This document shows, piece after piece, positions 1 through 64,000 of a stretch of DNA of 64,000 nt. Source of the stretch: Pantoea sp. SoEX. Its GTDB lineage: Bacteria > Pseudomonadota > Gammaproteobacteria > Enterobacterales > Enterobacteriaceae. Every line of letters starts with the position of its first letter. Position 1 is the stretch's first letter. The translations under genes and the position numbers were made by a program. The DNA is taken from NCBI RefSeq assembly GCF_009829945.1, contig NZ_SZZT01000002.1, forward strand, positions 62,001-126,000. Direction: 5' to 3'. Under the pieces are notes generated by a model, which made no database searches, was not told the origin of the DNA, and was given only the letters and a program-made list of their open reading frames with translations.

Positions 1-138
1 GCATTTATTGAAGCTATTCCATTTAGAGAAACTAGAGAATATGTTAAAAATGTATTACTATATAATGCGTACTACAATTATATCACTGGAAAACCTAAAC
101 ACATTCTTACATCAAGTGAATGGAAATACCACTACTAA
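1..138 (+). CDS. slt: Soluble lytic murein transglycosylase, C-terminal end (partial)
   Basis: The window opens inside a reading frame (frame 1) that ends in TAA at 136-138, giving the last 45 residues of a protein. The peptide contains IPFRETREYVKNVL, then NAYYNYITGK and SSEWKYHY at the end. This matches the extreme C-terminus of E. coli Slt70, whose tail has IPF.ETRGYVKNVL.Y.AYY and ends near a TEW motif. Slt is a periplasmic enzyme that cleaves the MurNAc-GlcNAc bond with formation of 1,6-anhydroMurNAc. In E. coli slt lies just before the zero point of the map, close upstream of thrA, so the position supports the call. The genes usually in between (trpR, rob, creABCD, arcA) are missing. 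The catalytic part lies outside the window, so intactness cannot be judged. Confidence 0.85.
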   Translation, partial: AFIEAIPFRETREYVKNVLLYNAYYNYITGKPKHILTSSEWKYHY

Positions 139-588
139 TCTTAAATTTGATAAATATTGTTTAATGTATTCAAATAACTAATATAATTGGTTCTGGTATG
201 AGTTGTTTTATAAAACTTATATATATAATATTCCTAAAAAATAAATTATTTTCATCATATTTTTTTATATAATCTCACCTAGTGATTTGTCCGAACACTC
301 ACATTTAATTATTATTCAAAATAAATAACAAGTATTAAATATGATTAAAATATTATAAACAAAAATACATTCGTCAAATTATAATTAATTTTTAATAAAA
401 ATAATTATTTAATAATAATTTATTTACATTAAACGTTATATTATTAAAACAATATATTTTACAAAAATTAAATTCAGCATCGCTGTTACTATGTATATTA
501 AAAGTGAATATACATAAAAAAAGAAAAATAACTTACTTAAAAAAGATATTTATCAACTTTTTTGTTAATACTCAGGAGAGTTTGCCTC
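139..588. other. Non-coding spacer slt-thrA
   Basis: About 450 bases with no credible reading frame. I see no remnant of trpR, arcA or the other genes that sit here in E. coli. I also find no threonine/isoleucine-rich leader peptide and no GC-rich terminator before thrA, so the thr attenuator appears to be lost. The one structured element is the inverted repeat at 491-515. A Shine-Dalgarno AGGAGAG lies at 574-580, just before thrA. Confidence 0.6.
491..515. repeat. Inverted repeat upstream of thrA
   Basis: ATGTATATT at 491-499 and its exact complement AATATACAT at 507-515 form a 9-bp stem with a 7-base loop. A run of A, not T, follows on the plus strand, so it does not look like an intrinsic terminator of plus-strand transcription. 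It could be an RNA hairpin in the thr leader or chance in AT-rich DNA. Confidence 0.4.
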
Positions 589-3000
589 ATGCGAGTGCTG
601 AAATTTGGTGAAACATCAATGGAAAATGCTAAACTTTTGGTTCTAGCAGCTGAAATTGTAGAAGATAATGCGAAACAAGGACAAGTGATAACTGTACTGT
701 CTTCTACGACTTATTTATTACAATTAATACAAAAAAAAATTAATATTAGAGATGCTAAAAATATTTTTTCTAATTTGTTATTAGATTTAGTCAATATTCA
801 GCCAAAATTAAATTTTGGTTATTTAAACAATTTCATAGAACTAGAATTTAATAAAATAAGGAAGATGCTTAACGGAATAAAATTATTAAAAAATTGTCCA
901 GATGAAATATATGCTTCTATTATATTTACAGGAGGAAAAATTTCTGTTGTTATTATGGCAGAAATATTAAAGGTTCGAAATAATAGTATTAGTATAATCA
1001 ATCCAGTAAAAAAATTACTTTCACATGGGAATTACTTGGAATCTAAAATTGATATAATTGAATCTAGTAAACGAATTAAAAGTGAGCTTGAGAATATTAA
1101 GAAAACTAATATTATTCTTATGATTGGTTCAATAGCTGGAAATAAAAATAACGAAATAGTACTACTGGGAAATGATGGTTCAAATTATTCAGCAGCAGCA
1201 TTAGCAGCATGTATTAATGCAGAAGTATGCGAGATATGGACTAACATCGATGGATTATATTCGTGTGATTTATCTTACATTAATAATGCAAAATTATTAA
1301 AATCAATATCATATACTGAAGCAGTAGATTTAGCTTATTTTGGTTGCAAAATATTTGATTTAAGAACTGCAAAAATTTTTAATAATTTTAAAATTCCTTG
1401 TTTGATTAAAAATATTTATAATGTCAAATCTACTGGAACTTTAATTAGCAATAAAAAACTTAAACAAAATAATAAGTTAGTCAAAAGTATAGTTAGTTTA
1501 AGTGATATAGTAATGTTGAATATTTCTGGACCAGCTGTCAATTATATATTGAGTGTATTATCTCGTATAATTTCTTTTGTGTCAAATGCTGGTATTTTAA
1601 TATTTTCTCTCATACAAACTTATTCAGAACCTAGCATTAGTTTTTACATATTAGAAAAGGATTTGCAACTAATTAATCAAATATTTAACAAAGAATTTGA
1701 ATTACAAAAAATATTATGTAATTCAATTAAAATAATTAAAAATTTAGGAATAATTTCAATTATAGGAGATGAAATATCTAATATTAAAGGAGTATATAAT
1801 AAGATTTTTTCAGCTCTAGAGCATGATAATATCAGTATTAAAGCAATATTACACAATCATTCTAAAAGCTCAATTTCAATTGTTATAAATGGTAACAATA
1901 TTATAGATAGTGTAAAAATAATATATTATTCGTTATTTGTTAATAACAAATCAATAGAAGTTTTTTTAATTGGAGTAGGTGGTGTAGGAAAGACACTATT
2001 GAATCAAATACATAGACAGCAAAATTTCTTAAAAAAAGAAAAACAAATAGAATTATACGTTTATGGAATTGCAAATTCACAAAAATCATTAACTAATTTA
2101 GGAGGTATTGAACTAAACAACTGGCAATTAAATCTCTGTAAAACTGGAAAACAATTTGATATCAATGAATGGATTAATTTAATCAAAAAATATTATTTGT
2201 CTAATCCAGTAATTGTAGACTGTACTTCTAGCCAAGAAATTGCTAATCAATATACAAATCTCCTATCTCACGGTTTCCATGTAGTTACGTCAAATAAAAA
2301 AGCTAATACATCTTCTTGGTATTATTATCAACAGATACGCTTTATTGCCAATAACACAAACCGCAAATTTTTGTATGAAACTAATGTTGGAGCTGGTTTA
2401 CCAGTGATCGAAAACTTAAAAAGTTTATTAAACTCAGGAGATCAATTTATAAAATTTTCAGGTATCCTATCAGGTTCTCTTTCATTTATATTTGGTAAAT
2501 TAGATGAAGGATTATCTATATCCGAAGCAACAGATATAGCGCGTAAAAAAGGTTATACTGAACCAGATCCAAGAGAAGATCTTAGTGGAAATGATGTTGC
2601 TCGTAAAATATTGATTTTAGCTAGAGAATTAGGTTATAAATTAGAATTAAAAGATATAAAAGTTGAACCCGTAGTGCCAAAAAATACGAGCAAAATTGAA
2701 AATTTTATGAAATATTTATCTAAATTTGATAATGTATTTAAAGATCGAGTATCTAAAGCTCGCAATTATGGTAAAGTACTTAGATTTGTTGGTACTATTC
2801 AAAAAGGTGGAATATGTGAAGTAAAAATTGATGAAGTATCAGAAAACAACCCGCTTTATAAAGTTAAAGATGGTGAAAACGCATTAGCATTTTATAGTAG
2901 TTATTATCAACCTATTCCATTATTGTTAAGAGGTTATGGTGCGGGAAATGATGTAACAGCAGCTGGTGTATTTGCTGATTTACTTCACACTTTATCATAA
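589..3000 (+). CDS. thrA: Bifunctional aspartokinase I / homoserine dehydrogenase I
   Basis: 803 residues (E. coli 820). The ATG at 589 is chosen over an upstream TTG because it gives MRVLKF exactly as in E. coli and has AGGAGAG 8 bases upstream. The N-terminal half (about 1-290) is the aspartokinase domain, 300-450 is the ACT-like regulatory region, and 455-803 is homoserine dehydrogenase with the NAD(P) loop GVGGVG at 462-467 and the motifs [13 protein letters not shown] and [19 protein letters not shown]. The dehydrogenase half is very well conserved. The kinase half is not: KFGGTS reads KFGETS (5-10), the GE.(M)S loop reads TGGKIS (114-119), GR.GSDYSA reads GNDGSNYSA (194-202), and HPRT reads DLRT (257-260). 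I infer that homoserine dehydrogenase activity is kept while aspartokinase activity is weak or lost. First gene of thrABC; 17 bases to thrB. Confidence 0.95.
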
Positions 3001-3017
3001 AAGTTAGGAATATAATA

Positions 3018-3947
3018 ATGGTAAAAATTTACGCACCAGCATCTATTGGTAATGTTAATGTGGGATTTGATGTTTTAGGTGTAGCAATTGCACCGATAGA
3101 TGGTTCAATTTTAGGTGATTGTGTAACGGTTAGATCTTCTAATCATTTTAAATTATATAATATAGGACATTTTGCAAATAAACTACCCAATAATACAGAA
3201 GATAATATTATATATCAATGTTGGCAATATTTTTGTAAAAAAATTAACACCATCACACCAGTAGAAATAATATTAGAAAAAAATTTGCCTATAGGATCTG
3301 GTTTAGGATCTAGCGCTTGTTCTATAGTAGCTGGCTTAGTAGCCATTAACGAATTTTTTGGTAATCCACTTGATAATAATGAGTTATTATTATTAATGGG
3401 TAATTTAGAAGGTTATATTTCTCATAGTATACATTACGATAATGTAGCACCATGTTTTTTAGGAGGCATGCAATTTATTCTAGAAGAAAATAATATAATC
3501 AGTCAGAAAATACCATTTTTTAATGATTTACTGTGGGTAATATCATATCCTGGTATCAATATATCTACAGCTCAAGCACGTTCAATTTTACCTTTACAAT
3601 ATTGTAGAAATGATTGTATTAAACATAGCCAATTACTAGCTGGATTTATTCACGCTTGTTACACCAATCAGCTCAATTTGGCTCTCATGCTAATGAGAGA
3701 TATAATAGCTGAACCATACCGTATTAAATTATTGCCAAATTTCTTGAAAGTACAAAAAGAATTACAAACTATAGGTGCAATGGTATGTGGCATTTCTGGA
3801 TCTGGTCCTACAATTTTTACTATTTGTAAAAAAATTGATCAGGCAAATCTTGTAGCAGAATGGCTAAAAAATAATTACTTAAGAAGTAGTGATGGTTTTG
3901 TTCACATTTGTCGCATAGATAATTTCGGTGCACGAAAATTAGGATAA
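3018..3947 (+). CDS. thrB: Homoserine kinase
   Basis: 309 residues (E. coli 310). It phosphorylates homoserine to O-phosphohomoserine with ATP, the fourth step from aspartate to threonine. It is a GHMP kinase: the ATP-binding glycine-rich motif [12 protein letters not shown] lies at 91-102, the N-terminal substrate region has [15 protein letters not shown], and the third GHMP motif [10 protein letters not shown] is near 257-266. The ATG at 3018 gives MVKIYAP, matching E. coli MVKVYAP. It sits 17 bases after thrA and 4 bases before thrC, so the three genes should be cotranscribed. No missing motif is visible. Confidence 0.97.
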
Positions 3948-3951
3948 AAAC

Positions 3952-5232
3952 ATGAAATTATATAATATTAAGTATCATAATGAACAAGTAAGTTTTATTC
4001 AAGCTGCTAAAAAGGGTTTGGGGTCTAAACAAGGACTGTTTTTCCCAGTAAATCTTCCAAATTTTAATTTAGATACTATTAATAGTATGCTGAAAATTAA
4101 TTTTATAGATCGTAGTTACGAAATTTTACATTCTTATATAGGAAATGAGATAACATCAAATAACTTGTTAATGTGTATTAAAAACGCATTTTCTTTCCCT
4201 GTTCCCATAAAGAATATATCTCATAATATTTCCTGTGTAGAATTGTTTCATGGTCCAACGTTAGCATTTAAGGACTTTGGTGGCAGATTTTTAGCACAAA
4301 TACTTGCATGTATTTGTGATAAAGAAAAAATTACTATTTTAACTGCCACTTCTGGCGATACTGGAGCCGCAATATCACATGCATTTTATGGTATGGACAA
4401 TATAAGAGTTGTAATTTTATATCCAAAAAATAGAATTAGTCCTTTACAAGAAAAGTTATTTTGTACAATGGGAGAAAATATTGAAACTATTGCTATAGAA
4501 AGTGATTTTGATACATGTCAATCATTAGTAAAAATGGCATTTGATGATGTATATTTAAACAAATCAATACATTTAAATTCAGCTAATTCAATTAATATTT
4601 GTAGGCTTTTAGCACAAATTTGTTATTATTTTGAAGCTTTAGCTGCTTTTCCTGAAGAAATAAGAAATAATTTAGTAATATCAGTACCAAGTGGAAATTT
4701 TGGAAATCTAACTGCTGGGCTTTTAGCAAAATCCTTGGGTTTACCAATAAAACGATTTATAGCTGCTACAAATACAAATAACACAGTGCCCAGATTTTTA
4801 GATAGTGGTATATGGGAACCACACATAACTATCCCTACTATATCAAATGCTATGGATGTTAGTAATCCAAACAATTGGCCAAGAATAAAAGAACTTTTTC
4901 ATAGAAAATCTTGGAAACTAACAGATTTGTTTTACGGTGTAGTGTCTGATGAAAAAACTAAATCATCTATTAGTAAATTAGATAAAATTGGTTACCTTTC
5001 AGATCCTCATTCTACTATAGCATGGCATGTATTAAAAAATAGTATAAAAGAAAAAGAACATGGTTTATTTTTAGGAACTGCACATCCTGCTAAATTTCAA
5101 GATGTTATTGAAAATATTTTGAATAAAAAAATAAGATTACCCTATGAATTAACAAAATATAATAAACTTCCTTTATTATCATATACAATGAAACCAAATT
5201 TTAATATTTTGCGTGAATTTTTGCTGAAATAA
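3952..5232 (+). CDS. thrC: Threonine synthase
   Basis: 426 residues (E. coli 428). This pyridoxal-phosphate enzyme converts O-phosphohomoserine to threonine. The cofactor lysine is Lys107 in the motif LAFKDFGGRF (104-113), and the phosphate-binding stretch TATSGDTGAA follows, as in the family. The motif VSVPSGNFGN, here ISVPSGNFGN, is also present. Start ATG at 3952 is 4 bases after the thrB stop, completing the thrABC operon. With ilvIH and leuABCD further on, threonine made here could also feed isoleucine synthesis, although ilvA is not in this window. Confidence 0.97.
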   Translation: MKLYNIKYHNEQVSFIQAAKKGLGSKQGLFFPVNLPNFNLDTINSMLKINFIDRSYEILHSYIGNEITSNNLLMCIKNAFSFPVPIKNISHNISCVELFHGPTLAFKDFGGRFLAQILACICDKEKITILTATSGDTGAAISHAFYGMDNIRVVILYPKNRISPLQEKLFCTMGENIETIAIESDFDTCQSLVKMAFDDVYLNKSIHLNSANSINICRLLAQICYYFEALAAFPEEIRNNLVISVPSGNFGNLTAGLLAKSLGLPIKRFIAATNTNNTVPRFLDSGIWEPHITIPTISNAMDVSNPNNWPRIKELFHRKSWKLTDLFYGVVSDEKTKSSISKLDKIGYLSDPHSTIAWHVLKNSIKEKEHGLFLGTAHPAKFQDVIENILNKKIRLPYELTKYNKLPLLSYTMKPNFNILREFLLK

Positions 5233-5351
5233 ATATTTTTTAAATCCCATAGTAATCTAACCAAAATAGTAATCACTGCAAAGCAATTAATAAATTTCAA
5301 TACATTTTGTTAATTTATGGCTATTTATAATATCAATTAAATCGAGATAAT

Positions 5352-5915
5352 ATGAATATCATAAAAATTGGAATTATTTCTGTATCAGATCGTGCTTATC
5401 ATGGTATTTATCATGATAAAAACATACCAATATTAACAAACTGGTTAAATTATGCTATTAATACACCAATCAAATTAGAAGTTCACCTAATACCAGATGA
5501 ACAACATTTAATTGAAAAATTAATTTGTAAATTAGTAGATAAAATGAATTGTCATTTAGTTTTAACTGCAGGCGGTACTGGACCAACAAAAAAAGATGTT
5601 ACACCTGATGCTACTTTAGCAATAGCAGATAGAGAACTACCTGGTTTTGGTGAACAAATGCGTCAAATTAGCCTTCGGTTTGTATCCACTGCATTATTGT
5701 CAAGGCAAGTTGCTGTAATTCGTAATAGTTCATTAATAATTAATCTACCTGGTCAACCTAAATCAATTCAAGAAACACTAGAAGGTTTTAGAGATAAAAA
5801 AGGCGATATAAAAATACCAGGTATTTTTGCATGTATACCACATTGTCTAGAATTGTTAAATAACCACCTAATTATTAAAATTAATCCAAATTTAATAGCA
5901 AATAGTATCACTTAG
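5352..5915 (+). CDS. mog: Molybdopterin adenylyltransferase
   Basis: 187 residues (E. coli Mog 195). In E. coli it adenylates molybdopterin before molybdenum insertion into the cofactor. The sequence is a close match along its length, with the MoCF-family motifs TAGGTGPTKKDVTPDAT (near 74-90), PGFGEQMRQISL and NLPGQPKSIQETLEGF. It lies at the E. coli position between thrC (talB and others lost) and dnaK. Its retention is odd in a reduced genome, because no other molybdenum-cofactor gene is visible in the window. The C-terminal tail is slightly shorter than in E. coli. I see no frameshift. Confidence 0.93.
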   Translation: MNIIKIGIISVSDRAYHGIYHDKNIPILTNWLNYAINTPIKLEVHLIPDEQHLIEKLICKLVDKMNCHLVLTAGGTGPTKKDVTPDATLAIADRELPGFGEQMRQISLRFVSTALLSRQVAVIRNSSLIINLPGQPKSIQETLEGFRDKKGDIKIPGIFACIPHCLELLNNHLIIKINPNLIANSIT

Positions 5916-6244
5916 TACTAACCAACAATTAATGATTTAATACATATAATAATTAAAGATACCAAAAATACACGTATATTTAATAATATACATGTTGCAT
6001 CTATATTTCGTATTTGATTTATAAATTAATATTATTTTATATAAAATGAATATAAATACAAATATTTTTTAAAAATACCCTTGATGGTTATATAACCGAT
6101 CCCCATGTACCTGTCATTAGATGTTGTGAAACTAATTTATAAAGAAGCGTATTACAAGATAAGTTTAAGTTGCAGTTAATGGTTATTATTTATATATTAG
6201 GTATCACAACCCAATTTGACAAAAGTTAAAGGGGAGACGTTTAG
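5916..6244 (+). other. mog-dnaK spacer with dnaK promoter region
   Basis: A 329-base non-coding spacer. It holds an imperfect hairpin at 5970-5995 (arms of 11 bases with one mismatch and a 4-base loop, no T-run) shortly after mog, the sigma-32-type promoter at 6078-6109, and a GGGGAG ribosome-binding site at 6231-6236 before the dnaK ATG. I see no remnant of yaaH, which lies here in E. coli. Confidence 0.6.
6078..6109 (+). promoter_or_regulatory. Sigma-32 (RpoH) heat-shock promoter of dnaKJ
   Basis: CCCTTGAT at 6078-6085 followed, after 15 bases, by CCCCATGTA at 6101-6109 fits the RpoH consensus (CTTGAA, 13-17 bases, CCCCATNT) and closely resembles the E. coli dnaK P1 promoter. The GC-rich boxes stand out in a spacer that is otherwise almost all A and T, which argues for selection. 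The start codon is about 135 bases downstream, leaving a long 5' untranslated leader. Confidence 0.85.
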
Positions 6245-8161
6245 ATGGGTAAGATTATTGGTATTGACCTAGGTACAACTAACTCTTGTGTAGCTATAAT
6301 GGATGGAACACAAGTTCGCGTGTTAGAAAATGCTGAAGGTGATCGAACTACTCCGTCTATTATAGCTTACACTCAGGATGCAGAAATTCTGGTCGGTCAA
6401 CCGGCTAAACGTCAAGCAGTTACTAACCCGCAGAATACATTATTTGCTATAAAAAGATTAATTGGACGTAGATTTAAAGATGAGGAAGTACAGCGTGATA
6501 TAAAAATCATGCCATATAAAATCATCAAAGCAGATAATGGTGATGCTTGGCTAGAAGTAAAAGGTCAGAAAATGGCTCCTCCACAAATTTCTGCTGAAGT
6601 ATTAAAAAAAATGAAAAAAACCGCAGAAGACTTTCTTGGTGAATCAGTTAGCGAAGCAGTTATTACAGTTCCCGCTTATTTTAATGATGCACAACGTCAG
6701 GCAACTAAAGATGCAGGAAGAATTGCTGGTCTTGAGGTTAAGAGGATAATTAACGAGCCTACAGCAGCAGCTTTGGCATATGGTTTAGACAAAGCTAAAG
6801 GAAATAAAACTATTGCAGTATACGATTTAGGTGGAGGCACTTTTGATATTTCAGTTATTGAAATAGATGAAGTGGATGGAGAAAAAACTTTTGAAGTTTT
6901 AGCTACTAATGGTGATACTCATTTAGGTGGAGAAGATTTTGATAGTCGCTTAATAAATTATTTAGTTGCTGAATTTAAAAAAGATCAAGGAATTGATTTA
7001 CATAAAGATCCATTAGCTATGCAACGTTTAAAAGAAGCTGCAGAAAAAGCAAAAATTGAACTTTCTTCTGTTCAACAAACTGATGTTAATTTACCATATA
7101 TTACTGCAGATGCAGCTGGTCCAAAACATCTAAATATTAAGCTAACTCGTGCGAAATTAGAGTCATTAGTAGAAGATTTAGTTGAACGTTCTATTGAACC
7201 ATTAAAAGTTGCTCTAAAAGATGCTGGTTTGTCAATATCTGACATACATGATGTAATCTTAGTAGGTGGTCAAACACGTATGCCACTAGTACAATCAAAA
7301 GTAACTAATTTTTTTGGCAAAGAACCTCGTAAAGATGTAAATCCTGATGAAGCAGTTGCAGTTGGCGCAGCGGTACAAGGTGGAGTTTTAGGTGGCGATA
7401 TTAAGGATGTTCTTTTATTAGATGTTACTCCTTTATCATTAGGTATTGAAACAATGGGAGGAGTAATGACTTCTTTAATTAGCAAAAATACAACGATACC
7501 TACTAAACACAGTCAAGTGTTTTCAACAGCCGAAGATAATCAATCTGCAGTGACAATTCATGTACTTCAAGGAGAAAGAAAACGTGCTAATGACAATAAA
7601 TCTTTAGGACAATTTAATTTAGATGGAATTCAACCTGCACCTAGAGGTATGCCACAAATTGAAGTTACATTTGATATTGATGCTGATGGTATCTTACATG
7701 TTTCAGCAAAAGATAAGAATAGTGGTAAAGAACAAAAAATAACTATTAAAGCTTCTTCTGGTCTAAATGATCAAGAAATAGAAAAAATGGTACGTGATGC
7801 AGAAGCAAATGCTGAATCTGATCGTAAATTCGAGGATTTAGTTAAGGTTCGTAATCAAGGTGATCAAATTATCCATAGTACTCGTAAGCAACTTGATTCA
7901 ATAGGTGATAAAATTTCTTTAGAAGATAAGAATGCTATTAAATCATCTTTATTAGAATTAGAAAATGCGATAAAAAGTGAAAACAAGAGTGAAATTGAAA
8001 CTAAGATACAAGCATTAATTGAAGTATCAACTAAATTAATGACGGCATCTCAACAAGATAAAAATCAAGATAGCAATATGAATTCTAGTTCTACAACAAG
8101 TAAAAAAGATGATAATGTAGTGGATGCTGAATTTGAAGAAGTAAAAGATAACAAGAAATAA
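6245..8161 (+). CDS. dnaK: Chaperone Hsp70
   Basis: 638 residues, identical in length to E. coli DnaK. It folds proteins through ATP-driven cycles with DnaJ and GrpE in the cytoplasm. The N-terminal ATPase domain begins [15 protein letters not shown] with the phosphate loop at 6-14; the second phosphate motif is [14 protein letters not shown], and the adenosine motif is [10 protein letters not shown]. The interdomain linker is [12 protein letters not shown], followed by the substrate-binding domain and the acidic tail ending EEVKDNKK. It is preceded by a sigma-32 promoter and a strong GGGGAG ribosome-binding site. Codon usage near the 5' end is less AT-rich than neighbouring genes, consistent with high expression. 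Confidence 0.99.
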
Positions 8162-8203
8162 TTTCATCTATGTTTGATTGTTTTATTATCTTATTAAAAT
8201 TTT

Positions 8204-8235
8204 CATAGGCGCGCGACCTAAATTTCGCGCCTGTG
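8204..8235 (+). promoter_or_regulatory. GC-rich hairpin between dnaK and dnaJ
   Basis: CATAGGCGCG at 8204-8213 pairs with CGCGCCTGTG at 8226-8235 (10 bp with one G-T wobble, 12-base loop). There is no T-run after it, so it is unlikely to be a strong terminator. E. coli also has a GC-rich stem in the dnaK-dnaJ gap. Likely roles are mRNA processing or stability, or partial attenuation that lowers DnaJ relative to DnaK. It lies 24 bases upstream of the dnaJ start. Confidence 0.7.
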
Positions 8236-8259
8236 GAATATGTTAAGGATTGTGAAAAA

Positions 8260-9387
8260 ATGGCGAAAAATGATTATTACGAAATTTTAGGTATTGATAA
8301 GTCAGCAGATGAACGTGAAATTAAAAAAGCTTATAAACGCCTAGCAATGAAGTTTCATCCAGATCGCAATCCTGGTGATAAAAAGGCAGAAGAAAAATTT
8401 AAAGAAGTTAAAGAGGCATATGAAATTTTAATTGATTCCAATAAAAGAGCAGCTTATGACCAATATGGACATTCTGCTTTTGAAAAAGTTAATATGGGTA
8501 GTAATGCAGATTTTGGTGATATTTTTGGAGATGTGTTTGGTGATATTTTCGGTAGTAATCGTCGTCAAAGATCATCTAGAGGTTCAGATTTGCGCTACAA
8601 TTTAGAACTTACTCTTGAAGAAGTGGTATTAGGTGTTACAAAAGATATTTATATTCCTACTTTGGTGGAATGTAAATTATGTCGAGGAAGTGGAACAAAA
8701 ATAGGAACTAAACCTCAAACATGTAATACTTGTCATGGTTCTGGACAAATTCAAATTAGACAAGGTTTTTTTACAGTTCAGCAATCCTGTCCTAGTTGTC
8801 ATGGTGTGGGTTCAATTATTAAGAATCCTTGCAATATTTGCCATGGACAAGGAAGGATAAAAAAATCAAAAACTTTATCGGTAAAAATTCCAGGAGGAGT
8901 AGATACAGGTGATCGTATTAGGCTAAGTGGAGAAGGTGAAGCTGGAAAAAATGGAGCTCCATCAGGTGACTTATATGTCCAAGTATCAGTAAAAAAACAT
9001 GCAATTTTTGAGCGTGAAGATAACAATCTTTATTGTGAAGTCCCTATAAATTTTGCGATGGCAGCTCTAGGTGGTGAAATTGAGGTACCTACTTTAAATG
9101 GTAGAGTTAAACTAAAAATCCCATCTGAAACACAAACAAGTAAATTGTTTCGTATAAGAAGCAGAGGAGTGAAATCAGTTAGAACTGGTGTAGTAGGAGA
9201 TTTATTGTGTCGAGTTGTGGTAGAAACACCGGTTAGCCTTAACGAAAAACAAAAATATCTACTTAGTGAATTAGAAAAAAGTTTTGGAGGACCAACTGGA
9301 GAACGAAATAGTCCACGTTCTAAACGTTTTTTTGATGGTGTAAAAAAATTTTTTGAAGACCTCATTAAATCCAATAACCAACAATAG
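8260..9387 (+). CDS. dnaJ: Co-chaperone Hsp40
   Basis: 375 residues (E. coli 376). The ATG at 8260 gives [12 protein letters not shown], matching the family, and has AAGGA upstream; a GTG at 8233 is rejected because it adds nine residues unlike any DnaJ. The J domain carries HPD at 33-35. The glycine/phenylalanine region that follows is unusually poor in glycine ([25 protein letters not shown]). Four CxxCxGxG zinc-finger repeats follow: [24 protein letters not shown] and CNICHGQG. The C-terminal domain ends in [18 protein letters not shown] as in E. coli. It stimulates DnaK ATPase and delivers substrates. Downstream of dnaK, presumably in the same heat-shock operon. Confidence 0.98.
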
Positions 9388-9434
9388 ATAAATAGAAAAT
9401 TAAATTAAATAAATATTTTTGTAATTAATAACAG

Positions 9435-9464
9435 ACCACGTTGATTTACAAACCACGTTGATTT
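9435..9464. repeat. 13-bp direct repeat between dnaJ and rpsT
   Basis: ACCACGTTGATTT occurs at 9435-9447 and again, perfectly, at 9452-9464, with a 17-base period. It lies in the convergent gap between dnaJ (plus) and rpsT (minus). It has higher GC than its surroundings. It forms no convincing hairpin because both copies face the same way. Function unknown; a short tandem duplication inside the rpsT terminator region is possible. Confidence 0.7.
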
Positions 9465-9472
9465 TTTATATA

Positions 9473-9733
9473 TTATAGACTACTAATTCTTCTTATAAGT
9501 CTAGATTTATATCGAGCTGCCTTATTTTTGCTAATTAATCCTTTAGAAGATTGCCTATCTATTACTGGCTGCATTCTAATAAATGCATTTTGAGCTGCTG
9601 TTTTATCTCCTGATTCTATTGCAGAATAAACTTTTTTTATAAAAGTACGAACCATAGAGCGATAGCTAGAATTAATTTTACGACGTTTTTCAGATATGAT
9701 AGCTCTTTTTTTAGATGATTTAATATTGGCCAA
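9473..9733 (-). CDS. rpsT: 30S ribosomal protein S20
   Basis: 86 residues (E. coli 87). The sequence [18 protein letters not shown] and the motif [14 protein letters not shown] near the C-terminus are diagnostic of bS20, a very basic helical protein that binds 16S rRNA early in small-subunit assembly. It lies in opposite orientation between dnaJ and ribF, as in E. coli (where nhaAR and other genes also lie between dnaJ and rpsT). An AGGAAA stretch upstream of the start (minus strand) may serve as ribosome-binding site. Confidence 0.97.
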
Positions 9734-10001
9734 AATTTTTTCCTAATAATTATTTATTATAGTACATCAAAATTTAAAGTTTAATTATCTATGTTAAATA
9801 TTTTTTTGTCAATATTTTCCTTTACAATAATTCATGGTTATTTTGATGCAATATTTTTTATAAATTAACAAATAAAATAGACAATAATTATATTTAATAA
9901 ATTTTCTAATGAAAAAGTAAATAAAATAAAAATATTTCTTAAAATTAATATTTAATGCATAATGATAATTTATGTTCTATTAATTGTAATTAGAGTTAAT
10001 C

Positions 10002-10958
10002 ATGAATATAATTCGTGGTATCCATAATATTAAACAACATCATCATGGTTGTGTATTAACAATTGGAAATTTTGATGGAGTTCATAGAGGACATCAATCT
10101 TTGCTATTTAAACTTCGTGAAAAAGCAATTAAATATGATTTACCAATCATGGTAATGTTATTTGAACCACAAACTCTTGAATTATTTCTCGGAAAGAATG
10201 CACCAGCACGATTAACATCCTTTCGTCAGAAATTGAAATATTTATCACAATATGGAGTTAATACTGTATTATGTGTACGTTTTAATCAAAATTTTTCTAT
10301 GATGTCACCTAATAATTTTATTTATAATTTATTAGTTAATAAACTAGGAATAAAATATCTTTCTATAGGTAATGATTTTCGTTTTGGTTATAAAGGTAAA
10401 GGTGATATATATTTATTAAAAAAAGCTAGCATTAAATATAATTTTAAGATAAATATTATTGATAATTTATACGATTATGATAGCAATGAAAGAATTAGCA
10501 GCACTTCTATACGTAATGCTCTTGCAAAAAACAATCTTATTTTAGCAAAATCTATGTTAGGTCGTCCTTTTATTATTTCCGGTAAAATAGTATATGGAAA
10601 CGCATTAGGACATTTATTGGGTTTTCCTACTGCAAATATTAATTTAAATCGTAACATATGTCCAGTAAAAGGAATTTATGCTGTTGAAGTATATGGTATA
10701 TTTATAAAACCTTTATTTGGAGTAGCTAATATAGGTATGCGACCAACAATAAAAGATTTTTTTTATCGTTTAGAAGTACATTTATTTGGCATAAATATTA
10801 ATCTATATGGTAAATATATAGAAGTGGCATTATTGCATAAAATAAGAAATGAAAAAAATTTTAGATCACTAGAAATATTAAAAAAACAAATTTCACAAGA
10901 TATAATAGTTGCTAAGAATTTTTTTTTAAATAAACATAAAATGGAACTTGAAATATAA
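10002..10958 (+). CDS. ribF: Bifunctional riboflavin kinase / FAD synthetase
   Basis: 318 residues (E. coli 313). It makes FMN from riboflavin, then FAD. The N-terminal adenylyltransferase domain has the nucleotide-binding motif GNFDGVHRGHQ at 22-32 and the motif SSTSIRNAL; the C-terminal flavokinase domain begins near GRPFIISGKIVYGNALG and contains GFPTANI. First gene of the ribF-ileS-lspA-ispH block, as in E. coli. Its last codons lie in the first copy of a 43-bp tandem duplication (10938-11023) whose second copy carries the ileS start, so the exact C-terminus may have been altered. Confidence 0.96.
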   Translation: MNIIRGIHNIKQHHHGCVLTIGNFDGVHRGHQSLLFKLREKAIKYDLPIMVMLFEPQTLELFLGKNAPARLTSFRQKLKYLSQYGVNTVLCVRFNQNFSMMSPNNFIYNLLVNKLGIKYLSIGNDFRFGYKGKGDIYLLKKASIKYNFKINIIDNLYDYDSNERISSTSIRNALAKNNLILAKSMLGRPFIISGKIVYGNALGHLLGFPTANINLNRNICPVKGIYAVEVYGIFIKPLFGVANIGMRPTIKDFFYRLEVHLFGININLYGKYIEVALLHKIRNEKNFRSLEILKKQISQDIIVAKNFFLNKHKMELEI

Positions 10959-11023
10959 TGATTAACTATAGATCTACTTAAAAATGGAATTATAAACATA
11001 ATGATTGATTACAAATCTACTTT
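10938..11023 (+). repeat. 43-bp imperfect tandem duplication at the ribF-ileS junction
   Basis: Two adjacent units, 10938-10980 and 10981-11023, align along their whole length with about eight differences. Each begins AAAATGGAA and contains ATAATGATT followed by a near-identical start of ileS. In copy 1 the ileS-like start reads MINYRST and then stops (TAA, 10979-10981); in copy 2 the real gene reads MIDYKSTLNL. Copy 1 also contains the ribF stop, overlapping the false start as TAATG at 10956-10960. Confidence 0.85.
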
Positions 11024-13820
11024 AAATCTACCCAAAACAAATTTTCCTATGAAAGGGAACCTTGTCAGTACTGAAACAAAAATTTTAAATTCCTGGAATA
11101 GAGATAATCTTTACCAAATAGTTAAAGAAGCTAAAAAAGGAAAAAAAATATTTATTTTACATGATGGACCTCCATATGCTAATGGAAAAATTCATATAGG
11201 TCATTCTGTAAATAAAATTTTAAAAGATATTATTATTAAATCTAAAATCCTGTCAGATTATGATGCTCCTTATATACCTGGATGGGACTGCCATGGTTTA
11301 CCTATAGAACATAAAATTGAACAATTAGTAGGCAAACCAAAAAATCATAACAGTAATTTAAATTTTCGTAAGTTATGTCGTAAATTTGCCAGTGAACAAG
11401 TTGAAAAACAAAAAATCGATTTTATTCGTTTAGGTGTTTTAGGAAATTGGGATTATCCATACTTAACAATGAATTTTGAAACTGAAGCTAATATTATTAG
11501 AGTATTAGGTAAAATCATTAAGGAAGGATATTTATATAAAGGTTTAAAACCAGTATATTGGTGTATAGATTGTTGTTCATCATTAGCAGAAGCTGAAGTT
11601 GAGTATATTGATAAAATTTCATCTTCAATAGATGTTATGTTTAAAGCAGTTAACTCTAATTTAATTCGCGATGTTTTTGGAGTATCACAAAATATTGATT
11701 CTATTTTTTTAGTTATTTGGACAACTACTCCTTGGACCATTCCAGCAAATTGTGCTATATCATTACATCCAGAGTTTTGCTATCAGTTGATAAAAGTCAA
11801 AGATCTATTTTTGATCATTGCTAAAGATTTATTAGAAAGTTCATTAAAACGTATTGGAGTATATGATTTTATCATCGTAGGAGAATGTCAAGGTAAACAA
11901 CTTGAATTTAAAAAATTCAAAAATCCTGTCTTTGGCAATATTTCTCCTGTAATTTTAAGTGAACATGTTACAATGGATACTGGTACTGGTGCAGTACATA
12001 TTGCACCTAATCATGGTATAGATGATTATACAATTGCAAAAAAATATGGAATTAATAGTGTAGTAAATATAATTAGCCCAAATGGATTATATATCAAAGG
12101 TATACACCCTTTATTAGATAATATTAATATTTTTAAAGCTAACAAAATTATTATTGATTTATTGAAAATTAACGATGCATTATTGAGTATCAAAGATATA
12201 TCACATAGTTATCCTCACTGCTGGCGCCATAAAACTCCAATTATTTTTAAAACTACATCACAATGGTTTATAGATATGAACCATAATAATCTTCGTACAA
12301 AATTATTGAATAACATTAAACAAGTCAATTGGATTCCTAGTTGGGGTCAAACATGCATGGAATCTATGATATTAAATAGACCTGATTGGTGTATATCTCG
12401 TCAGCGTATTTGGGGTGTTCCTATGCCTCTGTTTATAAATAAAGCAACTCAACAATTACATCCCGATACTTTAGATATAATAGAAAAAGTAGCAGTTTTG
12501 GTTGAAAAATATGGAATTCAAGTTTGGTGGGATTTAGATCCTGAAAAATTTATTACTCAACCAAATGATTACTTAAAATTAACTGATACACTTGATGTAT
12601 GGTTTGATTCCGGTTCCACTATTTTTACAGTAGTTGAAAAACACAAAGAGTTTCAAAATCAACAACCTGATATGTATTTAGAAGGAGTAGATCAATATCG
12701 TGGTTGGTTCATGTCTTCATTAATCATTTCTACTGCAATTAGTAATAAAGCTCCTTATAGTCAAGTGTTAACACAATGTTTTACCGTAGATAGTAAAGGA
12801 CGCAAGATGTCAAAATCAATAGGAAATATAATTTCTCCCAAAAATGTAATAAAGAAATTTGGAGCTGATATTTTGAGATTTTGGGTAGCATCTACTGATT
12901 ATTCTACAGAAATGAATATTTCTGATTCTATTTTACAATATTCAGTTGATTCATATAGAAAAATTCGTAATACAGTACGTTTTTTGTTAGCAAATATAAA
13001 TGATTTTGACCCGGTATGTAATTTAGTAAAACCAAATAATATGTTAATATTGGATAAATGGGCAGTTGGTAGTGCTCAAAAAACACAAAAAAATATTATA
13101 TCACTTTATGAAAAATATGAATTTCACACCATTGTTAAACGTATACTATATTTTTGTTCTATAGAAATGAGTTCCTTTTATTTTGATATTATTAAAGATA
13201 GACTATATACCATGCAGCAAAATAGTTTGGAACGTAGAAGCTGTCAGACTGCTTTATGGCATATAATAGAATCCTTAGTAAGGTGGATTTCCCCAATTTT
13301 ATCTTTTACAGCTGATGAGATTTGGGGTTATTTGTTAGGTAATCGCACTAAGTATATATTTGCAGATAAATGGTATAAAAATCTTTTTAGTTTATCAGAA
13401 AATGATAAATTAAATGATGAATATTGGGCAGATATCATAAATATAAAGAGTGAAGTAAATAAAGTAATAGAACAAGCTAGAAAAGATAAAATTATTGGCA
13501 GTTCTTTAGAGGCCAATGTTAAATTATATGTAGGTTCAGAATTATCTAAAAAATTAAATATGTTAGAGAATGAATTAAAATTTGTATTGCTAACATCTAA
13601 TGTTCAAATTTTAAATTATAATGATGCAAGTTACCTAGCACACAAAAGTAGATCATTTGAATATTTAAAAATTGAATGTTATAAAGCTGAAGGAAAAAAA
13701 TGTTTTAGATGTTGGCATTATACGCAAGATATTAAAAGTATTTCTACTAATATAGAAAATATATGTAATCGTTGTCATGAAAACATGATTGGAAATAGTG
13801 AAAAACGTAAATTTGTTTAA
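11001..13820 (+). CDS. ileS: Isoleucyl-tRNA synthetase
   Basis: 939 residues (E. coli 938). It charges tRNA-Ile; class I synthetase with HIGH at 65-68 (in NGKIHIGHSV) and KMSKS near residue 602. The editing domain threonine-rich motif TTTPWTIPAN is present, as is the C-terminal zinc-binding segment with cysteine pairs FRCW and CNRCHENM. ATG at 11001 matches the family N-terminus (E. coli MSDYKSTLNLP). A short false start seven codons long lies just upstream, in the first copy of a tandem duplication. The stop overlaps the lspA start by one base (TAATG), implying translational coupling. Confidence 0.98.
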   Translation: MIDYKSTLNLPKTNFPMKGNLVSTETKILNSWNRDNLYQIVKEAKKGKKIFILHDGPPYANGKIHIGHSVNKILKDIIIKSKILSDYDAPYIPGWDCHGLPIEHKIEQLVGKPKNHNSNLNFRKLCRKFASEQVEKQKIDFIRLGVLGNWDYPYLTMNFETEANIIRVLGKIIKEGYLYKGLKPVYWCIDCCSSLAEAEVEYIDKISSSIDVMFKAVNSNLIRDVFGVSQNIDSIFLVIWTTTPWTIPANCAISLHPEFCYQLIKVKDLFLIIAKDLLESSLKRIGVYDFIIVGECQGKQLEFKKFKNPVFGNISPVILSEHVTMDTGTGAVHIAPNHGIDDYTIAKKYGINSVVNIISPNGLYIKGIHPLLDNINIFKANKIIIDLLKINDALLSIKDISHSYPHCWRHKTPIIFKTTSQWFIDMNHNNLRTKLLNNIKQVNWIPSWGQTCMESMILNRPDWCISRQRIWGVPMPLFINKATQQLHPDTLDIIEKVAVLVEKYGIQVWWDLDPEKFITQPNDYLKLTDTLDVWFDSGSTIFTVVEKHKEFQNQQPDMYLEGVDQYRGWFMSSLIISTAISNKAPYSQVLTQCFTVDSKGRKMSKSIGNIISPKNVIKKFGADILRFWVASTDYSTEMNISDSILQYSVDSYRKIRNTVRFLLANINDFDPVCNLVKPNNMLILDKWAVGSAQKTQKNIISLYEKYEFHTIVKRILYFCSIEMSSFYFDIIKDRLYTMQQNSLERRSCQTALWHIIESLVRWISPILSFTADEIWGYLLGNRTKYIFADKWYKNLFSLSENDKLNDEYWADIINIKSEVNKVIEQARKDKIIGSSLEANVKLYVGSELSKKLNMLENELKFVLLTSNVQILNYNDASYLAHKSRSFEYLKIECYKAEGKKCFRCWHYTQDIKSISTNIENICNRCHENMIGNSEKRKFV

Positions 13821-14296
13821 TGAGTAAATTTATGAAATTATCAGCTATATTATGGTTTTTATTTTTAGCATTTATCATAATTTTCGTAGATATAATTACC
13901 AAACAAGAAATAATGCATGTTATGTATTTATATGAAAAATATAAACTAACTTCTTTCTTGAATATATTGTATTGTCGTAATTATGGTATTGCTTTTAGCA
14001 TATTGTCTGAAGGTAAAAATTGGCAACGTTGGTTTTTTATAGTTTTTACAATCTCTATTATTATATTTATGTTAGTTACAATGTATTATAGTGATTTTAA
14101 TAATGTTGTATATACTGCATATACACTAATTATTGGGGGAGCATTTAGTAACTTAATTGACCGTATTAGTAATGGTTTTGTTGTTGATTTTATTGATTTT
14201 CATATAAAAAATCTCCATTTTGCTACATTTAACATTGCGGATTGTAGTATATTTATAGGTTTAATATTATTAATAACTAAAACATTTGAATTTTAA
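13820..14296 (+). CDS. lspA: Lipoprotein signal peptidase (signal peptidase II)
   Basis: 158 residues (E. coli 164). An inner-membrane aspartyl protease that removes signal peptides from prolipoproteins. Hydrophobic segments fit the four-helix topology. Conserved family blocks are visible: VDIITKQ near the first helix, RNYGIAFSI, GGAFSNLIDR with a catalytic aspartate, VVDFIDFHI, and FNIADCSIFIG with the second catalytic aspartate. It starts inside the ileS stop codon. Retention implies that lipoproteins, and therefore some outer envelope, are still made. fkpB, which follows lspA in E. coli, is missing. Confidence 0.95.
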   Translation: MSKFMKLSAILWFLFLAFIIIFVDIITKQEIMHVMYLYEKYKLTSFLNILYCRNYGIAFSILSEGKNWQRWFFIVFTISIIIFMLVTMYYSDFNNVVYTAYTLIIGGAFSNLIDRISNGFVVDFIDFHIKNLHFATFNIADCSIFIGLILLITKTFEF

Positions 14297-14355
14297 ATTA
14301 CTAAAGTAAAAACAACTATATTAAATTTACTAATTCACTACAGATTGGAATAATA

Positions 14356-15273
14356 ATGAAAATTTTGCTAGCAAATCCTCGTGGATTTTGTGCCGGTGTT
14401 AGGCGAGCAATTACTATTGTTGAACAGGCTTTAGAAACTCATGGACCTCCAGTATATGTATATAATGAAATAGTACATAATTATTATATAGTTAATCATT
14501 TAACAAAACTTGGTGTCATTTTCGTTAAAAGTATTGATGAAATACCTAATAATTCTGTTTTGATATTTTCTGCACATGGTGTATCTCAAAAAATAAGAAA
14601 AACAGTTAAAAAAATTAATCCTAAAATTCTGTTAGATGCAACATGCCCATTAGTAACAAAAATACATATGGAAGTAAAAAAAGCTAGCCGTAATGGCATA
14701 GAAGCAATCTTTATAGGTCATTCTAATCATCCGGAAACACAAGGTACAATAGGACAATATGAAAATTCATACGGAGGAATTTATGTAATAAACTCAGTTA
14801 ACGATATATATAGATTAACATTAAAAAATGAAAGAAAAGTTAATTTTATGACACAAAGCACTTTATCAGTTGATGATACTTCTACAATTATAAATAAACT
14901 ACGAGAGCGCTTTCCTTATATTTCTGGTCCGCGTAAAGAAGATATCTGCTATGCAACTGCTAATAGGCAAGCAGCAGTTAAGATTTTAGCTAAACATACA
15001 GAATTAATATTAGTTATTGGTTCACAAAATTCATCTAACGCTAATAGATTAGTAGAAGTGGTAAGAGGTCTAGGTAAAAAAGCTAAGTTAATTGATTCAG
15101 CTGAAGATATCAATAATGATTGGTTAATAAATATCAATTATATTGGTGTTACTGCCAGTGCTTCAGCGCCAGATATTTTAGTAGAGGAAGTTATAGAATA
15201 TTTAATTAATTTAGGCAATAACAGTATTGTAGAGTTAATCGGAAGAAAAGAAAAAATTACTTTTAATTTATGA
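14356..15273 (+). CDS. ispH: 4-hydroxy-3-methylbut-2-enyl diphosphate reductase
   Basis: 305 residues (E. coli 316). The last step of the MEP isoprenoid pathway, giving IPP and DMAPP. The three cluster-binding cysteines are visible: Cys12 in NPRGFCAGVRRA, the second in LDATCPLVTK, and the third in KEDICYATANRQ. The motif AHGVS with a substrate-binding histidine and GHSNHPETQGT are also present. Isoprenoids are needed for undecaprenyl phosphate, the carrier used by MraY in the cell-wall cluster below. Follows lspA after a 59-base gap. Confidence 0.97.
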   Translation: MKILLANPRGFCAGVRRAITIVEQALETHGPPVYVYNEIVHNYYIVNHLTKLGVIFVKSIDEIPNNSVLIFSAHGVSQKIRKTVKKINPKILLDATCPLVTKIHMEVKKASRNGIEAIFIGHSNHPETQGTIGQYENSYGGIYVINSVNDIYRLTLKNERKVNFMTQSTLSVDDTSTIINKLRERFPYISGPRKEDICYATANRQAAVKILAKHTELILVIGSQNSSNANRLVEVVRGLGKKAKLIDSAEDINNDWLININYIGVTASASAPDILVEEVIEYLINLGNNSIVELIGRKEKITFNL

Positions 15274-15402
15274 TAATATATTTATATTAATCAATAGTTA
15301 AATTATAACTTATTAAAATTATTTAATTAGCTAGCTGGTAAAATATTAATCAAATTTAAATAAAAAATATTTAATGTAAAATCATTTTATAAAGGTACTA
15401 TT

Positions 15403-16206
15403 ATGGATAAAATGAGAATCGCTGTTACAGGTGCTGAAGGACGTATGGGTCGTAACTTAATTAGTGTAATGACAAAAGAAAATATTAATTTAAGTGGAGT
15501 TATAGTAAAACCAGGATCTTCTGTAATTGATCATGATGCAGGAACACTAATTGGAAATAACAAAATTGGTATAAAAGTAACAGATAATATATCTAATATA
15601 ATAGATAGGTTCGATTGTTTGGTTGATTTTACAAACCCAAAAGTTACCCTAACAAACTTAAAGATATGTCATAAATATAGAAAATCCATTATTATTGGTA
15701 CTACAGGATTTGATGTAGAAGAATATCAATTAATTAATAAATTATCTAATGAAATTCCAATTGTTTTATCTGCTAATTTTAGTATAGGTATGAATATCAT
15801 CCTAAAGTTATTAGAAAAAACAGCTAAAATAATAGGAAATAATTCAGATATTGAGATTATTGAAGCACATCACAACAGTAAAATTGATGCTCCTTCAGGA
15901 ACTGCATTAGCTATGGGAAGAATAATAGCTGATGTCATGAAATGGCAATTAGATGAACATTCAATATATAGAAAAAAAGGAATTATTGGTAAGCGCAAAA
16001 AAAGATCGATAGGGTTTTCTGCAATAAGAGCTGGAGATATTATAGGCGAACATACAGCAATCTTTGCAAGCATAGGTGAAAGAATAGAAATTACACATAG
16101 AATTAGTAATCGTATGAATTTTACTCTAGGAGTAATTAAAGCAATAAAATGGTTACAAAAAAAGAAATCTGGGATTTTTAATATGTGGGATGTTCTAGGT
16201 TTATAA
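15403..16206 (+). CDS. dapB: 4-hydroxy-tetrahydrodipicolinate reductase
   Basis: 267 residues (E. coli 273). It reduces HTPA to tetrahydrodipicolinate in the diaminopimelate/lysine pathway. The N-terminal nucleotide motif is VTGAEGRMGRNL, and the substrate-binding block is EAHHNSKIDAPSGTAL with the catalytic His-His pair and lysine. ATG at 15403 is preceded by AAAGGTA; the internal ATG four codons on is possible but less likely. Its product feeds both lysine for the host and meso-diaminopimelate for MurE in this same window. Confidence 0.97.
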   Translation: MDKMRIAVTGAEGRMGRNLISVMTKENINLSGVIVKPGSSVIDHDAGTLIGNNKIGIKVTDNISNIIDRFDCLVDFTNPKVTLTNLKICHKYRKSIIIGTTGFDVEEYQLINKLSNEIPIVLSANFSIGMNIILKLLEKTAKIIGNNSDIEIIEAHHNSKIDAPSGTALAMGRIIADVMKWQLDEHSIYRKKGIIGKRKKRSIGFSAIRAGDIIGEHTAIFASIGERIEITHRISNRMNFTLGVIKAIKWLQKKKSGIFNMWDVLGL

Positions 16207-16445
16207 TCTTTTTATAAAAATAAATTTTATTTAGTAACTTAATAAAGTTAAGCAATTGTTAAAGTTTTTATCTGTATTTATCGTTTATTAATAGATAATA
16301 TTTATATATTTAAATAATCTTATTATAAATAATAATAAAAAATCTTTTTAAATAAAATATAATATTAGCTGATTATAACTGATATTTAAATTTTCAATGT
16401 TATGAATTTGTTTATATCTGAGTTTATTATTTTTAGGAGATAATC

Positions 16446-17594
16446 TTGGTTAAATCAGCTCTTTTAGTACTGGAAGATGGGACTCAATTTTTCGGTCGTG
16501 CTATTGGGGCTATTGGCTCAGTAGCAGGAGAAATTGTATTTAATACCTCAATGACTGGTTATCAAGAAATTATAACTGATCCCTCATATTTTCTTCAAAT
16601 TATTCTCTTAACTTATCCTCATATTGGAAATGTTGGTACTAATTTTGAAGATGAAGAATCGAATAAAATTTATGCTAGGGGTTTAATAATTCGAGATTTA
16701 TCTATATTAGCTAGTAATTTTCGCAATAAAATAAGTTTATTAAAATATCTGCAGCGAAAAAACGTCATTGCTATTTCTGATATTGATACCAGGAAATTGA
16801 CTCGTATATTACGTAAAAAAGGCACGCAAAACGGATGCATAATGACAGATAACAATCTGGATTTTTCATTAGCTTTGCAAAAAGCAAGATCTTTTATAGG
16901 ATGTAAAGATACAGATATATCAAAAAAAGTTACTACTTCTAATATTTATAAGTGGAATAAAGGTAATTGGCAATTAAATAAGGGTTTTATAAAACAACAG
17001 AAGGAAAATAATGTATTTCCCTATCATGTAGTAGTTTATGATTACGGTGTTAAATTTAATATATTGCGTATTCTTGTAGATAAGGGATGTACTTTAACAG
17101 TAGTACCAGCACAAACTACTGCAAAGGAAGTAATGAAAATGAATCCAAATGGTATTGTTTTATCTAATGGTCCAGGTAATCCCAATTTGTGCAATTATGC
17201 CATTGATTATATTAGGTATTTTTTAAATATTAAAATCCCTATATTTGGCATTTGTTTTGGTCATCAACTATTAGCTTTAGCACACGGTGCAAAGATAGTA
17301 AAAATGAAAACTGGACATCATGGTGGAAATCATCCAGTAAAAAATCTTATTAATAACAAAATAATGATAACATCACAAAATCATTGTTTTGTAGTAGATA
17401 AAACCAACTTACCTAATGATTTATATGTAACACACGTTTCACTATTTGATAATACAATACAAGGTATTCATCATGTTGACAAACCAGCATTTAGCTTTCA
17501 GGGTCATCCAGAAGCCAGTCCTGGTCCATTCGATGCAATGTTATTGTTTGATCATTTTATTGAATTGATGTACAAATACTGCTCAAAGAATTAA
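16446..17594 (+). CDS. carA: Carbamoyl-phosphate synthase, small (glutaminase) subunit
   Basis: 382 residues, as in E. coli. It hydrolyses glutamine and passes ammonia to CarB. The start is TTG at 16446, with TAGGAG at 16434-16439; translation gives [12 protein letters not shown], aligning exactly with E. coli [12 protein letters not shown], whose carA is also reported to start at UUG. The class I glutaminase nucleophile cysteine is in [13 protein letters not shown], and the His/Glu pair is in [10 protein letters not shown]. The motif SNGPGNP is present. Thirteen bases separate it from carB. No ArgR box is recognisable with confidence in the 239-base upstream spacer. Confidence 0.97.
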
Positions 17595-17607
17595 TCAGGA
17601 GTTAATA

Positions 17608-20600
17608 ATGCCAAAACGTCTAGATATAAAATCTATCCTGATTCTTGGTGCAGGTCCAATTATAATTGGACAGGCCTGTGAATTTGATTATTCTGGAGTA
17701 CAAGCTTGTAAAGTTTTAAAAAAAGAAGGTTATCGTATCATTTTAGTAAACTCTAATCCAGCTACAATTATGACGGATCCAGATTTAGCTGATGTTACGT
17801 ATATTGAACCAATGCATTGGAAAATAATAAAAAAAATTATTGAAAAAGAAAAACCAGATGCCTTATTGCCTACTATGGGAGGACAAACAGCATTAACTTG
17901 TGCACTAGAACTAGATCGCCAAGGAGTGTTAACAACGTTTAATATAAAGATGATTGGTGCTAATTCTGAAAGTATTGACAAAGCAGAAAATCGTCAGCGT
18001 TTTGACAATATAATGAAAGATATTGGTTTAGAAACAGCGAGATCAGGTATTGCGAAAACAATTAAAGAAGCACTAAATATTGCTAATTATGTTGGATTTC
18101 CTTGTATTATCCGTCCATCATTTACACTGGGTGGAACAGGTGGTGGAATAGCATATAATTGTAAAGAATTTATTGAAATATGTAAGCAGGGTCTTGATAT
18201 TTCCCCGACTAATGAATTACTAATTGACGAATCGTTAATTGGTTGGAAAGAATATGAGATGGAGGTATTACGAGATAAAAACGATAATTGTATAATAGTG
18301 TGTTCTATAGAAAATTTTGATGCTATGGGTATACACACTGGAGATTCTATCACTGTAGCACCTGCACAAACATTAACAGACAAAGAATATCAAATTATGC
18401 GTAATGCTTCTATATCAGTACTGCGTGCAATAGGAGTAGAAACGGGAGGTTCTAATGTTCAATTTGCAATAAATCCTAATAATGGTAGATTAATAGTAAT
18501 TGAAATGAATCCTCGTGTATCACGCTCTTCTGCTTTAGCCTCGAAAGCAACTGGCTTTCCTATTGCTAAAGTAGCAGCTAAATTAGCAGTAGGATACACT
18601 TTAGATGAATTAAAAAACGATATTACAAGAAATTTAATACCTGCTTCATTTGAACCATCTATTGATTACGTTGTTACGAAAATACCACGTTTTAACTTTG
18701 AAAAATTTCCTGGTTCTAATAACATTTTGACTACTCAGATGAAATCTGTTGGTGAAGTGATGGCTATTGGGCGTACTTTTCAAGAATCACTACAGAAAGC
18801 TTTGCGTAGTCTAGAAGTTGGAGTAAATGGTTTAGATACTAAAATAAGTATTAATAAAAATGAAAATTTAATAAATAATATTCGTAATGCTCTTAAAATT
18901 GCTAGTTCTGATAGAATTTGGTATATTGCTGATGCATTTAGAGCTGGAATGTCCGTTTATAGTGTATTTAAACTGACTAATATTGATAAATGGTTTTTAA
19001 TACAAATTAAAGAACTAATAAAATTAGAAAAAGAAATCATATTAAAAGGTATAAATGGTTTAGATAAGTCATTTTTATTAATGTTAAAACGCAAAGGTTT
19101 TTCTGATAAGCGTTTAGCATATTTAACTGGACTAAAAGAGATTGAAATTAGAAATCTAAGAATATTTTATAATTTGCATCCTGTTTATAAACGCATTGAT
19201 ACTTGTGCTGCTGAGTTTGATAACAACACCGCATATATGTATTCCACTTACGAAGAGGAATGTGAATCCAATCCAAGTCAAAACAAGGAAAAAATTTTAA
19301 TAATAGGGGGTGGACCTAATAGAATAGGTCAGGGCATAGAATTTGATTATTGTTGTGTTCATGCTTCACTAGCGTTACGTTCAGAAGGATATGAAACTAT
19401 TATGGTTAACTGTAACCCAGAAACAGTATCGACTGACTACGATATTTCTAATCGTCTTTATTTTGAACCTATAACATTAGAAGATATATTAGAAATAGTA
19501 CGTATCGAGAAACCTAAAGGAGTAATTATTCAATATGGAGGACAAACTCCTTTAAAATTAGCTCATTTATTAGAACAATCTGGTGTTCCAATTATTGGTA
19601 CAAGCACAGATTCTATAGATTGTGCTGAAAATAGAGCTAGATTTCAACAATTAGTAAAAAATCTCAACTTAAAACAACCAAAAAATGCTACTGTAATTAA
19701 TTTAGATCAGGCTATAGAAGTAGCTAAAAATATTGGCTATCCCTTGTTGGTAAGACCTTCATATGTATTAGGTGGTCGTGCTATGGAAATTATCCATGAT
19801 GAATCCGATCTTGAAAATTATTTCAGATCTGCAATTTTCTTTATATCTAAAGATAATCCAATATTAATAGATCATTTTATTGAAGATGCTATTGAAGTAG
19901 ATGTTGATGCTATTTTTGATGGAAATAATTTATTAATTGGCGGCATTATGGAGCACATAGAACAAGCAGGAGTGCATTCTGGAGATTCTGCTTGCTCTCT
20001 TCCAGCTTATACCTTAAATAGTGAAATTCAAGATACCATACGTCAGCAAATAAAAAAATTAGCTTTAGGGTTAAAAATTCGTGGTCTTATGAATGCTCAA
20101 TTTGCAATTAAAGATAAAGAAGTATATTTAATTGAAATAAATCCCAGAGCTGCACGTACTATTCCATTTGTATCTAAAGCTACTGGTATTCCATTAGCAA
20201 AAATTGCTGCACTTGTAATGGTAGGAAAAACATTAGCTGAACAAAATATTACTACAGAAATAATACCAAATTATTACTCAGTCAAAGAAGTAGTCTTACC
20301 ATTTATTAAATTTCAAGGATCTGATCCTATACTTGGTCCAGAAATGCGTTCAACTGGTGAAGTTATGGGTATTGGTAGAACTTTTAAGGAGGCTTTTGCT
20401 AAAGCTATGTTAAGTGCTCAATGTAATATGAAAAAAAATGGTAGAGTTTTGTTATCAGTTAGAAAAAGCGATAAACAACGCATTGTTGATCTTGCAGTTA
20501 AATTACAAAATTTTGGATTTGAATTAGATGCCACATATGGAACAGCTTTGATATTAAAAAAAGCAGGTATTAATGTTCGTGTAGTAAAAAAAGTACATGA

Positions 20601-20850
20601 TGAAGAATATCCAAATATTCAAGATCGTCTAGATAATGGTGAGTATACTTATATTGTTAATACCGCTTCTGGTCGTCAATCAATTGAAGATTCAAGAATG
20701 ATTAGAAATAGTGCTTTAAAATCTAATGTATACTATAACACTACATTAAATGGAAGTTTTGCTACGGTAATGGCATTAGATGTTGATCCAATGGATAGAA
20801 TCATTTCTATACAAGAATTGCATAAACAATTAAATAATAAAATAAGCTAA
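17608..20850 (+). CDS. carB: Carbamoyl-phosphate synthase, large subunit
   Basis: 1080 residues (E. coli 1073). It makes carbamoyl phosphate from bicarbonate, ammonia and two ATP, for arginine and pyrimidine synthesis. Two homologous ATP-grasp halves are visible. The first starts [21 protein letters not shown], with [12 protein letters not shown] and [18 protein letters not shown]. The second starts [19 protein letters not shown], with [12 protein letters not shown] and [18 protein letters not shown]. The C-terminal allosteric domain (about 930-1080) is present. SD AGGAG precedes the ATG. Cotranscribed with carA. Confidence 0.98.
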
Positions 20851-20871
20851 TTTTTAAAAAATATAAACAAA

Positions 20872-21363
20872 GTGAAAAAAATCAGTATTATTGCTTCATT
20901 TGAAAATAACCACTTTATAGGTCTAAAAAATAGTATGATGTGGAAACTTCCCATAGATTTATCTTGGTTTAAAAAAAACACTATTAATAAACCTGTAATT
21001 ATGGGTAGAATGACCTTTGAATCTATTGGTTGTGCTTTACCAAAAAGACTTAATATTGTGGTTAGTTCTAATCCTATTAATTCAAAACATATAAAGTGGG
21101 CACAATCATTAGATGAAGCAATCGAGATCTCAAGCACATTTAATGAAATAATGATAATAGGTGGTGCAAGTATATATGAACAAATGATTCATTATGCTGA
21201 TTTGCTATATTTAACTCACGTTAATGTTAGTATTAATGGTGATAAGAAATTTCCTTATTATAATATCAATGAATGGGAATTGATATTTAATAAATTTCAT
21301 AGTGTTGATCAAGAAAACATATATAGTTGTAATTTTCAAATACTACGTCGCTATAATAAATAG
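20872..21363 (+). CDS. folA: Dihydrofolate reductase
   Basis: 163 residues (E. coli 159). It reduces dihydrofolate to tetrahydrofolate with NADPH. The only start giving the family N-terminus is GTG at 20872 (MKKISIIASFENN); the ribosome-binding site is poor. Conserved blocks include MWKLPIDLSWFKKNT with the active-site acid (LPIDL), KPVIMGRMTFESIG, IMIIGGASIYEQ and LTHV. It lies 21 bases after carB in the E. coli order and converges with apaH. No obvious damage, but it is more diverged than neighbouring enzymes. Confidence 0.95.
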   Translation: MKKISIIASFENNHFIGLKNSMMWKLPIDLSWFKKNTINKPVIMGRMTFESIGCALPKRLNIVVSSNPINSKHIKWAQSLDEAIEISSTFNEIMIIGGASIYEQMIHYADLLYLTHVNVSINGDKKFPYYNINEWELIFNKFHSVDQENIYSCNFQILRRYNK

Positions 21364-21395
21364 TATATTTAAATATTAAATTTTGGGAACAGTTA

Positions 21396-22199
21396 TTATT
21401 TAGTACTCCAATATTTTTTTTCTTCCCAATGTAAAAGAGTAAGATTACCTCCCCAACAGCAGCCAGTATCTAATCCGATAATGTTTTTTGGAGTACCTTT
21501 TCCTTTTAATGCAGACCAATGTCCAAAAATTATTGTGTAATCATCTGATATTTTGTTTTTAATATCAAACCAAGGTTTTATCGGCATATTACTTGATTCT
21601 ATAATATTTTTAGAAAACATTTCTAGTTGACCGTTATTAAAACAATATCTCATTCTTGTAAAAGCATTAGTGATAAATCGTAATCTAGCTAAGCCCTTAA
21701 GTTCTTCACTCCAATTATTAGGCATATTGCCATATATAGAACTGAGAAATGATGAATACATATCACTAGAAAGTATTTTTTCTATTTCACTTGCACATTT
21801 TTTTGCTGTTTTTAAATTCCATTGAGGAGTAATTCCAGCGTGTGACATAATTATTTTTTTTTGTTCATCAATTTGTATTAGGGGTTTACATCGTAACCAA
21901 TTAATTAAATCATCAATATCTTCAGATTTTAGAAGTTTTGTTAAGTTATACTTAGGTTTAGCATTATTAATGCCAGCATAAATAGATAAAAGATTTAAGT
22001 CATGATTACCTAAAACTAACTTAACACAATGATCAATTGATTTAATATAGCGTAGTACATTTAATGAATTTGGTCCGCGTGATACTAAATCACCTGTTAA
22101 CCATAAAGTATCATTTTGGGGATTAAAATCAACTTTATTTAATAAAGTACGTAATTCTTTGTAGCAACCATGAATATCACCAACTAGATATGTACTCAT
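21396..22199 (-). CDS. apaH: Diadenosine tetraphosphatase (symmetrical)
   Basis: 267 residues (E. coli 280). It hydrolyses Ap4A to two ADP and has also been shown to remove NpnN caps from RNA. Metallophosphatase motifs are in place: [10 protein letters not shown] (7-16), TGDLVSRGP, and LGNHDLNLL, with further conserved histidines in MSHAGITP and FGHWSALKG. Minus strand, converging on folA. In E. coli it is cotranscribed downstream of apaG; here apaG is a pseudogene, so apaH is probably expressed as part of the longer surA-pdxA-rsmA transcript. Confidence 0.96.
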
Positions 22200-22242
22200 A
22201 AATTTTTATCCAATTAAAAATTTACTATATAGTTAACTTAAG

Positions 22243-22630
22243 TTAATTGCAATGAATGTAATTTTTAATGGCAATTCTGAAAACAGGAACTGTTACATTA
22301 AAATTATCATCTATTTCATTGGATATTACGTAATATCATTGTATAATTTCTATTGGTGTTTCAAGAATTATACTGCTGGTGGTATAATGCAATTAAATTC
22401 CTGATGTAATATAAGGTTGTTTACCTAATATATATTTACCATGAATTTCAACTTTCTTGACATTACCATCAGTAATTAACAAATATCGGTTAAGTAGTTT
22501 TACTGAATATTTATCCATATTTCTAATTATTATCATAATAAGTAAAAATATAACGAGATTGTTCTGAATAATACTGTGATTCTATATGTAAACTCTGAAT
22601 TTTAATAAAATTATTAGTTGATTTACTCAC
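22243..22630 (-). pseudogene. apaG: Decayed apaG (Co2+/Mg2+ efflux-associated ApaG-domain protein)
   Basis: Reading the minus strand from a GTG at 22630-22628 with AGGAGA upstream gives VSKSTNNFIKIQSLHIESQ, aligning with E. coli ApaG. After RYIFTY the frame breaks near 22520-22535. The alignment resumes in another frame with IIRNMDKYSVKLLNRYLLI, then meets TAA (22393-22395), continues HYTTSSIILETP, meets TGA (22336-22338), and ends VTVPVFRIAIKN before TAA at 22243-22245. Thus one frameshift and two internal stops interrupt an otherwise full-length, collinear copy. It lies exactly between apaH and rsmA, as in E. coli. The many residues that still align suggest recent inactivation. Confidence 0.93.
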
Positions 22631-22647
22631 ATTTTCTCCTATTTTTT

Positions 22648-23454
22648 TCAGGAATTTGCTAGCCAATTAGCTAGACTACAATATTGTGCAACTGAAATAT
22701 CTTCTGCACGTAATGCAGAGTCAATTGATAGTTCTTTAAATATATTTTCGGGAATTACTTTATTTAAACTATTATTTAATTTTTTTCGTCGCTGACTAAA
22801 TGCTATTTTAGTAATATAGTTTAATAAATTTACGTCAATTACTGGATGAGGCAATTGATCATATGGCACTAGACGAACTAACATAGAATTTACTTTAGGT
22901 ACCGGTATAAAAGATTTTGGATGAATTTCTAAAATTGGAATAACCTTACAATAATATTGAGTCATTATACTAAGACGACCATACACTTTACTACCTGGAC
23001 CTATAGCCATGCGATCAACTACTTCTTTCTGCAACATGAAGTGCATATCTTTAATTAAATTTACATATTTAAATATATTGAATATTAAAATAGTAGATAT
23101 GTGATAAGGTAAGTTTCCAAATATACGTAATAACTTTTTGTTTTTTGATGCTAAGCATTTATTAAAATCAAATTTTGTTGCATCTTTTTGAAAAATAGTT
23201 AATTTATAGCCAAAATTAGGATTTTGTTTTAATTTTTGTACCAGATTAGAATCTAATTCAATTACAATTAATTTATCAATATATTTACAGATATGTTTAG
23301 TAAGAGCTCCTAATCCAGGACCAATTTCTACCAATAATTCGTCTTCCTGAGGATTAATAGTAGATATTATTTTATTAATAGTATATTCGTCCTTTAAAAA
23401 ATTCTGACTAAAACGTTTACGAATAAAATGACCTTGATATATAAAATTATTCAT
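22648..23454 (-). CDS. rsmA: 16S rRNA dimethyladenosine methyltransferase (KsgA)
   Basis: 268 residues (E. coli 273). It dimethylates two adenosines (A1518, A1519) of 16S rRNA in late 30S assembly. ATG at 23454 gives MNNFIYQGHFIRKRFSQNFLKD, matching E. coli [22 protein letters not shown]; a start four codons upstream is rejected. The SAM-binding motif is VEIGPGLGALT and the catalytic motif is GNLPYHIST (family N-L-P-Y). The 5' end overlaps the end of pdxA by 8 bases, implying coupling. Confidence 0.97.
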   Translation of the reverse strand: MNNFIYQGHFIRKRFSQNFLKDEYTINKIISTINPQEDELLVEIGPGLGALTKHICKYIDKLIVIELDSNLVQKLKQNPNFGYKLTIFQKDATKFDFNKCLASKNKKLLRIFGNLPYHISTILIFNIFKYVNLIKDMHFMLQKEVVDRMAIGPGSKVYGRLSIMTQYYCKVIPILEIHPKSFIPVPKVNSMLVRLVPYDQLPHPVIDVNLLNYITKIAFSQRRKKLNNSLNKVIPENIFKELSIDSALRAEDISVAQYCSLANWLANS

Positions 23455-24439
23455 TAGTTTTCTCAATCATATTGATTGCTAAATTAACAGCCATAAATAA
23501 ACTTTCAGGATTGGCAGTTCCTTTAGAAGCTATTTCAAGAGCAGTACCGTGATCTACTGAAGTTCTGATAAAAGGTAAACCTAATGTAACATTAACTGAT
23601 TTGTTAAATCCAGAAAATTTCAATACTGGCAATCCTTGATCATGGTACATAGCTAAAATAACATCAGCTTTCTTTAAAAAGTTTTCTTGAAATATAGTAT
23701 CAGCAGGTAATGGTCCTATTAATTTTAAACCTTTTTTCCTAAGTTCATTAATTACTGGAATAATAATTTCTATTTCTTCCTTCCCTATATAACCTTTATC
23801 TCCTGCATGTGGATTAAGTCCACAAATATAAATTGCTGGATTGTTAATAGAAAATTTTTTTTTGAGCTCTTGGTGTAATATATTAATTATTTTATATAAA
23901 TTATTTTTAGTAATAAAGTCTGGTACTGATTTTAATGGTACATGAGTAGTTACTAATGCTACGCGCAATTTTTCGTTTACTAACATCATTACTACTTTTT
24001 CGGTGAATGTAAGGCGTGCAAATAATTCAGTATGTCCAGTAAAAGATATACCAGCATCATTAATAATATATTTATTTACTGGACCTGTAACTATTGCTTG
24101 AAATCTTCCTTCTATACACTCATAGCAAGATTTAATTAAAGTTTTTATTACATATTTACTATTATCTTTAGATAATTTACCAGGAATTACTGGGTTTGAT
24201 AGTTTGATAGGAATTATAGCTAAACTACTTGATTGCCGATTTTTATTAATATTATTAGGATCGTAAAAGTATAAATTTATTGGTAATCTAAGTTGATAAG
24301 CACGATCATAAAGTAATTTGGGAGAAGCACATACTACCAATTCAACTGGCCATTTTTTTTGAGCTAATTTAATAATAATATCAGGACCAATTCCGGCTGG
24401 TTCACCAGGAGTGATAATTATACGATGGTTACTAATCAT
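23447..24439 (-). CDS. pdxA: 4-hydroxythreonine-4-phosphate dehydrogenase
   Basis: 330 residues (E. coli 329). It oxidises 4-phosphohydroxy-threonine in pyridoxal-phosphate synthesis. The N-terminus IITPGEPAGIGPDI is diagnostic. Metal-binding histidines lie in SFTGHTE, GLNPHAGD and AMYHDQGLPVLK, and the C-terminal block GLPFIRTSVDHGTALEIA is intact. Its start overlaps the surA stop by 4 bases (ATGA), and its end overlaps rsmA. Several PLP enzymes (ThrC, HemL) in the window depend on this cofactor. Confidence 0.97.
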   Translation of the reverse strand: MISNHRIIITPGEPAGIGPDIIIKLAQKKWPVELVVCASPKLLYDRAYQLRLPINLYFYDPNNINKNRQSSSLAIIPIKLSNPVIPGKLSKDNSKYVIKTLIKSCYECIEGRFQAIVTGPVNKYIINDAGISFTGHTELFARLTFTEKVVMMLVNEKLRVALVTTHVPLKSVPDFITKNNLYKIINILHQELKKKFSINNPAIYICGLNPHAGDKGYIGKEEIEIIIPVINELRKKGLKLIGPLPADTIFQENFLKKADVILAMYHDQGLPVLKFSGFNKSVNVTLGLPFIRTSVDHGTALEIASKGTANPESLFMAVNLAINMIEKTNE

Positions 24440-25701
24440 TTTTTTATAATTTTTATATAAGATTTAGCAATTTGTTGTTGTATGATAGATTCAAATTCTT
24501 CACGCATTTTATTATTAATAACATTCATAAGAGATATTTTTTTTTGAATTACATTAAAAGCGTTAATTTTACGAATATTTAACTTTTGTACAATATACCA
24601 ATTTCCATGGAAATAAAATGGTTTACTCATTTGATTATTTTCCAATTTTTTTAATATCTTATATATATTTTGCTTAGAATAATCGTTAAATAATATCCAT
24701 TTTGAATCTGTATCTTGATTTATTGACAAAATATTGGATAATTGTTTTATAGCTAGTTTTAAATCAATTTTTTTGGAATTAAAATCAAAAATAATATTAT
24801 CTAATTTGGTTAAAGTAGTTTTATGATTCATTGATGTTGGATTTAGTTTAATAGAAAAAAAACGAATCTGCATTTCACTAAAATTAATATTATTATCATT
24901 ATTAATATCATTAACTTTTAAAATATGTAAACCCACTCCACTTTGAATTGGACCAACAACATCCCCTTTTTTTGAATTAAGTAGAACTTTAGAAAAAATT
25001 TCTGGTAACATTTTGATTTGGTTCCATCCCATATTTTCTATTTTAAATAAATCAGGATATTGTTTACTTAATCTTCTAATATCAGTTTCTTTTTTGATTT
25101 TAGATAGTAAATTTTTAGCTAATGTCATTTTTTCATGTAATTGCTGTTCAGTCGGATTTTCTGGCAGTGTTAGTATAATTTGACTTAAATTAATTTGATT
25201 TTCATTAAATTTATGTAAAACAATTTGTTTACTCAATCTATTTATTTCTTCAGGATAAACTAGTACCCTTTTTAGTACTTCTTTATTACTGATAATAGCA
25301 ATTATTATTTGTTTTCGTATTTGGTTACGATATGTGTCATATTTTATATTTTTATCACTTAGAATTTTACGAAATTCATTCAAATTAATATGATTTTTAA
25401 TAGACATATCTTTGATGATAATATCTAATTTATCATCAGTAATATTTAATCCTCGTTGTTTGCCTAGTTGAAAAATTATTTTTTCAAAAATTTGGTCTTG
25501 AACCATTTTATTACGTAAAATATTAATGTTTGATATCCGTAAATTTTTAATATATTTTATAAAATTTGTATTATTAATTTCACTTTCAAGAATGATATCA
25601 TTATTAACTACTACAGCTACACTATCAGCTAATCTAGTTTTTGCAAATAAATTTGTATTTATTATCAGCATGATAATAATTAATATTTTCCAATTTTTCA
25701 T
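24436..25701 (-). CDS. surA: Periplasmic chaperone SurA with eroded second parvulin domain
   Basis: 421 residues (E. coli 428). SurA escorts outer-membrane beta-barrel proteins to the Bam complex. A signal peptide is visible (MKNWKILIIIMLIINTNLFA, cleaved after FA). The N-terminal chaperone domain and the first parvulin repeat are recognisable, including LSQIILTLPENP, MGWNQIKMLPEIF and GPIQSGVGLHILKVND. The second repeat, the one with prolyl-isomerase activity in E. coli, has lost its hallmarks: the HILL segment reads FFSI, the GG-DLGW segment is gone, and FGWH reads HGNWY. I infer chaperone function without that isomerase activity. lptD, the next gene in E. coli, is absent. Confidence 0.92.
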   Translation of the reverse strand: MKNWKILIIIMLIINTNLFAKTRLADSVAVVVNNDIILESEINNTNFIKYIKNLRISNINILRNKMVQDQIFEKIIFQLGKQRGLNITDDKLDIIIKDMSIKNHINLNEFRKILSDKNIKYDTYRNQIRKQIIIAIISNKEVLKRVLVYPEEINRLSKQIVLHKFNENQINLSQIILTLPENPTEQQLHEKMTLAKNLLSKIKKETDIRRLSKQYPDLFKIENMGWNQIKMLPEIFSKVLLNSKKGDVVGPIQSGVGLHILKVNDINNDNNINFSEMQIRFFSIKLNPTSMNHKTTLTKLDNIIFDFNSKKIDLKLAIKQLSNILSINQDTDSKWILFNDYSKQNIYKILKKLENNQMSKPFYFHGNWYIVQKLNIRKINAFNVIQKKISLMNVINNKMREEFESIIQQQIAKSYIKIIKK

Positions 25702-26118
25702 ATTATGTCTTATCCGTTTATACTTTTTATTATTATCATCATTAATTTAATAATAATATCTTATTATTAATAAGATATCATACCTAGGATATTATAGTTA
25801 TTATAATAGATTAAGCTAATGATAGCTTGATAGTTATTTTTCAAGATTAATTTTTACTTTATAATGTAATTATTAAATCATAATAATTAATTTAATATTT
25901 TAATATTATTAAATATTTAAAATTATTATCATCTAATTAAAAAACTTACAATTATTTTTATTATAAGAAATGTCTATTATTCACCAAGGTAGAAAAATCA
26001 GATATATTAAGAACTGCAATTTAGAATAGTTATTAATTGTTTTAAATAATTCAGTAATATCATATGTAATAATTATTTTGAATACATTAAAAATATAAAA
26101 AAATCAGTTTTTACATGT
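25702..26118. other. Non-coding spacer surA-leuD
   Basis: 417 bases without a credible gene. In E. coli lptD, djlA, rluA, rapA, polB and the ara genes lie in this interval. I see no recognisable remnants. The only structure of note is the inverted repeat at 25756-25778. Confidence 0.6.
25756..25778. repeat. 10-bp inverted repeat upstream of surA
   Basis: ATATCTTATT at 25756-25765 and AATAAGATAT at 25769-25778 form a perfect 10-bp stem with a 3-base loop, 55 bases upstream of the surA start. It may be an operator-like site or a transcript-end hairpin. No T-run follows on either strand. Confidence 0.4.
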
Positions 26119-26724
26119 TTAAGCATAAAAATATAGATCATTTTGTTCATAATTTTCAATTAATGTCTCATATTTTAATGTAGATTGAATATCATCAATT
26201 CCATTAATAATGCATTGATGATGAATATAATCTATTTCAAATGGGTAAATTTTATTTTCTGTAATTATTTTTAATTTTTTGATATCTATTTTAAACATAA
26301 CACCATGGTTATTGGTCACTAAATCAAACATTTCATCAACTTCTTTTTCACTTACTTGTATTGGTAGAAGTTGGTTATTAATACTATTTTTATAAAAAAT
26401 ATCTGCAAAACTGGGTGCTATAATTATACGGAAACCAAAATCAATTAAAGCCCAAACAGCATGTTCTCTAGATGATCCACAACCGAAATTTTCACGAGTT
26501 AATAATATACTTGATAGCTGAAATTCCTTTTTGTTAAGAACAAAATCTGAATTTAATTTATTACCTAATGTGTCTACATATCTCCAGTAATGAAATAAAT
26601 TTTTTCCAAATCCTAAACGTGATATTTTATGTAAAAACTGTTTTGGAATAATTGCATCAGTATCTATATTAGCAACATCTAATGGTGCTACAATTCCAGT
26701 ATGTTGAAAAAAATTATTTGACAT
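26119..26724 (-). CDS. leuD: 3-isopropylmalate dehydratase, small subunit
   Basis: 201 residues, as in E. coli. With LeuC it isomerises 2-isopropylmalate to 3-isopropylmalate. Aconitase swivel-domain motifs are present: ANIDTDAIIPKQFL, NFGCGSSREHAVWAL and FADIFYKNSINNQLLP. Last gene of the leuABCD operon, 7 bases after leuC. No leuO or sgrR gene lies nearby. Confidence 0.97.
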   Translation of the reverse strand: MSNNFFQHTGIVAPLDVANIDTDAIIPKQFLHKISRLGFGKNLFHYWRYVDTLGNKLNSDFVLNKKEFQLSSILLTRENFGCGSSREHAVWALIDFGFRIIIAPSFADIFYKNSINNQLLPIQVSEKEVDEMFDLVTNNHGVMFKIDIKKLKIITENKIYPFEIDYIHHQCIINGIDDIQSTLKYETLIENYEQNDLYFYA

Positions 26725-26731
26725 TTTGATT

Positions 26732-28141
26732 TTATTTCCCTATTTTTCTAAATGTTCTTATATCAATAAAACGTCCATTTATAGCAGCAGCTGCTGCCAT
26801 GATAGGACTAACAAGATGAGTCAATCCTCCCCAACCCTGACGACTTTCAAAATTTCTATTAGTCGTAGAAGCACAACGTTCTCCAGGATTTAACCGATCA
26901 TCATTCATTGCTAAACACATAGAGCATCCTGGGAGACGCCATTCAAAACCAGCTTCTAAAAAAATTTTGTCTAGACCTTCAGATTCTGCTTGTTTTTTTA
27001 CTAATCCTGAACCCGGAACTACCATTGCATATACTTTGGATGCAATTTTTTTACCTTTGACAACCATCGCTGCTGAACGGAGATCTTCAATTCTAGAATT
27101 GGTACATGATCCTATAAATACTTTATCTATATTTATATTTGTTAATTTTGTATTAGGTTTAAGTTTCATATAATTTAATGCTTTTTCAGCTGAATTTCGT
27201 TCAGTTATACTATTAAAGGAACAAGGATCTGGTATTAATTGATCAATAGATATTACCTGACTAGGATTAGTACCCCATGTTACTTGAGGCCCTATGTCTG
27301 AAACATTGATTTTTATCACAGAATCAAAATTAGCATCAGGATCTGATTTTAATGTATTCCAGTACTTAATTGCTTGTTCCCATTTTTCTCCGCGTGGAGA
27401 AAAATGTTTATTTTTTAAGTATCTAAAAGTTACTTCATCTGGTGCTATTAAGCCAGCTTTTGCTCCCATCTCGACTACCATATTACATAAGGTCATTCTG
27501 CTCTCCATACTCATGTTACTAATTATTTCACCACAAAATTCTACTACATATCCCGTACCACCTCCACTGCCAAGTTTTCCTATGATAGAAAGAATAATAT
27601 CTTTTGATGTTACACCATTAGAAATATTTCCTATTAATTCAATTTTCATTGTTTTAAATCTATCTTGTTTTAAAGTCTGTGTAGCTAGCACATGTTCTAC
27701 TTCTGAAGTTCCTATTCCAAATGCAAGAGCTCCAAAAGCACCATGAGTTGATGTATGAGAATCACCACACACAATAGTCATGCCAGGCAAGGTTATGCCT
27801 TGTTCTGGGCCTATAACATGTACAATACCTTGAAAAGGATGATGTATATCATATAATGTAATGTTGAATTCTTTACAGTTATTTACCAGTTCTTGCATTT
27901 GAATTCGGGATAATTCTCCTGATGCATTAATGTCTCTAGTTTTTGTAGAAACATTATGATCCATAGTAGCAATAGTTTTATAAGGCTGACGTACCTTTCT
28001 ATTTTTAATCCTAAGCCCCTGAAAAGCTTGAGGAGAAGTAACTTCATGAACTAAATGTCTATCTATATACAATAATCCTGTAGAATGATTATATTTATGA
28101 ATAATATGTGCATCAAATATTTTTTGATATAACGTTTTCAT
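26732..28141 (-). CDS. leuC: 3-isopropylmalate dehydratase, large subunit
   Basis: 469 residues (E. coli 466). The iron-sulphur catalytic subunit of isopropylmalate isomerase. The three cluster cysteines are visible, one in [13 protein letters not shown] and two in [11 protein letters not shown]. The motifs [20 protein letters not shown] and [15 protein letters not shown] are intact. Four bases separate it from the leuB stop. Part of leuABCD on the minus strand. Confidence 0.98.
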
Positions 28142-28145
28142 TTCT

Positions 28146-30799
<2,654 letters not shown>

Positions 30800-31270
30800 T
30801 ATTTTTATCCTTTTGTTTTTTGCTTGATGATACATTAATAAGAGGCAAAACCCGTGATAAGCACGGGTTTTTTATTTTAAAAAAATTAATATATTTATAC
30901 TGAACAGACTAAAATAGCCATAATTTGAATAATTATTAACGTGAATAAATCATATTGATCTTTTATAAATATAACTTGTTTGTCTTTTTTTAATTTATTT
31001 GAAAAACATTTCCAATTTTTAAAATAAATTACAAAAGTACAAGTATAAAATTTTCATCTTCTACTATTGATATAATAAATATAAACTTTCTGCATGAAAA
31101 TAATTTTATTTTTATATGTAAAGTATAATTTTGTATTTAAAATTATCTAAAACAAAAAATTCATACCTTATATATTTATTATAATTTAGAAATTTAAATT
31201 TATTGATTACAAACACTACAAAGAACAATTAAAAAACAAACTTAAATTTATTGAGCTTTGGGAGCAAATA
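30800..31270. other. Divergent spacer leuA-ilvI
   Basis: 471 non-coding bases between divergently transcribed leuA and ilvI. In E. coli leuL and leuO lie here; leuO is gone. The only clear element is the GC-containing hairpin at 30847-30871. A leucine-rich leader peptide is not evident: upstream on the minus strand only very short frames such as MAILVCSV exist. An AGGGA-like site before ilvI is weak (GGGAG at 31260-31264). Confidence 0.6.
30847..30871. terminator. Hairpin at the leu leader position (possible attenuator relic)
   Basis: AAAACCCGTG at 30847-30856 and CACGGGTTTT at 30862-30871 form a perfect 10-bp stem with a 5-base loop, 48 bases upstream of the leuA start. It occupies the place of the E. 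coli leu attenuator. On the minus strand (leu direction) only four T belong to the stem and then GCC follows, so termination would be weak. On the plus strand the stem runs into six T and then ATTTT, a much better terminator for transcription heading toward ilvI. Confidence 0.7.
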
Positions 31271-32992
31271 ATGGAGATGTTGTCAGGAGCTGAAATGGTT
31301 GTGCGTTCTTTAATAGATCAGGGAATAAAAAAAATATTTGGATATCCAGGAGGAGCAGTATTGGATATTTATGATGCTTTACAAACTGTCGGTGGCATTG
31401 ATCATATTTTGGTACGCCATGAACAAGGAGCAGTACATATGGCTGATGGTTTAGCACGTGCAACTGGAAAAGTAGGTGTAGTATTAGTAACTTCAGGACC
31501 AGGAGCAACAAATGCTATAACTGGTATTGCTACAGCATATATGGATTCTGTTCCTTTAGTTATTTTATCTGGACAAGTTTCTTCTTCTTTAATTGGATAT
31601 GATGCTTTTCAAGAATGTGATATGGTTGGTATTTCTCGTCCTATTGTTAAACACAGTTTTTTAGTAAAATGTACAAAAGAAATTCCAATTATTTTTAAAA
31701 AAGCCTTTTGGTTAGCATCAAGTGGTAGACCAGGACCAGTAGTAATAGATCTACCAAAAGATATATTAGATCTTAATTATAAATTCCCTTACAAATGGCC
31801 AAAATCAGTAAATATACGTTCTTATAATCCTGTTTTTAAAATAAATATAGTACAAATACAAGATGCATTGAAAAAACTTTTAAATTCCAAAAAACCAATT
31901 ATTTATTCTGGAGGTGGATCAATTAATTCTGAGTGTTCAAATGAATTGTTAGAGATAGCTGAATACCTAAATCTTCCAGTAACAACTTCATTAATGGGTT
32001 TAGGTTCATTTCCGGGGACACATAATCAATCTCTTGGAATGTTAGGTATGCATGGAACTTATGAAGCAAACATGGCCATGCATAATTCTGATTTCATTTT
32101 TGGTATTGGGGTACGTTTTGACGATCGTACCACTAACAATATAAAAAAATATTGTCCTGGAGCTACCATAATGCATATTGACATAGATCCCACTTCAATA
32201 TCTAAAACTATAATATCAGATATTTCAATTATAGGTGATATTAAACAAATTTTAAATATTATGTTAGATTTTATTAAAAAAATTAAATTTAAGAATTTTA
32301 ATAAATTACAAGAATGGTGGCAATTAATTTATTCATGGCGTAATAAACAATGCTTATCTTTTGATAAAAGAAGTAATAAAATTAAACCTCAAGCAGTAAT
32401 TAAAACTATTTTTCAGTTAACAAAAGGAAATGCTTATATAACTTCTGATGTAGGTCAACACCAAATGTTTACAGCTCTAAATTATTATTTTGATAAACCT
32501 CGTCGTTGGATTAATTCTGGTGGACTAGGAACTATGGGTTTTGGTTTACCAGCTGCATTAGGTGTTAAAATTGCCCTTCCAAAAGAAACTGTAATTTGCA
32601 TTACAGGTGATGGTAGTATTCAAATGAATATACAAGAACTTTCTACTGCCCTGCAGTATAATTTATCAATTTTGGTTCTAAATTTAAATAATAATTTTTT
32701 AGGCATGGTAAAACAATGGCAAGATATGATTTATTCAGGAAGACATTCACAATCATATATGAAATCATTACCTAATTTTGTTGATTTAGCAAAATCATAT
32801 GGTCATATTGGCATAAAAATCAAAAATTATTGCGAATTAAAGGAAAAATTATTGTTAGCATTAGATATTATTTCCAAAGGTAAATTAGTGTTTGTAGATA
32901 TTAATGTTGATGAAGAAGAACACGTATATCCTATGCAAATTCGCGGTGGTGCTATGAATGAAATGTGGTTGAACAAAACGGAGAGAACTTAA
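31271..32992 (+). CDS. ilvI: Acetohydroxyacid synthase III, large subunit
   Basis: 573 residues (E. coli 574). Thiamine-diphosphate enzyme that makes acetolactate or acetohydroxybutyrate, the first common step to valine, leucine and isoleucine. The catalytic glutamate region is [20 protein letters not shown], the FAD/substrate region [15 protein letters not shown], and the thiamine motif [17 protein letters not shown] with [11 protein letters not shown] at 31271 matches [11 protein letters not shown] of E. coli. Divergent from leuA; ilvH follows after 3 bases. No Lrp site can be identified by eye. Confidence 0.98.
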
Positions 32993-32995
32993 ATT

Positions 32996-33487
32996 ATGCG
33001 TCGTGTTTTATCAATTTTATTGGAGAATGAGGCTGGTGCTTTATCTCGTGTAGTTGGCTTGTTTTCACAACGTGGATATAATATTGAAAGTTTAACTGTA
33101 GCTCCTACTCATGATCCTACTTTATCTCGTATGACCATTCAAACATTTGGTGATGCAAATGTATTAGAACAAATAGAAAAACAACTACACAAATTAATTG
33201 ATGTTTCACATGTAATTGAATTAAAACAAAAAAATTGCGTAGAATGTGAAATAATGCTAGTAAAAATAAAAATAACTGGCTATGAAAAAGAAGAAATAAA
33301 AAGAACAGTAGAAATATTTCGAGGTCAAATTGTTGATGTTACTAAAATAATTTATACAGTTCAACTTGTAGGAACTACTAGCAAATTAGACTCATTTCTG
33401 AATGTTATTAAAAATATATCAGATATTATTGAAATAGTTCGTTCAGGAATTATCGGTCTATTACGTGGTAATGGTATTATTCAATAA
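32996..33487 (+). CDS. ilvH: Acetohydroxyacid synthase III, regulatory subunit
   Basis: 163 residues, as in E. coli. It activates IlvI and carries valine feedback inhibition. The N-terminal ACT domain starts [33 protein letters not shown], seen as successive motifs [12 protein letters not shown] and [12 protein letters not shown]. The C-terminal domain includes [13 protein letters not shown]. The ACT residues known to bind valine look conserved, so feedback control may survive. Cotranscribed with ilvI. Confidence 0.97.
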
Positions 33488-33701
33488 TACATTTTTTGTT
33501 TATGTATAATATCTAATTATCTAACAAAATATTTTTATTAAATTTTGAAACTATTTTGATTTTCTGATATATAATGATTTTTAGTAAATTAGTTTTCAAA
33601 ATATAGTAAGTGATTATTTTAACTTATTTATTTGAAATATATTATATCTATAAAAAATAATTTTTTAACACTTTAATTTATTTAAATAATTTACCTATAA
33701 T

Positions 33702-34637
33702 ATGAAAAAATTTGAGCACAATGCTGTAATGTTATCTGAAGCCGTTAATAACTTAAATATTAAAAAAAATGGTATTTATATAGATGGAACTTTTGGTAGA
33801 GGAGGACATTCAAGATTTATTCTTTCAAAACTTGGAAATAACGGACAATTGATTGCTATAGATAGAGATCCCCAAGCTATTGTAGAAGGTATGAACATAA
33901 AAGATTCACGCTTTACAATCATGAAAAAAAAATTTTCTGAATTAGAAGAATATATATTTAAGCTTGATTTATTAGGTAAAATTAGTGGTATTTTATTAGA
34001 TCTTGGAGTTTCTTCTCCTCAGTTAGATGATTTTAATCGCGGATTTTCTTTTAGAAATGATGGACCATTAGATATGCGTATGGACCCAAATTCTAATATA
34101 TCTGCAAAAGATTGGTTATTAAATGCAAACGCAAAGGAAATTGCTTTTGTGTTAGAAAAATATGGGGAAGAAAGATATGCAAAAAGAATAGCTCATGAAA
34201 TAGTAAAAAGAAATAATAAGTTGCCAATAACCAGAACTAAGGAACTAGCTGAAATTATTGCATGTGCTATACCAGTGAAAGATAAATTTAAACACCCTGC
34301 TACACGTAGTTTTCAAGCCATACGTATATGGATTAATGAAGAACTAGAAGAACTCAAAACTATACTAGTAAGTTCAATTAAATTGTTATCTATTAAAGGA
34401 CGTTTATGTATTATTAGTTTTCACTCATTAGAAGATAGAATAGTTAAACGTTTCATAAGAGATTTTAGTAAACCTGCACCAGTACCTTATGGTTTACCAA
34501 TTACAGAGAAACAAATCATGGAGTTTAATAATATTAAACTAAGGTCATTAGGTAAATTATTCCCAAGCCATTTAGAACTAAAAAATAATTATAGATCACG
34601 TAGTGCTATATTACGTATAGCTGAAAAAATAAGCTAA
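33702..34637 (+). CDS. rsmH: 16S rRNA (cytosine-1402-N4)-methyltransferase
   Basis: 311 residues (E. coli 313). It methylates N4 of C1402 in the ribosomal P site. SAM-binding motif [12 protein letters not shown], plus the family blocks [45 protein letters not shown] and [14 protein letters not shown]. This is the first gene of the mra cluster here: mraZ and cra upstream are absent, as are ftsL and ftsI downstream, so murE follows after only 131 non-coding bases. Confidence 0.98.
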
Positions 34638-34768
34638 CATATATTTTATAATACTTAAACTATTTTTTAATTAAAAAAATCAATTAATATAATTTTAAAA
34701 AAATATTGAGTAAAATTAATTTTTATTATTGTTCTTATTAGAATTTGTCTTAATAAAAGAGAAAATTA

Positions 34769-36259
34769 GTGAAAAAAGTTAAAAATCTCAATTATTTGAT
34801 CAATCAATGGATTTCACATGTGCCAACATGTTTTTTTAATGAAATACGATTAGATAGTCGTACAGTAAAAAAAGGTGATTTATTCATAGCAGTTTTAGGA
34901 CATTATACAGATGGAAGGAATTTCATTCAAGAAGCAATTTATAATGGCGCTGTTGCTGTATTAGCTGAAGCAGGCAATAATGTTTCTAATGGTAAAATTA
35001 TCTATATAAATGGAGTTCCTATTATTTATTTATCAGAACTTAACAAAAAATTATCAACTTTAGGTAAAATTTATTACAGAAATCCAGGTCAAAAACAAAA
35101 AATTATTGGCGTAACTGGAACTAATGGCAAAACTACCGTAACACATTTGATAGCACAATGGATACAGTTACTTGGTGAAAAAAGTGCAGTAATGGGAACT
35201 ATGGGATATGGATTAATTAGAAATTTAAAAAAAACAAATAATACAACAGAATCTGCTATAAATATACAAAAATTATTATATATATTAAATAAACAAAATA
35301 TACACCTTACAGCAATGGAAATTTCTTCACATGCATTAATGCAACATCGTGTAGCAGATATAGTTTTTTCAGCGGGTATATTCACAAATTTAACTCATGA
35401 TCACCTGGATTATCATCAAAACATAAGCAATTATGTTGCAGCTAAAAAATTATTTTTCTTAAAACATAAAATAAACCAAATGATAATAAATGCAGATGAT
35501 AAAATAGGTTACGAATGGTTGTTTGATTTTCCTAACTCAATTGCAGTAAGTATATATAAAAATCGCTCTATAAATATTAATAAACGTTGGATTAAAGCTA
35601 ATTCAATAAAATTCCAAAAAAATGTATTCAGTATTGATTTTGATTCAAGCTGGGGTCCTGGTAAAATTAATAGTTTATTGATTGGTAATTTTAATATTGT
35701 TAATTTATTGCTAGCTTTAGCAACTATGCTTTCTCTTAATTATCCATTAGATCTTTTACTAGAAGTAGCATATAAATTAAAACCTATAAAAGGTCGTATG
35801 GAAATATTTTTAAATATTAATAAACCAAAAGTAATAATAGATTATGCTCATACTCCTGAAGCATTAAAACAGGCTTTAATATCATCTCGTATATATTGTA
35901 AGGGAAAACTTTGGTGTTTATTTGGCTGTGGTGGTGATCGTGATAAAAGTAAGAGACCTATCATGGCTTCAATAGCTGAGAAATTTGCAGATATTATTAT
36001 TGTTACTGAAGATAATCCACGTAAAGAAGATCAAAACGAAATAAATCAAGATATTATAAATGGTTTTAAAGATCTATCTAGTGTTCATATAATAAGAGAT
36101 AGATCAAAAGCAATTATTGAATCAATTACAAAAGCTAAAAATGATGATTTAATTTTAATTGCAGGAAAAGGACATGAAGAATATCAAATTATAGGTGATA
36201 ACTACTTTAAATATTCCGATCATAAAATCGTCCAGTCGTTATTGAATAATATACAATGA
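34769..36259 (+). CDS. murE: UDP-MurNAc-tripeptide synthetase
   Basis: 496 residues (E. coli 495). It adds meso-diaminopimelate to UDP-MurNAc-L-Ala-D-Glu. The start is GTG at 34769 (MKKVKNLN); no nearer ATG fits. ATP-binding motif VTGTNGKTTVTHLIAQW, the carbamylated-lysine region, and the diaminopimelate-specific motif DNPR in VTEDNPRKED are all present, so this is the DAP type rather than the lysine type. It overlaps murF by 4 bases (ATGA). DapB earlier in the window contributes to its substrate. Confidence 0.97.
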   Translation: MKKVKNLNYLINQWISHVPTCFFNEIRLDSRTVKKGDLFIAVLGHYTDGRNFIQEAIYNGAVAVLAEAGNNVSNGKIIYINGVPIIYLSELNKKLSTLGKIYYRNPGQKQKIIGVTGTNGKTTVTHLIAQWIQLLGEKSAVMGTMGYGLIRNLKKTNNTTESAINIQKLLYILNKQNIHLTAMEISSHALMQHRVADIVFSAGIFTNLTHDHLDYHQNISNYVAAKKLFFLKHKINQMIINADDKIGYEWLFDFPNSIAVSIYKNRSININKRWIKANSIKFQKNVFSIDFDSSWGPGKINSLLIGNFNIVNLLLALATMLSLNYPLDLLLEVAYKLKPIKGRMEIFLNINKPKVIIDYAHTPEALKQALISSRIYCKGKLWCLFGCGGDRDKSKRPIMASIAEKFADIIIVTEDNPRKEDQNEINQDIINGFKDLSSVHIIRDRSKAIIESITKAKNDDLILIAGKGHEEYQIIGDNYFKYSDHKIVQSLLNNIQ

Positions 36260-37614
36260 TCTCATTATATTTAAGTAAATTAGCAGAAATTACCAACGGT
36301 AAACTTTATGGAAATGATATCTTATTTAAGAATATCTCCACAAATACCAAATTAATAAAACCAGGAAATTTATTTATTGCTATTGTTGGTAAACAATTTG
36401 ATGCACATAATTTTGCTAATGATGCAATTATAAATGGTGCTCATGCTTTATTAGTAAATAAATATTTACCTATATCTGTACCACAAGTAGTCGTTAAGGA
36501 TACTAGTTTGTCATTTGGAATATTATCCTTTTGGGTACGCAAACAGGTAAAAACACGTATTTCTGCATTAACAGGATCTTCAGGTAAAACATCTGTTAGA
36601 GAAATGACTGCTGCTATTTTGAATCAATGCGGAAAAACCTTATGTAATAGAGGTAATCTGAATAATGAATTCGGAGTACCTATGACATTAATGCGTCTTA
36701 CAAATGAACATAAATATGCAGTAATCGAACTTGGAGCATCTCATCTTGGTGAAATACATTATACAGCTAAACTAGTAGAACCAGAAAGTGTATTAATAAA
36801 TAACATTACATTAGCACATCTTGAAGGTTTTGGATCATTAAATAATATTGCAAAAGCAAAAGGTGAAATTTTTTATAATTTACCTAGTCATGGAGTTGCT
36901 ATCATCAATGATGATAGCAATGATTGGTTAAATTGGAAAAAATACTTAATTAGAAAAAAGGTATGGAAATTTTCTTTAAAAAATAAAGATAGTGATTTTT
37001 TTGCTTACGATATTTTTATTAAAAATAATAACACTAATTTTATTGTTAAAACACCTTATGGCACAGTAGAGTTAAATATTCCATTAATAGGAAGACATAA
37101 TGTTTATAATGCATTAGCGGCTACTGCATTATCTCTTTCTTTAGGAGCTTCACTAAAATCTGTTAGCAATGGTCTTAAAACATTTAAACCAATTCCAGGT
37201 AGATTATTTCCTATCTATTTATCTAAATATCAAATATTATTGGATGACAGCTACAATGCTAATATAGGTTCAATGCAAGCTGCAATAGAATTATTATCAT
37301 CAATGCCAGGTTATCGCGTAATGGTAGTAGGTGATTTATCAGAATTAGGGAAAGATAGCAATCAACTTCATAGTTCATTAGGTATATATGCTATTAATAT
37401 GTCAATAGATCTTATAATAAGTATAGGAAATATTAGTCATCTAATAAGTGAACATAGTCCAGTAGGTGAACATTATAAAAATAAAACATCACTAATTAAA
37501 CGCTTAAAGTTCTTGTTATATAAACATACTAAAATCACTATTTTAATTAAAGGATCACGACATGCTAAAATGGAACTAGTAGTAAAAGGGTTATTAGAGG
37601 AAAAATTATGCTAG
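36256..37614 (+). CDS. murF: UDP-MurNAc-tripeptide:D-Ala-D-Ala ligase
   Basis: 452 residues, the E. coli length. It adds D-Ala-D-Ala to UDP-MurNAc-tripeptide, giving the pentapeptide. ATP motif [17 protein letters not shown] and the downstream blocks [20 protein letters not shown] and [16 protein letters not shown] are visible. The start overlaps murE by 4 bases and the end overlaps mraY by 7, so the three are tightly coupled. D-Ala-D-Ala would come from DdlB in the same cluster. Confidence 0.97.
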
Positions 37615-38693
37615 TTTTTTTATTTGATTATTTAGATGGATTTTACTCTTATTTTAATATAATTTCAAATTTAATATTTCGTGTTATTGGTAGCCTATTA
37701 ACATCTTTGTATATTTCATTATATATGGGACCTTATTTTATTTGCTGGTTGAAAAGGTTGCAAATAAATCAAATAGTGCGTAATGATGGTCCTAAATCTC
37801 ATCTAAGTAAACGTAGTACTCCTACTATGGGTGGTTTAATAATAATTATATCAGTTTTAGTTTCAACTTTAATATGGTCATGTTTATCTAATGTTTATAT
37901 GTGGTATGTAATAACAGTATTTATTGGATTTGGTATAATTGGTTTTATAGATGATTACCGAAAAGTTATTTATAAAAGTTCAAAAGGTTTAACAGCTAAA
38001 TGGAAATATTTATGGATGTCTGTTATTTCTATTATCATATCATTGTTATATTTTTTTAGTACCAATAATATTTCAACACAGCTGGTAATTCCATTTTTAA
38101 AAGATTTTACATTACATATAGGATTATTATCTATTATATTATCATATATTGTTATAGTAGGAACGGGAAATGCAGTGAACCTAACTGATGGTCTAGATGG
38201 ATTAGCTATTGTTCCTATAATATTTGTAGCTACAGGATTTATCATAGTGTCTTGGTTAACTAGTAATACAGTTTTTTCTGAATATTTTCATATACCTTAT
38301 ATAATGCACGCTAAAGAATTAGTCATATTTTGTGCTTCTATTGTAGGTGCAGGAATTGGTTTCTTATGTTTTAATATTTATCCTGCAAAAATTTTTATGG
38401 GAGATGTTGGTTCATTAGCATTAGGTGGAGCATTAGGAACTGTTGCTGTATTATTGCGTCAAGAACTATTATTATTAATAATGGGTGGAATATTTGTAAT
38501 TGAAGCTTGTTCAGTTATGTTACAAGTAAGTTCATTTAAATTATTTCGTTGTAGAATTTTTTTAATGGCTCCTATTCACCATCATTACGAATTAAAAGGG
38601 TGGTCTGAACCTCGTATAATCTTATTTTTTTGGGTTATTTCTTTTATATTTGTATTATTAGGATTATTTTCATTACATATTCGGTGCTTATGA
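37608..38693 (+). CDS. mraY: Phospho-MurNAc-pentapeptide transferase
   Basis: 361 residues (E. coli 360). Integral membrane enzyme that moves phospho-MurNAc-pentapeptide onto undecaprenyl phosphate, forming lipid I. About ten hydrophobic segments are evident. Catalytic motifs: FIDDYRKV (adjacent aspartates), [24 protein letters not shown], and [11 protein letters not shown] near the C-terminus. ftsW is absent downstream of murD, but MraY itself looks intact. Overlaps murF by 7 bases and murD by 4. Confidence 0.97.
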
Positions 38694-40018
38694 TTGAATA
38701 CAAAGGTAAAGAAATTATTATAATTGGCTCAGGTATGACCGGATTATCATGTATTGATTTTTTTTTAAAAAAAGGCGTAAATCCTATTCTTATTGATACT
38801 CGTTTGTTCCCTCCTAGTATAAAAAGTATACCTAAAGGTATTAAATGTTATTTTGGTGGTTTTCATGTTGACCATTTATTAAAAGCTGATCTAATAGTTG
38901 TAAGTCCAGGAATAAGTTTAAATAATCCAGCATTGCAAATAGCAGCTAATAAAGGAATAGAAATTGTTGGTGATGTAGAATTATTTTGTCGAGAATTAAA
39001 TGTTCCTATAATAGCAATTACGGGATCAAACGGTAAAAGTACCGTTACTAATTTAATAAAGGAGATGGCACAAACAGCTGGTTATAAAGTGGTTGTGGGT
39101 GGTAATATTGGAATACCTGTATTGAATTTGTTAAAAATTCCATTACAACAATTATATATTTTAGAACTATCTAGTTTTCAATTAGAAATTACTTATAGTT
39201 TAAGAGCTAATGTTGCTACAGTATTAAATGTATCTGAAGATCATTTAAATCGTTATCCATTAGGTATCGATCAATATCGTGCTGTAAAAATGCGTATATA
39301 TAAAAACGCTCTAATTTGCGTAATTAATAAAGATGAAAAACTAACTATTCCTAAATTTAGTTTCAATCAAAAATATATCAGTTTTGGAATTAATCAGGGT
39401 GATTATCATCTTATTAATAAAAATGGCAAGTTTTGGATAAATAGTATATATCATGATCAAATATTCAATACAGAAGAAATGAAAATCATCGGCCAACATA
39501 ATTATATAAATGCAATGTCAGCTTTAGCTTTAGCTGAAGCTATAGGATTACCATATCTTTCTAGTTTATCAGCATTAGTATCATTTACAGGATTAAAACA
39601 TCGTTTACAAATAGTATGTGAACATAATGGAGTAAAATGGATAAATGATTCTAAAGCAACTAATATTAAAAGTACTGAATCTGCATTGTGTAGTATTTCT
39701 TCAGAAGGTACATTATGGTTATTATTAGGTGGAGATAGTAAAGGTGCAGATTTTTCTTCTTTAATAAATCTTATAATAGTTAAAAAAATTAAAATTTTTT
39801 GCTTCGGCAAAGATGGCGATAAAATAGCTGATTTGTGTCCAAACATTTCAATACGTACTAAAACTATGCAAGAAGCAATAAAGCAAATATCTCTTTCAGT
39901 TAGACCTAATGATATAGTTCTTTTATCTCCTGCATGTGCTAGTTTTGATCAATTTAATAATTTTGAACATAGAGGTAATACTTTTATTAAAATAGTAAAA
40001 AAAATAATTCATTATTGA
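38690..40018 (+). CDS. murD: UDP-MurNAc-L-alanine:D-glutamate ligase
   Basis: 442 residues (E. coli 438). It adds D-glutamate to UDP-MurNAc-L-Ala. ATG at 38690 overlaps the mraY stop (ATGA) and gives [21 protein letters not shown], like E. coli [21 protein letters not shown]; the longer open frame upstream is just mraY read in another frame. ATP motif [13 protein letters not shown], then [25 protein letters not shown] and [11 protein letters not shown]. Only 84 non-coding bases separate it from murG, the place where ftsW lies in E. coli. Confidence 0.97.
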
Positions 40019-40102
40019 AATAATATTAGCTATACAATAGATAAAGATTTTAGTTATATATTCTAGATATGTGGTGAAATAAATAATCGTTTGAGGTTAT
40101 AA

Positions 40103-41167
40103 ATGAGCAAAAAATTAATGATTATGGGAGGAGGTACTGGAGGACATATTTTTCCAGGATTAACTATTGCTCACTATATGAAAGAAAAATTCAGTTGGAA
40201 TGTGCATTGGTTAGGAACTCCTAACCATATGGAAAGCACAATAGTTCCGCAATATGATATTAAAATTCATTTCATTAAAATAAATGGATTAAAAGGTAAA
40301 AATATTACAACTAAATTATTAGCACCAGTTTCTATATTTAATGCATTTTTTCAATCAAGAAAAATTATAAAATCATATAAACCAGATGTGGTTTTAGGTA
40401 TGGGAGGATATGTTTCAGGACCAGGTGCTTTAGCATCTTGGAGTTATGGAATACCTATAATATTACATGAACAAAATAGTATTGCTGGTCTAACTAATCA
40501 GTGTTTAGCAAAAATAGCAAATAAAGTACTACAAGGATTTCCAAATGCTTTTCCAGGAGCTTATGTAGTTGGAAATCCTATAAGAAAAGATATATTGAAG
40601 TTAGCAAATCCAAAAGAACGTTTCATAGACCGCAGTGGACCAATAAGAATTTTAGTCATAGGTGGCAGTCAAGGTGCGGGAATTATTAATAACATTTTAT
40701 TAAAAGTTGCCTATTCTTTAGGTAAAAGAATTATTATATGGCATCAAACTGGAAGAAATGATAAACAAAAGGTAATTAGATTTTATATGCATTTAGGTCA
40801 AGATCAACATATTGTTACTGACTTTATCGATGATATTGTTTCTGCATATTCTTGGGCAGATTTGATAATTTGTAGAGCAGGAGCATTAACAGTTAGTGAA
40901 GTTGCAGCCGTAGGGTTGGCAGCTATTTTTATACCATTTAAACACAAGGATTGCCATCAATACCTAAATGCTTTAAATCTTGTTCGGATAGGAGCTGCTA
41001 AAATATTTGAACCTGAAAAAGATAACTTATCAGATGATATAATAAAAACAATTATATGTTGGGATAGACCTTTATTACTTGAAATGGCACAAAAATCTAA
41101 AAAATTAGCAAAATATGATGCAACTGAACTTATTGCTCAAGAAATTATTAATATTTCTAAAAAATAA
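40103..41167 (+). CDS. murG: Lipid II synthase (MurG glycosyltransferase)
   Basis: 354 residues (E. coli 355). It transfers GlcNAc from UDP-GlcNAc to lipid I at the inner face of the membrane. N-terminal glycine motif GGGTGGHIFPGL, the acceptor-side motif GMGGYVSGPGALA, LHEQNSIAGLTN, and the donor-binding region GGSQGAGIIN and CRAGALTVSEVAAVG are intact. ATG at 40103 has GAGG upstream. Completion of lipid II here implies that a flippase and a transglycosylase must be encoded elsewhere, since ftsW and ftsI are missing from the cluster. Confidence 0.97.
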   Translation: MSKKLMIMGGGTGGHIFPGLTIAHYMKEKFSWNVHWLGTPNHMESTIVPQYDIKIHFIKINGLKGKNITTKLLAPVSIFNAFFQSRKIIKSYKPDVVLGMGGYVSGPGALASWSYGIPIILHEQNSIAGLTNQCLAKIANKVLQGFPNAFPGAYVVGNPIRKDILKLANPKERFIDRSGPIRILVIGGSQGAGIINNILLKVAYSLGKRIIIWHQTGRNDKQKVIRFYMHLGQDQHIVTDFIDDIVSAYSWADLIICRAGALTVSEVAAVGLAAIFIPFKHKDCHQYLNALNLVRIGAAKIFEPEKDNLSDDIIKTIICWDRPLLLEMAQKSKKLAKYDATELIAQEIINISKK

Positions 41168-41237
41168 TAAAATAAAAATATTGTCTTTTTTCTTTATATG
41201 TACATTTAATTATAAATAAATAAATTACGTTAAAATA

Positions 41238-42692
41238 ATGAATAAAAAAAAATTAATAAAATTTCATAATATAAAAACAAAAATGCATGATGTTAGTCAT
41301 ATTCATTTTATAGGTATTGGTGGTTGTGGTATGGGAGGTATTGCTAAAATATTAATACATGAAGGATGTTATAATATCAGTGGTTCTGACATAATGCCTA
41401 ATGTTATTACTAAATACTTATCTAAATTAGGTACAAAAATTTATTTGAACCATTGTTCAGAAAATATAAATAATGCTAATTTAGTTGTAGTATCCAGTGC
41501 TATTGCTGACAATAATCCAGAACTAATTTCTGCAAGAAAATCAAATATTCCAATAATAAGTCGTGGAGAAATGTTAGCAGAATTGATGCGTCTCCGTTAT
41601 GGCATTGCTATTGCAGGAACACATGGAAAAACTACTACAACAGCCATGTTGTCAAGTATATATATAGAAAATGGTTCAGATCCTTCGTTTGTTAATGGTG
41701 GTATTTCAAAAACAGAACATATACAAGCAAATTTAGGCAGTAGCAAGTATTTTATTGCTGAAGCAGATGAAAGCGATGCATCATTTTTATATTTAAGGCC
41801 AATAGTTGCTATAGTGACAAATATTGATTCGGATCATATGAATACTTATCAAGGAAAATTTGAAAATTTAAAACAAACTTTTATTAAATTTTTACATAAT
41901 TTACCTTTTTATGGATATACCGTTATGTGTTTAGATGATATAACGATAAGAGATTTAATGACTTATATAAAGCGTCCCACTATTACTTATGGTTTTAGTA
42001 AAGATGCTGATTTTAGAATAGAAAATTATGTACAAGATGGTACACAGAGTTTTTTTAGATTGATAATAAAAGATCATGTATGTTTAAAAATACAGCTTAA
42101 TATTCCAGGAAAACACAATGCTTTGAATGCAGCAGCTGCTATAGCTGTATCTTATAACGAAGGAATTGATGAAAAATCAATTGTTAATGCCCTAAAATAT
42201 TTTCAAAACACCAAAAGAAGATTTGATTTTTTAGGTACATTCTCTACAAAGGATATAAATGGAAATATTGGAACCGCTATATTAATAGACGATTATGGTC
42301 ATCATCCAAATGAAATTGATGCAACAATTAATACAATAAGATCAGGATGGCCTAATCGTCAGTTGTTAATGATTTTTCAGCCACATCGCTATACTCGTAC
42401 TAGAGATATGCTTACCGATTTTGCAAATGTACTATCAAAAGTAGATGTATTACTGATATTAAATGTCTACTCTGCTGGAGAGAAAATCATTCCTGGCGCT
42501 GATAGTCATTGTTTATGTGATGCTATTAGAAAAATTGGTCAATTAAATCCAATTTTAATTAGAGAACCTCAACATATATCAAAAATTTTATTAAAATATA
42601 TTTCTGGCAATGACATTATTTTAACACAAGGAGCTGGTAATATTGGTAAAATTGCACACAATATTGCATGTTATAAATTAAAATTAAAATAG
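41238..42692 (+). CDS. murC: UDP-N-acetylmuramate:L-alanine ligase
   Basis: 484 residues (E. coli 491). It adds L-Ala to UDP-MurNAc. N-terminal Rossmann motif [20 protein letters not shown] motif [18 protein letters not shown], then [31 protein letters not shown] and [14 protein letters not shown]. The C-terminus is slightly shorter than in E. coli. Twelve bases separate it from ddlB. The rest of the cluster order (murG, murC, ddlB, ftsZ) follows E. coli minus the fts genes. Confidence 0.97.
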
Positions 42693-42704
42693 AATAAAAT
42701 TTTT

Positions 42705-43646
42705 ATGAAAAAAAATAATAAAATAGCAGTAATAATGGGAGGGATCTCATCAGAACGTAATATTTCACTTATGTCAGGACATGCAATATTATCTAGTCTA
42801 CGTAAAGAAAATATTAATGCTTATGCATTTGATACAAAATACCAATCTATACTAAATCTTAAAGAATATGGTTTCAATAAAGTATTTATTGCATTACATG
42901 GCAGAGGTGGTGAAGACGGTAAAATACAAGCAGTTTTAGATTTTTTAAATTTACCATATACAGGCAGTGGAGTAATGGCTTCATCAATTTCTATAGACAA
43001 AATAAGAACCAAATTATTATGGAAAGGTTTAGGATTAAAGTCTAGTAAGTTTGTATCGCTGACATACAAGCAAGTAATGGAAGGTTTAGACATAACAACA
43101 AAAAATTCTATTTCTATGTTAGGCTTGCCTTTGTTTATAAAACCAAATAGAGAAGGATCAAGCATAGGTGTTAGTAAAATAGATAAAATTAGTGAATTGC
43201 CAATAGCTATAGAAAAAGCTTTAAATTATGATAATAATATTATCATTGAACAATTTATTAGTGGAGAAGAATATACCGTAGGTATTTTAGGAGATGAAAT
43301 ACTACCATTAATACAAATAAAAACAGATAAAAATTTTTATAATTACCAAGCTAAATATTTATCTAATAGTACGGAATATCATTTTATAAATAGTTTGACT
43401 ATGCAGCAAAAATCGAAATTAAATGAATTAGTATTATCTGCTTGGCAGTCTTTAGGATGTACAGGTTGTGGGCGTATCGATGTAATGAAAGATAATCTAG
43501 GAGAATTTTATTTATTAGAGGTCAATACCTCTCCTGGCATGACTCATCATAGTTTAATTCCTCTAGCAGCAAAAAAAGCAGGAATTTCTTTTTCAAGATT
43601 AGTTATCAGTATTTTAGAATTAGCAAACAATGAAAGTTATTTTTAA
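42705..43646 (+). CDS. ddlB: D-alanine:D-alanine ligase B
   Basis: 313 residues (E. coli DdlB 306). It makes D-Ala-D-Ala for MurF. ATP-grasp fold: N-terminal MGGISSERNISLMSG, HGRGGEDGKIQ, the loop KPNREGSSIGVSK, and metal-binding GRIDVMKDN and LLEVNTSPGMTHHSL. There is a small insertion near residues 120-130 relative to E. coli. It is followed by 507 bases without a gene, the place of ftsQ and ftsA. Confidence 0.96.
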   Translation: MKKNNKIAVIMGGISSERNISLMSGHAILSSLRKENINAYAFDTKYQSILNLKEYGFNKVFIALHGRGGEDGKIQAVLDFLNLPYTGSGVMASSISIDKIRTKLLWKGLGLKSSKFVSLTYKQVMEGLDITTKNSISMLGLPLFIKPNREGSSIGVSKIDKISELPIAIEKALNYDNNIIIEQFISGEEYTVGILGDEILPLIQIKTDKNFYNYQAKYLSNSTEYHFINSLTMQQKSKLNELVLSAWQSLGCTGCGRIDVMKDNLGEFYLLEVNTSPGMTHHSLIPLAAKKAGISFSRLVISILELANNESYF

Positions 43647-44153
43647 ATCATATAATAACTGAACTGTTCCAGTATATCACTATGATATTAAACTGCATCA
43701 TATAAATTAATAATTTATATTAAAGTAAATATTTACAAAATTTTGTCATATTTTATAAATTGTTTTTTTGGTTTGTCCTGATATTTATTATTAAAGATAA
43801 TAATTTACGTTAATTATTTCTTAAAATCAAATAATTAATTATATATTTTAATGTTATCATATTGATAATTATAAATAGATAATTATCATTTAATAGATCA
43901 ATATACTATATTTAGATAAATGTTTCTTTGTAAGTTTAATAATATTATTTATCATCAGATAAAGTTGTATGTAAAATTGAAGTGTTAATATTACGTATAT
44001 AAAATAATACTTATGATATTTAAGAGTTATTATTCATAAATTATATATCTACTATTGTAGTTATACACAATCTATAATAAACAATAAAATATAATTAAAA
44101 ATTTATTTAAAGCAAATATTATTTTAAGGATATAATACATCGAGGAGCAGATG
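43647..44153 (+). other. Non-coding spacer ddlB-ftsZ, site of lost ftsQ and ftsA
   Basis: About 507 bases with no credible gene. In E. coli ftsQ and ftsA fill this place and overlap each other and their neighbours. I looked for the conserved FtsA C-terminus and found none. Two AT-only inverted repeats are present: an odd palindrome of 21 bases at 43700-43720 and a 10-bp stem with 6-base loop at 43863-43888 (TGATAATTAT / ATAATTATCA). A good ribosome-binding site, GAGGAG at 44143-44148, precedes ftsZ. Promoters that in E. coli lie inside ftsQ and ftsA must have been replaced by something in this spacer. Confidence 0.6.
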
Positions 44154-45305
44154 ATGTTAGAATCTATTGAATTAAACAATGAAGCAGTAATTAAAGTGAT
44201 AGGTGTCGGTGGTGGAGGAGGTAATGCTGTAGAGCATATGGTACGTGAAAGAATTGAAGGAGTAGAATTTTTTATTGTGAATACTGATTCACAGGCTTTA
44301 CGTAAAACAGCAGTAGGAAAAACTATACAAATTGGAAACAAAATCACAAAAGGTTTAGGAGCTGGTGCAAATCCAGAAGTAGGACGCAATGCTGCTGAAG
44401 AAGATAGAGAATCTCTTCGCTCTGCTTTAGAAGGTGCTGATATGATATTCATTACAGCAGGTATGGGAGGTGGCACTGGTACAGGTGCTGCACCAGTTGT
44501 AGCTGAATTAGCAAAAGATTTAGGTATTTTAACAGTTTCAGTAGTAACAAAGCCATTTAATTTTGAAGGAAAAAAACGTATGGCTTTTGCTGAAAAAGGT
44601 ATAGCTGAGTTATCTAAATATGTTGATTCTCTCATAATAATACCTAACGATAAATTATTAAAAGTATTGGGTAGAGGTATATCTTTATTAGATGCATTTG
44701 GTGCAGCTAATAATGTACTGAAAGGTGCTGTTCAGGGGATAGCAGAACTTATTACTCGTCCAGGACTTATTAACGTTGATTTTGCTGACGTACGTACTGT
44801 AATGTCTGAGATGGGATATGCTATGATGGGTTCTGGTGTAGCATGTGGTGAAGACCGTGCTGAAGACGCAGCAGAAATAGCGATTTCTAGTCCATTATTA
44901 GAAGATATCGACTTATCCGGAGCTCGAGGAGTATTAGTTAATATAACAGCAGGTTTTGACTTACGTTTAGATGAATTTGAAACGGTTGGTAACACTATTC
45001 GTGCTTTTGCTTCAGATAATGCTACTGTAGTAATTGGTACTTCATTAGATTCAGAGATGAATGATGAGTTACGCGTTACCGTGGTTGCAACAGGTATTGG
45101 TAATGACAAATCTCAAGAAATTAAAATAGTACCTAACAAATCCTTAAACCATCAAACAGCTTTAGATTGTAGATATCATCAAAGTGGAATGCCCCTAATG
45201 CAAAAAGATCAAAAATCCGCAAAATTATTTAGCCAAATGCAAAAAGTTAATAAGGAGCCTGATTATTTGGATATTCCAGCTTTTTTACGCAAACAAACTG
45301 ATTAA
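44154..45305 (+). CDS. ftsZ: Cell division GTPase
   Basis: 383 residues, identical to E. coli when the second of two adjacent ATGs (44154) is used, giving MLESIELNNEAVIKV beside E. coli MFEPMELTNDAVIKV. Tubulin homologue that forms the cytokinetic ring. The nucleotide motifs VGGGGGNAV, the tubulin signature GGGTGTGAAPV and the synergy-loop region NVDFADVRTVM are intact. The C-terminal peptide DYLDIPAFLRKQTD, the docking site for FtsA and ZipA, is fully conserved, although ftsA is missing upstream. ZapD, another binding partner of this peptide, is encoded at 48658-49401. Confidence 0.98.
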   Translation: MLESIELNNEAVIKVIGVGGGGGNAVEHMVRERIEGVEFFIVNTDSQALRKTAVGKTIQIGNKITKGLGAGANPEVGRNAAEEDRESLRSALEGADMIFITAGMGGGTGTGAAPVVAELAKDLGILTVSVVTKPFNFEGKKRMAFAEKGIAELSKYVDSLIIIPNDKLLKVLGRGISLLDAFGAANNVLKGAVQGIAELITRPGLINVDFADVRTVMSEMGYAMMGSGVACGEDRAEDAAEIAISSPLLEDIDLSGARGVLVNITAGFDLRLDEFETVGNTIRAFASDNATVVIGTSLDSEMNDELRVTVVATGIGNDKSQEIKIVPNKSLNHQTALDCRYHQSGMPLMQKDQKSAKLFSQMQKVNKEPDYLDIPAFLRKQTD

Positions 45306-45941
45306 TTATCATATAATACATAGCCTTATATTATTAAGGAGAAATAATCAAGAATATGTGTTAATTTAATTAACTATAAAGTAGCGTTTTAATGTTATAT
45401 TATTCATAATATTATATATTAATTGTAATTGAAACAAAAGATAATATATTAAATAATAGTAACAAAAGTATTTATTCTAATAACGTTAAAAATTTTTTAT
45501 TTATAATATATAATCTAATTATTTTGATGTATATGTAAGTACTAGTATTTCATGTTAAAAATATTTTATTCTTTAAGAAATTATTTGACATTTTTGATAT
45601 TATGCATAACGTAAAAAATAATTGTGAAAATAATATATTATGTATATATGATTTATGATAAATATTCTAAAAATAATGCATTGAATATTTTTATTAAAAA
45701 ATGCTATATATAAATAATACTTACTAATAAGTAAGATATTTAATAATTATTTAGTAATAATATACTATATATCATCATAGCTTCATATTTTATAAATAGT
45801 AGTAAGACAACACTAACTAAGTAAAAAAATATAAAATAAATAATAGTTAATTCTATGAAATTTAGTAATTAGTAATTAGATAAAAATAATAAAAATTTTA
45901 TATTTTTATCATATATTATTTTTATATTGAAATTGAGAAAA
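45306..45941 (+). other. Non-coding spacer ftsZ-secA, site of lost lpxC and secM
   Basis: 636 bases without a gene, where E. coli has lpxC and secM. A Shine-Dalgarno-like AAGGAG at 45336-45341 is followed by AATAATCAAG, which resembles the ribosome-binding site and first codons of lpxC, but no frame follows; this is a guess. An AT-only near-palindrome with 10-bp outer arms lies at 45879-45910, shortly before secA. The SecM arrest peptide that regulates secA in E. coli is not encoded. Confidence 0.55.
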
Positions 45942-48554
45942 ATGATGAACTTAATAAAATTATTTACTAGTTTTTTTATTACTCGCAATGATCGTATTCT
46001 TCGAAATTTAAATAAAATAGTAGAAAGTATTAATGAACTAGAATCTGATTTTGAAAATCTTTCAGAAGATCAACTGAAATATAAAACCAATGATTTTCGC
46101 AAAAAATTAAAACAAGGAGCAGTACTAGAAAGCTTAATTCCTGAAGCATTCGCAACAGTACGTGAAGCCAGTAAGCGTATATTTGGAATGCGTCATTTTG
46201 ATGTACAATTAATAGGAGGATTAGTATTAAATAATCGTTGTATTGCTGAAATGCGTACAGGGGAAGGAAAAACATTAACTGCAACATTACCAGCATATCT
46301 GAATGCTTTGACAGGAAAAGGAGTTCATATAGTAACTGTAAATGATTATTTAGCAAGAAGAGATGCAGAAAATAATCGTCCATTATTTGAGTTTTTAGGT
46401 TTAACCGTAGGTATAAATTTACCAGGTATGTCTACAGATAGCAAAAAATTAGCTTATGCTGCTGATATAACTTATGGAACTAATAATGAGTACGGATTTG
46501 ACTATCTTAGAGATAATATGGCATTGCTTCCTGAAGAACGTGTACAAAGAAAATTAAATTATGCAATAGTAGATGAAGTAGATTCTATTTTAATTGATGA
46601 AGCTCGTACTCCTCTAATCATTTCAGGTCCTTCTGAAAATAGCTCAGATTTATATATAAAAATTAATAAAATAGTACCTTATTTAGTACAGCAAGATAAA
46701 GAAGATTCAGAAACTTTTCAAGGCGAAGGTGATTTTTGGATTGATGAAAAAATACGTCAAGTACAAATATCTGAACGCGGTTTGACTAAAATAGAAAAAC
46801 TATTGGTTGATGAAAACATTTTAAAATCTGGAGAATCACTTTATTCATCAATCAATATAATATTAATGCATCATGTTAATGTTGCTTTACGTGCTCATGT
46901 ATTATTTGTTAAAGATGTTGACTATATTATCAAAAATGGGGAAGTATTAATTGTAGATGAACATACTGGTCGTATCATGCAAGGTCGCCGTTGGTCAGAT
47001 GGTCTTCATCAAGCAATTGAAGCAAAAGAAAATGTAAAAATCCAAAATGAAAATCGTACATTAGCGTCAATTACTTTTCAAAATTATTTTCGAATTTATG
47101 ATAAATTAGCTGGAATGACTGGTACAGCAGAAACGGAAGCTTTTGAATTTAATTCTATATACAAACTTAATACTGTAGTAATTCCCACTAATAGACCGAT
47201 GATCCGAAAAGATTTTTCAGATCTAATATATATGACTGAAAACGAAAAAATAGATTCTATAATTACAGATATTCGTCAATGTATTGAACGTGGACAACCG
47301 GTTTTAGTAGGGACTATTTCAATAGAAAAATCTGAAATTATATCTAATAGACTGAAAAATGCAAAAATTAAACATAGTGTGTTAAATGCTAAATTTCATT
47401 CTAATGAAGCTGATATCATTGCACAGGCTGGTAAACCTCGCACTGTAACCATAGCTACTAATATGGCAGGTCGCGGTACTGATATTATATTAGGTGGAAA
47501 TTGGCGAACAGAAATAGCTAAAATAAAAGACCTTTCTGAAACTAAAATGAAAGAAATAAAGTCATTATGGCAAAAATCTCATGATGAAGTAATATCTTCT
47601 GGTGGATTACATATTATAGGAACTGAACGTCATGAATCTAGACGTATAGATAATCAATTACGTGGTAGATCTGGTCGTCAAGGAGATGCTGGGTCTTCTC
47701 GTTTTTATTTATCTATGGAAGACACTTTAATGCGTATTTTTGCTTCTGATCGCATTGCTAACATAATGCGTAAATTAGGAATAAAACAAGGAGAGGCTAT
47801 TGAACATCCATGGGTTACAAAAGCTATAGCAAATGCTCAACAAAAAGTTGAAAATCGTAATTTTGATATTCGTAAACAATTACTTGAGTATGATGATGTA
47901 ACAAATGAACAAAGATATGCTTTTTATAACCAACGTAACAATATTTTAGATTCTGATGATATAAGTAAAATTATTAATAATATAAGAAAAGATGTATATG
48001 AAAAAGTAGTTGATAACTATATTATTACACAATCTGAAGACAATTGGGACATTATTATTTTAGAAAATATTTTAATTATAGATTTTAATTTATCTATTAA
48101 TCTTTCTGAATGGTTTAATAGAAATAAAGAAGTTAATATGCAACAAGATGTTCTGTGTGAATATATTCATAATAAAGCAACAGAACAATATAAACAATAT
48201 GAATATAATATAGGTTCTGTGCTTATGCGTAGTACGGAAAAAAAAATAATGTTACATACTTTGGACTTAATGTGGAAAGATCATTTAACTGCCATGGACT
48301 ATTTACGTCAGGGAATTCATCTGAGAGGTTATGCACAAAAAGATCCTAAACAAGAATACAAACGTGAATCATTCTTAATGTTTACTGCAATGTTAGAAAA
48401 CATAAAATATGAAGTAATTACTATTTTACATAAATTGACACTAGAAATAAAAAAAGAAGAAAAAATTTTTAAATATAAAATCGGAAGGAATGATTTATGT
48501 CCATGCAATTCTGGCAAAAAGTACAAACGTTGTCACGGTGCACTAGTACTTTAA
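45942..48554 (+). CDS. secA: Preprotein translocase ATPase
   Basis: 870 residues from ATG 45942 (E. coli 901); an adjacent ATG at 45945 is equally possible, and a TTG at 45927 is rejected because [11 protein letters not shown] aligns with E. coli MLIKLLTKVFG. SecA drives proteins through SecYEG. Walker A in [19 protein letters not shown]-type [16 protein letters not shown], and the second nucleotide domain motifs [12 protein letters not shown] and [18 protein letters not shown] are intact. The flexible linker before the C-terminus is shortened, but the zinc-binding SecB-interaction tail [19 protein letters not shown] is retained. GAGAAA lies 4-9 bases upstream. Confidence 0.97.
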
Positions 48555-48657
48555 TCTAGGAAAATTTATGTACTAATTAAAGTTAATTAATGTTAATGAT
48601 TAATTTAATGTAATTTTATGATAAGTAAAATCAATAACTTATTACTAATAATTATAT

Positions 48658-49401
48658 TCAGCAACATGCTATCTGAAAATCAAATTTCAATGGTATTATG
48701 TTATGTTTTTTATCAAGAGGTACGAAACGAATTGAATAGCGACTTTTATAACCTGATATCTTTGGATATATAAAATCTTTCATTTCTATCTGTAAACGTA
48801 ATAAATCAGCTCCTACAGCATTATTTTGATAAAATCCATTAAGACTAGTTTGAGTTCTAAAAGTTCCTCCTTGTCTAATCAAATCTAAAATCATAGATAA
48901 CGTTTTATGTACGGGTGATAAAGTTTCAAGCCAAGCTTGAACTTGAGTATTACGAGTTTCTTGTAAAAAATGTAACCAGATATGTAACCCTGGCAAATCA
49001 AAACTACAGCATCCACCAGGAATATTTAATCTTTGGCGAATAATACCAATTAAATCATCTTCTCTTAATTGTTGACCCATTCTAGGAGAGTTCATTAATT
49101 GCTCTGATTGTATTTTTAATTTATTGTTTATTCTATCAATTATTTTTAGATCTACACCTGGAATATCAGCCCACATAAGTAATTTTTGTTTTTGACGCTC
49201 TAGCTCTTGCAATAATTGAGTTCTTATATCACCTCTTTCAAAAATATCTAATAATTCGTCAATAAGCCGGAAAAAAATTAATGCATTAATAGTTTTGTTA
49301 ATAGGAGTAGTTTCATCTAATTGATTAATAAGAAATTCTATTCTTAACCATGTTCGCATCTTTTCACTTAGCGGATGTTCGAACAGTACAGATGTACTCA
49401 T
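48658..49401 (-). CDS. zapD: FtsZ-associated protein D (YacF)
   Basis: 247 residues, as in E. coli. ZapD bundles FtsZ filaments by binding the FtsZ C-terminal peptide. Family features: N-terminal LFEHPLSEKMRTWLRIEFLI, the block GGCCSFDLPGLHIWLH, and C-terminal PLKFDFQIACC. Minus strand, convergent with secA; mutT and yacG, which lie here in E. coli, are missing. Four bases after coaE. Its survival next to loss of most divisome genes from the dcw cluster suggests that Z-ring assembly is still used. Confidence 0.95.
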   Translation of the reverse strand: MSTSVLFEHPLSEKMRTWLRIEFLINQLDETTPINKTINALIFFRLIDELLDIFERGDIRTQLLQELERQKQKLLMWADIPGVDLKIIDRINNKLKIQSEQLMNSPRMGQQLREDDLIGIIRQRLNIPGGCCSFDLPGLHIWLHFLQETRNTQVQAWLETLSPVHKTLSMILDLIRQGGTFRTQTSLNGFYQNNAVGADLLRLQIEMKDFIYPKISGYKSRYSIRFVPLDKKHNIIPLKFDFQIACC

Positions 49402-49405
49402 TATA

Positions 49406-50023
49406 TTATCCCCGCTTAATTTTTGCTAACTTTATGTAAAATTTATGGAGTTTAATAACCTGCAAAAATGTGTTTTGTATTGTACCAGTATTGTTAATAA
49501 TATCATCAGCAAAAGCCATGCGTTGATTGGGAGTTGCCTGAATTGCAATTATTTTTTCTACTTGAGTAAGTTTAACATTATCTCGAGTTTGTGTTCTTTT
49601 TAATTGTACTGATTCTCTAACATTTACTACTAATATACGATTGGCTTGGTATTGTATTCTTTGTTCTATCAGTAAAGGTACAACCCACAGAATATAGGGT
49701 GATTTTGCAGTTTTTTTTAACTCTTGAGTTTTTATATTAATAATCGGATGCAAAAGATTATTTAACCAATATCTTTCTTCATTGTATTGAAAAATTCTTT
49801 CACGTAAACTAGAACGTGAAAGAGAACCATGTTCAGTTAACATAGAACAACCATAACGTTTAATAATTTCTTTTAAAGCAAATGATCCTGGTTTAACTAT
49901 TTCATAAGCTATTACATCAGAATCTATAATTGTGATATTGAATTTAGCAAAAATATTTGCAATAGTACTTTTTCCACTACCAATACCACCTGTCAGTGCT
50001 ACTACATAAGGAATATTTTTCAC
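49406..50023 (-). CDS. coaE: Dephospho-CoA kinase
   Basis: 205 residues (E. coli 206). Last step of coenzyme A synthesis. The GTG at 50023 is preferred: AAAGGG sits 7 bases upstream and the protein then begins KNIPYVVALTGGIGSGKST after the initiator, like E. coli MRYIVALTGGIGSGKST. The longer frame upstream would add 12 residues unlike the family. The P-loop is GGIGSGKST; VIDSDVIA and WVVPLLIE are further family blocks. Together with panB and panC it gives part of the pantothenate-CoA route. Confidence 0.95.
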   Translation of the reverse strand: MKNIPYVVALTGGIGSGKSTIANIFAKFNITIIDSDVIAYEIVKPGSFALKEIIKRYGCSMLTEHGSLSRSSLRERIFQYNEERYWLNNLLHPIINIKTQELKKTAKSPYILWVVPLLIEQRIQYQANRILVVNVRESVQLKRTQTRDNVKLTQVEKIIAIQATPNQRMAFADDIINNTGTIQNTFLQVIKLHKFYIKLAKIKRG

Positions 50024-50227
50024 AAAACAACCCTTTTTCTGAATAAAATTAAATAACACTTTAAATAAAACATAGCATCAACAGAAAATAAATAATAGTT
50101 ATTAATATAATGGAACATAAAATAATAGTTAATATAATTTTTTGATACCTTATGTTATCAATAATAATATATTAATAAATCATTCTGATTTAATACTATT
50201 TATCAAATATAAAAATTTTTTACTTAG

Positions 50228-51124
50228 TTATTTCATTTTTAATCTAATTGACATATCAATAGAATGTATATTTTTAGTTAAATCTCCAATAGAAATATAA
50301 TCTACTCCAGTTTTAGCAATTTCTGTTATTATTTCATCATTAACATTACCAGAAACTTCTAAAGCTACACGTCCATTATTAACTTTTACTGCATCATTTA
50401 TTTCTTCTAAACTAAAATTATCTAGCATTATTATATCTGCTCCTGCATCAATAGCTTGGATTAGTTCTTTTATTGATTCTACTTCTATCTCTATAGGATA
50501 GTGAGGAAACATTGATAATGCCATTTTAATTGCTTTATGGATAGAACCAATAGTAATAATATGATTTTCTTTAATCAAAAAAGCGTCAGATAATCTAATG
50601 CGGTGATTATTTCCTCCTCCACATGCTACAGCATATTTTAGAGCAGTACGTAATCCAGGTAAAGTTTTACGTGTATCTAGTAATTTTGTATTTGTATTAT
50701 CCAAAAGCGAAACATAGTAATTTGTTTTAGTAGCCACACCAGATAGAGTCTGTATAAAATTTAAAATAGTACGTTCGCATATTACTAAGATACGTGCTGA
50801 TCCTTCAATTTCACATAATAATTGACCTGGGATGATTTTTTGACCATCTTTTATATACCAATTAATATTTACTTGTTGATTCAATAAATTAAATACTGTT
50901 TGTACCCAATCCACGCCACAAAAAATACCTTCTTCATGATTTAAAATTTGAGCATATACTATGACATTTTTTGGTAACAAATTAGCAGTAATATCGTTAT
51001 AAACGTTAAGTTGCTCTCCTAAATCTTCCTGTAAAGCTCTGCTAACAGATTCTTGTATATCTTGTTTGACTAATTTTATTAATTCCTGATAACGATCACG
51101 GAAATTATATCTCCGGGTAGACAT
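50228..51124 (-). CDS. nadC: Nicotinate-nucleotide pyrophosphorylase
   Basis: 298 residues (E. coli 297). It converts quinolinate and PRPP to nicotinate mononucleotide for NAD. The open frame reaches 51211, but ATG at 51124 with AGGGAAG upstream gives MSTRRYNFRDRY, matching E. coli MPPRRYNPDTRR. Active-site motifs LLDTRKTLPGLR, CGGGNNHRIRLSDAFLIKENH and ADIIMLDNF are intact. Divergent from aceE across an 887-base spacer. guaC, ampD, ampE, aroP and pdhR are absent from the neighbourhood. Confidence 0.96.
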   Translation of the reverse strand: MSTRRYNFRDRYQELIKLVKQDIQESVSRALQEDLGEQLNVYNDITANLLPKNVIVYAQILNHEEGIFCGVDWVQTVFNLLNQQVNINWYIKDGQKIIPGQLLCEIEGSARILVICERTILNFIQTLSGVATKTNYYVSLLDNTNTKLLDTRKTLPGLRTALKYAVACGGGNNHRIRLSDAFLIKENHIITIGSIHKAIKMALSMFPHYPIEIEVESIKELIQAIDAGADIIMLDNFSLEEINDAVKVNNGRVALEVSGNVNDEIITEIAKTGVDYISIGDLTKNIHSIDMSIRLKMK

Positions 51125-51342
51125 ATTATCTTCCCTCTGAAATATTTTAGAATTTTCTTTTTTTAACATATAATCCATATAATTTATTTTTACTAAAGTG
51201 TTATGATACACTTATAAATTTAATTAAAATAATTTATTTTAACAATTGGTAATTTTTAATTTTATTATTTTAACTTAAATATAACTAAAATTATTGTAGT
51301 TAAAGATTACAAATTAGTAATAAGATATGAATTTGTAATAAC

Positions 51343-51395
51343 TTATTATTTAATTTATAATATTTTTATATTAAATATTATAAATTAAATAATAA
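51343..51395. repeat. Perfect 23-bp inverted repeat (A/T only)
   Basis: The arm at 51343-51365 and its exact complement at 51373-51395 are separated by a 7-base loop (TTATATT, 51366-51372). The pairing ends at C51342 and C51396. Both arms consist only of A and T. Even in AT-rich DNA a 23-bp perfect stem is far longer than the other inverted repeats in the window. Confidence 0.9.
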
Positions 51396-51412
51396 CTATT
51401 AATATTTTTGTT

Positions 51413-51436
51413 AAAATACTATTTTCAGTATTTTTT
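51413..51436 (+). terminator. Orphan intrinsic-terminator-like hairpin
   Basis: AAAATACT at 51413-51420 pairs with AGTATTTT at 51427-51434 (8 bp, 6-base loop) and runs directly into two more T. No plus-strand gene lies upstream of it; nadC is on the minus strand and starts at 51124. It may be the terminator of a deleted gene, or chance. Confidence 0.4.
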
Positions 51437-52011
51437 GAATTTTATGACTATTATTATGTAAAATAACAACTTTACAATACACAAACATATATTATTGCAT
51501 AGGTCATATTTTATTTAAAAAAAAATAAAGTTCAAATATAATGTCAAAATAAAACAAAAAATTTTATGATAATTATTTAGATTACATATTTAAATTGTTA
51601 ATTATTATTACTTTTTACATTGTGATCAAGTTATATAATATTATATTATTTGTTTGAAATAATTAATAAAAATAGTAATGAGTAAACTTAAATAATATCC
51701 ATGATATTTTATATAATTATAGACATATCATTAAAATTATATTTATAAATACATGATACAGGAGATAAATAAGTTGATGATAAATTATTAGGTAAAATAA
51801 TTCTATGTAAATTTGTAATATTTAGGTATACTCAACAAGATATCATTATGTGTTGTTGATATATTCAATAAATTTATAAATAATAAAAAAGAAATTATAA
51901 TTAAATAGTAATCACAAATACTCCTTATGATAATCACTATTCTTAGTTTTCATTTATTAGATTGCTATTATGTACTATAAAATATATAGTTGAGGAAAAA
52001 AGGAAAGTACC

Positions 52012-54675
52012 ATGTCAGATGAGTTATATAATGACGTGGATCCGATTGAAACTCGTGAATGGTTACAGGCGATTGAATCGGTTATCCGTGAAGAGGGTAT
52101 TGATCGGGCACAGTACTTAATTAATAAATTATTGATCACTGCCCGCAAAAGCGGTTTACAAATTAACTCAAAATCATTCATTAGCAATTATGTTAATTCT
52201 ATTGCTGTTGAAGAAGAACCAGATTATCCAGGTGATATTATTCTAGAACGCCGTATTCGTTCTGCAATTCGCTGGAATGCCATTATATCTGTATTAAGAG
52301 CTTCAAACAAGAATTTGGAATTAGGCGGTCATCTTTCATCCTTTCAGTCTTCTGCCACCATTTATGAGGTTTGTTTTAATCATTTTTTTCGAGCACCAAA
52401 CAGTAATGATGGAGGCGATTTGGTATATTTTCAAGGACATATATCACCAGGAATATATTCGAGAGCCTTTTTAGAAGGTCGGTTGACTGAAGAACAAATG
52501 AATAACTTCCGTCAAGAAGTATGTGGACATGGTCTATCTTCCTATCCTCACCCTAAATTAATGCCGGATTTTTGGCAATTTCCAACTGTTTCTATGGGCT
52601 TAGGTCCACTATCAGCAATTTATCAAGCTAAATTTTTAAAATATCTTTTGCATCGTGGTTTAAAAGACACATCATTACAAACTGTTTATGCTTTTCTTGG
52701 TGATGGCGAAATGGATGAACCAGAATCAAAAGGTGCAATAACTATTGCAACTCGTGAAAAATTAGATAATTTAATTTTCATTATTAATTGTAACTTGCAA
52801 CGCCTAGATGGACCAGTTATTGGAAATGGAAAAATTATTAATGAACTTGAAGGTATTTTTGTTGGTGCAGGATGGGAAGTAATAAAGGTAATTTGGGGTG
52901 GTCTTTGGGATAAGTTATTAAATAAAGATAAAAGTGGAAAATTAATACAATTGATGAATGAGACTGTTGATGGTGATTATCAGACGTTTAAATCACGTGA
53001 TGGAGCGTATGTAAGAAAATATTTTTTTGGTAAATATGCAGAAACTTTTGATTTAGTTAAAGATATGTCTGATGATGAAATATGGTTATTAAACCGTGGA
53101 GGGCACGATCCTAAAAAAATATATGCTGCGTTAAAAAGAGCTCAAAATATAAAAAATAAACCAGTATTGATTTTAGCTCATACAATCAAAGGTTATGGTA
53201 TGGGAGAAATTGCTGAAGGTAAAAACATTGCTCATCAAGTAAAAAAGATGGATATCAATAATCTTCGTTATATTAGAGATAGATTTAATATAGAAATAGA
53301 AGATAATATAATCGAACAATTACCTTACATTACTTTCAAAAAAAATTCAGATGAATATAATTATTTACACAATCAAAGAAAAAAATTAGGTGGTTATTTA
53401 CCAATACGTAAATCTAATTTTACAGAAACTCTAAATATTCCAAAATTAGAGGAATTTAAAGCACTTCTACAAGAACAAAATAAAGAAATTTCAACTACTA
53501 TAGCTTTTGTACGTGTTTTAAACATAATGTTAAGAAACAATTCAATTAAGGATAGATTAGTTCCAATTCTTGCTGATGAAGCTCGCACATTTGGGATGGA
53601 AGGATTATTTCGACAAATCGGCATTTATAATCCAAATGGTCAGAAATATACACCTCAAGATCATGCTCAGGTTGCCTACTATAAGGAAGATAAAAAAGGT
53701 CAAATATTACAAGAAGGAATTAATGAATTAGGTGCAGGTTCGTCTTGGCTTGCAGCTGCCACATCATATAGTACAAATAATTTACCTATGATACCATTTT
53801 ATATTTATTATTCAATATTTGGTTTTCAGAGAATTGGTGATTTAATGTGGTTAGCAGGAGATCAACAAGCAAGAGGATTTTTAATAGGAGGTACTTCTGG
53901 CAGAACTACTCTTAATGGTGAAGGACTACAGCATGAAGATGGTCATAGTCATATTCATTCATTAACTATACCAAACTGTATATCTTATGACCCAGCATAT
54001 GCTTACGAACTAGCTATTATTATGCATGATGGTTTAGTTCGCATGTATGGAAAATCTCAAGAAAATATTTATTATTATATTACTACTCTAAATGAAAATT
54101 ACCATATGCCAGCTATGCCTAAAGGAGTAGAAAAAGGTATATGTAGAGGTATTTATAAATTAGAAACAATAGGAGAAGGAAAAACAAAAATTCAGTTATT
54201 AGGTTCAGGGTCTATATTAAGACATGTTCGTAAAGCTGCTGAAATATTAGATGATTTTTATAAAATTAGGTCTGATGTGTATAGTGTTACATCTTTTACT
54301 GAATTAGCTCGAGATGGTCAAGATTGTGAACGATGGAATATGTTACATCCAAATGAAAAAGTTCGTATACCTTATATTGCTCAAGTACTTCAGAATATAC
54401 CTACTATTGCTTCAACAGATTATATAAAGTTATTTGCTGAACAGGTGAGTAATTATATTCCTACAATTAATTATAGAGTGTTAGGAACTGATGGTTTTGG
54501 CCGTTCTGATAGTCGTAAAAATTTACGCCATCATTTTGAAATTGATACCTCTTATATTGTAGTTGCAGCTTTAGCTGAATTATCTAAATGTGGTAAAATA
54601 AATAGAAATCTAGTAGTAGAAGCTATTAAAAAATTTAAAATTAATGCTGATAAAATTAATCCACGTTTAGCTTAA
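52012..54675 (+). CDS. aceE: Pyruvate dehydrogenase E1 component
   Basis: 887 residues, the E. coli length. Thiamine-diphosphate E1 of the pyruvate dehydrogenase complex; decarboxylates pyruvate and acetylates the lipoyl group of AceF. Thiamine motif FLGDGEMDEPES and NCNLQRLDGPV, then GHTI-like AHTIKGYGMG, EARTFGMEGLF, and C-terminal VLGTDGFGRSDSRKNLRHHFE are conserved. The first 34 codons keep unusually GC-rich, E. coli-like codons. No pdhR precedes it, so pyruvate-responsive repression seems lost. Followed by aceF after 17 bases. Confidence 0.98.
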   Translation: MSDELYNDVDPIETREWLQAIESVIREEGIDRAQYLINKLLITARKSGLQINSKSFISNYVNSIAVEEEPDYPGDIILERRIRSAIRWNAIISVLRASNKNLELGGHLSSFQSSATIYEVCFNHFFRAPNSNDGGDLVYFQGHISPGIYSRAFLEGRLTEEQMNNFRQEVCGHGLSSYPHPKLMPDFWQFPTVSMGLGPLSAIYQAKFLKYLLHRGLKDTSLQTVYAFLGDGEMDEPESKGAITIATREKLDNLIFIINCNLQRLDGPVIGNGKIINELEGIFVGAGWEVIKVIWGGLWDKLLNKDKSGKLIQLMNETVDGDYQTFKSRDGAYVRKYFFGKYAETFDLVKDMSDDEIWLLNRGGHDPKKIYAALKRAQNIKNKPVLILAHTIKGYGMGEIAEGKNIAHQVKKMDINNLRYIRDRFNIEIEDNIIEQLPYITFKKNSDEYNYLHNQRKKLGGYLPIRKSNFTETLNIPKLEEFKALLQEQNKEISTTIAFVRVLNIMLRNNSIKDRLVPILADEARTFGMEGLFRQIGIYNPNGQKYTPQDHAQVAYYKEDKKGQILQEGINELGAGSSWLAAATSYSTNNLPMIPFYIYYSIFGFQRIGDLMWLAGDQQARGFLIGGTSGRTTLNGEGLQHEDGHSHIHSLTIPNCISYDPAYAYELAIIMHDGLVRMYGKSQENIYYYITTLNENYHMPAMPKGVEKGICRGIYKLETIGEGKTKIQLLGSGSILRHVRKAAEILDDFYKIRSDVYSVTSFTELARDGQDCERWNMLHPNEKVRIPYIAQVLQNIPTIASTDYIKLFAEQVSNYIPTINYRVLGTDGFGRSDSRKNLRHHFEIDTSYIVVAALAELSKCGKINRNLVVEAIKKFKINADKINPRLA

Positions 54676-54692
54676 TAAGAGGTAGTATATTT

Positions 54693-55952
54693 ATGAATGT
54701 CACAATAGAAATTCCTGATATTGGGCAAGGAGAACTAGAAGTTACTGAAATCTTAGTAAAAATCGGTGATTTAGTAAAAATAGATCAATCTTTGATTACT
54801 GTAGAGGGTAATAAAACTTCAATAGAAATACCTTCTCCATATAGTGGTGTAGTAGAAAGCATTATAATTATGCTTGGTGATAAAGTAAAAACTGGTTCTT
54901 CAATTATGGTATTAAAAACAATTAACGAACTTAGTAATTCAGTTTCTAATGAAATAAGTTTAAAATGTAATAGTAATATTTTAAATGAAAACATAGATAA
55001 TATAGATCGTATTGATAATGAAATATATGTTCATGCAAGTCCTGTAATTCGTAGGTTAGCATATAAGTTTGGTATTGATTTATCTAAAATTAAAGGTAAG
55101 GGTAGAAAAAACCGTATTTTAAAAGAATGTATTTATAATTATATAAAACAGACAGTTAATTTTTTTGAATCTTCATCTAAAGAGAAGAAAAATAATTCTA
55201 CTGAATATAAAATTCATTATTCTAATAAAAATATTAGTAATATCAATCAGAGTAGTTTTGAAGAAATTCCACTAAGTTCAATTCAAAAAGTTTCTGGTGC
55301 TAATTTAAGTAGTAATTGGGTAACAATTCCACATGTTACACATTTTGACAAAATTGATATTACTAATCTAGAAGAATTTCGTAATAAACAAAATATAGAA
55401 ATAAAGAAAAAGGACGCAAATATAAAGATTAATCTATTAGCATTTATTATGAAAGCTGTTCATTTTGCTCTTATCCAAATACCAAAATTTAATAGTTCGT
55501 TATCTGTAGATTTACAAAAAATAATATTAAAAAAATATATTAATATCGGCATAGCAGTAGATACTCCAAAGGGATTATTAGTTCCAGTATTTAAAAATAT
55601 TGAAGAAAAAACTATACTACAGTTATCAAAAGAATTGATTGATATTTCGCAAGAAGCAATCAAGGGAAGATTAAATGTTGAAAAAATGCAAAATGGAACT
55701 TTTACTATTTCTAGTTTAGGAAGTATTGGCACATGTTTTTTTACACCCATTATAAATGCTCCAGAAGTTGCTATTTTAGGAATTTCAAAATTTTCTATAG
55801 AACCAGTTTGGAATGGTGAAAAATTTTTACCTCGTCTAATGTTACCTATTTCACTTTCCTTTGACCATCGAGTAATTGATGGTGCAGATGGTGCACGTTT
55901 CCTAAATATAATTACTAATATATTATCAGATATTAGAATATTGATGATTTAA
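54693..55952 (+). CDS. aceF: Dihydrolipoamide acetyltransferase (E2) with a single lipoyl domain
   Basis: 419 residues, against 630 in E. coli, which has three lipoyl domains. One lipoyl domain is at 1-75 with the lipoylated lysine at 41 (VEGNKTS). An Asn/Ile-rich linker follows. The E1/E3-binding domain is at about 113-152 (HASPVIRRLAYKFGIDLSK then GKGRKNRI). The catalytic domain is at about 190-419, with the active-site histidine in DHRVIDGADG at 391-400. The reading frame is continuous, so this is domain loss rather than a truncated pseudogene. It forms the core of the complex with AceE and Lpd, encoded on both sides. Confidence 0.96.
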   Translation: MNVTIEIPDIGQGELEVTEILVKIGDLVKIDQSLITVEGNKTSIEIPSPYSGVVESIIIMLGDKVKTGSSIMVLKTINELSNSVSNEISLKCNSNILNENIDNIDRIDNEIYVHASPVIRRLAYKFGIDLSKIKGKGRKNRILKECIYNYIKQTVNFFESSSKEKKNNSTEYKIHYSNKNISNINQSSFEEIPLSSIQKVSGANLSSNWVTIPHVTHFDKIDITNLEEFRNKQNIEIKKKDANIKINLLAFIMKAVHFALIQIPKFNSSLSVDLQKIILKKYINIGIAVDTPKGLLVPVFKNIEEKTILQLSKELIDISQEAIKGRLNVEKMQNGTFTISSLGSIGTCFFTPIINAPEVAILGISKFSIEPVWNGEKFLPRLMLPISLSFDHRVIDGADGARFLNIITNILSDIRILMI

Positions 55953-55985
55953 GAAATAAAATCAATTATATAAAAAGAGGTTGAA

Positions 55986-57398
55986 ATGCATATTGATATT
56001 AAAACACAAGTAGTAGTAATAGGAGGAGGACCTGCAGGATATTCAGCTGCTTTCCGTTGTAGTGATTTAGGATTAGAAACGGTTATAGTAGAATGTCATA
56101 ATAATCTAGGTGGGGTATGTTTAAATGTAGGGTGTATTCCATCTAAAGCTTTATTGCATATTGCAAAAATAATTAGAGAAATGAAATCTTTAAGCAATAA
56201 AGGTGTAAATTTTAAAGATTTATCTATCGATATAAATCAAATAAGATCTTGGAAATCACAAGTTATTGATAATTTTAGTAATAGTCTATTACGAATGGCA
56301 AAAATTCGTAAAACTAATATCATTCAGGGATTAGGAAAATTTATTGATTCTAATAATTTATTAGTAAATTATAAAGGTAACAATACAGTAATTCAGTTTG
56401 ACAATGCAATAATTGCTACTGGTTCTAGTTCAATTCAATCAACATTAATCCCACATGAGGATGCTAGAATATGGAATTCAACTGATGCTCTTAAGTTAAC
56501 ATGCATACCTAAAAATTTATTAATAATAGGTGGTGGCATAATAGGTTTAGAAATGGCTACAATTTATGAGTCATTGGGATCAGAAATTTCAATAATAGAA
56601 ATGTATGATCAAATAATACCAGCTGCTGATGAAGACATTATTAAAACTTTTATGAGAAGTGTTGGTAATAAATTTAATATAATGTTAAAAACAAAAATCC
56701 ATTCAATAAAATTAGAAAGTGACGGTATTTATGTTTCTATTTTAGATAAAGATAATAATAATATAGTGAATCATTATGATTCAGTATTAGTTGCTATTGG
56801 TCGCATGCCAAATAGTCAAAATTTAAATGCTGAAAAAGCAGGAGTAAAAATCAATAACGGTTATATTAATGTTGATAAACAGATGCGCACAAATATTCCA
56901 AACATTTATGCAGTTGGTGATGTAGTTGGTCAACCTATGCTAGCTCATAAAGGTATGCATGAAGGTCGTATTGCAGCAGAAGTAATTTCTGGTTTAAAAC
57001 ATTATTTTGATCCACAAGTAATTCCTTCTATTGCCTATACTGAACCAGAAGTAGCATGGGTAGGCATAACAGAAAAAATAGCAAAAGAACAAGGCATTAA
57101 ATATGAAACATCTATTTTTCCTTGGACAGCATCTGGTAGAGCTATTGTTTCTCAATGTGAGAATGGTGTTACCAAATTAATATTTGATAAAAAAACCAAT
57201 CGTATTATTGGTGGCGCTATAGTCGGCAATAACGGTGGTGAGTTATTAGGAGAAATAGGTTTAGCAATTGAGATGGGTTGTGATGCACAAGATATAGCAT
57301 TAACTATTCATGCACATCCTACTCTATATGAATCTATAGGATTAGCATCGGAAATTTTTGAAGGTACTATTACTGATTTAATAAATACAAAAAAATAG
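55986..57398 (+). CDS. lpd: Dihydrolipoamide dehydrogenase (E3)
   Basis: 470 residues (E. coli 474). It reoxidises the lipoyl group with NAD. FAD motif VVIGGGPAGYSAAFR, redox-active disulphide in GGVCLNVGCIPSKALLH, NAD motif LIIGGGIIGLEMA, FAD-binding IYAVGDVVGQPMLAHK, and the C-terminal HAHPTLYES with the catalytic histidine are all present. In the E. coli order after aceF with a 33-base gap and GAGG before ATG. It would also serve 2-oxoglutarate dehydrogenase if that is encoded elsewhere. Confidence 0.98.
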   Translation: MHIDIKTQVVVIGGGPAGYSAAFRCSDLGLETVIVECHNNLGGVCLNVGCIPSKALLHIAKIIREMKSLSNKGVNFKDLSIDINQIRSWKSQVIDNFSNSLLRMAKIRKTNIIQGLGKFIDSNNLLVNYKGNNTVIQFDNAIIATGSSSIQSTLIPHEDARIWNSTDALKLTCIPKNLLIIGGGIIGLEMATIYESLGSEISIIEMYDQIIPAADEDIIKTFMRSVGNKFNIMLKTKIHSIKLESDGIYVSILDKDNNNIVNHYDSVLVAIGRMPNSQNLNAEKAGVKINNGYINVDKQMRTNIPNIYAVGDVVGQPMLAHKGMHEGRIAAEVISGLKHYFDPQVIPSIAYTEPEVAWVGITEKIAKEQGIKYETSIFPWTASGRAIVSQCENGVTKLIFDKKTNRIIGGAIVGNNGGELLGEIGLAIEMGCDAQDIALTIHAHPTLYESIGLASEIFEGTITDLINTKK

Positions 57399-57427
57399 GT
57401 TAATGAGGTATTATACATATTTAAAAT

Positions 57428-57450
57428 AATATTAATAAACAATATTTTTT
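57428..57450 (+). terminator. Weak terminator-like hairpin after lpd
   Basis: AATATT at 57428-57433 can pair with AATATT at 57441-57446 and is followed by four T. The stem is only 6 bp and all A/T, so the call is tentative. It lies 30 bases after the lpd stop, where a terminator of aceEF-lpd would be expected. Confidence 0.25.
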
Positions 57451-57618
57451 AATATCTTTTTTATTAGCAACATAATTTTATTAAATATAAATGATTTTAT
57501 CACTCAATATATAAACTTTTATGTAACTTAAGTTAACGGTTAAATATTAGAAAAATAATGGCAATGACTCAATATGATGTAATTAAATATACTGATTAGG
57601 CTAAACAAACAACATATT

Positions 57619-58152
57619 ATGAAACATATTATTGAAGTGATGATTCCAGAGCATGCAATTGCTATGCGCATAATTGAATTAGGTAATGATATTAATAATT
57701 ATTATAATAATAGAAATACTAATATAGTAATTGTAGGGTTACTTCGTGGTTCATTTATGTTTATGGCAGATTTATGTCGTGCAATAAAGATACCTCATAG
57801 AATTGATTTTATTACTGCTTCCAGCTATTATGGTAGCATGTCTAGGTCTGATAATGTAAAAATTTTAAAAGATCTTGATGAAGATATTAAGGATAAAGAT
57901 GTCTTGCTGGTTGAAGATATTATTGATTCTGGAAATACGTTAAAAAGTGTATATAATATATTAAAATCACGTCAGCCAAGATCATTAATTATTTGTGCAT
58001 TATTAGATAAACTTAAACAAAGAAAAATAAAGATTAAGATTGAATATGTTGGATTTGTAATACCAGATGAATTTGTAGTTGGATTTGGAATAGATTATAA
58101 ACAAAAATATCGAAATTTGCCTTATATTGGCAAAGTTATAAGAGTTAAATAA
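57619..58152 (+). CDS. hpt: Hypoxanthine phosphoribosyltransferase
   Basis: 177 residues (E. coli 178). Purine salvage: hypoxanthine (or guanine) plus PRPP to the nucleotide. The PRPP-binding motif is [14 protein letters not shown], and the N-terminal block [16 protein letters not shown] and SSYYGSM are conserved. It lies after lpd (acnB, speDE, gcd and others lost) and converges with panC across 58 bases. Retention suggests that purine bases are taken up from the host. Confidence 0.96.
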
Positions 58153-58210
58153 ATATAATACATACATAATAAAAAAATATTATTGTTTTTAGTAAAATAA
58201 AACATGTCAT

Positions 58211-59059
58211 TTATAAGATCACTTTTTTATAATCAATTAGTCTGGTATTTCCAATTTTTACTGCTACGATAATAGCTGCATTTTTACTTGTTGGTGTTAA
58301 TTTTTTTAAATTAATTTCATCACAAATGGTTAAACCATCTGGTATTAAGCCTTTTTCAAATAACATTTTTTTGGATGCTATAATTATTTGCCTAATATTA
58401 GTTTTATTAATAATTAATTGATTAGCCATATAATCCATTACTTTATTTAAATAAGATGCTAACTTAATTTCTTGTTTATTTAAGTGATTATTTCGAGAAC
58501 TTAATGCTAAACCATCTTTATTACGTACTGTCGGAACACCAATAATAATAGTATCAAAATTCATATCACTGACCATTTTACGTATAATTACTAGTTGTTG
58601 AAAATCTTTTTCACCAAAATATGCAAAGTTAGGTTTTATTAAATTAAACAGCTTGCTAATTATAGTTGTTACTCCTTGAAAATAAGAAGGACGTCGTATA
58701 CCTTCTAGAATAGAAGATAATATTGGTACTTTTACAATAGTTTGATTTTTATATCCATGTGGATACATTTGAGATATTTCTGGAATAAAAACCATATCTA
58801 CCATAGAGTTTTGCAGTTTTATATAATCTTCTTTTAAGGTACGAGGATAAATTAATAAATCATTAATATCATCAAATTGAATGGGATTTATAAATATAGA
58901 TACTATAACTATTTCGCTTTTTCTACGTGCTTCACTAATTAATTTTAGGTGTCCATCATGTATATTGCCCATAGTAGGTATTAATGAAATAATTTTATTT
59001 TCTTTATGCCATTTTTTTATATTATAATTTAGTATAGGTAATTCTTTTATAATCAACAC
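58211..59059 (-). CDS. panC: Pantothenate synthetase
   Basis: 282 residues (E. coli 283). It ligates pantoate with beta-alanine using ATP. Motifs: PTMGNIHDGHLKLI with the HIGH-like histidines, FINPIQFDD, FGEKDFQQLVIIR, GVPTVRNKDGLALSSRN. Downstream of panB on the minus strand, 26 bases apart. panD, which makes beta-alanine and lies close to panC in E. coli, is not in this window. Confidence 0.96.
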   Translation of the reverse strand: MLIIKELPILNYNIKKWHKENKIISLIPTMGNIHDGHLKLISEARRKSEIVIVSIFINPIQFDDINDLLIYPRTLKEDYIKLQNSMVDMVFIPEISQMYPHGYKNQTIVKVPILSSILEGIRRPSYFQGVTTIISKLFNLIKPNFAYFGEKDFQQLVIIRKMVSDMNFDTIIIGVPTVRNKDGLALSSRNNHLNKQEIKLASYLNKVMDYMANQLIINKTNIRQIIIASKKMLFEKGLIPDGLTICDEINLKKLTPTSKNAAIIVAVKIGNTRLIDYKKVIL

Positions 59060-59085
59060 GATATAATTTCCATTTAATCTTAAAA

Positions 59086-59871
59086 TTAATATTCGGAATC
59101 AGGATAAATTCCAGATTCTACTTCAGAAATATATTGACGCACTGCTGAACGTATATTTCCTGTTTCAGATAAAAAATTTTTAGCAAATTTTGGAATATAA
59201 CCATCAGTAATACCCAAAATATCATGCATGACTAATATCTGCCCATCTGTATAATTACCAGCTCCAATACCTATTACGGGTATATTTAATGTATCAGTAA
59301 TAACTTTAGCTAATTTACTCGGGACATATTCCAAAACTAATAATTTTGCTCCTGCAGATTCAATTGCTTTTGCATTTTTTAATAAAAGATTTGCATGTTT
59401 TTCATTTGAACCCTGTAATTTATATCCACTTAATATATTTACTGATTGAGGCGTCAAACCTATATGGCCACAAACTGGTACAGAACGTTCAGAAAGCATA
59501 CTTATTGTTTCAATAACCCATGGATTACTTTCTAATTTGACTACGTTAGCTCCAATACGCATTAACTTAGCTGCATTCTTAAAAGACATCTTAGGAGTAG
59601 AATAAGTCATAAAGGGTAAATCAGATATTATTAATGCATTTGGTGCTCCACGATATACAGCAGCAGTATGGTATGCAATATCATCTATGGTTACAGGAAG
59701 AGTTGAATTATGACCTTGAATAGTCATACCAAGAGAATCACCTACTAATAAAACTTTAATACCTTCATTGAAAAATAACTTAGCAAAAGTAAAATCATAT
59801 GCGGTTAAAGCAGCAAACTTTTTCCCTTTTTTTTTCCATTTTTCTAAATGAGAGATCATAATTGATTGCAT
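59086..59871 (-). CDS. panB: Ketopantoate hydroxymethyltransferase
   Basis: 261 residues (E. coli 264). It adds a hydroxymethyl group from methylene-tetrahydrofolate to 2-ketoisovalerate. Blocks: [64 protein letters not shown] with a metal-binding and active-site glutamate in LEYVPS nearby. It uses a valine-pathway intermediate that IlvIH helps to make. Follows folK on the minus strand after 52 bases. Confidence 0.97.
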
Positions 59872-59923
59872 TGTATTCTCAATCTAAAATATTTATTATA
59901 AAAATATAATTAGGTAATGTAGT

Positions 59924-60412
59924 TTATATATTCAATATTTTAACCGTGCTAATATCTAATTTATCTAAAATATTCTTAATTGATTCACCATTAGGTAATG
60001 TAATATTTGGAGCTATTTGAACTAAAGGTATTAACATAAAAGCACGATTAATCATATCGTAATGCGGTATTGTTAAACAATTACTATTAATCATCAAATT
60101 GCCAAACAAAATTATATCAATATCTATATTACGTGGTCCCCAGTGCAAATTATTATCACGAATTCTACCTTGCATTCTCTCAATGTTTTGTATAAATTTG
60201 AGTAATATTTCTGGTGATAAATTGGTATGCATAGAAACAACAATATTAATAAAATTAGGTTGATTTTTAAAACCATATGGTTGAGTAAGGTAAAATTTAG
60301 AAGTAACAATTCTTTTTGTTTGTGGAATTTTATCTAATTCAGCTAAAGCAGATTTGATTTGATATATAGGATTATTGATATTACTTCCTAAAGCAAGATA
60401 AACTATAGTCAT
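59924..60412 (-). CDS. folK: HPPK, folate-synthesis pyrophosphokinase
   Basis: 162 residues (E. coli 159). 6-Hydroxymethyl-7,8-dihydropterin pyrophosphokinase. N-terminal [11 protein letters not shown], the metal-binding and catalytic block [14 protein letters not shown], and [16 protein letters not shown] are present. The start overlaps the pcnB stop by 4 bases (ATGA), so it is translationally coupled to pcnB, as in E. coli. FolA at 20872-21363 acts later in the same pathway. Confidence 0.96.
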
Positions 60413-61707
60413 ATATTATTGTTAATTTGTTTTATTATATCATTTCCTAGTGTATTTGAATTAGTGCTAATTTTTTTTATAATGTTGTTTTTTGATGTTT
60501 TGTATTGACTCCAATTTTTACTAAGTTCTATTAATTCTGGAGTATTTTCTACTGTAGCACGTAATATTAATAAATTATAAGCTACTTTAAATTTAGGATG
60601 CAGTAATAATTTTTTCGCACGCTTTCCATATATACGTGGCATATACAATTGTAATTTCCAGACATCTTTAATTAAAGATGTTATACGTTTAGGAATAGCC
60701 AATACCTGACATGCTTCTTCCAAAGTATTGTGTGTTGCAATCGAAAATGCATCATAATATGTTAGATCACTAGAATGTTTTTGTGCTATTATTTCAGCAC
60801 TTTTTAATTGTGGATACCAGAACATTGCAGCAAATAAAAATACAGGATTAACGCGTAAATGGTTTTTTATTCTATAATCTGTATTTTTCAATAATTGCAC
60901 AAGCATACGTTCTGTTATACTATTTCTATTCTTTGTGAAATTGTTTGCTAAAGTTGGAAACAATAACTGAAATAGTTTATACTGGCATAATTTACAATAA
61001 GTAAGATAACCGTAACCTGTTTGAAATAGTTTAAGAGCTTCTTCAAATAAACGTGAGGGAGGAATATTTTGTAATAATAGGGCAAGTCTTGGTATTGGTT
61101 CTGCTGTTTCTGGAGCAATGCTCATATTTAATTTTGCAGCAAATCTTGCTACTCGTAACATACGCACAGGATCTTCACGATAACGTGTCTCTGGATCTCC
61201 AATTAGCCTAATGACGCCTTCTCTAAGATCACGAAAACCACCTACATAATCGCGTACACTTAAATCAGCCATACTGTAATATAAACTATTAATAGTAATA
61301 TCTCTACGGTAAGCATCATCCTCTATTTTACCAAATATATTATCATTTAGTAACATACCACTTTTGCTAAAGTGAAAATTTTTATAATGGGTTGTATATT
61401 GCTTTTCTGAATTATCTCCTCTAAAAGTAGCAACTTCAATTATTTCTGAACTAAAAATTATATGAGCTAAAATAAATCTACGACCAACTAATCGGCAGTT
61501 ACGAAATAATCTAATCATTTGCTCAGGAGTAGCATTAGTTGTTACATCAAAATCCTTAGGTTGCTTTCCTAATAATAAATCGCGTACTCCACCACCTACT
61601 AAATAAGCTTCATATCCAGCTTTATTTAATCGATAAAGCACTTTAAGAGCATTTTTGCTAATGTTTTTGCGAGATATCATATGTCTTATACGTGGAATCA
61701 TTATCAT
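60409..61707 (-). CDS. pcnB: Poly(A) polymerase I
   Basis: 432 residues from ATG 61707 (E. coli about 465). It adds poly(A) tails that mark RNA for decay. Nucleotidyltransferase core: [46 protein letters not shown], then [24 protein letters not shown]. Its N-terminus is about 30 residues shorter than E. coli, and the arginine-rich C-terminal tail is missing. The start is uncertain: AAGGAGG lies 27 bases upstream of the ATG, whereas AAAGG lies 8 bases before an in-frame ATT two codons upstream; E. coli pcnB is reported to use AUU. Confidence 0.93.
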
Positions 61708-62139
61708 GATAATATTTCAAACCTTTGTTGGTGCCTCCTTATAATTATAAAAAACAAATTCATATTCAAAATTATTTTTTGTTTTTTAATAATATGAGAT
61801 ATATAAAAAACAATATCGATCTCATAACAAATAATTTATAATAACAAGATATTGTATGAGTTTATTCAATAACTTTAATTACAGATTAAATCAGAACTAA
61901 TTATATTTGAATTTTATTAAGAAAAAGTAATCATTATAAAAAGCTGAGTTCATTATTTATCATTGTAACACCTATTATTTTCATATAGATAAAATTTAAT
62001 TTAAAACAATTTTATTATTTTAATTATATTATATATATTCCTTATAAAATTTATTTTTTCATATTATATATTATATTGTATAAATTAATATAACTATACG
62101 ACAATAGCTAGTAGCTAATATTTTATATCTTATAATATA
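61708..62139. other. Non-coding spacer pcnB-dksA
   Basis: 432 bases without a credible gene. In E. coli gluQ lies here; no remnant of its GRFAPSPSG motif is recognisable. AAGGAGG (minus strand, 61740-61734) lies within it, unusually far upstream of the pcnB ATG. A 14-base palindrome ATTATCATGATAAT at 61700-61713 covers the pcnB start codon. Confidence 0.6.
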
Positions 62140-62595
62140 TTAATAAGCTCTTTGTTTTTCACGAATTTCTGCTATTGTTTTACAATCAATACATAAATCT
62201 GCAGTGGGTCTAGCTTCTAGACGACGAATACCTATTTCAATACCACAGGAATCGCAATAACCAAAATCGCCATCTTCTAATTTTTTTAATGTTTTTTCTA
62301 TTTTTTTTATTAACTTACGCTCTCTATCTCTAGTACGTAGTTCTAAGCTAAATTCTTCTTCTTGTGAAGCTCTATCTATAGGATCAGGAAAATTAGAGGC
62401 TTCATCTTGCATATTAATTAAACTACGATCAATTTCTTTTTGCGTGTCAGCTTGCCATACTTTTAAGATTTTACGAAAATGTTCTAATTGATCTTCGTTC
62501 ATGTATTGTTCATTAGGTTTTTCTTGGTAACTTTTCACTCCAGCTATAGCAAGAATACTTAAAGATGATATTTTACGTTTTTTTTCTTCTTTCAT
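62140..62595 (-). CDS. dksA: RNA polymerase-binding transcription factor DksA
   Basis: 151 residues, as in E. coli. It enters the RNA polymerase secondary channel and works with ppGpp on rRNA and amino acid promoters. The coiled-coil tip acids are in [19 protein letters not shown]; the four-cysteine zinc motif is CDSC and CIDC (positions about 114-138), and [12 protein letters not shown] is intact. One of the very few transcription regulators in the window. GGGGGA lies upstream of the ATG on the minus strand. sfsA and gluQ around it are lost. Confidence 0.97.
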
Positions 62596-62951
62596 ATTAT
62601 TTCCCCCAAAAGAATAATAAAAACTAAATAATATAATTTAATATCAGTAATTAATTTTTTAAATTACTAATATATAAATAGTATTATCTACATAAAATTA
62701 TTTTAAACTTAATTATAGTAGAAAGTACAAAATATATTTTATATTAAATAGTAAAGATATATGATACAGAAATTATTCTAAATAAAACATAAATGATTTA
62801 TTAAATAAGAATTTATATGTACAATAAATCATATTAACTTATTATCAATTAATTTGTTGATTTAATGATAAAAAATGAGTTTATATTTTTCTTGAAATTA
62901 AGATAGATAAAATAGATTATTAAATTTACTTAATCATAATTAAAAAATAAG
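62596..62951. other. Non-coding spacer dksA-hemL
   Basis: 356 very AT-rich bases between the dksA start and the hemL stop. In E. coli several genes, including hrpB, mrcB and the fhu cluster, fall in this interval. I see no coding remnant. A 7-bp hairpin (AGTAATT / AATTACT, about 62646-62669) is the only structure noted. Confidence 0.55.
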
Positions 62952-64000
62952 TTATAATCTAGAAAAGCAAATATCAGCAATATCTATAGTTTTTTGAATA
63001 TCATTCATAGTATGAGCAAGAGATACAAAATTTGTTTCAAAAGGAGAAGGAGTAAAATATATTCCTTCTTTTAGCATCATATGAAAAAATGTTCTAAATA
63101 ATTTAGTATTACATCTTAAAACATCAGAATAACAAGTCACATTATTGTCCTTAGTAAATAATAATCCGAACATACTCCCGATATTATTAACTATTATTGG
63201 AATATTATTTTTTTTTGCTGCTAAACGTAAGCCAGATGATAAATAGCTAGTTAAATGATTTAACTTTTCATAGGTATTTGGTTTCTTAATTTGTTGTAAA
63301 CAAGTATATCCTGCTGCCATTACTAATGGATTTCCAGAAAACGTTCCAGCTTGATAGACTTTACCCATTGGTGCTAATTTATTCATTAATTCTTTTTTGC
63401 CACCAAAAGCACCGATAGGCATACCACCACCTATTATTTTACCTAAGCAAGTAATATCTGGATATATATCATAATACTGTTGAGCTCCTCCTAATGCAAC
63501 TCTAAATCCAGTCATTACTTCATCCATAATGAGCAATGCATTAAATTCGTCACATAAGGTACGTAATCCTTGTAAAAACTTTTTTTTAGGTAAAACACAA
63601 TTCATATTACCAGCTACTGGTTCAACAATAATTGCAGCAATATCTGTAGGATAATTTTCAAAAATTTTGCGAACTGAATCTAAATCATTATACGCACAAA
63701 CTATGGTATTTCTTATAAAATCAAATGGAATTCCAGATGATATTATTGGATTATCATTATTAGCCAACTCATCATAAAAAGAATTTACTAATAAGTAATC
63801 AACATGACCATGATAACAACCTATAAATTTAATAATTTTACTACGATTAGTATATCCTCTTGCTAAACGAATTGCACTCATTGTAGCTTCAGTTCCAGAA
63901 TTAACCATACGTAACATTTCTATACTTTTTACTAAACTACAAATTAATTGTGACATAAGAATTTCTATTTCTGTAGGAGTTCCAAAACTTAAACCATTTT
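62952..64000 (-). CDS. hemL: Glutamate-1-semialdehyde 2,1-aminomutase (5' end cut by window)
   Basis: At least 349 codons; the frame continues past the internal ATG at 63956 to the window end with [18 protein letters not shown], matching the E. coli sequence GLSFGAPTEMEVKMAQL, so the true start lies beyond 64000. It converts glutamate-1-semialdehyde to 5-aminolevulinate for haem. PLP enzyme: [44 protein letters not shown], and the cofactor lysine in [16 protein letters not shown]. The missing portion is roughly the first 75 residues. Minus strand, downstream gene in the E. coli order after dksA (mrcB, fhu lost). Confidence 0.96.

Follow-up and report, generated by a model that had tools for sequence, protein, structure and literature searches.

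The thrA gene of Pantoea sp. SoEX raises the question of whether a fused aspartokinase-homoserine dehydrogenase can lose one of its two activities and still be kept at full length. The gene lies in the 64,000-nucleotide stretch analysed here (the window, G000:C7:62001-126000), which comes from a genome of 826,838 bp in 12 contigs with 99.96% completeness. The evidence makes it very probable that the bifunctional ThrA of the Edessa stink-bug symbionts has been reduced to one function, with LysC carrying aspartokinase. We see in it a clear example of a fused enzyme decaying on one side only.

Kinase-half residues in the window ThrA and its relatives

The thrA frame runs from an ATG at 589 to a stop at 2998-3000, and it is open across 803 codons with zero internal stops, as an earlier note on this DNA had reported (Table 1). 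The note had also listed KFGETS at residues 5-10, Gly-Gly at 115-116 (codons at 931-936), GNDGSN at 194-199, DLRT at 257-260, and LHNHS in the place of QGSS in the ACT region, and we found all of these where it had placed them. Upstream of thrA, positions 1-138 of the window hold the 3' end of an open frame, whose final residues we take to resemble a soluble lytic transglycosylase.

Table 1. Coordinates of features at the thrA locus, numbered from the first letter of the window.
Feature	Position	Strand	Remarks
Shine-Dalgarno-like AGGAG	574..578	+	read from the sequence, 10 nt upstream of ATG 589
thrA	589..3000	+	803 codons plus stop; NCBIfam NF006959 947.4 bits, cut-off 726
Aspartokinase catalytic domain, substrate residues lost	589..1458	+	Pfam PF00696 90.2 bits
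KFGGTS loop, here KFGETS (residues 5-10)	601..618	+	private to the window genome among six
Ser39 replacing Ala (E. coli LysC Ala40, aspartate contact)	703..705	+	alignment
Gly116 replacing Glu (E. coli LysC Glu119)	934..936	+	Gly in 5/5 Edessa-type ThrAs
Ser181 replacing Phe (E. coli LysC Phe184)	1129..1131	+	alignment
Asn195 replacing Arg (E. coli LysC Arg198)	1171..1173	+	alignment
Asn199 replacing Asp of the GSD motif	1183..1185	+	alignment
Asp-Leu replacing His-Pro of the HPRT motif	1357..1362	+	alignment
ACT regulatory region, most diverged part of thrA	1459..1950	+	omega 0.207; 29/65 conserved sites changed
Homoserine dehydrogenase half, conserved sites intact by alignment	1951..2997	+	0/91 lost; Pfam PF00742 161 bits
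thrB-like ORF, open	3018..3947	+	named by sequence and place after thrA
thrC-like ORF, open	3952..5232	+	named by sequence and place

We compared six genomes of the genus. Five of them (G000, the window genome, and G001, G003, G004 and G005) are called Edessa-type here, a label for stink-bug symbionts in which the host genus is the presumed one. The sixth, G002, fits a Brachystethus symbiont. The window protein passes the NCBIfam equivalog cut-off for ThrA, and the NCBI model still names it bifunctional, which is a point against a dead kinase. Since the standard annotation model calls the protein bifunctional, pathway reconstructions would count a half that is probably dead. The PF00696 (AA_kinase) domain of the window ThrA is above the gathering threshold of 24.9. 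Two Edessa-type ThrAs score 90 and 98 bits with this model, as compared to 147 for the G002 ThrA, 153 for the B. floridanus ThrA and 158 for the LysC of the window genome.

In E. coli LysC, aspartate is contacted by Ala40, Thr45, Glu119, Phe184, Arg198 and Ser201 and is held at both ends by salt-bridging residues, as described in passages of PMC5481828. A HMMER alignment to 2j0w places Glu119, Phe184, Arg198 and Asp202 at window residues 116, 181, 195 and 199, respectively. The loop Ala and Thr fall on residues 39 and 40 when the protein is aligned to 3c1m, and four residues are deleted between these two in the window ThrA. Glu119 and Arg198 are absent, with Gly116 and Asn195 in their places.

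The reference panel consisted of 78 of 80 listed loci, with B. floridanus moved to the ThrA-only set described below and the fragment L097 dropped, and it includes a few insect symbionts such as Hamiltonella and Fukatsuia. Its members were retrieved by matching MRVLKFG[GE] and C[EI]IWT[DN].., hence the conservation of K5, G8 and D219 is partly conditioned by the search. A39, E116, F181, R195, D199, H257 and P258 are each invariant (78/78) in these named full-length ThrAs among the matches listed. At sites conserved in at least 98% of the panel, the window protein is changed at 37 of 120 positions in the kinase domain and at 6 of 146 in the dehydrogenase. With the length-1 fragment L097 included in the panel, the same contrast is 26/92 vs. 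3/114 (Fisher p = 8.6e-8).

Alignment of ThrA with related symbionts, a check that the earlier note had proposed, showed that E116 and R195 are lost in 5/5 Edessa-type proteins and kept in G002. Glu116 is replaced by Gly in all five, and Arg195 by Asn or Thr. All five also carry Ser in place of Ala39, Ser or Ala in place of Phe181, Asp, Ser or Asn in place of His257, and Leu or Ile in place of Pro258. P228 is lost in all five, Asp199 in four and D219 in two, and Gly8 has become Glu in the window genome alone among the six. K5, G7, G194, S198 and T218 are kept in 5/5. The G002 ThrA retains Ala, Glu, Phe, Arg, Asp, His and Pro at the corresponding sites. Loss of kinase residues is a clade-wide property of the Edessa-type ThrAs, and most simply it would have occurred once, after the split from the G002 lineage. 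Compared to the 78-ThrA panel, the five proteins are changed at 32-45 of 120 kinase sites and 5-10 of 146 dehydrogenase sites. The G002 ThrA is changed at 20 and 11 of these sites, respectively, so its kinase half is somewhat relaxed too. The draft state of the window genome, in 12 contigs, might suggest a sequencing or assembly artefact; because the same sites are changed in five genomes, often to different letters, this is in practice excluded.

The changes are not spread evenly over the domain. All five Edessa-type ThrAs have changes at the same four of the six aspartate-contact positions, as compared to 13 of the 92 panel-invariant kinase sites (hypergeometric p = 0.003 for the excess at contact sites). 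Unchanged across all five are 44 of the 92, including sites in KFG.TS, G..S.YSA and IWT. Judged from these alignments, it is the substrate pocket that went, more than the kinase domain at large. With most of the aspartate pocket lost, the N-terminal aspartokinase is almost surely inactive, as read from its residues.

A change of substrate is another reading. Replacement of Glu119 in E. coli LysC by Gly, Ala, Ser or Cys improves kcat/Km for malate up to 200-fold, according to passages of PMC5481828, and E116G is present in 5/5 Edessa-type ThrAs, as would suit a domain that phosphorylates malate or a similar acid. However, Arg195, a likely holder of the α-carboxylate of malate as well, is lost in 5/5. 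His257 and Phe181 are lost as well, and the replacements at Arg195, His257 and Phe181 differ by species (N/T, D/S/N and S/A, respectively). We therefore consider a malate kinase extremely improbable.

The dehydrogenase half, selection and the predicted fold

The window protein shares with E. coli-type ThrA (NF006959) its length, domain order, thrABC context, dehydrogenase half and predicted fold, and differs from it in the lost kinase substrate residues and the decayed ACT region. With monofunctional homoserine dehydrogenases (1ebf and others) it has the catalytic core in common, but unlike them it still has a full-length kinase-like N-terminal half. Among dehydrogenase sites at least 98% conserved in 110 ThrAs (genus g126 set aside), 0/91 are lost in the five Edessa-type proteins and 1/91 in G002. 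GVGGVG and GAGLP are kept in the window protein. E658, D664, D669 and K673, positioned through the alignment to 1ebf, are present in all six genus members; they match Glu208, Asp214, Asp219 and Lys223 of yeast homoserine dehydrogenase. PF00742 (Homoserine_dh) scores 156-164 bits in the four ThrAs scanned. The earlier claim that this half has no such losses agrees with the broadly conserved sites, none of which is lost. The half as a whole is not free of change, since 6/146 panel sites differ. By alignment, the C-terminal homoserine dehydrogenase sites are intact, and the enzyme would still work, feeding thrB and thrC.

Separate dN/dS estimates for the two halves, also proposed in the earlier note, were obtained from a codon model with shared branch lengths, fitted to the gap-free columns of the five crown genomes. 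Omega was 0.119 for the ThrA kinase domain, 0.207 for the ThrA ACT region, 0.075 for the dehydrogenase, 0.080 for the LysC catalytic domain and 0.154 for the LysC ACT region; with synonymous sites almost saturated, these values are relative and it is their order that matters. Raw pN/pS ranks the five regions in the same way. The kinase domain is faster than the dehydrogenase (p = 6e-8) and than the LysC catalytic domain (p = 5e-6), and the latter two are alike (p = 0.49). The kinase half is relaxed yet clearly under purifying selection. The suggestion that homoserine dehydrogenase is all that selection still maintains is not supported in that form, because the kinase omega is far below neutral and 44/92 kinase sites are kept in five genomes, which together point to a constraint besides aspartokinase catalysis.

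Branch lengths on a fixed tree, some deep nodes of which are weakly supported (45-79), gave kinase/dehydrogenase ratios of 1.78 in the crown and 2.45 on the stem of the Edessa-type clade vs. 0.93 on five large-genome tips. The kinase/LysC catalytic ratios were 1.52 and 1.80 vs. 0.64, respectively. On the reduced-genome tips G002, G018, G125 and G164, kinase/dehydrogenase ratios were 1.52, 1.61, 1.54 and 2.08 and kinase/LysC ratios were 1.05, 1.42, 2.06 and 1.44, respectively. These tips are raised too, thus the rate increase is partly general to reduced genomes. A fast kinase half is not diagnostic of a dead kinase by itself, as G018 reaches its kinase/LysC ratio of 1.42 with intact motifs.

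An AlphaFold2 model keeps the aspartokinase fold (mean pLDDT 84, pTM 0.56), with 3c1m and 2hmf as best fold matches, 2j0w at rank 9 and TM-scores of 0.85-0.87 by target length, although a model based on a family alignment tends to show this fold in any case. The protein has the sequence features of a pseudoenzyme, in which catalytic residues are gone and fold and frame are kept under selection.

Purifying selection at an omega of about 0.12 is needless for a useless domain, and this argues against a simply dead kinase. A pseudokinase half retained for a positive role, through continued binding of nucleotide (or some other ligand) and regulation or stabilisation of the dehydrogenase, rather than merely tolerated, would be in agreement with this omega, with the 44/92 unchanged sites, with the concentration of losses in the aspartate pocket and with a fold predicted to be intact. 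But P228 and H257 are lost in five proteins, D199 in four, D219 in two and G8 in one, and G8 and D219 look nucleotide-side. The ACT region of aspartokinases carries feedback signals, and here it is the least constrained part of the protein. A constraint on the hydrophobic core would look alike. We consider a selected pseudokinase unlikely. Under the preferred reading, in which ThrA serves as a dehydrogenase, the kinase half would stay because it is joined to an essential enzyme and probably serves folding or oligomerisation. It is probably kept as a scaffold.

LysC and feedback control

The earlier note had expected the kinase activity to be supplied from lysC or metL elsewhere and had named a genome with no other aspartokinase as evidence against its idea. 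A genome search found lysC at G000:C7:3313-4656 (L001:1492-2838), on the same contig and about 58 kb upstream of thrA. The other counter-evidence named in the note would be an aspartokinase of proven activity with these substitutions, and we came across none. Its product has KFGGTS, YGEL, GRGGSD and HPST, keeps SASATITNI, and scores 583.9 bits with NF006570 (cut-off 455). LysC with KFGGTS, GEL, GFI and GRGGSDY is present in 6/6 genus genomes. A search for the amino acid kinase family returned five genes in the window genome, thrA, lysC and three more. The three are read as argA, argB and pyrH, the first two from sequence, length and neighbours and the last from length only. Kinase-family, ThrA and LysC searches of the window genome found no metL-like third aspartokinase. 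The loss of the ThrA kinase apparently followed because lysC covers that job. It would have arisen in a genome where LysC made the ThrA kinase redundant, and the first step of the aspartate family, from aspartate to aspartyl phosphate, would now be carried out by LysC alone.

Of the other pathway genes, asd and lysA were found in 6/6 genus genomes, both above curated cut-offs, and each of the six has one gene above the cut-off of the Cys/Met-metabolism PLP family. The symbiont genomes of PMC8032781 have full essential amino acid pathways except branched-chain ones, as stated in passages of that paper. The main text of that paper does not contain the words thrA, lysC, lysine, aspartate or homoserine, and titles and abstract beginnings of the matches listed included no paper on ThrA kinase loss in these symbionts.

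LysC of this genus keeps its catalytic motifs and differs from the usual LysC near E. coli positions 318-323 and 343-354, which are altered in 6/6 genus genomes. These segments are little changed in 10 other aligned LysCs (4 from reduced and 6 from large genomes). The window LysC has M318 deleted and carries S321K, G323K, S338P, T344S, S345D and T352I; L325, D340 and E250 are kept. The lysine-binding residues of E. coli LysC lie within 318-325 and 338-352, and the window LysC departs from them at the changed positions just listed. In an E. coli LysC turned into a malate kinase, T344M, S345L and T352I strongly reduce inhibition by lysine, and the same three changes were earlier found to relieve it in the wild-type enzyme, both according to passages of PMC5481828.

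The earlier statement that the ThrA ACT region is diverged agrees with its omega and its changed sites (Table 1), and loss of threonine feedback in the window ThrA is plausible from the sequence. ACT decay is common in ThrA-only genomes too (0-40 of 50 ACT sites changed), therefore by itself it says little on feedback. The altered LysC and the decayed ThrA ACT region suggest a pathway held back by neither lysine nor threonine, a state that would fit a host-feeding symbiont. Altered LysC feedback may have made it easier for a single kinase to supply both branches. We rejected a strict order in which lysine control of LysC has to go before the ThrA kinase can be lost, because G164, G125 and G153 show ThrA kinase losses with an intact-looking lysine site in LysC; the LysC change is no precondition. 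In G002 the LysC ACT region is already altered while the ThrA kinase core sites stand, so a weaker LysC-first idea may apply to this clade.

ThrA and LysC in reduced genomes

We surveyed 50 picked genomes, namely G002 and 49 of at most 2.2 Mb, mostly one or two per genus; other genomes from these genera, and some of at least 1.6 Mb, were left out. Full-length ThrAs for use came from 35 of the 50. Truncated or frameshifted ThrAs (G010, G109, G148, G152 and G254) and genomes with a LysC-sized match only (G012, G013, G034, G066, G077, G079, G096, G146, G165 and G190) were set aside. The ThrA-only set reached 35 by the addition of G023, G015, G035, G058 and B. floridanus, the ThrA of which is 49% identical to that of the window and keeps the catalytic motifs. 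In these 35 ThrA-only genomes (at most 2.2 Mb), a LysC query matches just ThrA, one each, and neither this nor a ThrA query found a second aspartokinase.

Ala39, Glu116, Phe181, Arg195, Ser198, Asp199, Asp219 and His257 are each kept in 35/35 ThrA-only genomes. Pro258 varies and is kept in 30. In reduced genomes with a full-length ThrA, 7 of 10 LysC holders have lost Glu or Arg vs. 0 of 35 ThrA-only genomes. By lineage, the loss is seen in 3/6 LysC-holding lineages vs. 0/24 ThrA-only genera (p = 0.005), or in 4/6 lineages when G153 is added (p = 0.0005); both p-values ignore relatedness among genera and refer to genomes that were picked rather than drawn at random. The three lineages with Glu/Arg loss are the Edessa-type clade, G125 (Gln) and G164 (Ser and Ser). 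This is a natural experiment, in which Glu and Arg are kept in 35/35 where ThrA is the only aspartokinase found and lost in 7/10 genomes (3/6 lineages) with LysC.

These comparisons bear on whether the kinase could still work despite its unusual residues. The open frame is kept and family models score above cut-off (TIGR00657 277 vs. 209 bits in the window ThrA). However, the residues forming salt bridges with the two ends of aspartate are lost, and such losses occur in 0/35 of the ThrAs that appear to work alone, which leaves an active kinase very improbable. Loss of aspartokinase function, as the earlier note proposed, is the best reading of the sequences, with E116 and R195 lost in 5/5 Edessa-type ThrAs and kept in 78/78 of the panel proteins listed and in the 35.

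G002, G018 and G153 hold LysC and keep both Glu and Arg, so the presence of LysC does not force the loss. The core sites are also kept in G002 and G018. G153 (L173 and L178) has a 708-kb genome and a LysC with intact catalytic motifs; Glu and Arg stand in its ThrA, where KFGGTS reads KIDENLL and the IWTDVDG block is gone. By sequence, its kinase has decayed separately and more deeply. We rejected a high count of altered kinase sites as evidence in itself of a dead kinase, since the ThrA-only G082 is changed at 42/120 sites vs. 37 in the window protein and keeps Glu and Arg. The substrate residues are a better sign than this count.

In genus g126, apparently Wigglesworthia, the other half decays instead. 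Its ThrA (L172, L174 and L175; G240, G312 and G131) shares with the window ThrA a full-length bifunctional open frame with one half decayed, and is opposite in which half. Of the 91 dehydrogenase sites, 45-47 are lost, among them those of the NAD loop and GAGLP, while the kinase core is kept with Glu, Arg and KFGGTS, the Pro of HPRT excepted. A LysC query of the three genomes found no second aspartokinase. A wider proposal would be that reduced genomes dismantle fused ThrA one half at a time, in a direction set by the surviving isozymes, that the Edessa kinase half is a selected ligand-binding or structural pseudokinase regulator, and that LysC, freed from lysine, is the only and unregulated gate to lysine and threonine for the insect. 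We regard this combination as speculative and rather unlikely. The fate of fused enzymes under genome reduction and the loss of feedback in nutritional symbionts are directly testable by a few purified proteins.

Several of the ThrAs set aside were shortened. In G010 (L051, genus g6), ThrA is cut to a 305-codon open frame with the kinase only, beside dnaK, and four other g6 genomes have a single match each with similar E-values. In the ThrA remnant of G109 (L170), a stop follows the kinase plus ACT regions. G152 (L176) and G254 (L177) have partial kinase open frames of about 400 codons.
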